Source of the DNA: Candidatus Aenigmatarchaeota archaeon | GTDB lineage: Archaea > Aenigmatarchaeota > Aenigmatarchaeia > GW2011-AR5 | Direction of reading: 5' to 3' | Assembly (NCBI GenBank): GCA_018304605.1 | Contig: JAGVVU010000018.1 | Span: forward strand, 6,278 to 38,807 | DNA length: 32,530 nt | Shown here: positions 1-32,530 of the stretch, in pieces | Position numbering within the stretch: position 1 is the stretch's first letter | Layout: every line of letters begins with the position of its first letter | Position numbers and translations under genes: made by a program | The notes under the pieces: generated by a model | Told to the model about the DNA's origin: nothing | The model's input: the letters and a program-made list of their open reading frames with translations, nothing else | Databases searched by the model: none

Positions 1-822
1 CTCGCCTGCCCGCTCAGCCACCTCGCCGGCGACTCTTAGGAGGTCCAGCGCCCGCCTTGCGTCGCCGTGCTCTTGTGCCGCCAACGCCGCGCATTTGCTG
101 AGCACCGAGTCGCTGACTACGCCCGGTCTGAAGCCTTCAGTGGCCCGTTCCATGAGTATATCCCTCAACTGCACCGCGTTGTAGGGCTTGAAAAGTATCT
201 CTTCCTCGGAAAGTGATGATTTCACCCGCAAGTCAAGGTTGTCCCTGAATGAGAGGTCGTTGGTGATGCCGATTATGGTTATGTGGCTTTTCTTGAGTTC
301 CTGGTTGATCCTTGTCAGGTTATAGAGAAAGTCATCGCCAACCTTCTTGACCAAAGCATCAATCTCGTCAAGTATTATTATGAACGTCGACTGCTTGCTG
401 TCTACGCGCTCGAAGAAGCGCCTGTATAGCACATCGGTCGGCAACCCAGTGTCTGGCACGCATTCCCCCATCTCCTTTAGCAGCTGCGCAAACAACCTGT
501 ACTCGGTATCCGCCACTTTCTTCATCTTGCAGTTGATGTAAACAGACCTCAGGCTCTTGCCTGATTGCTTGACAATTTCCTGCAGGTGCGCTATGAGGAA
601 TTTCGTGCATATGGTCTTTCCAGTTCCGCACGTCCCGTAAACGAATATGTTGTTAGGGTAGTAGCCCTTCAGGACCGGAGCCAGTATCGACCCGATTTGT
701 TGCAGTTCCGCGTCCCTATGTGATATCTTCTGGGGTATGAAAGAAGAAGAAAGTGCCTTCTTGTCGTTGAATATGTCTTCCTGTTCTATGTAACGAGCAA
801 AAATATTCTCAGTTGCTAACAC
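1..822 (-). CDS. cdc6: Orc1/Cdc6 replication initiator, N-terminal 274 aa (runs off left edge)
   Basis: This AAA+ origin-recognition and helicase-loading ATPase is open to the first base of the window, so it is absent from the ORF track. Visible motifs are Walker A GTCGTGKT (residues 63-70), Walker B IIILDEID (148-155), sensor 1 GITND (about 185-189) and sensor 2 HGDARRALDLLR (about 252-263). The C-terminal winged-helix DNA-binding domain lies outside the window. The start is GTG at 822, chosen because GGGGTGGTG lies just upstream on the minus strand and no ATG fits the conserved N-terminus. The gene reads away from a 375-base AT-rich intergenic region, the usual place for an archaeal origin. 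The family call is secure; the start codon is likely. Confidence 0.95.
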   Translation of the reverse strand, partial: MLATENIFARYIEQEDIFNDKKALSSSFIPQKISHRDAELQQIGSILAPVLKGYYPNNIFVYGTCGTGKTICTKFLIAHLQEIVKQSGKSLRSVYINCKMKKVADTEYRLFAQLLKEMGECVPDTGLPTDVLYRRFFERVDSKQSTFIIILDEIDALVKKVGDDFLYNLTRINQELKKSHITIIGITNDLSFRDNLDLRVKSSLSEEEILFKPYNAVQLRDILMERATEGFRPGVVSDSVLSKCAALAAQEHGDARRALDLLRVAGEVAERAGE

Positions 823-838
823 GCTGATACCACCACCC

Positions 839-852
839 CTTCGAATGGAAAC
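839..852 (+). other. ORB-like word upstream of cdc6
   Basis: CTTCGAATGGAAAC matches 12 of 14 positions of the archaeal mini-ORB core CTTCCAGTGGAAAC, and a C-run abuts it (a G-run on the other strand). It lies just upstream of the cdc6 start. ORB elements are known binding sites of Orc1/Cdc6. I find only one convincing copy, so this could be chance. Confidence 0.3.
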
Positions 853-954
853 CAGTATATGCTGAAAAATTTCCATACGTTGAACAACGCCTCATTATGC
901 CTTCGTCATCATACAATTTGCGTCGTACGCCGTAACCATCATTTCATTTGGAGA

Positions 955-965
955 GTATATAAAAC
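955..965. promoter_or_regulatory. TATA box in the cdc6 upstream region
   Basis: GTATATAAAAC is a good archaeal TATA box that can be read on either strand. Read on minus it would start cdc6 mRNA near 930, giving a leader of about 110 bases. Read on plus it would start an RNA near 985, just before the hairpin at 1021-1088. It is the best TATA in the 823-1197 gap. The gap also holds the palindrome AACATATGTT at 978-987. Confidence 0.5.
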
Positions 966-1020
966 TTTTCCATCTTGAACATATGTTTTCATTGTTCTAG
1001 TTTTCAAGACATTAAACACC

Positions 1021-1088
1021 CCTACATTTCTTATGGAAGTCTAAGTTGAGTTCTTTTCCTAGTATAAGACTGTTATAGGAAGTGTAGG
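1021..1088 (+). ncRNA. Long imperfect hairpin, candidate structured RNA
   Basis: CCTACATTTCTTATGG-AGTCT (1021-1042) can pair with AGACT-GTTATAGGAAGTGTAGG (1067-1088). Of 22 stem positions 21 pair in plus-strand RNA, four as G-U, with one A-G mismatch and a 24-nt loop. On the minus strand the G-U pairs become C-A mismatches, so the structure favours a plus-strand transcript. No protein is encoded here. The TATA-like box at 955-965 is at a suitable distance upstream. It could instead be a DNA cruciform or origin dyad. No RNA family was recognised. Confidence 0.3.
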
Positions 1089-1197
1089 TAGTGTGTTTGC
1101 CGTAGGTTTTGACAAAAATTAAAAATATTTTCAATGTTTTACACAGGAAACATGGGGGTTGCTTAACGGTTACTACAACCAGAACCAAGAATGAAGC

Positions 1198-2835
1198 TTA
1201 CCTATAAAGTTTTTCAGCATAGTCCTTTACCATCCGGTGTGTGTTGAATATAGCACCGGTTTCCATGGCACCCACAGACATTTCTGTATTATCAGGACCA
1301 AGGCCCTCTAATAAAGAGTATATTTCCGATGCATCTACATCGTCATTAGACTGCTCCCCACCAATAACCCACCCGTTCCTACCGTTAAAACCCTCAAGCC
1401 ACCACCCGTCCTGTGTACCGGCCTGAGGCACACCATTCAGGGCAGCGCACATCCCACTAGTTCCAGAAGCTTCAAGTGGTATCCTCGGTGTGTTGAGCCA
1501 TACATCGCTCCCGGATGCAAGGTATCGGCAGGTTTCCATGTTATAGTTTTCTACGAATACAGAAGGCATACCTTCACTGCTTAATTCTCCTGTATACCGT
1601 ATCACGCGAGACATCTCATCTTTGGCAGGTTCATTGTTTGGATGGGCTTTGCCGGCAAAAATAAGCTGGATTCCGTTTTTCCTTAGAACTTCCTTGAGCC
1701 TGCCCCTGTTTCTAAAAATAAGCTCAGGATTTTTGTACGAACTCCATCTCTGCCCGTCAAAATAAGACCCGTCAAACCGCCTCGCCCACGTAACCACGGG
1801 CCTGGAAGGGTCGATTGTAATACCATGTTTCTCCTGCAGGTACCGTGTCATCTCCTTTTTTGATGTCTCCCTGGCTGCTCTTATTTTTCTCCTGTCAATT
1901 GTCCCGGCGTTCGCAAGCAGTGAAGGGTCGTCTCTCCACCCGGGCAGGTCGCTGTCGTAAACCCCCCGGAAAGCGTCAGACGCCCATGTCGTATGGTGCA
2001 CGCCGTTTGTAACATAGTCAATATTGCGGTTGAACATGCGCGAGACTTCTCCATGCTTTCTTGAAACGGCATTAACGCGCCCGCTGCCGTTGAGCGCAAG
2101 CGTTGTCATGTTGAGAAAATCGTTTCCAGCGAAATCTCGTATATTGTGAGGCATTGTTCCGTTAAAGACACTATGGATCATGCCGTAATTGAAGCCGTCA
2201 TGCCCGGCAACCGGAGAATGGGTGGTGTAGACAGTACCCTGCCTTACTTTTTCTATACCCTCGCCACGCCTGAGACGTTCAGCAACCGCAAAGGCGGCAT
2301 GGCCTTCATTCAAATGCCACAGGCCTACGTCCTCCCCTACGGCCTCGAGCATCCTGACTCCGCCTATACCCAAGACAGTTTCCTGCAGGAGCCTCTCATA
2401 TTCGCCACCGAAATATATTCTTGATGTAATTCTTCTGTCGTAATCAGAGTTGTTGCATCCGCTCAATTCACTTGTATCCAGCAGATATACGCGGACGGCA
2501 CGCTTTCTGCCGTGCACATCGTATCTCCACGCGCCCACTTCAACATGGCGGTCATGCATGTCAATAGTAACTTTTTCAGGCTGCAGCGTCAGACCTTTCT
2601 CGCCGGGATCCCATCTCGGATATTCCTCCTGCTGTCTTCCGCCGACTATTCTCTGCGTAAAATAGCCCTCGGGGTAAAGAAAGGAAACAGCAACGAATTC
2701 GTAGGGGAATTCTTCATAGCTCAAGTCAGAAACAGACCTGGCAGTGTCGCCGGCCAAGCCGCCCAGTCCGCCGGAATACGTAGGAATACCGCTTTCCAGC
2801 ATTATCTCAGCAGTAAGATACGCCACAGTTTTCAT
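1198..2835 (-). CDS. Alpha-glucan phosphorylase homologue (GT35, short form) with the PLP lysine replaced by Cys
   Basis: The family cleaves alpha-1,4-glucans with phosphate to glucose-1-phosphate, using PLP bound to a lysine. The 545-aa protein shows GGLGGLAGD (residues 22-30), HLNEGHAAF (174-182), THSPVAGHD (about 205-212), FAGKAHP (393-399) and PLEASGTSGM (453-462), and ends with the family-typical RMVKDYAEKLYR. The residue after SGM, normally the Schiff-base lysine, is Cys463 (codon TGC). An insertion (about DGSYFDGQRWS) lies between ARRF and the YK phosphate-site segment. The ATG at 2835 has GGAG upstream. Fold and family are clear. Classical phosphorylase activity is doubtful: it may be inactive, regulatory, or a PLP-independent transferase. 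Confidence 0.85.
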   Translation of the reverse strand: MKTVAYLTAEIMLESGIPTYSGGLGGLAGDTARSVSDLSYEEFPYEFVAVSFLYPEGYFTQRIVGGRQQEEYPRWDPGEKGLTLQPEKVTIDMHDRHVEVGAWRYDVHGRKRAVRVYLLDTSELSGCNNSDYDRRITSRIYFGGEYERLLQETVLGIGGVRMLEAVGEDVGLWHLNEGHAAFAVAERLRRGEGIEKVRQGTVYTTHSPVAGHDGFNYGMIHSVFNGTMPHNIRDFAGNDFLNMTTLALNGSGRVNAVSRKHGEVSRMFNRNIDYVTNGVHHTTWASDAFRGVYDSDLPGWRDDPSLLANAGTIDRRKIRAARETSKKEMTRYLQEKHGITIDPSRPVVTWARRFDGSYFDGQRWSSYKNPELIFRNRGRLKEVLRKNGIQLIFAGKAHPNNEPAKDEMSRVIRYTGELSSEGMPSVFVENYNMETCRYLASGSDVWLNTPRIPLEASGTSGMCAALNGVPQAGTQDGWWLEGFNGRNGWVIGGEQSNDDVDASEIYSLLEGLGPDNTEMSVGAMETGAIFNTHRMVKDYAEKLYR

Positions 2836-2922
2836 GAAGGTTCTCCATAGCCCTTCCTTAGAATTTGTCTGCCGCCAATAAAATACTTTATGTTCACACG
2901 CTCAGGCATGAAAAAGTATGAA

Positions 2923-3309
2923 CTAGACAAGTTCGAACTTGAAGCCATAATTTATGAGACCGCCGTGCCCGTCTTCATGCAGTTTTCTGAAGATTGACTT
3001 TACTTTCTGTCCGATTTCTATCTTTTTGTCCACGACGACACCGCTGATTACAGGTCCTTCGTCTAGTTTGACAAGCGCGACATTGTAAGGCGTGTTTCTC
3101 TCAAAACCAGAAGGACCAACATGAATCGTAGTATAACTAACTATTTCGCCGCGGCCGGAGAATGCAAAAGGCTGCAGATCATCATTGCCGCACTCGCATA
3201 CAAGCCGCGGGGGAAAATGCACTTGCCCGCACTTGCATGACGTGCCTACCATTGAGTATCTGTGCTTTGCCAGTCTCCACGACATCGGTACAGAACCCAT
3301 ATGCGGCAT
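2923..3309 (-). CDS. DUF35 zinc-ribbon/OB-fold protein of the thiolase-HMGCS complex
   Basis: The 128-aa protein has an N-terminal zinc ribbon (CKCGQVHFPPRLVCECG, about residues 25-41) followed by an OB-like fold with GRGEIVSYTTIHV. In archaea this family bridges acetoacetyl-CoA thiolase and HMG-CoA synthase and helps channel acetoacetyl-CoA. Here it is the last gene of an operon with both partners, which strongly supports that role. Both zinc knuckles are CxC rather than CxxC. The ATG at 3309 overlaps a TAA (TAATG) and has GAGG upstream. In-frame ATGs at 3300 and 3285 are alternative starts. Confidence 0.9.
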   Translation of the reverse strand: MPHMGSVPMSWRLAKHRYSMVGTSCKCGQVHFPPRLVCECGNDDLQPFAFSGRGEIVSYTTIHVGPSGFERNTPYNVALVKLDEGPVISGVVVDKKIEIGQKVKSIFRKLHEDGHGGLINYGFKFELV

Positions 3310-3311
3310 TA

Positions 3312-3619
3312 TTATTCAGCCTCGAATCCAGGACCAGTAAATGGAGTTTCTGACCCAGTAAGCATTCTCAATAAACCAATTGTAACTCTCTGTTTATCAA
3401 AATCAATGGGATACAATTCTTCTATCTCATTTAACCTATGCACGTAACCAGCCCGCCTCGTATTTCAGCAGGCACATTTCTATATTCCATGGTAATGTGA
3501 CTTTCTGTATGTGAACTATAGCTACCGAGCCAAAATTCATGTTCCCCCTCTTCTCTGATTGTTAAAACCTCACCAGGCTTTAATTTTAATGAGTCAATAA
3601 ATTCATAATTTATTGGCAT
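3312..3619 (-). pseudogene. Small unknown gene in the mevalonate operon, interrupted by a -1 frameshift
   Basis: The ORF track shows only the first 62 aa (MPINYEFIDSLKLKPGE...). Its ATG overlaps the thiolase stop as TAATG behind GGGTGAG. Near 3450 another frame stays open (AGYVHRLNEIEELYPIDFD...GPGFEAE) and stops at 3312-3314, directly in front of the DUF35 start. One extra G in the GGCGGGC run would join them into about 102 aa with typical operon spacing at both ends. This supports one gene broken by a single-base deletion or sequencing error. No family was recognised. It is acidic, soluble and without membrane segments. Confidence 0.6.
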
Positions 3620-4785
3620 TATCTCACCCTAGGCTCCTTTCCGAATATATTGACGACGGACGTGGCGCCGGATCCGCCTATGTTCAGGTTCAGTCCTATT
3701 TCCGCGCCGTTTATTGGGTTGAAGCAGTCACCCCTGAGCACGCGGACGATTTCTCCTATCTGTCTTATGCCCGTCGCGCCAACAGGATGCCCACACACCT
3801 TCAGGCCGCCGCTGGTGTTTGTCGGGATTTCGCCATTTAGGTCCATGGCGCCGCGCTCGACGAATTTTCCGCCTTTCCCTTTCTCGACAAAGCCAAGGTC
3901 CTCGAGCGCTATTATCTCGTTTATGGTAAAACAATCGTGGACTTCTGTAACGTTGATATCGGATGGGCGAAGCCCAGACGATTCGTAAGCTTTTTTTGCA
4001 GCCGCTTTCGTTGCGAGCAGTTCCGTGTAGGAGGCCCGGCTATGAAGCGCTATGGTGTCGCTTCCCTGCCCGCTTCCGAGAACATATACCGGCTGGACGT
4101 CGAGCGTTCTCGCCACATTTTCTGAAGCCAGCACGACAGCCGCAGCGCCGTCCGTGATGGGAGAGCAATCAAAAAGCCGGAGGGGGTCCGCAATGACTGC
4201 AGAATTCAACGCGTCCTCAAGCGTAATTGCCAACTGGAACTGCGCAAGCTTGTTCTTGAGGCCATTCTTGTGGTTGGTGACTGCCACGCTCGCCATCTGC
4301 TCACGCGTGGTGCCAAAATCATGCATATGTTTTCTTGCCATCAATGCGTAGAGTCCTGCAAATGTAAGGCCGATAGACGCTTCCCATTCCTGGTCGCCAG
4401 CCGCAGCCAAGGTAGTGAGCGCGCCGCTTCCGTGCACATCAGTCATCTTCTCCACGCCGACAACCAGTGCGACGTCGATGTCACCCGAAGCGATGGAGTG
4501 GTATGCCGAGCGGAAAGCAACGCTGCCCGAAGCGCACGCAGCCTCGCACCGGACAGCTGGAATTTTCATCTGCATGCTGTCTGCAAACAGTGCGCCAAGA
4601 TGTTCCTGCCCGACAAACCGTCCGGCAGACATGTTGCCGACGAACAAGCTCTGGACGGCATTTTTCTCGATCTTCGCATCTTTGATTGCGCCGAGTCCCG
4701 CTTCCGTGCCCAAGCTGCGCAGCGAGCGGTCCCAAAGCTCGCCAAATTTGCTTTGATAGCACCCAATAACTGCAACATTTCTCAT
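3619..4785 (-). CDS. Acetyl-CoA C-acetyltransferase (archaeal acetoacetyl-CoA thiolase)
   Basis: This enzyme condenses two acetyl-CoA to acetoacetyl-CoA, the first step of the mevalonate pathway. In the 388-aa sequence the nucleophilic Cys84 sits in CEAACASGS, with His283 in EVHDCFTINE and Cys331/His333 in KVCGHPVGATG. All thiolase catalytic residues are therefore present. The length is usual for the archaeal SCP2-thiolase-like group. ATG 4785 has GGTGA seven bases upstream. It sits in an operon between an unknown gene and a small broken gene, with HMG-CoA synthase upstream and DUF35 downstream. Confidence 0.95.
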   Translation of the reverse strand: MRNVAVIGCYQSKFGELWDRSLRSLGTEAGLGAIKDAKIEKNAVQSLFVGNMSAGRFVGQEHLGALFADSMQMKIPAVRCEAACASGSVAFRSAYHSIASGDIDVALVVGVEKMTDVHGSGALTTLAAAGDQEWEASIGLTFAGLYALMARKHMHDFGTTREQMASVAVTNHKNGLKNKLAQFQLAITLEDALNSAVIADPLRLFDCSPITDGAAAVVLASENVARTLDVQPVYVLGSGQGSDTIALHSRASYTELLATKAAAKKAYESSGLRPSDINVTEVHDCFTINEIIALEDLGFVEKGKGGKFVERGAMDLNGEIPTNTSGGLKVCGHPVGATGIRQIGEIVRVLRGDCFNPINGAEIGLNLNIGGSGATSVVNIFGKEPRVR

Positions 4786-4795
4786 CTTGATTCAC

Positions 4796-5182
4796 CTAAG
4801 CCGGTCTTTTTTCCGCAGGGAACTCTAAAACATTGAAACCTCTGGGATTCGCAGCCCTGTCAAGTATAAGCGGACCATCGCATAAACTTCTGTCCATAAA
4901 TATAGCATCCGGAAATTCCTCTCTGATGTAGCCGAATGCATTCCTGGCATTATTGCATCCCCTGTATCTGCATCCTCCGGTCCCGTTGGCCTCCAGATAA
5001 ATGTTAACTTTGTCCTGCAAGCCGCTGCTGTTGTCAGAAACAACAAGGACATTCCTGCCCCTCTTCAGCTCCGTTTCAAGCGCTTCATGGACGGCTTTTG
5101 GCGCGAAGTATTCTGATCCTAAAAGCTGGATCGCACAGCTCTGTCCCACGTCACTGTTTTCAATAATGTAAACATTCGTCAT
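4796..5182 (-). CDS. Unknown 128-aa protein between HMG-CoA synthase and thiolase
   Basis: The sequence starts MTNVYIIENSDVGQSCAIQLL and has alternating hydrophobic strands and helices, suggesting a small soluble alpha/beta fold. NVLVVSDNSSGLQDK and DAIFMDRSLCDGPLILDRA look like strand-loop segments. It has four Cys, with CRYRGC near residue 72, but no recognised metal site. The ATG at 5182 is two bases past the HMG-CoA synthase stop, and its own stop is 10 bases from the thiolase start, so it is cotranscribed with the pathway genes. I do not recognise a family. A receiver-like fold is possible but the acidic phosphorylation pocket is not evident. Confidence 0.8.
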   Translation of the reverse strand: MTNVYIIENSDVGQSCAIQLLGSEYFAPKAVHEALETELKRGRNVLVVSDNSSGLQDKVNIYLEANGTGGCRYRGCNNARNAFGYIREEFPDAIFMDRSLCDGPLILDRAANPRGFNVLEFPAEKRPA

Positions 5183-5184
5183 GT

Positions 5185-6225
5185 TTATCCCTTCAATTTC
5201 TTTCTTAATTTTACATAAGTCCCGTAGTCTATGTACTCTTTTTTCGCGATATAATCAGCAGTCTTCTTTGCCCTGTCCCTTCTCTCAAGGATTTTGTCCG
5301 TTACCGTCAGCGCAAAGGCATCGCCACCGGCTCCGCTTCCGTACGATGTCAGTAGTATTTTCTGCCCGGGCTTTGCTACGTCAAGCAGAGCAGCAAGCGC
5401 AAGCAGCGACGCGCCGGAATATGTGTTTCCTATCTTCATAACTACAAGTCCAGGCATCAGCTTCTCCTTTCCTATTCCAAGCATCCTAGCCGCGCGCAGC
5501 GGGAATTTTCCGTTCGGTGTATGGAAAGCGACAAGATCGAAATCGCTGAATTTCATGCCTGTTTTTTTCATGAGGCCGTTCGCCGCGCCGGTGAGGTGCT
5601 TGAAGTATGCAGGCTCGCCGGTGAAGCGCGAGCCGTGGCGCGGGAAGTCCTCGCCTTCCCGCCTCCAAAAGTCCGGGGTGTCAGTTGTATATGAGTACGT
5701 CGCATCTATCGTAGCCAGCGGGTCGCGTCCGATGACAAACGCCGCGCCTCCGGCAGATGCCGTGTATTCCAGCGCATCCCCCGGGCGGCCCTGTGACGTG
5801 TCCGCGCCTATTGCCATGCCATATTCCACGTCCCCGGCACGGACTAGCGCGCTGCAGACCTGCATAGCAGCTGTGCCGGCCTTGCACGCAAATTCAAAAT
5901 CAGCGACCATGACGTCGGGCACTGCGCCGATCGCTTCTGCAACGATAGTTCCCGAAGGCTTGACGGCGTAGGGGTGCGATTCGCTCCCGATATAGAGCGC
6001 GCCTATCTGGCTGCCTGGTATGCCTGCGCGCGCCAACGCATTCCTCGCAGCCTCAACAGAAATCGTTACAGTGTCTTCGTCATCGTCGGGGACGCTCTTC
6101 TCGTCCACAAGCAACCCGTCTTTGATGGCCTGTGCATTCCCGTTCCAGACCTTTGCTATCTCCTCGACCTTTATGCGGAATCTCGGCACGTATGCGCCGT
6201 AACCGACTATACCGACTGGTTGCAT
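5185..6225 (-). CDS. Hydroxymethylglutaryl-CoA synthase (archaeal type)
   Basis: It condenses acetyl-CoA with acetoacetyl-CoA to HMG-CoA in the cytosol. The 346-aa protein begins [20 protein letters not shown], as archaeal HMG-CoA synthases do. Visible catalytic residues are Glu82 in [11 protein letters not shown], Cys114 in FACKAGTAA and His235 in [10 protein letters not shown]. Length and motif spacing match the family. It is the first gene of the thiolase/DUF35 operon. The ATG at 6225 lacks a Shine-Dalgarno sequence but has CTTTAAAAATC 20-30 bases upstream, implying a leaderless mRNA. Confidence 0.95.
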
Positions 6226-6244
6226 TTCGATAGTAATGTCGAAA

Positions 6245-6255
6245 GATTTTTAAAG
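6245..6255 (-). promoter_or_regulatory. TATA box of the mevalonate operon
   Basis: CTTTAAAAATC on the minus strand is centred about 25 bases upstream of the HMG-CoA synthase ATG. No ribosome-binding site intervenes, so transcription probably begins at or near the start codon. Confidence 0.6.
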
Positions 6256-6327
6256 AAGGTACTAGCCTGCCAAAAGAATTAGAAGTACATTATAACGCAT
6301 GAACAGGACATGAATAAGAAAAGATTT

Positions 6328-6514
6328 TTATTCCTCTATTTTCAAATAAATGACAGGACGTACAGGCAACGTACCGAATCCTTTTCCGACGTAGTACGCA
6401 TTGGATTCGCCATCAGGTCAAGCTATCCAAGCATTCGACAGAGTAACGGGCCACCAACTTCCCATCTAAACAGAACCGTCCGCCACGAAGCTCCGGTTTT
6501 CTTAATCCTTCCAT
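6328..6514 (-). pseudogene. Small unknown gene (about 61 aa) with a +1 frameshift
   Basis: Not in the ORF track. From ATG 6514 the frame reads MEGLRKPELRGGRFCLDGKLVARYSVECLDSLT and stops at TGA. The neighbouring frame reads DGESNAYYVGKGFGTLPVRPVIYLKIEE to a TAA at 6328-6330. Both halves look like normal protein, and skipping one base at ACC-TGA-T joins them. CTTAAAAAAG lies 22-31 bases upstream of the ATG, the same leaderless promoter layout as other genes here, which supports a real gene. Family unknown. The overlapping plus-strand ORF at 6310-6552 looks spurious. Confidence 0.5.
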
Positions 6515-6555
6515 TGCAGAAAAGATGCGTTCAATCTTTTTTAAGCACATAACCG

Positions 6556-7356
6556 CTAGACGTAAGCCTCGAGAAAAGCGGCGATTATTATCAGGACTTC
6601 TGCTATACCGAGGAAGATCACGGAGTCTATGAAGATCTTCTCGAAATGCCCCTTGAATTTCTCGCGTATTATGCCGACTGACAGCATGCCGCCCGCCAGC
6701 GCGGCGACAAAATACGCGCCTATCTCAGGCACGCCGTGCAGCGCTATGGAGCCTAGGCCGGCCGGCACTCCGAGCAAGTACGCGATTTCCGGAGAAACGC
6801 CGTCCCTTATGAAGGAGTTTATTCCGAAGCCGACATAAACAGCTATCACCGAGGCGTTCCACGTAAGTATGAAGATGGCCCCGGCCCCGAATATTGTCGA
6901 GAGTATGAACATGATGATAAGCACCTGCGTGTTGTTTATCAGGAACAGCGAGAAGTCCTCGCCCTCCGTTGCGTTTCCTGTTATCGTCTTCCCCTGTGAC
7001 TTGAACCAGTCTTCCTGCATCTCAAAAGCCGCCCGCGCGTTCGGGAAAAATACGTAAATAAAGCTGAGCGCGACTATGGTGCCGAGGAAGAAGGCACCCA
7101 TCACATAGAAGAGTTTTTTGTGCCTGGCAAGGATGTTCTTGTGCAGCTTGTAGTCCTTTTTCTCCTCGAGCTCGAAGATTTTCTGGAAGAGCGGCATGAA
7201 CATTATTGTTATGAGGCTGACGGCGAAGACAGAAGCCTGCGCGGGGAATATCTGCAGCGCAAAGGACACGCCAATGAACGAGAACATCACAGCGATGAAA
7301 AATACATCCCATGGCCTTTTCTCGGCTTTTTTTGGCCTTAGAAGGGACTCAAGCAT
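6556..7356 (-). CDS. SpoIIM/DUF95 family integral membrane protein
   Basis: The 266-aa protein has a cytosolic N-terminus rich in Lys and about six hydrophobic segments, including VFFIAVMFSFIGVSFALQIF and the family-typical LGVPAGLGSIALHGVPEIGAYFVAALAGG. The family is widespread in archaea; its role in membranes is poorly defined. The track starts at 7392, but I choose ATG 7356 (MLESLLRPKK) because TTTTATATTGG lies 20-30 bases upstream, inside the longer version. It is divergent from the gene at 7415, with which it appears to share that TATA element. Confidence 0.85.
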   Translation of the reverse strand: MLESLLRPKKAEKRPWDVFFIAVMFSFIGVSFALQIFPAQASVFAVSLITIMFMPLFQKIFELEEKKDYKLHKNILARHKKLFYVMGAFFLGTIVALSFIYVFFPNARAAFEMQEDWFKSQGKTITGNATEGEDFSLFLINNTQVLIIMFILSTIFGAGAIFILTWNASVIAVYVGFGINSFIRDGVSPEIAYLLGVPAGLGSIALHGVPEIGAYFVAALAGGMLSVGIIREKFKGHFEKIFIDSVIFLGIAEVLIIIAAFLEAYV

Positions 7357-7372
7357 ATTATTATCTGGTCCG

Positions 7373-7387
7373 CCAATATAAAAGTAG
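7373..7387. promoter_or_regulatory. Shared bidirectional TATA element
   Basis: CCAATATAAAAGTAG reads as a TATA box on both strands. On minus it is about 23 bases from the SpoIIM-family ATG at 7356; on plus about 35 bases from the ATG at 7415. No other TATA-like word lies in the 58-base gap, so one element may serve both genes. Confidence 0.45.
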
Positions 7388-7414
7388 CGCACAGGTCAAT
7401 TACAAGGCGATTTT

Positions 7415-7817
7415 ATGCTGCGAACCGTTCTTTATTTTGTCGGCTTTCTCTACTGGCCGCTGTTTTTTATCGGGGTCAGGAGCCTCTACTTCAGGTGCGA
7501 AATAACAGGAAAGAAGTTGGGGGCATCCTTGTTTTTGGCAGCCGGTGCTGCACCTCTATTTGATGCTTGGATCCGCGATTGTTCCTGTCACATTGATGCT
7601 CTTGCTCGGAAGAGCACATACCCGAAGGACAAAGATCAAGGTAATCGCACTTTCAGCATATCTCTACATATTCTGGCAGATGCTCCCAGAAATAAATTTG
7701 TACGTCGTCACGGCAGATTTGGCAGCCGTGGCAGCCATATTTATGGTAGGAAGGGCGAGAAAACACAAGGCAAAAGATGCAGTGTCAAAAGGCCCCATCA
7801 GCAAACTGTGGGAGTAG
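7415..7817 (+). pseudogene. Small membrane protein (about 134 aa) with a +1 frameshift
   Basis: The first frame reads MLRTVLYFVGFLYWPLFFIGV...KLGASLFLAAGAA and then loses protein character. The next frame continues LHLYLMLGSAIVPVTLMLLLGRAHTRRTK...SAYLYIFWQMLPEINLYVVTADLAAVAAIFMVGRARKHK to a stop at 7817. Dropping one base in GGGGG or TTTTT near 7517-7537 fuses them into a protein with about four or five membrane helices and a basic tail. This supports one gene with a homopolymer indel, either natural or a sequencing error. Family unknown. The ORF track lists the halves as 7415-7834 and 7545-7817. Confidence 0.55.
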
Positions 7818-7902
7818 TCAAATTCCACCCCTGATATGATAAGAAGGGTCAAAAGAAAGGGCTTTCGGAACTCTTTAATATGTTTTATTTAACTGCTAAG
7901 AT

Positions 7903-9141
7903 ATGAGAAGCGATTTACCAGGATTTCATGACCTCAGCCTTGACGAACGTCTCTCTCTTGTAAAGAAGCTCTGTGTACTGACAGATGAGGAAGCAGAGAC
8001 ATTAAGGAAGACCGGGTGTTTGCCACACTCTGACAGGATGATAGAGAACGTAGTCGGCACCATAGAGCTTCCGCTGGGAATAGCGACTAATTTTATGATT
8101 AACGGGCACGACGTATTGGTCCCGATGGCCATAGAGGAGCCGTCTGTCGTGGCGGCAGCAAGCCATGCTGCGAAGCTGGCGCGCCCCGATGGGTTTGTTG
8201 CTTCGAGCGATGAGCCTGTAATGATAGGCCAGATACAGTTAATCGGCGCCAAGCCCGGCGCCAGCGAAAAAATATATGAGAACAGGGACAAGATAACAGA
8301 GATAGCGCATGCGAAAGATTCTGTCCTCGTCAAGCTTGGCGGCGGTCTCAAGGATATTGAAGTGCGCGAACTCGATACGGAAAGAGGCAAAATGGTCATC
8401 GTGCACCTTCTTGTTAATGTTCAGGATGCCATGGGCGCCAACGCGGTGAACACAATGTGCGAGGAAGTCGCGCCATTCATCGAGGAGATAACGGGCGGAC
8501 GGGCACTCTTGAAAATAATATCGAACCTGGCAGTTCATCGGATGACACGCGCGAAAGCGGTATGGAAAAAAGATGTTCTGGGGGAGGACGTGATAGAAGG
8601 CATACTTGATGCGTATGCATTCGCACGTGCCGACCCGTTCAGGTCTGCGACGCACAACAAAGGCATAATGAACGGAGTCGACGCAGTCCTTGTTGCTACT
8701 GGCAATGACTTCCGGGCTGCTGAAGCCGGCGCACACGCATTCGCGGCCATTGGTGGTTACAAGCCGCTCACAAGCTACTGGAAGAACGGGACCGGAGATC
8801 TGGCGGGCTCCATTGAGTTGCCTATGGTTGCCGGGATCGTTGGCGGCGCCACAAAATCGAATCCAATAGCAAAGATATCGCTTAAGATACTCGGCGCCAA
8901 ACACGCGCATGACCTTTCCGAGGTTGCTGCGTGCGTCGGGCTTGCAAACAACTTCGCTGCGCTGCGCGCAATGGTCAAGGAAGGGATACAAAAAGGTCAC
9001 ATGAAACTCCACATGCACAACATAGCACTGATTGCAGGAGCCACCCACGAGGAAGCGCTGAAAATCACTGATATCATGCTGTCGGAAAAAAAGATAAGCG
9101 TTGCACGGGCTGCCGAACTTCTTGAGATAATGAGAAAGTAA
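7903..9141 (+). CDS. hmgA: Class II hydroxymethylglutaryl-CoA reductase
   Basis: It reduces HMG-CoA to mevalonate, the committed step after the synthase encoded 1.7 kb away. The 412-aa protein has the class II signatures ENVVGTIELPLGIATNFMINGHD (48-70), EEPSVVAAASHAAKLAR (78-94), VNVQDAMGANAVNTMCE, HNKGIMNGVDAVLVATGNDFRAAEAGAHA and a C-terminal HMHN histidine. The expected Glu, Lys, Asp and His catalytic residues are all present. Class II enzymes are typical of bacteria and a minority of archaea, so the gene may have been acquired laterally; cofactor preference cannot be read here. ATG 7903 has CTTTAATATG at about -26 and no Shine-Dalgarno. Confidence 0.95.
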   Translation: MRSDLPGFHDLSLDERLSLVKKLCVLTDEEAETLRKTGCLPHSDRMIENVVGTIELPLGIATNFMINGHDVLVPMAIEEPSVVAAASHAAKLARPDGFVASSDEPVMIGQIQLIGAKPGASEKIYENRDKITEIAHAKDSVLVKLGGGLKDIEVRELDTERGKMVIVHLLVNVQDAMGANAVNTMCEEVAPFIEEITGGRALLKIISNLAVHRMTRAKAVWKKDVLGEDVIEGILDAYAFARADPFRSATHNKGIMNGVDAVLVATGNDFRAAEAGAHAFAAIGGYKPLTSYWKNGTGDLAGSIELPMVAGIVGGATKSNPIAKISLKILGAKHAHDLSEVAACVGLANNFAALRAMVKEGIQKGHMKLHMHNIALIAGATHEEALKITDIMLSEKKISVARAAELLEIMRK

Positions 9142-9152
9142 AAAGAAAAATC

Positions 9153-9569
9153 TTAAGCAGGCTGTTCAAACAATTTCTCTATTTTGCCGCCGAAAAACGC
9201 GATTTTGCCTTCTGATATTCTCCTCAAAAGCGGGAAAACTGTTTTCACATAGTAGTCCGAGAATATCTGGCTGAAGAATCCAGTCTCCTCGATGCCAATC
9301 GCCAAGGAGCCGTTGATGTTCGCCCGCAAAGTGCCGTCTTCCGCAGCCAGGTTGAACCTGAACAGAATTTTAGAGAAATCATCAACAAGGTCGACCGTGT
9401 CGAAGACGACAACAGACCTGTGATGCGGCCCGTCTGTCTCGTATTCGTTCTTCCTTTCTACAACTTTTACATCCTTTGAAAGCTCCTCCATCACCTGCAG
9501 CGAGAACATGTACGGGTCGGTTGTGCTTATCGAGAACGACTGGCTCATGAGGTTTTCCCTTATCTTCAT
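9153..9569 (-). CDS. Unknown 138-aa protein, convergent with HMG-CoA reductase
   Basis: A soluble protein without signal peptide, membrane helix or Cys pairs. It reads like an alpha/beta fold, with strand-rich segments such as HHRSVVVFDTVDLVDDF and TLRANINGSLAIGIEETG followed by a C-terminal helix. I do not recognise the family; a ligand-binding SRPBCC-like fold is only a guess. The ATG at 9569 has CTTTTTATTC about 26 bases upstream, which suggests a leaderless start; Met8 is the alternative. It ends 12 bases from the reductase stop. Confidence 0.7.
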   Translation of the reverse strand: MKIRENLMSQSFSISTTDPYMFSLQVMEELSKDVKVVERKNEYETDGPHHRSVVVFDTVDLVDDFSKILFRFNLAAEDGTLRANINGSLAIGIEETGFFSQIFSDYYVKTVFPLLRRISEGKIAFFGGKIEKLFEQPA

Positions 9570-9689
9570 GGTTAGATTTGCAGTTCCTTGAATAAAAAGA
9601 TTTGGTAGATGAGGGCTTTGCCCAAAAGTCGGCTATTGAGGACCCCGGACATCCGTTTGGCTTTTATTTTTACCCGTCTAATAAATCTC

Positions 9690-10511
9690 ATGTGGAAGCT
9701 GTTAATTATTGTGCTGCTGATTGTGCCGCTGTCAGCTGCCGAGATAACGCAATTCGACGTGGAGTTCACAGTACGCGACGATTCTGTTCACCAGTTGAAC
9801 AGGTTCCTGTTCGACACGCCAGTAAATGGTACTATCAATTACACGTTGCCGGATGTACGCGACATAACTGTGACAGACGGAAGGCAGCCGCTGAGCTTCA
9901 CCACAACTGCTAGCAGCGACGGATACGTGCTCGATATCCTTGTGGTCGAGCCGGCAAGCCAGCTGATCGTAGAGTACACTACGGATAACGTGATATTTCA
10001 TCTTGATTCAATAGATCACTTCTTCACTGAATTCAGCTTTGACAACAAAGTGAATCTCTCGGCAAGCCTCACGTTGCCGCTCGGCTATACGCTTTACGAC
10101 AATTCTTTCAAGCCAAGTAATGGAGAAATCCGCTCCGACGGCAGGAATATCATACTTTACTGGGCGGAAAGCAATGTCGACAGTGTATTGTTTTCAGTCA
10201 AATTCGTGGCGCCGCGACAAGAGCAGTCTGTATGGATTGCAGTGATCGCGATATTAGCAGGGTCGCTGCTCTTCATCTACCTCTATTTTCATGAAAGAAG
10301 GAAGGAAGACATGCTGTTCGGTTTCCGTCATGACGAGAAGATTGTGATAAATTACATACAGGAAAAGAAAATCGCTCTTCAGCGCGACCTTGAGGAGCAG
10401 TTCAAGTTCTCGCGGGCGAAGGCAACACGCATAGTCTCCAAGCTCGTAGAGAAAGGTCTCATTAAAAAACAAAGATACGGCCGCACGAACAAACTGACTT
10501 GGATTAAATAG
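9690..10511 (+). CDS. Membrane-anchored winged-helix transcription regulator
   Basis: The 273-aa protein has a signal/anchor (MWKLLIIVLLIVPLSAAE), an extracytoplasmic beta-rich region of about 175 residues, one transmembrane helix (VWIAVIAILAGSLLFIYLYFH) and a cytosolic winged helix (EEQFKFSRAKATRIVSKLVEKGLIKKQRYGRTNKL). This architecture is known from archaeal one-component regulators that may sense something outside the cell. The track starts at 9609; I choose ATG 9690 because CTTTTATTTT is about 25 bases upstream and the signal peptide then begins at Met1. Ligand and targets unknown. The three-gene surface-protein operon follows about 130 bases downstream. Confidence 0.8.
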   Translation: MWKLLIIVLLIVPLSAAEITQFDVEFTVRDDSVHQLNRFLFDTPVNGTINYTLPDVRDITVTDGRQPLSFTTTASSDGYVLDILVVEPASQLIVEYTTDNVIFHLDSIDHFFTEFSFDNKVNLSASLTLPLGYTLYDNSFKPSNGEIRSDGRNIILYWAESNVDSVLFSVKFVAPRQEQSVWIAVIAILAGSLLFIYLYFHERRKEDMLFGFRHDEKIVINYIQEKKIALQRDLEEQFKFSRAKATRIVSKLVEKGLIKKQRYGRTNKLTWIK

Positions 10512-10638
10512 GGTGCTTTTTCTTCGTTCCGTATCGGTTTCACGACTGTTTCACGAACGTTTCACTACACTACCTAATTGTCGAAACGGACTTAGTATTG
10601 TCATAAAGTGCATCGGAAGATGCATGGAGGTTGGTGAG

Positions 10639-10863
10639 ATGTTGAGCATCGGCAAACTGTTGAGCAAGGAAGAAGTTCGTATAAGATTACCGGAGAAGAG
10701 GCGGATGAAGATACAAACCCAAACGTACCTTTGCAAGGAGTGCGGGCATCTGTACTATTATAAGATAATCAAGTGCCCCCTCTGCGAATCGCGTGATACT
10801 GTAGTTGTGAATAACAGAAGAAAAGACGTGGTCCAATCTGCAAATGCCGGTAGTTTTTCATGA
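10639..10863 (+). CDS. Small zinc-ribbon protein
   Basis: A 74-aa protein with one zinc ribbon, CKECGHLYYYKIIKCPLCES, followed by a basic tail (NNRRKDVV). The track starts at 10513, but GGAGGT seven bases before ATG 10639 fixes the start there (MLSIGKLLSKEEVRIRLPEKRR). Its TGA overlaps the ATG of the next gene (ATGA), so the two are translationally coupled. Family not recognised. It leads an operon that ends in a Ser-rich surface protein. Confidence 0.75.
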   Translation: MLSIGKLLSKEEVRIRLPEKRRMKIQTQTYLCKECGHLYYYKIIKCPLCESRDTVVVNNRRKDVVQSANAGSFS

Positions 10864-11099
10864 ATTGCATCATTTGCGGAAGGAAAGCATTTGCAATAAA
10901 GCTAAGTAATGTAGAAGCGGCATTTTGTTACGCCCATTCGCCTGGGGAGATGAGTCAGAATGGCGCGAAACCGTATGGCGTTTTTGACGTCCATCTGCCT
11001 GCGCCGTTCGCCTCTCTCCAGGTCATTATTACCAGGAAAAATTCATCAGAAAGCAGATACGTTGAATCGGTTGACAAGTTCATACTGATGGAGGTGTAA
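10860..11099 (+). CDS. Small Cys/His-containing protein
   Basis: A 79-aa protein starting MNCIICGRKAF, with a second possible metal pair CYAHSPGEM about 18 residues later, i.e. CxxC plus C-x2-H. The rest is strand-rich (GVFDVHLPAPFASLQVIITRK). The start overlaps the preceding stop as ATGA, and the next gene begins three bases after its stop, behind GGAGGTG. Function unknown; a zinc-binding fold is inferred from the Cys/His spacing. Confidence 0.7.
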   Translation: MNCIICGRKAFAIKLSNVEAAFCYAHSPGEMSQNGAKPYGVFDVHLPAPFASLQVIITRKNSSESRYVESVDKFILMEV

Positions 11100-11102
11100 A
11101 AC

Positions 11103-12407
11103 ATGAAATGGGTAGCAGCTTTCTTGGCAGCAATAGTGTTGGCAATGCCATTAGGTTTTGCAGACACAAACGCCGCCATCCAAAGCAATACAAATGCCGA
11201 GGCTAAGGCAGTTTCGGTGACTGATCTGCGATTCAAGCAGATAGGACAGGCATTCGGCGACTTTGCCTTCCATGTCAAATCATTTTTGACTTTTGACGAG
11301 AATGCAAAGATTGATCTCCTACAGGAGAGAAATGCCGAAATGAACGAAAGACAGGAAGCATGGCTCGAAGTCAAGGCAGAAGCGTTTGAAGAGTTCGAGG
11401 GTGGTTTGAGCGCTGAAGAGAAACAGGATATAGAAGCCATGATACAGGCGGAGCACGAGGCTATCATAAAAGAGCACCTCCGTTTGACGAGCGAGATAAG
11501 GGAAATACAGCTCAAGGCGAAGGCAAGAGGGCTTGCTCAACTCGAGAGCGAAGCGGAATCTGCGATAGATTCTGGCAGCGGCCTGTCTTTGGGGCTGGCT
11601 GGCGTAAGCGTTGACGGGACTGTAAATGGAGACACGAAGACACGTGCACTCTTCATTGAGAAAATCGGCAGCGCAAAAGTGCACGTCAGCGGCAACGTAG
11701 CCCTGGACAGCGAGACAAAAACCGCGATTAGCAATCTTGTCTCAAACCTTTCTGCGGACCAGGATGTGAAGATTGAGATAGAGGTCGAGAAAGAAGCGGG
11801 CGCCAACGCGACTGTTGAGCACGAAGCCAACGGTTTGACGGACGGCCAGCAGGCTTTGCTTGCAGAGCTCGAAGCCAAGGCAGAAGCGCTTGTTGAATCT
11901 TCGGCAAGCAGCGAAGCCAGGCTTGAGATAGAGGTGAGGCACAGAGGCGTCGAGTGGATAGACACTGCGGCTGAGGCACAGGCTGCCGTGGAGAAGAGGC
12001 TTCATGTAGACGCGTCAGATGTTACGGTAGAGACCCAGGACGGTGTCCAGGTTTTCGTCGTGACAGGGACTGAGACGCGGACTAGCGGCAGCTTCGAAAT
12101 GACAAAAAGCTTTGAGGTGGTTGTTGAGGCGAATACAGGAGTAATTCTGTCCGCCGACATGACAGCGCACTTCGAGCAGATAACAGCCAGTGGCCAAGCC
12201 AGCGCAGGCACATCTGCTGTATCAGGCAGTTCCTCAGGCAGCGCCTCTGGCAACTCGGCTAACTCCGGTGTCAGCAGCTCAGCAAATGCAGGAGCTAGCA
12301 GCTCAGCAAATGTAGAAGTCAGTGGGTCGACATCTACCTCAGGCAGCGCATCAAGCAGCTCAACTAGCGGGAATGCAGCTGCCGTAGGAGGAATCTCTAT
12401 AGGATAG
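11103..12407 (+). CDS. Secreted Ser/Ala-rich surface protein with coiled-coil region
   Basis: The 434-aa protein has a signal peptide (MKWVAAFLAAIVLAMPLGFA), a charged helical region rich in Glu and Ala (about residues 60-160, coiled-coil-like), a mixed domain with valine-rich strands (VTVETQDGVQVFVVTGTETRTSG), and about 75 C-terminal residues almost entirely Ser, Gly, Ala and Thr. The tail has no LPxTG motif or terminal hydrophobic anchor; it could be a glycosylated stalk or wall-binding tail. It is the last gene of a three-gene operon, three bases after the preceding stop, with GGAGGTG as ribosome-binding site. Not assigned to a family. Confidence 0.8.
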   Translation: MKWVAAFLAAIVLAMPLGFADTNAAIQSNTNAEAKAVSVTDLRFKQIGQAFGDFAFHVKSFLTFDENAKIDLLQERNAEMNERQEAWLEVKAEAFEEFEGGLSAEEKQDIEAMIQAEHEAIIKEHLRLTSEIREIQLKAKARGLAQLESEAESAIDSGSGLSLGLAGVSVDGTVNGDTKTRALFIEKIGSAKVHVSGNVALDSETKTAISNLVSNLSADQDVKIEIEVEKEAGANATVEHEANGLTDGQQALLAELEAKAEALVESSASSEARLEIEVRHRGVEWIDTAAEAQAAVEKRLHVDASDVTVETQDGVQVFVVTGTETRTSGSFEMTKSFEVVVEANTGVILSADMTAHFEQITASGQASAGTSAVSGSSSGSASGNSANSGVSSSANAGASSSANVEVSGSTSTSGSASSSSTSGNAAAVGGISIG

Positions 12408-12413
12408 GGCAAG

Positions 12414-12438
12414 TTTTTTCCTTTTTATTTTTTTATTT
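12414..12438 (+). terminator. T-rich transcription terminator
   Basis: TTTTTTCC-TTTTTATTTTTTTATTT directly follows the stop of the Ser-rich protein gene. Oligo-T tracts like this are the usual intrinsic termination signal in archaea. No hairpin precedes it. Confidence 0.55.
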
Positions 12439-12469
12439 AATAGTTATAAGTCAGCATATTGGTGTCATT

Positions 12470-13219
12470 ATGAATAAAATCGGTGTTGTGGTTGTTGTTT
12501 CATTGCTCGTGATAGCCGTGTCGCCAAGCTACGCATTCTCGCAGTCGTTCGGCAAAAAGGACGTTAATTTTCAGGATGATGTAATTACAAGCACGGAAAT
12601 CGAACTGGCAGGCACGCTTCCTGATCCTGGCATTCTTCCTGACCATCCTCTTTATTTTTTGAAACAGGCAGGTGAAAGAATGATGCTTTTCCTGGCTTTC
12701 AATGATGAGGACAAGGCAGGTCTGCACCTCGGTTTCGCCAAGGCACGCCTGGCAGAAGCAAAACAGCTTGTTGAACATGGCAAGAGTCTGGAAAAGTCAA
12801 TCGATGATTTTAATTTGGAACTGAATCGTGCGAAAGATGCCAAGGAAGCAAGAGTCAGGAAGGAAGCGGACGACCTTGAAGTCAGGAGTACCATCGTCCT
12901 TGCGCAGGTTCTGGAGAAAGTGCCTGCAGGGGCAAAACCCGCCATCGAGCGTGCGTTGAACAGCTCCATAGAAAAGAGCGGCAAGATCGAGAAATTGTCA
13001 GAAATCCGGTCAGAGATTAAAAATGCGGCAAAAACCGGCCTGGAAACCGGCGAGAAAATCAAGGAGACCATGAAGGAGGGCAAGGAAACTGCCAAAAAAA
13101 CGGAAAACAACAGGGATGAAGATATCGATGTAGATGTCGGCAGCGTGGTTGCATCAACAGGAGCAGCCGTAACAACTCCGGCAGCCACGGCAGGCCCGGT
13201 ATTTGCTGTTTTGCCATAG
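12470..13219 (+). CDS. DUF5667 domain protein, secreted
   Basis: A 249-aa protein with a signal peptide (MNKIGVVVVVSLLVIAVSPSYAFS). The DUF5667 signature is LPDPGILPDHPLYFLKQAGERMMLFLAFNDEDKAGLHLGFAKARLAEAKQLVE (about residues 48-100), followed by long Lys/Glu helices and a Ser/Thr/Ala tail. The domain is common in surface proteins of small-genome archaea and of bacteria; its function is unknown. It follows another secreted protein after a T-rich terminator, and TTATAAGTC upstream may be its own TATA box. Confidence 0.85.
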   Translation: MNKIGVVVVVSLLVIAVSPSYAFSQSFGKKDVNFQDDVITSTEIELAGTLPDPGILPDHPLYFLKQAGERMMLFLAFNDEDKAGLHLGFAKARLAEAKQLVEHGKSLEKSIDDFNLELNRAKDAKEARVRKEADDLEVRSTIVLAQVLEKVPAGAKPAIERALNSSIEKSGKIEKLSEIRSEIKNAAKTGLETGEKIKETMKEGKETAKKTENNRDEDIDVDVGSVVASTGAAVTTPAATAGPVFAVLP

Positions 13220-13255
13220 ATTGGCTCTTTTATCTATTTCCATATCATTCTTATC

Positions 13256-14410
13256 ATGGGATTTCTCGGCAGGTTATTCGGGGCGCCTAAGGCAAGGCAG
13301 TATACAATCGATGAAGCGATGAAAATAATAGAGAATGGACTGTCCAAGCTTCAGTTCGAGAGCCTCGAGCAGTCCTATCAGAATGCCATGAAGGTACACT
13401 GGGAAATGAGCCAGCTTTCTCATCTGATAAACGAGTTCCATGAGAAACCGGTTCCCGAAATGGGAAAATCTTCGGCGAATGTAAAGGAAAGGTTTTGCAC
13501 GCTTTCCAAAAAACAGCTGTCATCAATGGGAACGCCGGAAAAAGATATGCCGCATGATTTTCTCCAGATGGCGCGCCTGACTATGGACAACCTTGGAGGG
13601 CTTACGCAGCGGCAGGTCCTGCATATTAATTTTTTCTTCAAGAACGACTTTCGGCCGGTCGCAAAAAAGATAAATGAGATAAATTCCATCCTTTCCCAGA
13701 ATGCCGGAACGTCTGACCATCAAAAAGCTGTCGATATTCACAGGAGGATGGAACAGCTTGAAAAACAAAAAAAGCGAATTGAGTTGTCTGTAGTCGAGCA
13801 TGAGGATAAGTACAAAGATGTTAAGGACAAACGACGTGTTTTGCCGGAAGTGCCGAGGCACCCGGATACGCATAACCTTAATGTCGCGGAGGCAAAATTA
13901 AGCTCGAAAAAGCAGGAGATAGACTCGTTCCTGTCCGTACAAAAGACTTTGAAGAAATATATCTACCTTTCTGAGATCAAGAATAGGATTGCCGAAGCAT
14001 ATATAGAATCCCCAAGCGGAGCATTGCTGATGGACGAAAACCTTTCGATACTGACTCATTTATCTAACGCTTCTGCTTTAGCGGGCGAAGGCAAGATGGA
14101 AAGCGACAAGAAATTGGAAGTCATAATAAGCGCCGCCCCATATCTGAGGACATCCCGCGAAGAGCTGACAGGCCTTTTGGAGAGCCACAAGCTTGAGAAA
14201 AAGAAGTATTTTGAAGACTTGGAAGATTTCGAGTCCTCCATAAAAAGTCGCACGAATCTGTTAGCAGACTTGGAAGCTGAGGAAAAGAACCTGGAAAAAA
14301 CTATTAAATCAGAAAAGGAGGAAGCCGAAAGGATAGGCAAGGAAATAGTTTCCCTGAATACAGAGATGCTGCTTCTAGCGTCAAAAATACTGAATGCCGA
14401 CGTGATTTGA
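13256..14410 (+). CDS. Unknown cytosolic coiled-coil protein
   Basis: The 384-aa protein begins MGFLGRLFGAPKARQYTIDEAMKII, has no signal peptide, and is mostly helical. Coiled coils are likely at about residues 150-190 (MEQLEKQKKRIELSVVEHEDKY) and 305-375 (HKLEKKKYFEDLEDFESSIK and EEEKN-like heptads). The amphipathic N-terminal helix MGFLGRLFG might touch the membrane. No family recognised. CTTTTATCTA lies 21-30 bases before the ATG and there is no Shine-Dalgarno, so the mRNA is probably leaderless. Confidence 0.8.
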   Translation: MGFLGRLFGAPKARQYTIDEAMKIIENGLSKLQFESLEQSYQNAMKVHWEMSQLSHLINEFHEKPVPEMGKSSANVKERFCTLSKKQLSSMGTPEKDMPHDFLQMARLTMDNLGGLTQRQVLHINFFFKNDFRPVAKKINEINSILSQNAGTSDHQKAVDIHRRMEQLEKQKKRIELSVVEHEDKYKDVKDKRRVLPEVPRHPDTHNLNVAEAKLSSKKQEIDSFLSVQKTLKKYIYLSEIKNRIAEAYIESPSGALLMDENLSILTHLSNASALAGEGKMESDKKLEVIISAAPYLRTSREELTGLLESHKLEKKKYFEDLEDFESSIKSRTNLLADLEAEEKNLEKTIKSEKEEAERIGKEIVSLNTEMLLLASKILNADVI

Positions 14411-14497
14411 CACAAGAACGTACTGCTGCCTTCAGACAGTGGATTTTTACGCTTCGGGGAAAGTTTTCTTTATATCTGTCTTGAGCATAATTCTATC

Positions 14498-14872
14498 ATG
14501 GTTCATAGTTACTCAAAGGGGTATCGAGCAGAACGCAGCCTCGTGCACATGCTTTCCAAGATGGGCTATATGGCAATCCGCGCACCGCGGTCAGGAAGAA
14601 TCGGTCTGGACTCCCCTGATGTGATCGCGGCGAAGGACGGGCGCCTTCTTGTTATTGAATGCAAGTCAAGGATGAGCGCATTTACAATACCAGCGGAGCA
14701 GTTGGCGGAGCTGGAAGCGTGGATCACGAAGGCGAAAGCCGTTGCATACGTAGGCTGTAAAATCCACAGAAAAGGCTGGAAGTTCCTCAGGTATGAGGAT
14801 GTTTTTGCCAACAAAGGCCATGTCGGAAAGAAATTCATCGAGGAAAAGGGAATCCCGATAGAAGCGCTTTGA
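14498..14872 (+). CDS. hjc: Holliday junction resolvase Hjc
   Basis: An archaeal endonuclease that cuts four-way DNA junctions in recombination and fork repair, working with RadA (also in this window). The 124-aa sequence has the family motifs YSKGYRAERSLVHML (N-terminal Glu), MAIRAPRSGR, SPDVIAAKDGRLLVIECKS (the PD-(D/E)xK nuclease core), and a C-terminal basic segment. Length is typical. The track's ORF from 14439 is an overlapping frame. ATG 14498 has CTTTATATC about 25 bases upstream and no Shine-Dalgarno. Confidence 0.95.
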   Translation: MVHSYSKGYRAERSLVHMLSKMGYMAIRAPRSGRIGLDSPDVIAAKDGRLLVIECKSRMSAFTIPAEQLAELEAWITKAKAVAYVGCKIHRKGWKFLRYEDVFANKGHVGKKFIEEKGIPIEAL

Positions 14873-14920
14873 TTCGGGAAAAAGAATTTAAGGATTCTTG
14901 TAGCTTTATCATCGAAAATT

Positions 14921-15238
14921 ATGTTGAGATACACTAAGCTCAGGGAACTGAGCCCGGAAGAATGGAAAGGCCTTAGCCTGGCCCATCGTCAAGAATTGAA
15001 GCGGTATGTGGCAGGGAAATTTCGGGGTTTCTATGCCGAAGTCAGTGGCGAGACGATTTACCTCGGATGCCTGGTGGAAGGGCGCGCAAATGACGACGAT
15101 ACTTACGTAGTAGTCAATAGAAGCAGGCACTCTATGTCTAGAGGCTCGGCGGCAAGGAACGTTTACAGGCATGTGGCATATAAAATAAAGAAGGCGCAGG
15201 GGCAGAAGACACGCCGTTTAAAAGCAAAGAAGCCTTAA
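14921..15238 (+). CDS. Small basic protein of unknown function
   Basis: A 105-aa soluble protein. The N-terminal part is helical (SPEEWKGLSLAHRQELKRYVAGKFRGFY), the middle is strand-rich (ETIYLGCLVEG, DTYVVVNR), and the C-terminus is strongly basic (AYKIKKAQGQKTRRLKAKKP), suggesting nucleic-acid binding. No family recognised. GAATTTAAGGA about 30 bases upstream of the ATG may be its TATA box. It lies between hjc and dnaG on the same strand. Confidence 0.7.
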   Translation: MLRYTKLRELSPEEWKGLSLAHRQELKRYVAGKFRGFYAEVSGETIYLGCLVEGRANDDDTYVVVNRSRHSMSRGSAARNVYRHVAYKIKKAQGQKTRRLKAKKP

Positions 15239-15375
15239 AAACGTTCCCTTCAAGTATCTCTAGAGGAAGAACATTATGACTTCATACTTATCCGCATTTT
15301 TACGCCAGACTCGCAAGAATGGCTGAGGTACGTAAATAGTTCTTTCTCTGTAAACAAGATTAGGTTGTTTTGACG

Positions 15376-15415
15376 CTGGGGCAAACCCAGACCATGCAAC
15401 CTGGCATTCGAGGTG
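15376..15415 (+). promoter_or_regulatory. Leader hairpin and ribosome-binding site of dnaG
   Basis: CTGGG-GCAAA-CCCAG (15376-15390) forms a five-pair hairpin about 30 bases before the dnaG ATG. GAGGTG at 15410-15415 is a clear Shine-Dalgarno that selects ATG 15422 over the GTG at 15413. Unlike many neighbours, dnaG therefore has a leader. A regulatory role for the hairpin is not established. Confidence 0.35.
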
Positions 15416-15421
15416 GTAATT

Positions 15422-15706
15422 ATGGCCAAACTGGCCCAGAATTTCGCGAAATACATGATTTATGCAAGGATGCAGGCTAAAGGCGTCGTGGAGCGGCCGG
15501 ATGTTATAGGAGCTATCTTCGGTCAGACAGAAGGCCTGCTTGGCAACGAGCTTGATTTGCGGGACTTGCAGCAGACCGGACGGGTCGGCAGGATTGAGGT
15601 CAACGTAAAAACAAACAAGGGAAAGGCGTTCGCAGAAATAATAATTCCTTCTTCGCTCGATGCAAGTGAAACATCGCTCATCGCAGCGTCTCACAGGCAT
15701 GCCTGA
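15422..15706 (+). CDS. dnaG: DnaG primase/exosome protein, N-terminal fragment
   Basis: The first 90 or so residues match archaeal Dna[54 protein letters not shown] and [20 protein letters not shown]. Normally LIAAS continues into a conserved segment around IDRVGPC and then a helix; here the frame reads HRHA and stops. The TOPRIM half follows in another frame (next entry). About 45-50 residues appear to be missing at the junction near 15690-15705. The start at 15422 is supported by GAGGTG six bases upstream. Archaeal DnaG is known as an exosome subunit and a TOPRIM-type primase. Confidence 0.85.
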
Positions 15707-16454
15707 TTCACAAAGGATGGCAGACATGATAAAGGAGGCCGTCAGGACTTGGGAAGTTGGCAACTACAACGGTCTTGCGTGCGGCCCTGATATAGAAATG
15801 AACGAGGAAATTATTGTAGTGGAAGGGCGGGCAGACGTTATAAACCTGCTGAAGAATGGTATCCGCAATGTCATAGCAATCGAAGGCAGCAAGATACCGC
15901 AGCCAGTCATTGACCTTACAAGGAAGAAAACTACGACCGCATTCCTGGACGGCGACCGTGGGGGAGACCTCGATCTGAAGAAGCTTATCGACGTCGCTGA
16001 CATAGACTTTATCGCGCGCGCGGATGCAGGAAAAGAAGTTGAGGAATTGACAAAGAAAGAGATATACAAGGCACTGCGCGAGAAGATACCTCTTAACCAG
16101 CTGGGAGAAAAAAGGACAGCAGCTCCGGCCCAGGAGGAAGCTCCGGAAGAACTTGATGAAGCGTCATCGAAATTCTTGACGAGACTGTTGGAGGACCTGG
16201 TAGGCACACGTGCAGCATACCTTGTTGATCGTGACCAGCAGATCATGACCAAGCTTCCTCTGTCGGAACTGTCAGATGTTATAAATGACTTCGCTGGCGT
16301 GTACGCGATAGCGGTAGACGGCAAGATAAGCCAGCCGCTGGTGGACATAGCAAAGAAGCGCGGCGTGGCGATAGTCGCGGGCATGGGCTTCAAGGAGCGC
16401 GTTGACGCCGGACAGGTAAGGACATTCGTGATTGAACAGCAGGAGGGTGCATAG
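15660..16454 (+). CDS. dnaG: DnaG primase/exosome protein, TOPRIM and C-terminal fragment
   Basis: The continuation of dnaG in a second frame. True homology begins near [33 protein letters not shown], so the first 13 residues of the ORF are out of frame. The TOPRIM domain is intact: [32 protein letters not shown], then [18 protein letters not shown] with its acidic metal ligands, and [23 protein letters not shown]. The C-terminal region (about 170-260) ends FVIEQQEGA as archaeal DnaG proteins do. If real, the split removes the link between the N-terminal domain and TOPRIM; an assembly deletion is at least as likely. Confidence 0.85.
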
Positions 16455-16776
16455 GATTATAGTATCACTTTGCGTGCAAAATCTGGTTTGCTGTAAGATA
16501 TTTAAGCAACCGGGCATACATATAATAAGTCGGTAAAAGTCGTGAAGATCATGCAAACAAGGCATTCCATTCTGCGAACCAATTTTAATAGCATGACCTC
16601 TCTGTACATCCTGAAGTGCGTAATCTAAAATGGGATGACACTGCTTCTGCGCCGCAGCCGACCTTTCAGCTGGTTGTCAATGAACTGACTTATTTTTCTC
16701 TAACCGCTTTGCGGTCTTGACATCAAATGTATAAACTGGCTATGCAGTGTGCTGCGTAGTAAAAAAGGTGATATGA
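16455..16776 (+). other. Non-coding stretch with two TATA boxes and small hairpins
   Basis: These 322 bases lack any ORF above about 25 codons. GATATTTAAGC (16497-16507) is a strong TATA box that would start an RNA near 16528. Hairpins CTGC-GCC-GCAG (about 16647-16657) and ACCGC-TTT-GCGGT (16703-16715) and a T-rich run (about 16690) follow. TGTATAAAC near 16728-16736 is the probable promoter of the small zinc protein at 16777. A small RNA is possible, but I match no family. Confidence 0.35.
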
Positions 16777-16929
16777 ATGCAAACCAGACAGATTCCTACA
16801 TGCTGTGGAAGGGACATGCAACCAAACATGGAAACTCCAAAGTTTGTGGAAATGAACTGCGAAGTATGTGGGGATGTTGTGTACGTCAAGAAAGAGCGCG
16901 CCGAAAAGCCTCAGATGCTGGACGATTAG
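16777..16929 (+). CDS. 50-aa zinc-binding microprotein (missed by ORF track)
   Basis: The frame reads MQTRQIPTCCGRDMQPNMETPKFVEMNCEVCGDVVYVKKERAEKPQMLDD. CC near residue 9 and CEVC near residue 33 form a plausible four-Cys zinc ribbon, and CEVCGDVVYVKK is typical of small archaeal zinc ribbons. GGTG lies six bases before the ATG and TGTATAAAC is a suitable TATA further upstream. The ORF at 16749-16961 is a shadow in another frame. It ends overlapping the convergent peptidase gene by a few bases. Function unknown; nucleic-acid or protein binding is likely for such ribbons. Confidence 0.65.
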   Translation: MQTRQIPTCCGRDMQPNMETPKFVEMNCEVCGDVVYVKKERAEKPQMLDD

Positions 16930-17339
16930 ATCTCGGTCAGGAAAGAAGGTGCCCTGCTTAGGAGTATGGCTTTCTTGCCGACAAGTACATCATCCTCTAT
17001 GCGGATGCCGCCCCATCCCCTCTTGTAGTAGCCGGGCTCTGCGGTTATGACCATATTATTTTTCAGAAAATTTTTGGATTTCTCGCTGATCCCGGGCTGC
17101 TCATGAATTGCGATGCCAATACCGTGGCCGACGCTGTGAATCATTTTTTTTCCGAGCCTGGATTCAAGTATTTTATCAGCTGCGGCATGGATATCCCTGG
17201 AGTTCGCGCCGTCTTTGATTGCACTTATGGCAGCCTGCTGCGCAGAATAAACAACATCATAAACATTCCGTGTCTCTTCGTCAGATTTCCCGATGCAAAA
17301 GACACGCGTGAGGTCAGAGCAGTAACCTTCATGGACCAC
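16926..17339 (-). CDS. Xaa-Pro dipeptidase (M24), C-terminal catalytic fragment
   Basis: This holds most of the metal-binding pita-bread domain: (DFG)VVHEGYCSDLTRVF with two Asp ligands, SVGHGIGIAIHE with the His ligand, ITAEPGYY with the first Glu, and GGIRIEDDVLV with the second. The frame is open upstream of the GTG at 17339 through DFG, so the listed start is not a natural gene start. It is the 3' part of one gene with the fragment at 17225-17926, from which it differs by a frame shift. The protein would remove N-terminal or dipeptide Xaa-Pro residues in the cytosol. Confidence 0.8.
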   Translation of the reverse strand: MVHEGYCSDLTRVFCIGKSDEETRNVYDVVYSAQQAAISAIKDGANSRDIHAAADKILESRLGKKMIHSVGHGIGIAIHEQPGISEKSKNFLKNNMVITAEPGYYKRGWGGIRIEDDVLVGKKAILLSRAPSFLTEI

Positions 17340-17926
17340 CCCAAAGTCTGCGGGATTGCAGAGTTCTTGCCAGATGCCACTATGGGAGGGAAAGAAAGTG
17401 CCTCCGCATCGTTCCTTCTGGCAGCATAGTCCAGTTCTGCAGCCAGGTCCTTTTCAGTCCGGGATTTTCTCACAAGAGCTCCCATATCGTCCAGGATTTC
17501 CTCCGCAATGCGGCACGCTTCTCTGATTTTTATTATTTCGTGCCTGTCCTTAACGGATCTGATTGCTTCCATGTTTTTGGAAATGTCGGTTATTTTTCTC
17601 CCTTTCAATACCCTTCTGAAATGCATGAAGCGCCTCGCGGTTATTGAGGAATAGTCAATTCCCACTTTTTTGCCTGCGTGTTTCCTCATCGCTTTTTCTG
17701 CATCTTCGCGGTTCTCGATTATCTCTTTCTTTCCCCTGAAAATGCCGGCCTCAAGCCTGTTTGTGACTATAACGGGGCCGTTTCTGGTAACGATCACGGT
17801 GCTGGTGACTTGAATCGACTTGCTCAGGCCGGTGAAATAGTAGAAATTCTCATCCACATGCGATCCGTCAGTGAAGAAGACAAGGCTGTCCGCTTTGCAT
17901 TCTTCAAGGATTTTCCTGAAGTCCAT
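17225..17926 (-). CDS. Xaa-Pro dipeptidase (M24), N-terminal fragment
   Basis: Residues 1-190 match the creatinase-type N-domain and the start of the catalytic domain: FYYFTGLSKSIQVTSTVIVTRNGPVIVTNRLEAG, KVGIDYSSITARRF, EAIRSVKDRHEIIKIREACRIAEEILDDM, LSFPPIVASGKNSAIP. After AIPQ the frame leaves homology. The expected 15 or so residues between AIPH and DFG are missing and the domain resumes in another frame (previous entry). ATG 17926 has CCTTTAATTG about 25 bases upstream. It lies 31 bases downstream of the M1 aminopeptidase gene on the same strand, so the two may form a peptide-degradation pair. Confidence 0.8.
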   Translation of the reverse strand: MDFRKILEECKADSLVFFTDGSHVDENFYYFTGLSKSIQVTSTVIVTRNGPVIVTNRLEAGIFRGKKEIIENREDAEKAMRKHAGKKVGIDYSSITARRFMHFRRVLKGRKITDISKNMEAIRSVKDRHEIIKIREACRIAEEILDDMGALVRKSRTEKDLAAELDYAARRNDAEALSFPPIVASGKNSAIPQTLGWSMKVTALTSRVSFASGNLTKRHGMFMMLFILRSRLP

Positions 17927-17957
17927 CAGTATAATTCCGCGAGAAGCAATTAAAGGT

Positions 17958-20465
17958 CTATTTTTCCAGCGACCTTTTCATAATGTCGGCTTCTTTTTGC
18001 TTTTCTTCCATCTTTCGTCTTACTTCTTCTGTCACCCTGTAAGATTCTATGTCGGTATCCAGCCAAGTGTATATCTGTTTTATCGAGTCTTCTGCAGCCC
18101 TTTTTAGCCTGTCGAACCTGTCACCCTTGGTCAGATCCTCCAGGACAGGAATTGCACGCTCATCCCCGAGCTCGCCAAGGGCCTTTACTGCGGCTATCTG
18201 CACGAGCGCAAATCTGTCCTCTGTCAGGTTTATCAGAAAATCAATGACGTCTTTTCTTCCTTTGCCAAGCGTTCCAAGATTCTTGATTGCAAACATCCTT
18301 GTCCTGTGCGCATTGCCGCGTTGCGCGTATTCTTTCAATATTTCTATGGAGTCTGTTCCATGGAGATGTGCAAATCCATCGACAGCGCCCGCGCGAATCG
18401 CATCTATCCACGAATCCCTGGCGGTCATCGTTTTCAGAATGGGCTCCACAGAGATGTCTCTTGTCTTCCCCAGAGTCCTGCAGACCTCTGCCGGAACAAG
18501 ATAGCTATTTTTGTCGTCAAGTAGGTGCTTTATTTCTTTTATAACTCTGGGGTCTTTGAATTCGCCCAGCGCAGCAACGGCAGCTCTCCTTGCGAGAGGA
18601 TGCTTCAATGAAAGGCCCTTCACAAGATAATCCAAAGCAGTCTGGTTTCTCATCTGTCCGAGAAGTGTGGCGATTTCCGCCTGGACGCCCCAAAACTTCT
18701 CATTTAGCATCGCATCACCAAGTATTTTGGCATCCTTTTGTGTCCCATTTTTTGATATCTCGGCCGCGGCCGCGATTCTCCCCACAACATTCGAATCTAG
18801 TCTGAGCTGGTTTAGCCACAAAGATTTCGATTTCACCTGTTCCATCTTCTTCAATATCGTATAATCGGGATCAATCCTTACCATGGTGGGCTCGTTGTCG
18901 ATCTTATAAGTGAACAGCTGTTCCTTCTGCTCGACTGTCTCCTCGAAGGATTTGATTCCGCTTGGTGTAGTGAATTCTATTTTCATCCTGACAGAAAATA
19001 ACTGGGTATCTGCCGGCTGGGTCTGTATGATTCTGACATTCGCTTCCTTCTTCTTGCCGTCATAAAAATAGAGGACTTTGTATTCAGGGTGACCTGGATT
19101 AAAAACCCACTGATCAAAGAATTTTTTCATGTTCAAACCAGTTGACTCCTCTATAGAAGCGATAAGGTCCAGGGTCTCTACTGCGGAGTTCTGGTTCTTC
19201 TTGACGTAGTTATTGATAGCAGCCCACCAGAGCCTGTCGCCAAGCATTGCTCTCAGCATGTGAAGTACGTACGCACCTTTCTGGTATAGGTGCCTGTCGA
19301 ACATGTCTTCCGAGCGGCGGAACAGGTTCGTCACGATCGCTCTCCTGTATTTGTCCCTATCCTCGGAAAAATACTCCTGTGCATTCTGGTACATCTCATA
19401 TGCAAATTCGTCCTCGCCTTTGTCGTGCTCCGCGAAAAGGGCGTCAAAATAGGTTGCGAAGCTCTCATTGAGCCATGAATGCGACCAGTCCTTGCATGTT
19501 ATAAGGTCGCCAAACCACTGGTGCGCAAGTTCATGAGCGCAAAGGCCGTCCGAATGATACTTTGCCTCTTCATGGGCTCTTTCATCGTGAAGCACGGAAT
19601 CGGTCTGGGTCGTCGAGGTCGTATGTTCCATCCCGCCAAAAATAAAATCAGCAACTGCTATTTGTGCGTATTTTTCGTAAGGGTAGTCGACACCTATCAT
19701 TTTTGAGAAAAATTCGATCATCTGCGGAGTCTTGCCAAAAGCCCTTTTTATTTCTTCTTCCCTGCCTTTTTCGCAGTAGTAGAGAACTGGGATGTCTTTC
19801 CATTTGTCCTTGATCTCCGAAAAGCTTCCGATTACAAAATTGAGAAGATATGTCGAGTGGGGCTTGGACATCCGCCAATGATACGTTTTGGTTTTCTTCT
19901 TCTTGTCCTCCAACGCCTTGACGAGTTTCCCGTTGGATATCGCAACAAACCCCGCAGGCACGGTTATTATAGTCTCGGTCGTCGCCTTTTCATTTGGCAT
20001 ATCTTGCGACGGCCACCAATACCGTGCGTCATCAGTCTGGCTGTGCGACCAGGCTTGGACGGGATTTTTTGGATAGAATTTATCCGGCTCGACAAAATAA
20101 ATCCCAAGTTTTGGCGCAACTAGTTTGTATTCTATGACAACTTGTATTTCCTTTCCGCTCTCAATTTTTCCGGTGTCGATTTCGATTTTAGAACTATCAT
20201 ATCTGTATTTGACGGGTTTCCCGCCGGCTTTTACAGAGGTGATTTTGAAGTTTTTTGCGTCAAAGTTCAGTATATTTTTTCCGTTTAGCGACTTCAGCGT
20301 TGTTGAGCAGATGCCTGATATTATTTTCTTCTGAAAATCAACATCAAGCTCCAGCTTTACGTGCACGGTGGCAAAATTCCTGTCAGGCGCGTACTGGGGT
20401 TTGGGGGACATCCCGGCGAAACGCGGATCAGGCAGACCTATAAATCTTGAGGAGTACAAGCACAT
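17958..20465 (-). CDS. M1 family zinc aminopeptidase with C-terminal HEAT repeats
   Basis: The 835-aa protein has the M1 N-terminal beta domain, the substrate-binding loop FIFGGMEHTT (GAMEN equivalent), the zinc site HELAHQWFGD near residue 300, and the downstream Glu in WLNESFATYFDALF. HEAT-like helical repeats fill about residues 560-790 (ARRAAVAALGEFKDPRVIKEIKHLL, VQIAAVKALGELGDERAIPVLEDL). It removes N-terminal residues from peptides in the cytosol; no signal peptide is seen. HEAT repeats in place of the usual ERAP1-like helical domain may control access or partners. ATG 20465 is preferred to the upstream TTG because CTTTATATC is about 27 bases before it. Confidence 0.93.
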   Translation of the reverse strand: MCLYSSRFIGLPDPRFAGMSPKPQYAPDRNFATVHVKLELDVDFQKKIISGICSTTLKSLNGKNILNFDAKNFKITSVKAGGKPVKYRYDSSKIEIDTGKIESGKEIQVVIEYKLVAPKLGIYFVEPDKFYPKNPVQAWSHSQTDDARYWWPSQDMPNEKATTETIITVPAGFVAISNGKLVKALEDKKKKTKTYHWRMSKPHSTYLLNFVIGSFSEIKDKWKDIPVLYYCEKGREEEIKRAFGKTPQMIEFFSKMIGVDYPYEKYAQIAVADFIFGGMEHTTSTTQTDSVLHDERAHEEAKYHSDGLCAHELAHQWFGDLITCKDWSHSWLNESFATYFDALFAEHDKGEDEFAYEMYQNAQEYFSEDRDKYRRAIVTNLFRRSEDMFDRHLYQKGAYVLHMLRAMLGDRLWWAAINNYVKKNQNSAVETLDLIASIEESTGLNMKKFFDQWVFNPGHPEYKVLYFYDGKKKEANVRIIQTQPADTQLFSVRMKIEFTTPSGIKSFEETVEQKEQLFTYKIDNEPTMVRIDPDYTILKKMEQVKSKSLWLNQLRLDSNVVGRIAAAAEISKNGTQKDAKILGDAMLNEKFWGVQAEIATLLGQMRNQTALDYLVKGLSLKHPLARRAAVAALGEFKDPRVIKEIKHLLDDKNSYLVPAEVCRTLGKTRDISVEPILKTMTARDSWIDAIRAGAVDGFAHLHGTDSIEILKEYAQRGNAHRTRMFAIKNLGTLGKGRKDVIDFLINLTEDRFALVQIAAVKALGELGDERAIPVLEDLTKGDRFDRLKRAAEDSIKQIYTWLDTDIESYRVTEEVRRKMEEKQKEADIMKRSLEK

Positions 20466-20547
20466 TAGAACCAATTCACAACTTTAAGATATAAAGTTTT
20501 ATTTCAGAAAGTCTAAGAGAAACCTATTAAATTTCTTGTTGATTGTC

Positions 20548-21879
20548 ATGAGCATATTCAGGAGTTACGACATACGGGGCATTTACGGAAAGGACATTGA
20601 CGAGGGTATAATGAGGCGTGTAGGCGCGGCTTTTTCCACTGTCTCTACAAACACGATTGCTGTAGCCTGCGACATGAGGCTTTCCAGCGAATCACTGAAG
20701 AAAGCCTTTGTCGAGGGCTGCTCGGTGGACGTAATGGATTGCGGGCGCCTCCCACTTGGCGTCGGACTTCTTCATTGCCTCAAAAAGTTTGACTACGCTT
20801 ACATAACAGGCTCACACTTGCCGAAGGAATGGAATGGTGTGAAGTTTTTCCACAAGTCAGGTATCGGCTTCCACGAAACTGAGAACAAGAACATCGAGAA
20901 AAAGTTTCTGACTATCAGGGCAAAGCAGAAAGACATGAAAAACGTCAGTCAGCGAATCAGGAAGAAAGCCGACATGAAACAACTTTTGGAAAGCTACAAA
21001 AAATACGCCGCGGGCAAAATAAAAGTCGGGCGGCCGCTGCACGTCGTGCTCGATTGCGGCAATGGCATGGCGAGTATCATAGCAAAGGAAATGTTCAATG
21101 AAGCGGGATTCAAAGCGGAGGCTATATACGACACGCTTGACGGAACATTCCCCAATCGCGATTCCGACCCGAATGATGACAAGCTGGAGAAGCTCAGGAA
21201 AAAGGTCCAGTCAGCTGATATCGGCATTGCTTACGACGGCGACGGCGACAGAATGGTCATTGTGGACGAGAACGGCCGCAAACTTACGCCGGGGCAGGTA
21301 ACATACCTGATTCTTCTGGGCGTCAGGCAAAGCGGTCCTGTAATAGCGAATGTAGAGTGTACAAGGGCAATAGATGATATAGCAAGGAAATTCGGCAAGC
21401 ATGTGGTTCGTGTGCCTGTTGGACATACATTTCTCATGGAGGGTGTGGACAAGAACAAGGCATGCTTTGGCGTGGAATCAGCCGCACATTATGCGCTTCC
21501 TTACATGGCACCTTTTGACGATTCGCTCATTGTGAGCATTTTTGCGGCGGCAGTGCTCTCGCAGCAAAGCAAACCACTGTCGGAAATCGTCAATGCAGTT
21601 AAGGAGTACCCCTTCGAGCGGATTAATTTTGAATGTGATGACAAAAGAAAATTCATAATTGTTGAGAACCTCCGGCGAAATTTCAGGAAAGAATACAAAA
21701 GCGTCACGACTCTTGACGGAGTTCGTGTCGACTTTCCGGACGGCTGGGTGCTCGTGCGCGCGTCAAATACTTCACCATTTGTACGCCTCACAGCGGAAGC
21801 GGAAGACAAGAAGACATTGAAACGTCTGACTGACAAGTTCTCGATGATGCTAAGCGACGAAATAAAAAAGCAGAAATAA
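20548..21879 (+). CDS. Phosphomannomutase/phosphoglucomutase-type phosphohexomutase
   Basis: It interconverts hexose-1- and 6-phosphates for nucleotide-sugar synthesis. The 443-aa protein starts IFRSYDIRGIYG. The phosphoserine loop is TGSHLPKEWNG (Ser89; more commonly TASHNP), the metal loop YDGDGDR (229-235), the sugar loop GVESAAHY (commonly GGExSGH), and the phosphate loop RASNTSPFVRLTAEA. All four active-site loops are present, two of them atypical. ATG 20548 is chosen over the TTG at 20536. CTATTAAATT upstream suggests a leaderless start. It is divergent from the M1 gene, and a phosphatase-like gene follows 11 bases downstream. Confidence 0.9.
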   Translation: MSIFRSYDIRGIYGKDIDEGIMRRVGAAFSTVSTNTIAVACDMRLSSESLKKAFVEGCSVDVMDCGRLPLGVGLLHCLKKFDYAYITGSHLPKEWNGVKFFHKSGIGFHETENKNIEKKFLTIRAKQKDMKNVSQRIRKKADMKQLLESYKKYAAGKIKVGRPLHVVLDCGNGMASIIAKEMFNEAGFKAEAIYDTLDGTFPNRDSDPNDDKLEKLRKKVQSADIGIAYDGDGDRMVIVDENGRKLTPGQVTYLILLGVRQSGPVIANVECTRAIDDIARKFGKHVVRVPVGHTFLMEGVDKNKACFGVESAAHYALPYMAPFDDSLIVSIFAAAVLSQQSKPLSEIVNAVKEYPFERINFECDDKRKFIIVENLRRNFRKEYKSVTTLDGVRVDFPDGWVLVRASNTSPFVRLTAEAEDKKTLKRLTDKFSMMLSDEIKKQK

Positions 21880-21889
21880 CCTGGTTGAT

Positions 21890-22282
21890 ATGAAAAAGAA
21901 AGTATTGCTGTTCGTATGCAAAGGCAATAGGTATAGAAGCAGGATAGCGGAGGAAATTTTCAATAAAAACGCTCCGCACGGTTTTATCGCCAAAAGCGCT
22001 GGGATACATTATCAGAAATGGAATGACAGGGCAGTGCCTAAAGTGCTGAGAGAGATTGGGATAGAATTGACAAAAAGAAAGCCGATGAAATTGACCGGTC
22101 AGATGATAGCGAAGGCCTCGAGAGTAATAGTTTTCGATGGTGTTAAGATTTCGGGAAAGATGGAGACTTGGCCGGTAAAGGACTGTCACGCCGGAGACGT
22201 AGTATGCATAAGAAAAGGCAGAAAACAGATAGAAAGACGTGTGAAGAAACTGCTCACCGAGCTTGTCGCTTACCAAAAATGA
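21890..22282 (+). CDS. Low-molecular-weight phosphotyrosine phosphatase-like protein
   Basis: A 130-aa protein with the P-loop VCKGNRYRSRIAEEIF, i.e. Cys-x5-Arg-Ser near the N-terminus, as in LMW-PTP and arsenate reductases. The canonical second Cys (CxGNxCRS) is Tyr. The general-acid Asp is probably in WPVKDCHAGD near the C-terminus rather than the usual DP motif. It could dephosphorylate proteins or a small phosphometabolite; arsenate reduction is less likely without the extra Cys. It is 11 bases downstream of the phosphohexomutase with GGTTGAT as ribosome-binding site, so the two are likely cotranscribed. Confidence 0.85.
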   Translation: MKKKVLLFVCKGNRYRSRIAEEIFNKNAPHGFIAKSAGIHYQKWNDRAVPKVLREIGIELTKRKPMKLTGQMIAKASRVIVFDGVKISGKMETWPVKDCHAGDVVCIRKGRKQIERRVKKLLTELVAYQK

Positions 22283-22434
22283 CGAAGAAAGATGTAGTAG
22301 AAGCCAAAGACAGACAACATGCCTACTATAGCAGTATAGCGTTCATCTTTCAATATACCGAGCAATGGGTAGTATATCAGAACAGAAACGATAATGATGA
22401 TTGCAAGCACTGCAAGAACGCCCTTCCGACTCAC
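22270..22434 (-). CDS. Two-helix membrane microprotein (54 aa, missed by ORF track)
   Basis: From GTG 22434 the frame reads (M)SRKGVLAVLAIIIIVSVLIYYPLLGILKDERYTAIVGMLSVFGFYYIFLRHFW. Two hydrophobic helices are separated by a short charged loop (LKDERY), with a basic N-terminus. It lies 12 bases after the stop of the nucleotidyltransferase on the same strand, with GGTTG as a weak ribosome-binding site, and overlaps the convergent phosphatase gene by 13 bases. Function unknown. Confidence 0.5.
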   Translation of the reverse strand: MSRKGVLAVLAIIIIVSVLIYYPLLGILKDERYTAIVGMLSVFGFYYIFLRHFW

Positions 22435-22446
22435 ATTGCAACAACC

Positions 22447-23094
22447 CTACAAATTCAATCTCTTCAGCATTTTGCCGGCCTCTTCCAGTTCCTTGAGCGT
22501 GTTTATAGTCACCCAGTATCCGGTATGTTTGAATGCCCTGAGCTGGCCCTGTGCAGCGAGTTTCGGCAGGACATCATGCTCAAGGCTTCCGGTCTCCGGA
22601 AATTTCACTTTTTTGCTTAGCATATGCATGCCGAGGTTCGCCCAGTAAGGCAGGAGCGGCTTCTCCCTGAATTTCTTGATATGCCCGTCATTGAGGTCTA
22701 CTATTCCGAACTGGCTGTGGAAGCGGGAAACCACAGTCGTATTGCTGCCGGTCTTGATCAGTTTCTGTATGTCTACATTATTTATGTCATCCGCATTGAG
22801 TACAAGAAACTCACTGCCCTCTATGTGATCAATGGCAAGTTTCACCGCGCCCGCAGTCCCTCTTGGCTTGTCCTCAATAGAATAGATGAATTGGCCGCCG
22901 TAGTGCTCCTTTATCTTCTCCCACCTGTATCCGCAGGCAAGGACAATTTTGTTTATTGATCTGGATTTTTTTAGAAAGTTCAGATGGTATTCAAGAGTAG
23001 GCTTCCCGTTTATTGGTACCATGCATTTCGGCAAATCTTCCGTAACTGGGCGCAAGCGCTTTGCCTGGCCGCCTGCAAGAATGATTATCTCCAT
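22447..23094 (-). CDS. Sugar-1-phosphate nucleotidyltransferase
   Basis: A 215-aa NTP_transferase (Rossmann-like) enzyme. The N-terminal signature MEIIILAGGQAKRLRPVTEDLPKCMVPINGKPTLEYHL holds the nucleotide loop and catalytic Lys. ACGYRWEKIKEHYG and FLVLNADDI (metal Asp) follow, then GTAGAVK for the sugar and FREKP. It activates a sugar-1-phosphate to an NDP-sugar; the base and sugar cannot be told. It fits with the phosphohexomutase on the opposite strand. ATG 23094 is chosen over the longer track start because it lies one base after the preceding stop (TAAAATG). No hexapeptide tail is present, so it is a short form. Confidence 0.9.
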   Translation of the reverse strand: MEIIILAGGQAKRLRPVTEDLPKCMVPINGKPTLEYHLNFLKKSRSINKIVLACGYRWEKIKEHYGGQFIYSIEDKPRGTAGAVKLAIDHIEGSEFLVLNADDINNVDIQKLIKTGSNTTVVSRFHSQFGIVDLNDGHIKKFREKPLLPYWANLGMHMLSKKVKFPETGSLEHDVLPKLAAQGQLRAFKHTGYWVTINTLKELEEAGKMLKRLNL

Positions 23095-23095
23095 T

Positions 23096-23473
23096 TTATT
23101 CAACCTGAACAAGTGTTATCTTATTGGCTATTATTTCCAGTTCGTTTTTATAAACGTTTATCTGGCCGTCAACAGTGATAAGCTCATTCTCCTTTAATTC
23201 GTATACCTCTTTTTGGCCACGTGCAGTCCTTTCAAACATCACGACAGTTATGTTTCCTGTAACGTCGCCGAGCGTGATAAAGATGTTGCCATTCACAATG
23301 CTGTAAGAATTAACTGTGCCGCTCAAGGTGACCTGTTTTCCCGTGTCGTTTTTGCTTATGTCTCCTATCACGATGCTCTGGGGCCCGATCAGTGCTATTG
23401 ACAGGTAAATCATTGCTACTCCCAATATCGCGATCAAAAGCGAGATCTTGACCAGCTTTTCGTCCGATATCAT
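23096..23473 (-). CDS. Membrane-anchored OB-fold protein
   Basis: A 125-aa protein with one N-terminal membrane helix (VKISLLIAILGVAMIYLSIAL) followed by an OB-type beta barrel (GKQVTLSGTVNSYSIVNGNIFITLGDVTGNITVVMF...ELITVDGQINVYKNELEIIANKI). Such tRNA_anti-like OB domains bind nucleic acids or sugars. The barrel should lie outside the membrane if the anchor is N-in. The start overlaps the upstream ThpR stop as ATGA, and the nucleotidyltransferase follows after one base, so all three are coupled. The role is not known. Confidence 0.75.
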   Translation of the reverse strand: MISDEKLVKISLLIAILGVAMIYLSIALIGPQSIVIGDISKNDTGKQVTLSGTVNSYSIVNGNIFITLGDVTGNITVVMFERTARGQKEVYELKENELITVDGQINVYKNELEIIANKITLVQVE

Positions 23474-24030
23474 TGTCCCAGCTCGAATATTTCTACATCC
23501 TCGTAAACAGGACCCTTATTTGTCGCCGTCGATTTCTTTAGTTTAATCCGATCGATTCGCATATTTCCAATCCATGTATTTTCATGTTTTTTGGCAAACT
23601 TGATTATTTCATCTATATATTTCTGCGATCTTATGCGGGCGATAGTAAGGTGTGGCGATGGTTTCTCTTTCTTGAAAAGTTCGGCAAGTGCTTGGTTAAT
23701 AGCAGATTGTAGGTTAAATAAAGAGGGCTCGGTGCCTTTTGGGCTGTGCGGTTTGGCTCCGATCCAGACGATGCGAATGAATTTTTCGCTTGGGAAGACG
23801 CCAATGCTACTGATACCTATCTCGAACGGCTCCCATTCGGCTACCAGCTTTCCAAGCAGATCTTTGACCTTATTCACGGTACCTTCACTGGCTTCACCAA
23901 TAAACTTAAGGGTAAAGTGCAGGTTTTCTGGTTTGGCAAGCTTGGCATCCAGTCCAACAAGCTCTTTCTGTAACTCCACAACTTTTTGCCTAAGAGTCGG
24001 ATCGAGATCAGCAGCAATAAAGCATCGCAT
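23470..24030 (-). CDS. thpR: RNA 2',3'-cyclic phosphodiesterase ThpR (LigT family)
   Basis: A 186-aa 2H phosphoesterase with both catalytic motifs, HFTLKFIG (about residue 38) and HLTIARI (about 127), and the family start MRCFIAADLDP. It opens 2',3'-cyclic phosphates on RNA ends and can show 2'-5' ligase activity in vitro. Length is normal. ATG 24030 has GCTTAAAATAT about 25 bases upstream and no Shine-Dalgarno. It heads an operon with the OB-fold membrane protein, the nucleotidyltransferase and the microprotein. Confidence 0.93.
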   Translation of the reverse strand: MRCFIAADLDPTLRQKVVELQKELVGLDAKLAKPENLHFTLKFIGEASEGTVNKVKDLLGKLVAEWEPFEIGISSIGVFPSEKFIRIVWIGAKPHSPKGTEPSLFNLQSAINQALAELFKKEKPSPHLTIARIRSQKYIDEIIKFAKKHENTWIGNMRIDRIKLKKSTATNKGPVYEDVEIFELGQ

Positions 24031-24190
24031 TAGTTTACTTGTCAGATGTGCTTAAAATATTCACTCCTGTCAAAGTCTGGAAAAATGTCCATAGGAGAGC
24101 TATTTTGAGAAAACCCTGTGAGTGCCAGAATTTTCAACTTTAAGCGGCTGTAGTTATAAAAAAGCTTTAAGTTTACAGTTGATAAGTTTA

Positions 24191-24205
24191 TTCTTATTGT
24201 GAGTG
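24191..24205 (+). promoter_or_regulatory. Candidate operator at the winged-helix gene start
   Basis: TTCTTATTGTGAGTG lies just before ATG 24207 and about 30 bases after the TATA box TTATAAAAAAG (24154-24164), so it sits at the likely transcription start. It matches 10 of 13 positions of TTTCTTTTGTGAG found at 31241, 32332 and 32476. A second TGTGAGTG lies at 24117-24124. Position suggests autoregulation; this is inference. Confidence 0.35.
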
Positions 24206-24206
24206 T

Positions 24207-24506
24207 ATGGGAAGAAAAAAAGGATTTGACGAGAAGAAAATCGGGAAGATCATATCCATTTTAGCTGCGAATCCCGACGGGATATGGATAAGGCAGATCG
24301 CCAAACAGACTGACTACTCGCCCCCTACTATTACCCACTATGTTGAGGGCATTTTAGCTCCGCTAGTCGAGGATACAAGCCTTGGTACGGGCAAGCCGCT
24401 GCTGCGTGTGGTACGCCTAAAGCCGTTTGTCATTGAGAAGCTCCAGGAAGGCAAGGACATCCGCCAGATTATGAAAATTTTGCGTCTCGTAGGCAAAATT
24501 CAATAG
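24207..24506 (+). CDS. Small winged-helix DNA-binding protein
   Basis: A 99-aa basic protein. The predicted winged helix is KIISILAANPDGIWIRQIAKQTDYSPPTITHYVEGILAPLVED (about 14-57), with QIAKQTDYSPPTITHYVE as helix-turn-helix, followed by a wing (TGKPLLRVVRLKP) and a C-terminal helix. No ligand domain is present. The gene faces the GTGAA array and the AAA+ ATPase downstream on the same strand, and its own start carries a TGTGAG motif. It is a candidate binder of these motifs; that is inference from position only. Confidence 0.8.
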   Translation: MGRKKGFDEKKIGKIISILAANPDGIWIRQIAKQTDYSPPTITHYVEGILAPLVEDTSLGTGKPLLRVVRLKPFVIEKLQEGKDIRQIMKILRLVGKIQ

Positions 24507-24670
24507 ATTTTAACTTCCTTCTAACTATTAATGGCTCTAAATTCTCTAAAAAAGTTAAATATTAGCTTTTAAGCCGTAAAAACCTGTTTTGAAAGTATTA
24601 ATTTTTGTATGTTATGTCTAACCTTGGCTCACGAATTCAATGCTTAAGCTCACCAAATTTTTATATGAAC

Positions 24671-25020
24671 GTGAAGGGTCAGTGAAATTCATGTGAAGTT
24701 CATCAAATTTTAGTGAATATATACGTGAATGCATGTGAATATGATGAAGACCTCTCACAAATTAAGAAAATTTTATAATCTAAAAATAATAAAACTCACA
24801 TTTTGGGGTCTACTATGACAAAATACAGGAAAACCCTTCACAAACCCTTCACAAACCCTTCATTTTAGGTAATGAAGTTCACGTAAAAATCAGTGAAATT
24901 CATATGAATTCATGGTGAAATAAAGAAAATTTAAGAAGTAATTGTGAATATAAGAGCAAATTTGGTGAAGAATTAAAATAAGACCGTGAAATTGCTTAAA
25001 TTTCAATGAAGGTCTGTGAA
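24671..25020. repeat. Array of 15 GTGAA/TTCAC repeats, partly helically phased
   Basis: Twelve GTGAA on plus start at 24671, 24682, 24693, 24713, 24725, 24735, 24893, 24915, 24944, 24965, 24986 and 25016; three on minus lie at 24837, 24848 and 24878. Intervals within clusters are 11, 11, 20, 12, 10 and later 22, 29, 21, 21, 30, mostly near multiples of the DNA turn. About one copy would be expected by chance. The block lies in the non-coding stretch 24507-25066, which is very AT-rich and holds no credible ORF. The last copy is about 20 bases before the TATA box of the AAA+ ATPase. This resembles an iteron or cooperative operator array. Confidence 0.8.
24834..24862 (+). repeat. 11-bp tandem repeat CCCTTCACAAA, 2.6 copies
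   Basis: CCCTTCACAAA occurs twice head-to-tail (24834-24844, 24845-24855) and a partial third CCCTTCA follows, with unit length equal to about one DNA turn. The core is the inverse GTGAA word. It lies in the middle of the array, where orientation switches. Confidence 0.8.
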
Positions 25021-25036
25021 CTTTACAATACAAAAA

Positions 25037-25046
25037 CTTATATACT
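25037..25046 (+). promoter_or_regulatory. TATA box of the AAA+ ATPase gene
   Basis: ACTTATATAC is centred about 26 bases before ATG 25067, with no ribosome-binding site between, so a leaderless start is likely. The GTGAA copy at 25016-25020 is just upstream, where a bound protein could help or block TBP/TFB. Confidence 0.6.
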
Positions 25047-25066
25047 CTGGCACACAAGTATGTGAC

Positions 25067-26251
25067 ATGGAAGAAGAAATTGATGTAACTTTGGCAGAGG
25101 ATGAACAATCTAACCTACATGACTCTGATTCTGTTCAGGAAAAGCCGATTGATGACTCACATAAGAAAAAAGAGGAGCCGGTAGAAAAGCCAGAAGAAAT
25201 AGTTCAAAATACACCAAAAATGCTAAATAATCCTGATGAATGGTTTAAAGCTATTAAATGGTCTGGAAACCCATTTATTCTTAATATTATACCAGAACTG
25301 TTTGTAGGTTATCGAAATCAGTCTGAGGAGCTATTGAGGCTGGCAAGGGAAAAACACAAGATTATCATGCTTATAGGACCGACTGGTTCTGGCAAGACTA
25401 CATTGCTCGAATGGCTGTCAAAGAACATGGATGACAGGTTTGATTTTCTGTTTATAGGGAAACCACCACAAAAACCGGAGGAATTTGTCGATGTCTTTAA
25501 TGAAAGATATCCACGTATATTTCGGAAGCTTAAAAATATGTATCAGATACCGAATTTCCTCAACAAAAGGCTCCGTTCCAGGCATCTGATTGTGCTCTAT
25601 GACGAGGCCCATGAATCCAAGATGGATGTTCTTGAGTGGCTTCGTGTTCTGAGTGATCAGGTGGACAATATGTCCATAATCATTGCCGGACTTCCGGTCT
25701 TCGAGGAGCATCTTGCGAAACTGGAAACGCTTCGAAAGCGTGTCATGGGGAAAATCGAGCTTGTATCACTCACAAAAGAAGAAACTGAGAATCTGGTCAG
25801 GAAACGGATACAGAATGTCGGAGGCAGCGGCGAGGAATTCAAGGAGCTGATTGGCGCGATTTACAGCATGTCAGGCGGATTCCCGAGGGAAATAATAAAG
25901 GTGTGCAACGATGTCATCAACGAATCGATGAAGACAGGCAGACCTCTCACAAAAGAACTGATTCAGCACGAGTCAACAAAGGAAGAATTGAAAGTGTCGC
26001 TCCGCTTCCTCGAGGAACTCAGCCCCATGCAGCGGGAGATAATTGAGATGCTTGTCAATCCGATGACGCCGGGCCAGATAGCGAATAATCTCGACCTCGC
26101 AAAATACAAGTCACGCCAGCATGCTGTTCGTTCGATGAATAATATATTGAAGAGGCTGATGGATGACGGATTGGTTGGGAGAGCAAAGGAAGACCGTGCG
26201 TATTTGTACCAGCTTTCACCCAGCATACGAAGTATTGTCGTGAAAGCGTGA
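25067..26251 (+). CDS. AAA+ ATPase with C-terminal winged helix (ExeA/TnsC/Orc-like)
   Basis: A 394-aa protein. An acidic, low-complexity N-terminus (about 1-50) precedes an AAA_22-type domain: NPFILNIIPELFVGYRNQSEELL, Walker A GPTGSGKT (104-111), Walker B LIVLYDEAHE (174-183), sensor region MSIIIAGLPVFEEHL, then FPREIIKVCND near the lid. A winged helix follows at the C-terminus (SPMQREIIEMLVNPMTPGQIANNLDL...RLMDDGLVGRAKEDRAYLYQLSP). The layout resembles Orc1/Cdc6 and ExeA/TnsC DNA-loading ATPases, but it is clearly distinct from the cdc6 at the left edge. With the repeat array upstream it could be an initiator, segregation or transcription ATPase. ATG 25067 is chosen by the TATA spacing; the track start at 25016 is too early. 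Confidence 0.85.
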   Translation: MEEEIDVTLAEDEQSNLHDSDSVQEKPIDDSHKKKEEPVEKPEEIVQNTPKMLNNPDEWFKAIKWSGNPFILNIIPELFVGYRNQSEELLRLAREKHKIIMLIGPTGSGKTTLLEWLSKNMDDRFDFLFIGKPPQKPEEFVDVFNERYPRIFRKLKNMYQIPNFLNKRLRSRHLIVLYDEAHESKMDVLEWLRVLSDQVDNMSIIIAGLPVFEEHLAKLETLRKRVMGKIELVSLTKEETENLVRKRIQNVGGSGEEFKELIGAIYSMSGGFPREIIKVCNDVINESMKTGRPLTKELIQHESTKEELKVSLRFLEELSPMQREIIEMLVNPMTPGQIANNLDLAKYKSRQHAVRSMNNILKRLMDDGLVGRAKEDRAYLYQLSPSIRSIVVKA

Positions 26252-26283
26252 GCAGATTTATCTCTCACATAGCAAAAGAATCG
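26252..26283 (+). repeat. 32-bp dispersed direct repeat, copy 1
   Basis: GCAGATTTATCTCTCACATAGCAAAAGAATCG starts one base after the ATPase stop codon and is 27/32 identical to copy 2 at 26644. It holds CTCACA (TGTGAG inverted) followed by an A-rich run, like the 31241 element. It precedes the PRC-barrel gene promoter. Confidence 0.7.
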
Positions 26284-26359
26284 TGATTCCTCCGTGATTG
26301 GCGGAAATGCCGCAGAAATTATTTATACCTGCTCCAGTAAGTAATAGAAGGTGAAAAAA

Positions 26360-26614
26360 ATGCAGAGTAGAGGAAGAGATTTGCTTGGCAAGGTGATTGT
26401 GTCCGAAGAGACGGGCAGGAAATTCGGAGTTATCGGTGATATTAATTTCGTTTCTGAGAGCGGCGAATTGCTCAATTTGGTCCTGGTCGAGCCGACAAAA
26501 CATATCGGGGACCTGAGCCTGGAAAAAGACGAGAACAACCGGCTACTGATACCGTTTTCCTCAGTCAGGAGCGTCGGCGACTTCGTGATCATAAGCGAGA
26601 AGGAAATCGCATAG
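26360..26614 (+). CDS. PRC-barrel domain protein
   Basis: An 84-aa protein that is a single PRC barrel: LLGKVIVSEETGRKFGVIGDINFVSESGELLNLVLVEPT ... LLIPFSSVRSVGDFVIISE. Archaeal stand-alone PRC barrels are common; some act with FtsZ in cell division (CdpB-type) and others in RNA metabolism. Which applies here cannot be told. TTATTTATACC (26319-26329) is the TATA box, and GGTG six bases before ATG 26360 supports that start over the GTG at 26351. Near-identical 32-bp repeats lie on both sides. Confidence 0.85.
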   Translation: MQSRGRDLLGKVIVSEETGRKFGVIGDINFVSESGELLNLVLVEPTKHIGDLSLEKDENNRLLIPFSSVRSVGDFVIISEKEIA

Positions 26615-26643
26615 GTCTTTTCGGATAAATTCTGGTTTTCTGC

Positions 26644-26675
26644 GCAGCTTTATACCTCACATAGCAAATTAATCG
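26644..26675 (+). repeat. 32-bp dispersed direct repeat, copy 2
   Basis: GCAGCTTTATACCTCACATAGCAAATTAATCG lies 30 bases after the PRC-barrel gene stop and matches copy 1 at 27 of 32 positions. CTCCGTG follows both copies at a variable distance. It lies upstream of the unknown gene at 26811. A duplicated promoter/operator module is one reading. Confidence 0.7.
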
Positions 26676-26810
26676 CTTGATAGGTTCAAAATGCGCTCTA
26701 ATCCTTCTTGTTACTCCTCCGTGCGCATGGAAGTATGAACGGGCATTTTTTTGCTATATTACTGATTCATACTTTTCAGAGATAAATGATGGGATCTCCA
26801 ATTAGATTCC

Positions 26811-27209
26811 ATGGCAATTGACGATTCGTCCGGCGAGCTTCGCTCTCTTGCAAGGAAAATTGGCACAAGGGAATACGTGGTAAGCGTTGGCGGGGATACA
26901 GATTACGTAACTGTTTCTGATATAGGCATGCCGGGAATGAATGGCAGACCGCTATCTTCGGATGAATTATACTCTGTTGACAGGGTAACGTACAGAGGAG
27001 AAGTGCGCGAAGCCCAAAGGCATGAGAACGGTGTCGCCATTCATACGCCTGACGGAGTCCTTGTTTTGCCTTTTTGCGGGATGGATGACGTGCATGACTA
27101 TACGCATTTGATGCACTGCCTGGATTCCGGCACGCGCCCAGCGCCAGAATCGATGATAGATCTGATAAACAGGGAAGATGTTGAAAAATATCTGGAAGCT
27201 AGTCGCTGA
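26811..27209 (+). CDS. Unknown 132-aa protein
   Basis: A soluble acidic protein with several short strands: [55 protein letters not shown]. These suggest a small beta barrel, loosely like the preceding PRC barrel. The C-terminus is helical ([19 protein letters not shown]). No family recognised. The stop overlaps the convergent radA stop by 11 bases. No Shine-Dalgarno precedes the ATG. Confidence 0.7.
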
Positions 27210-28227
27210 TTCCGCTTTCCGTGAGCGTGAACACTGCTTCCCCTTCTGGCATGTTTGGGCTGTCTATCAGCCTTGCTATTCTAGTATTCGCTTTGCTTTT
27301 CCGAAGGTACAATCTAAATGTTGACATGTGTCCTACGATATTCCCGCCGACATGCGTAGTTGGGTCGCCGAACATCATATCGGGGCGAGCCATGACCTGA
27401 TTTGTCAGGTATATTGCGACATTGTAAGTATCAGCTAATTTTTGCAGTGCGTGCATATGCCTGTTCAGCTTCTGTTGCCTCGGCGCGAGCTCGCCTCTCC
27501 CCGAGTAGTCGGAACGAAAATGGCTCATAAGTGAATCTACAATGATAAGCTTCACATTCTGCTCCTTGACAAGCTCTTTCGCTTTTTCTGCCAGAACAAT
27601 TTGGTGATCACTATTATAGGCCTTCGCTATGAATATGTTTTTCAATACTTTTTTCGGGTCCAGACCTCTTGCCGCAGCCAATTGTATTATTCTCTCAGGC
27701 CGGAATGTGCTCTCCGTATCGATGAAGATGCACCTTCCATTCAACCCCCCTTCGCCTTTTGGCAATTGCACATTTACTGCTAAAGAGAATCCAATCTGGC
27801 TCTTTCCACTTCCAAACATCCCATAGGCTTCTGTTATCGCCTGCGTCTCAACACCACCACCGATAAGGGCATCGAGGTTTTTTGACCCTGTCGTTATCCG
27901 TCCTACTTCCTTCCGTCTCTCCTGCAAATCAGCAGCTGTCTTGAATCCCATGTCAAGCATGCTTCGTGCTGACTGTATTATTTTTTCCGCGGTCCCGTCG
28001 CTTATACCGCATGCCGCGCTTATCTCGCCGGCAGACGCGGCTGCTACAGAGATGAGCTCCGTGTAGCCTGCCTCCTTGAGCTTCTGCGCACCCTTCGGCC
28101 CGATGCCCGGCAGGTCCTCAAGCGTCATCTCGCTAGGGTCCTTCTTCACTACAGGCTCTTGAGGCTCAGCGTCGCCCTGAAGCCCTTCCATTTCTTCTTC
28201 TGTTGTTTTCTTTTTCTTGAATGCCAT
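27199..28227 (-). CDS. radA: DNA repair and recombination protein RadA
   Basis: The archaeal RecA/Rad51 recombinase forms filaments on ssDNA and exchanges strands. The 342-aa protein has a charged N-terminus, a helix-hairpin-helix region ([20 protein letters not shown], about 35-55), Walker [10 protein letters not shown] (about 135-143), Walker [10 protein letters not shown], and loop regions with [22 protein letters not shown]. Start ATG 28227 ([11 protein letters not shown]) is preferred to the track start nine bases earlier. It follows the small gene at 28237 after nine bases, so they are probably cotranscribed. Confidence 0.97.
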
Positions 28228-28236
28228 GATTATCAA

Positions 28237-28467
28237 CTAATAATCGTCCGGATGCTCTCCTTCTACGAAGCCGGAGGCAAGAATTTCCGGCAGCCTTTTA
28301 AGGGTCGTCAAATATTTTTCACCTTTCGGAGTAAGCATATACGTTTCACCATCAAGTGTCACATACCCCGATTTTTCATATGTAGTTAACAATTCTGCAT
28401 ATTCTCTGCTTAACGGGACGGTAAGTTCGCCTCCGTTAATTGCCTCAAAAAATCCAAGTATTGACAT
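28237..28467 (-). CDS. Small winged-helix-like protein upstream of radA
   Basis: A 76-aa protein: MSILGFFEAINGGELTVPLSREYAELLTTYEKSGYVTLDGETYMLTPKGEKYL. The segment YEKSGYVTLDGETYMLTPKGEKYL looks like the recognition helix and wing of archaeal winged-helix proteins, but the first helices are poorly defined. The acidic C-terminus ends HPDDY. It is nine bases upstream of radA on the same strand, so it may be coregulated with the recombinase. CATAAATAATTTG upstream (about 28489-28502) may be the TATA box. Confidence 0.7.
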   Translation of the reverse strand: MSILGFFEAINGGELTVPLSREYAELLTTYEKSGYVTLDGETYMLTPKGEKYLTTLKRLPEILASGFVEGEHPDDY

Positions 28468-28540
28468 CAGCGTCACGCCTATTATTCAGACAAATTATTT
28501 ATGCTCGAAAAGCTTCGATTTTCGGCTTAGCTGAAAGCAA

Positions 28541-29527
28541 TTATTCACTCTCACACAACATCGTTTCAATTTCCTGCTTCACGTCTACAGGCTTCACGTC
28601 GCTCGCTATGAACTCAAGCCGGTCGAACAACTGGTTCCGTCTCGCCCGCCCTTCGAAGACGAACTCCTTGCCGAGAGGAACCAACGAAAGCACGACGTCC
28701 AGCTTCTTTTTCTTGTCGAACAGCTTTTTTGCTTCTTTCGTCGTCATCCCGAGGAGCTTCTCCGCTTGCTCGTTGAAAAACACTATCCTTATGCTCTCCG
28801 TGCCGTCATCCGCTATGCCTGATACTATAAGGCCATAGTCAGGATTCTCTATTATTCCATGGTCAGGACAGATGAAGTCTTCGTTTTCATCTGGCTTTAT
28901 CCTGCTTCTGCATTGGTTGCACACCTCATAGAAGACATTTGATTCAAAAATCTGTATAAGTGGCGCACGAATTTCCTTGTACCCGCCTTCAGTCAGTTCC
29001 CGGATTAGTGTCCGTTCTGCGGCGCGCCTTGACTGTTTTATTGTCGCTATTGTTTCGTCGCTTTTTGCAAGCGACCCGTATCTCCCTATTCTTATTTCAG
29101 GATTGCCGAGGTTATCCTCTTTGACGTAGCCTTTCACCCTGATGGTGTCACTGGCCTCAATTCCTTCCAGCGACTTGATTTCATCATTCCACAGGGAAAG
29201 CCTTACCGATCCGGTCTCGTCCGCAATTGTCACGTTTGTCACCTTTCCACTACCCCTTTCAGTCGAAAATTCCCTTATTGGCGAGAGTCTTGTTATTTTT
29301 CCGACGACATCAACGTTCTGCATCCCTGGAATGACGTGCGCTATGTCGAGGCGCTCCTGTTTTACGACAGAGATACCCAGCTCCTTGGCGACAATGTACG
29401 CCGCCCCTTCTTCGGATATCAAATCAGACAATTCAGCGCGCTTCTCTTCGATCTTATCCATTACTTCCCTTTCATCAAGCCCGCTTTCAGAAGAAATCTT
29501 TTTTAGCAGTTCATTCAGCATGCGCAT
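28541..29527 (-). CDS. RPA-like single-stranded DNA-binding protein
   Basis: A 328-aa protein. A helical N-terminus (MRMLNELLKKISSESGLDEREVMDKI) precedes an OB fold with TNVTIADETGSVRLSLWNDEI (about 100-125), a zinc finger (CNQCRSRIKPDENEDFICPDHG, about 205-226) and a C-terminal OB-like segment (DVVLSLVPLGKEFVFEGRARRN). Such RPA/RfA proteins protect ssDNA in replication and repair. ATG 29527 is chosen over the TTG at 29539. CCTTTAAACATT is about 21 bases upstream, overlapping the sequence just after the histone gene. Confidence 0.9.
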   Translation of the reverse strand: MRMLNELLKKISSESGLDEREVMDKIEEKRAELSDLISEEGAAYIVAKELGISVVKQERLDIAHVIPGMQNVDVVGKITRLSPIREFSTERGSGKVTNVTIADETGSVRLSLWNDEIKSLEGIEASDTIRVKGYVKEDNLGNPEIRIGRYGSLAKSDETIATIKQSRRAAERTLIRELTEGGYKEIRAPLIQIFESNVFYEVCNQCRSRIKPDENEDFICPDHGIIENPDYGLIVSGIADDGTESIRIVFFNEQAEKLLGMTTKEAKKLFDKKKKLDVVLSLVPLGKEFVFEGRARRNQLFDRLEFIASDVKPVDVKQEIETMLCESE

Positions 29528-29558
29528 ACTACTACGCAAAAATGTTTAAAGGAAAATC

Positions 29559-29771
29559 TCACTCGTTTTCAAGTATCTTCCTCGCAGCACGGACGTCTCT
29601 TTTCATGACTGTGCGCCGTCCAGAGTGTTCTGACAGCCTTTTTGCCTCAAGAAGGAGCACTTTCGTGCGCCCTTCTAGCTCTTTGCCGAGTTCTGCGGCA
29701 GCTTTGTCGCTAACGCGCTTCGCGCCTGCCCTTTTGATGAGCTTTCTCAGCGGCTGGAGGGTCAGTTCCAT
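29559..29771 (-). CDS. Archaeal histone
   Basis: A 70-aa single histone fold without tails: LTLQPLRKLIKRAGAKRVSDKAAAELGKELEGRTKVLLLEAKRLSEHSGRRTVMKRDVRAARKILENE. The pattern L-P, R-AGA-RVS, and GRRTVMKRDV is that of HMf-like histones, with the RT pair contacting DNA. It wraps DNA as dimers or longer superhelices. Upstream is a 256-base AT-rich gap with a large dyad. Confidence 0.95.
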   Translation of the reverse strand: MELTLQPLRKLIKRAGAKRVSDKAAAELGKELEGRTKVLLLEAKRLSEHSGRRTVMKRDVRAARKILENE

Positions 29772-30027
29772 GACTTACCACTGTGCATAAACTGATTAAT
29801 AATCTACAGTTCAAGCCTCTCAAATACATTACACAGTAATTAACCTACTTCTGGCGCGTGAGGGTTAAATTATATTGTGTAAAAAAGTCTTTTAGAAATA
29901 TATTAATTAAAGATGCCAATATAATATAGTAATTTATATTAAATATTTCCTAATAACTATTTTATAAAGTCTATTATATAAAATACATTTTATCTATATA
30001 AAGGGCGAAACCCATAGTTTCAGCAGT
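29772..30027. other. Very AT-rich divergent intergenic region with a large dyad
   Basis: No ORF. TTACACAGTAATTAACC (29829-29845) faces GGTTAAATTATATTGTGTAA (29863-29882), an imperfect inverted repeat around a GC-rich centre (TGGCGCGTGAGG). The next 120 or so bases are almost only A and T. TCTATATAAAGG (29993-30004) is the TATA box of the winged-helix gene at 30028. It may hold operators for the divergent histone and winged-helix genes, or an easily melted segment. Confidence 0.5.
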
Positions 30028-30324
30028 ATGGGTGCAAAAAATGAGATGGAAGAGCTGTTTCTAAGGAGAAAACCGGTAAGGCTGCTCCTGAACATAAAAG
30101 TAGGCGGGACGCCGAAATATGTTTCTGTCCTGGCTAAGGACACCGACTGCACTTATTCACATACGGTCAAGCTGCTCGACATCTTCAAGAGCATGGGAAT
30201 GGTGGAATTCGAGAAGCAGGGCCGCATTAAATACGTCAAGCTGACAGCTGACGGCGCAGCGCTCGCCGGCGATTTTGAGGGTGTGCTCCGCAAGTTTGCG
30301 AAGCTCGCGCCGAAGAAGAAATAG
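30028..30324 (+). CDS. Winged-helix transcription regulator, MarR-like
   Basis: A 98-aa protein with a winged helix over most of its length: KPVRLLLNIKVGGTPKYVSVLAKDTDCTYSHTVKLLDIFKSMGMVEFEKQGRIKYVKLTADGAALAGDFEGVLRKF. CTYSHTVKLLDIF would be the recognition helix and GRIKYVKLT the wing. It is divergent from the histone gene across an AT-rich dyad and could control it or itself. TATA box TCTATATAAAGG is about 30 bases upstream. Confidence 0.8.
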   Translation: MGAKNEMEELFLRRKPVRLLLNIKVGGTPKYVSVLAKDTDCTYSHTVKLLDIFKSMGMVEFEKQGRIKYVKLTADGAALAGDFEGVLRKFAKLAPKKK

Positions 30325-30393
30325 TTAAGGCAGGGCTTTAAGTAGTTTATTCTACTGCATAGTAGTAACAAATAATGTTTGTGGGGTGTGTAT

Positions 30394-30885
30394 ATGAATA
30401 TGAGAAATTTTGCAGTATATCTGCCATTGCTCGGAGCTGTTGCTTGCGGACCTAGTGCTCCAAAAAATGAAGCTGCGCCGGAACCACGACAAGCCGAATA
30501 TATCGATGTAGCAGTTCAAGTTTTGAGAAATCACAGATATATCGATGTAACAAGAAACGGCGTAACAGAAAGAAAATACCCTACTCACACTTGTTTAATA
30601 GAGCCTAGCTCAGATTCACATATATCCTACTGTGACCTCGAATCTAATGGCAAAGGCTTAGACTCTGTTAGTCGTGTGATTCGAGCTACAGATCAGAATG
30701 GTCAAGATAGATGGATCGATGGCACCACAGACTACGCTACAGACGCATTTTCAAATGGATTCTATTTGGAAGACATATTTTCTCCTATGACTGAACCTAT
30801 GAAAAGAAAATCTCCAGAATTCACGGCACTGGAAAAAGGCTACGCCCTGGCGCAAGAGAATTTCAATAAAGTGCATACAAAATAA
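30394..30885 (+). CDS. Putative lipoprotein of unknown function
   Basis: A 163-aa protein from ATG 30394, preceded by GGGGTG. MNMRNFAVYLPLLGAVACGPSAP looks like a signal peptide with a lipobox ending in Cys, so the protein may be lipid-anchored on the outer face. The mature part is polar with two Cys (HTCLIEPSS, SYCDLESN) that could pair. No family recognised. Codons are more AT-rich (many AGA, AAT, ATA) than in neighbouring housekeeping genes, and it lies among repeats and hairpins; it may be a newer acquisition. Confidence 0.7.
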   Translation: MNMRNFAVYLPLLGAVACGPSAPKNEAAPEPRQAEYIDVAVQVLRNHRYIDVTRNGVTERKYPTHTCLIEPSSDSHISYCDLESNGKGLDSVSRVIRATDQNGQDRWIDGTTDYATDAFSNGFYLEDIFSPMTEPMKRKSPEFTALEKGYALAQENFNKVHTK

Positions 30886-30963
30886 GAAATATTTTTGACC
30901 CTTTCAATTCCTACTAGATTCTGAATAAATCTACCCTATCTCTGACATAAAAAATCGAAAAAT

Positions 30964-31113
30964 ATGTCCGCTCCAACCAGAACTAATAATTGCGGACAAG
31001 AACCACAATTAATAAATATCCTATGGACAAAAGGTGTTTGCACATGGGCAAGGTTATGTGTCAAACATACCGGAATTAGTGTATATTTACAAGCTACTAC
31101 GGGTAAAAAATGA
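30964..31113 (+). CDS. Possible 49-aa ORF in the 30.9-31.3 kb gap
   Basis: From ATG 30964 the frame reads MSAPTRTNNCGQEPQLINILWTKGVCTWARLCVKHTGISVYLQATTGKK. It has three Cys and no clear fold, and CATAAAAAATC lies just upstream but too close for an ideal TATA. It is the only credible ORF in this 396-base gap, which otherwise holds AT-rich sequence, two hairpins and an inverted-repeat arm. It may be chance. Confidence 0.3.
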   Translation: MSAPTRTNNCGQEPQLINILWTKGVCTWARLCVKHTGISVYLQATTGKK

Positions 31114-31192
31114 TGATGTTTTTTGCACAGATTGATTGAAAAATAATGTAAAAGGTCGATATATAACGGACTTATTACTTCATATTTATACA

Positions 31193-31237
31193 AGAAAGAA
31201 CATAGTTCTTTCTGTACAGCAAGAGTTTTGCTCTTGC
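31193..31237 (+). promoter_or_regulatory. Two tandem perfect hairpins upstream of the deaminase gene
   Basis: AGAAAGAAC-ATA-GTTCTTTCT (31193-31213, nine pairs) is followed five bases later by GCAAGAG-TTTTG-CTCTTGC (31219-31237, seven pairs). Three bases further is the TATCTCACAAAAGAAA arm. CATATTTATAC (31181-31191) is a TATA candidate whose start site would fall within the first hairpin. They may be operators, an RNA leader element, or terminators of upstream transcription. Confidence 0.55.
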
Positions 31238-31240
31238 TTG

Positions 31241-31256
31241 TATCTCACAAAAGAAA
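31241..31256 (-). repeat. 16-bp inverted repeat, left arm
   Basis: TATCTCACAAAAGAAA is the exact reverse complement of TTTCTTTTGTGAGATA at 32332-32347. The two arms enclose the deaminase and winged-helix genes. No target-site duplication or transposase is evident, so a shared regulator site is more likely than a transposon end. Confidence 0.8.
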
Positions 31257-31281
31257 AATAAGCTGGTTAGAGGTGTAGTTT

Positions 31282-31788
31282 TTGGAAGAAAAGGTAAGCC
31301 AAATGGCAAAAGATGTATACAAAAGAGAGGGCAAAAGGCCCGATTGGGACGAATATTTTATGTCGGTTGCCCATGCTGTTCGTCAGCGGGCAGATTGTAC
31401 AAGACGCCAAGTAGGCTCTATTTTGGTTAAAGACAAGAGAATTATTTCCACCGGCTATAATGGAACGCCAGCCGGTATCAAGAATTGTTCGGAAGGCGGG
31501 TGTGAGCGATGCAACGGATCAGAAGAACAATTCCCAAGGGGAATGCATCTCGACAAATGCGTCTGTTCTCATGCCGAAGAAAATGTAATAGTTCAGGCAG
31601 CGCGTCACGGGGTTTCTGCTGCCGAAGCAACTTTGTACACGACAAATTCACCATGCACGACATGCTCTAAAATGATAATCAACGCGGGAATTAAGAGAAT
31701 AATAATGGAAGGAGAATACCCGGATGAATTAGGCGCAAAGTTACTCGGGGATGCAAATATAGAAGTCATTAAAATAAGGGGAGAATAG
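31282..31788 (+). CDS. dCMP deaminase family protein (ComEB-like)
   Basis: A 168-aa zinc deaminase that converts dCMP to dUMP for dTMP supply. The zinc site is CSHAEENVIVQAA (HAE) plus SPCTTCSKMI (PCxxC), and an extra Cys/His cluster NCSEGGCERCNG with HLDKC is as in dCMP deaminases that bind a structural zinc. The start is TTG at 31282, because GAGGTG sits seven to eight bases upstream; ATG 31303 (MAKDVYK) is the alternative. The next gene starts two bases after the stop, so they form an operon. Hairpins and an inverted-repeat arm precede it, suggesting regulation. Confidence 0.9.
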   Translation: MEEKVSQMAKDVYKREGKRPDWDEYFMSVAHAVRQRADCTRRQVGSILVKDKRIISTGYNGTPAGIKNCSEGGCERCNGSEEQFPRGMHLDKCVCSHAEENVIVQAARHGVSAAEATLYTTNSPCTTCSKMIINAGIKRIIMEGEYPDELGAKLLGDANIEVIKIRGE

Positions 31789-31789
31789 A

Positions 31790-32326
31790 ATGCCAAAAAG
31801 AAAACTTTCAGACATCGTTTTCCAGCGGATAAGCCCGCCGGATACGAAGAGCGCACTCACACCTGATGATTTATCTCACGTCCTTGTGCGCAGGTTGGGC
31901 CTGAAGCGCAAGGAAAGCCGCGCGCAGCATAATAAGCTGCTTCTGGAACTGATAAAATACAGGAAGGAGAACGTTCCTGTATCGATAGAGAAAATATCAC
32001 AGATATTGCAAGTCTCCCAGAGCCAGACCTACGAGGAAATCCGCAAATGGCGCTCTCTCGGGCTGCTTGAATTCGTGAAAATACCGGCAGGGGACGGCTT
32101 TGCAAAGGGTTACATGCTCACGGGGCATACGGTCAACCGCCTGCTGGATAAGGCAGAGGCATCCACGAAGAGCTTTTTCCGCAAAACGCGGCGAATAGCT
32201 AAGGATTTTGACGATCTTCTTATGTTAGGGATGGCGCGCGCCGAGAAAGGCAGCAACGAGGCAGTTGAAGAGCCGGCGGCGGACGAAACTAATGCAGTAA
32301 AAGACGCCGAAGACGAAGAAAATTAA
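31790..32326 (+). CDS. Winged-helix DNA-binding protein cotranscribed with the deaminase
   Basis: A 178-aa protein with a basic N-terminus (MPKRKLSDIVFQRI), then a winged helix (LLLELIKYRKENVPVSIEKISQILQVSQSQTYEEIRKWRSLGLLEFVKIPAGDGFAKGYMLT, about 48-110), a basic helical segment and an acidic tail. VSQSQTYEEIRKWRSLG is the likely recognition helix. It starts two bases after the deaminase stop, behind GGGGAG. It could be the regulator that binds the TTTCTTTTGTGAG elements flanking this operon; that is inference from position. Confidence 0.8.
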   Translation: MPKRKLSDIVFQRISPPDTKSALTPDDLSHVLVRRLGLKRKESRAQHNKLLLELIKYRKENVPVSIEKISQILQVSQSQTYEEIRKWRSLGLLEFVKIPAGDGFAKGYMLTGHTVNRLLDKAEASTKSFFRKTRRIAKDFDDLLMLGMARAEKGSNEAVEEPAADETNAVKDAEDEEN

Positions 32327-32331
32327 CACGC

Positions 32332-32347
32332 TTTCTTTTGTGAGATA
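32332..32347 (+). repeat. 16-bp inverted repeat, right arm
   Basis: TTTCTTTTGTGAGATA lies five bases after the winged-helix stop and is the perfect complement of the arm at 31241-31256. Confidence 0.8.
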
Positions 32348-32388
32348 TAATTGTAGGTTTTTCGGTGCGGCGAAATCACAGGACTTTT

Positions 32389-32530
32389 CTTATGTCTAAA
32401 ATATATAATACAAAAAATAAGATATGTAGAATATTATTCTAAATATAAATCTAAAACTATATATTTAGAAACATATTTCTTTTGTGAGCGTTGCCGGAGA
32501 AAATATTATATAAAATATATATTAATAAAT
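32389..32530. other. AT-rich right edge with a third TTTCTTTTGTGAG
   Basis: No gene is visible in the last 200 bases. The sequence is almost pure A/T except around 32482-32500. TTTCTTTTGTGAG recurs at 32476-32488, a direct repeat of the arm at 32332. ATTATATAAAATATATATTAA near the edge could hold a TATA box for a gene beyond the window. Confidence 0.5.

Follow-up and report, generated by a model that had tools for sequence, protein, structure and literature searches.

The window, that is, the whole stretch of DNA that was analysed (32,530 nucleotides), comes from a DPANN archaeon, as judged from the closest relatives that have names: archaeon GW2011_AR5 and Candidatus Aenigmatarchaeota UBA10154. 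The relatives compared are, as far as they are named, metagenome assemblies, and the comparison is one of sequence data only. The features discussed below, in window coordinates, are these:

1 to 774, minus strand: canonical Orc1/Cdc6 gene (TIGR02928; G000:C60:5861-7051), truncated by the left window edge
1011 to 1077, minus strand: probable canonical origin elements upstream of orc1/cdc6, with the same elements in relatives
1017 to 1038, minus strand: ORB-like element TTCCATAAGAAATGTAGGGGTG, within the probable orc1 origin
1063 to 1077, minus strand: palindrome TATAACAGTCTTATA, within the probable orc1 origin
24207 to 24506, plus strand: F2, a 99-aa winged-helix protein, a syntenic neighbour that is dispensable for the array
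24671 to 24739, plus strand: left block of six GTGAA sites, 10-20 bp apart, kept in genus alignment A3
24740 to 24836, no strand: central gap, AT-rich, with CTCACA elements and a conserved ACTCACATTT-N7-TACTATGACAAAA, from the genus alignment
24831 to 24882, minus strand: central block of minus-oriented sites including the exact 11-bp tandem AAACCCTTCAC, from word positions and the tandem repeat
24893 to 25020, plus strand: right block of six GTGAA sites, 1-3 helical turns apart, reaching the promoter edge, from word positions
25037 to 25042, plus strand: probable TATA box CTTATA, 30 bases before the ATPase ATG
25067 to 26251, plus strand: 394-aa AAA+ ATPase, probably the protein that binds the array; winged helix at its C-terminus
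26351 to 26614, plus strand: PRC-barrel protein, often the downstream neighbour of the ATPase
27199 to 28236, minus strand: RadA recombinase, a conserved neighbour
28541 to 29539, minus strand: replication protein A (RPA), a conserved neighbour

On general knowledge and by inference, we take the ATPase promoter to be leaderless, the single GTGAA word to be a half-site and the protein assembly on such sites to be a stack.

The array contains 15 exact GTGAA or TTCAC words between 24671 and 25020, the number originally predicted; shuffles of the same region yield 1.6 per 400 bp, where about one had been expected. The words run plus, minus, plus as described from the letters, with six plus-oriented (24671-24735), three minus-oriented (24837, 24848 and 24878) and again six plus-oriented sites (24893-25016). 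The predicted spacings of 10-12 and 20-22 bp are present, but the pattern is slightly more varied, with steps of 29-30 bp (three turns) as well. The exact 11-bp tandem in the centre is AAACCCTTCAC, at 24831-24862 in 2.9 copies. The region is AT-rich, as claimed (GC 0.29-0.31 versus 0.42-0.48 in the surroundings), and its flanking genes were correctly named: a 99-aa winged-helix protein lies upstream, and the ATPase combines an AAA_22 domain with a C-terminal winged helix. The non-coding nature of the array likewise holds, the ATPase starting downstream of it at ATG 25067. The mechanical start at GTG 25016, which would make part of the array coding, was rejected, since in the close relative G003 this ATG is not preceded by an open frame. 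A chance cluster or an AT-rich artefact is ruled out by the shuffles, by genome scans and by conservation. Nor does a structured RNA account for the region, Rfam having given one chance-level match only (21.6 bits versus a gathering score of 70).

Sites from relatives fall on a helical lattice, as the original prediction had proposed for the window. Same-strand spacings peak at 11, 22, 31-33, 42, 52 and 62-63 bp, and the best-fitting period is 10.4 bp, with a vector strength of 0.72 over 1,918 pairs; these pairs, coming from related genomes, are not independent, but the lattice is nevertheless seen across families with 35-45% ATPase identity. The phase is mostly gone at distances of 100-400 bp (vector strength 0.14-0.22), indicating that each block is phased internally. 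Between opposite strands the favoured layouts are TTCACGTGAA (104 cases) and GTGAAnTTCAC (57).

Comparison of orthologous ATPase loci, proposed as a check on the array, reveals GTGAA sites upstream of the gene in all 52 loci read, down to 35% identity of the ATPase protein, although some loci are reduced to promoter sites. Most loci carry 11-42 sites in the last kilobase versus 1-3 expected, and arrays of 20-42 sites extend 500-800 bp upstream of the ATPase. Families f8 and f13 (read by eye) and genome G051 have few sites, all promoter-proximal; given these cases, a large array is not universally needed. In G037 and G049, three sites precede the TATA box and two lie between TATA and ATG. Once the ATPase start codon is re-placed, the arrays of G033 and G046 are complete and extend into the LigT gene. 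In family f9 the array overlaps LigT in this way: GTGAA coincides there with Val-Lys codons and gives the protein the N-terminus DHVKVNVKVTQDHVK, so that the DNA sites seem to dictate the protein sequence. In the genus alignment, 88% of site bases are invariant versus 37% outside the sites (p=5e-16).

A genomic background rich in equally dense GTGAA clusters had been named as a ground for refutation, and nothing comparable exists in the genomes scanned. The next-densest 400-bp cluster holds 7 sites versus 18 for the array in G006, 6 versus 15 in G050 and 7 versus 16 in contig C2 of G003, the scan having covered G006 (minus a 72-kb masked part) and G050 end to end and one long G003 contig. A mobile element or plasmid module was rejected, since in no plasmid record was 80% or more of the query covered at a single place, and the synteny is vertical; the only viral match to the query is short and partial. 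Smaller groups of sites do occur. A phased GTGAA triplet that may be coding, being in or near a short ORF, is found at 10537-10565 of the window, 14 kb left of the array, with a counterpart at a matching position in a relative (G003:C2:137533) and one on another contig of the window's own genome (G000:C59:3938). Family f13 has, beyond the ATPase on its downstream side, another small GTGAA cluster, which lies close to a 325-aa gene and towards the relocated F2 (L173 13296-13325 in G037; 13434 of the synteny locus in G043).

The gene order around the array is kept across families, running from LigT and OB-fold genes through F2, array, ATPase, PRC-barrel and RadA to RPA, and this synteny of the ATPase locus is vertical. 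The F6 gene, DnaG-like as judged from its sequence, is also near the array locus.

By sequence, the AAA domain of the ATPase is closest to ExeA/PEP-CTERM ATPases (TIGR03015) and to MuB-like transposition proteins (PHROG 296). Its predicted structure (pLDDT 81.8) has as best full-length fold matches A. pernix ORC2 and Orc1/Cdc6 (E 1e-13, TM ~0.5), a loose fit that we would explain by a different domain orientation, while the AAA part by itself resembles the TnsC (7plh) and MuB (8xvb) filaments. TnsC and MuB form filaments on DNA. Unlike the MuB, TnsC and ExeA proteins, the ATPase has no transposase or secretion partner, is a conserved syntenic core gene and has at its C-terminus a conserved winged helix that goes with one particular array; no linked transposase was found among the identified neighbours in the window. 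With the Orc1/Cdc6 family it shares, in the model, the AAA+ plus C-terminal winged-helix fold, and like orc1 with its ORBs it is an archaeal chromosomal gene with repeats beside it. However, a TIGR02928 search of its own genome matches the two orc1 loci only and leaves the ATPase unmatched, and its array consists of GTGAA half-sites every 10.4 bp, whereas ORBs are long and have a G-string. Profile comparison with orc1 is weak (P=0.0025) and confined to the AAA part. Two helices (137-147 and 158-169) lie between strands 2 and 3 of the model, where Orc1/Cdc6 initiators have the initiator-specific helix, to which they may or may not correspond. By these sequence criteria the ATPase is not a canonical Orc1/Cdc6 member. 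Its most conserved segment is the recognition helix, 346-361 (mean identity 0.88 versus 0.80 for Walker A and 0.64 for the whole AAA domain), as expected if it reads an invariant motif. Assignment to a defence system was rejected, the PADLOC matches being weak P-loop ones and Csa3 on the C-terminal part.

Two winged-helix proteins flank the array, and F2 adjoins it in most genomes. F2 could thus be the array-binding protein, with the ATPase as its regulated target. Among 74 genomes of the phylum with completeness of at least 85%, the ATPase is present in 55 and absent from all 11 genomes of f24, three of f25 and two of f20. The 16 ATPase-free genomes contain only four stray phased triplets, of which none could be established as an array, even though 14 of these genomes encode F2 homologues. 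In five f9 genomes, by contrast, array and ATPase occur together with no convincing F2. The array therefore follows the ATPase, which very probably binds it, via its own winged helix; this double dissociation rules out F2 as array binder, and we regard that reading as very improbable. The flanking winged-helix gene of the original prediction is thus not needed. F2 may instead own a different motif: CTCACA is the top upstream 6-mer in families with F2, and stands outside the top motifs in f9, which is without F2. It is strongly enriched between F2 and the array (24633-24810 of the window), and upstream regions hold 47 copies versus 1.9 expected in family f1 and 35 versus 2.1 in the other families. 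CTCACA is a candidate for F2's own binding site; a tie between the two looked for in ATPase-free genomes was not convincing.

Of 49 promoters, about 30 have a site located after the TATA box and before the ATG. Sites in this position imply that the ATPase regulates its own gene, and autoregulation appears well supported by where the sites fall.

The neighbourhood of orc1 is built differently. Upstream of this gene, G003, G006, G050 and G061 have ORB-like elements that include a G-string, together with a palindrome of the TATAACAnnnTTATA type, and G043 has a similar, less exact pair; the ORB-like element and the TATAACAGTCTTATA-type palindrome apparently constitute a conserved oriC signature of the Aenigmatarchaeota. 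The ORB elements adjoin canonical orc1, and the ATPase gene is adjoined by the GTGAA array instead. In 22 genomes a single contig carries both array and orc1, which are 1.9-58 kb apart there (median 16 kb). The linkage fails in f8 (G032 and G056) and in G027, where ATPase and orc1 are on different contigs and hence at least 73 kb apart; elsewhere it may be merely a relic of an old replication-gene cluster. In G061 a second GTGAA triplet, next to orc1, turned out to lie in coding sequence. The window's own assembly, with 4% contamination, has two near-identical orc1/cdc6 loci (contigs C39 and C60), probably from two strains mixed in the bin. Families f24 and f25 are without the ATPase and without a high-scoring Orc1/Cdc6 type, having a shorter, lower-scoring Orc1/Cdc6 or none detected, a pattern that suggests a swap of origin systems.

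The original prediction had offered a second origin with a non-Cdc6 initiator as one reading. Taken further, it would have the ATPase melt the DNA at the array and load MCM there. Its Orc1/Cdc6-like fold and winged helix, the layout of an initiator beside repeats and the replication genes in the neighbourhood all speak for this, and there is a precedent in WhiP, thought to act as initiator at Sulfolobus oriC3 (PMC4010727), although WhiP is Cdt1-like. As a parallel in layout, iteron plasmid origins have helically phased direct repeats beside an initiator gene, and their cooperativity requires helical phase (PMC4980987); iterons, however, measure 17-22 bp, and the Rep WH1-WH2 proteins that bind them have no AAA+ domain. 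Against an origin at the array stands the canonical one, the ORB origin being found ~19-25 kb away in G003, G006 and G050, while canonical Orc1/Cdc6 coexists with the ATPase in nearly all ATPase genomes, with an ORB origin where read. The ATPase-free f20 genome G061, moreover, retains an intact ORB origin. In the three genomes scanned, the region upstream of orc1 belongs to the most AT-rich 1.5% of 500-bp bins (percentiles 1.1-1.4), whereas the AT minima of the array are at percentiles 26, 16 and 3.5, so that a search for a DNA unwinding element by AT minima revealed no exceptional one there. GC and AT skew, raw or gene-strand corrected, give weak, contradictory minima in G006 and G050 and do not single out the array, although the third-position GC skew of G050 is compatible with 665 kb. 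With an ORB origin of its own, including an AT-rich element, already present ahead of orc1/cdc6, it is improbable that the array starts replication independently, and we consider the second-origin reading unlikely.

Two alternatives come close to the favoured reading, namely plain autoregulation and a role as centromere; an independent origin is less likely. Were the array only the operator of the ATPase, extra sites would titrate the protein or steepen repression; the promoter sites by themselves would fit this, overlapping the promoter in most genomes and being all that f8, f13 and G051 keep, and the array is always found next to this one gene. Yet the length of the larger arrays, the structured central gap, the spread into adjoining coding sequence and the usual origin linkage exceed what an operator needs, and we hold pure autoregulation to be not very likely. 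Alternatively, the ATPase and array could form an origin-proximal segregation anchor comparable to parC/ParR or SegB sites. Plasmid R1 parC consists of two sets of five repeats (PMC4949242), and the array shares with it two blocks of 11-bp-phased repeats upstream of an ATPase gene, in a likely autoregulatory position; SegB sites are located upstream of segA (PMC5120986), a similar layout in another archaeon; and origin proximity is as for parS. A strong Soj-type ParA, moreover, is found in only one of 33 genomes, G032, an f8 genome with a reduced array (L224 4642-5397 on G032:C1; PF13614, E 4e-55; no ParB was seen beside it). On the other side, MinD/SegA-like ATPases are present in all 33, and neither ParM nor ParA is encoded beside the array as a partner: actin-like ParM and ParR are absent among its neighbours (LigT, OB-fold, PRC-barrel, RadA and RPA), and the cassette has no ParA-type ATPase, its own being of the AAA_22 class. 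The ATPase, an AAA+ protein, is not a known segregation motor, and unlike ParMRC the module is chromosomal and class-wide, its ATPase having its own DNA-binding domain. SegA, in contrast, is ParA-type, and the two Sulfolobus systems, SegAB with its sites ahead of the cassette and WhiP-oriC3 with sites beside the initiator gene, have few palindromic sites and no long phased array. A centromere-like partition site seems to us rather unlikely.

We therefore favour, as the best of these readings and on balance probably the correct one, an autoregulated, origin-linked module of cis-array and AAA+ ATPase, in which a stack of the ATPase would serve segregation or origin control. What stands of the original interpretation is the conserved phased array tied to an Orc/ExeA-like ATPase; its second origin is weakened, and its partition site or regulatory device may still hold. 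In the mechanism we propose, the ATPase would bind GTGAA half-sites by its own winged helix, and since the sites repeat every 10.4 bp, its protomers would be aligned on one DNA face. Aligned protomers may then join via their AAA+ domains, of the Orc/MuB/TnsC fold type, into a cooperative, ATP-controlled nucleoprotein stack, formed on the chromosome's one such site. Protein on the sites beside the TATA box, and on those downstream of it, would shut down or modulate the ATPase promoter. Situated between a few and some tens of kb away from the ORB/orc1 origin, the large array would mark the origin-proximal part of the chromosome, and this mark may serve segregation or origin control rather than an independent start, which is the least certain step.

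To our knowledge, chromosome marking, replication and segregation in DPANN are almost unknown, and most DPANN archaea are unculturable. The array/ATPase system was not found described in the literature on Aenigmatarchaeota and DPANN replication origins within our incomplete library. It is a module built on a core gene, its cis-site can be recognised from sequence, and it is conserved across most of the class, with a natural contrast of presence and absence and a predicted binding lattice; a single protein and a single DNA fragment would suffice to test it in vitro. By joining a MuB/ExeA-type AAA+ domain to a winged helix and to a chromosomal array of its own, it forms a bridge between initiators and transposition-type DNA-coating ATPases. 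We suggest, more tentatively than the module itself, that an Orc/MuB-clade ATPase with its own chromosomal array might be a device of a new class, serving segregation or origin licensing in archaea: a stack that would assemble itself on DNA, mark the origin region and control its own supply.
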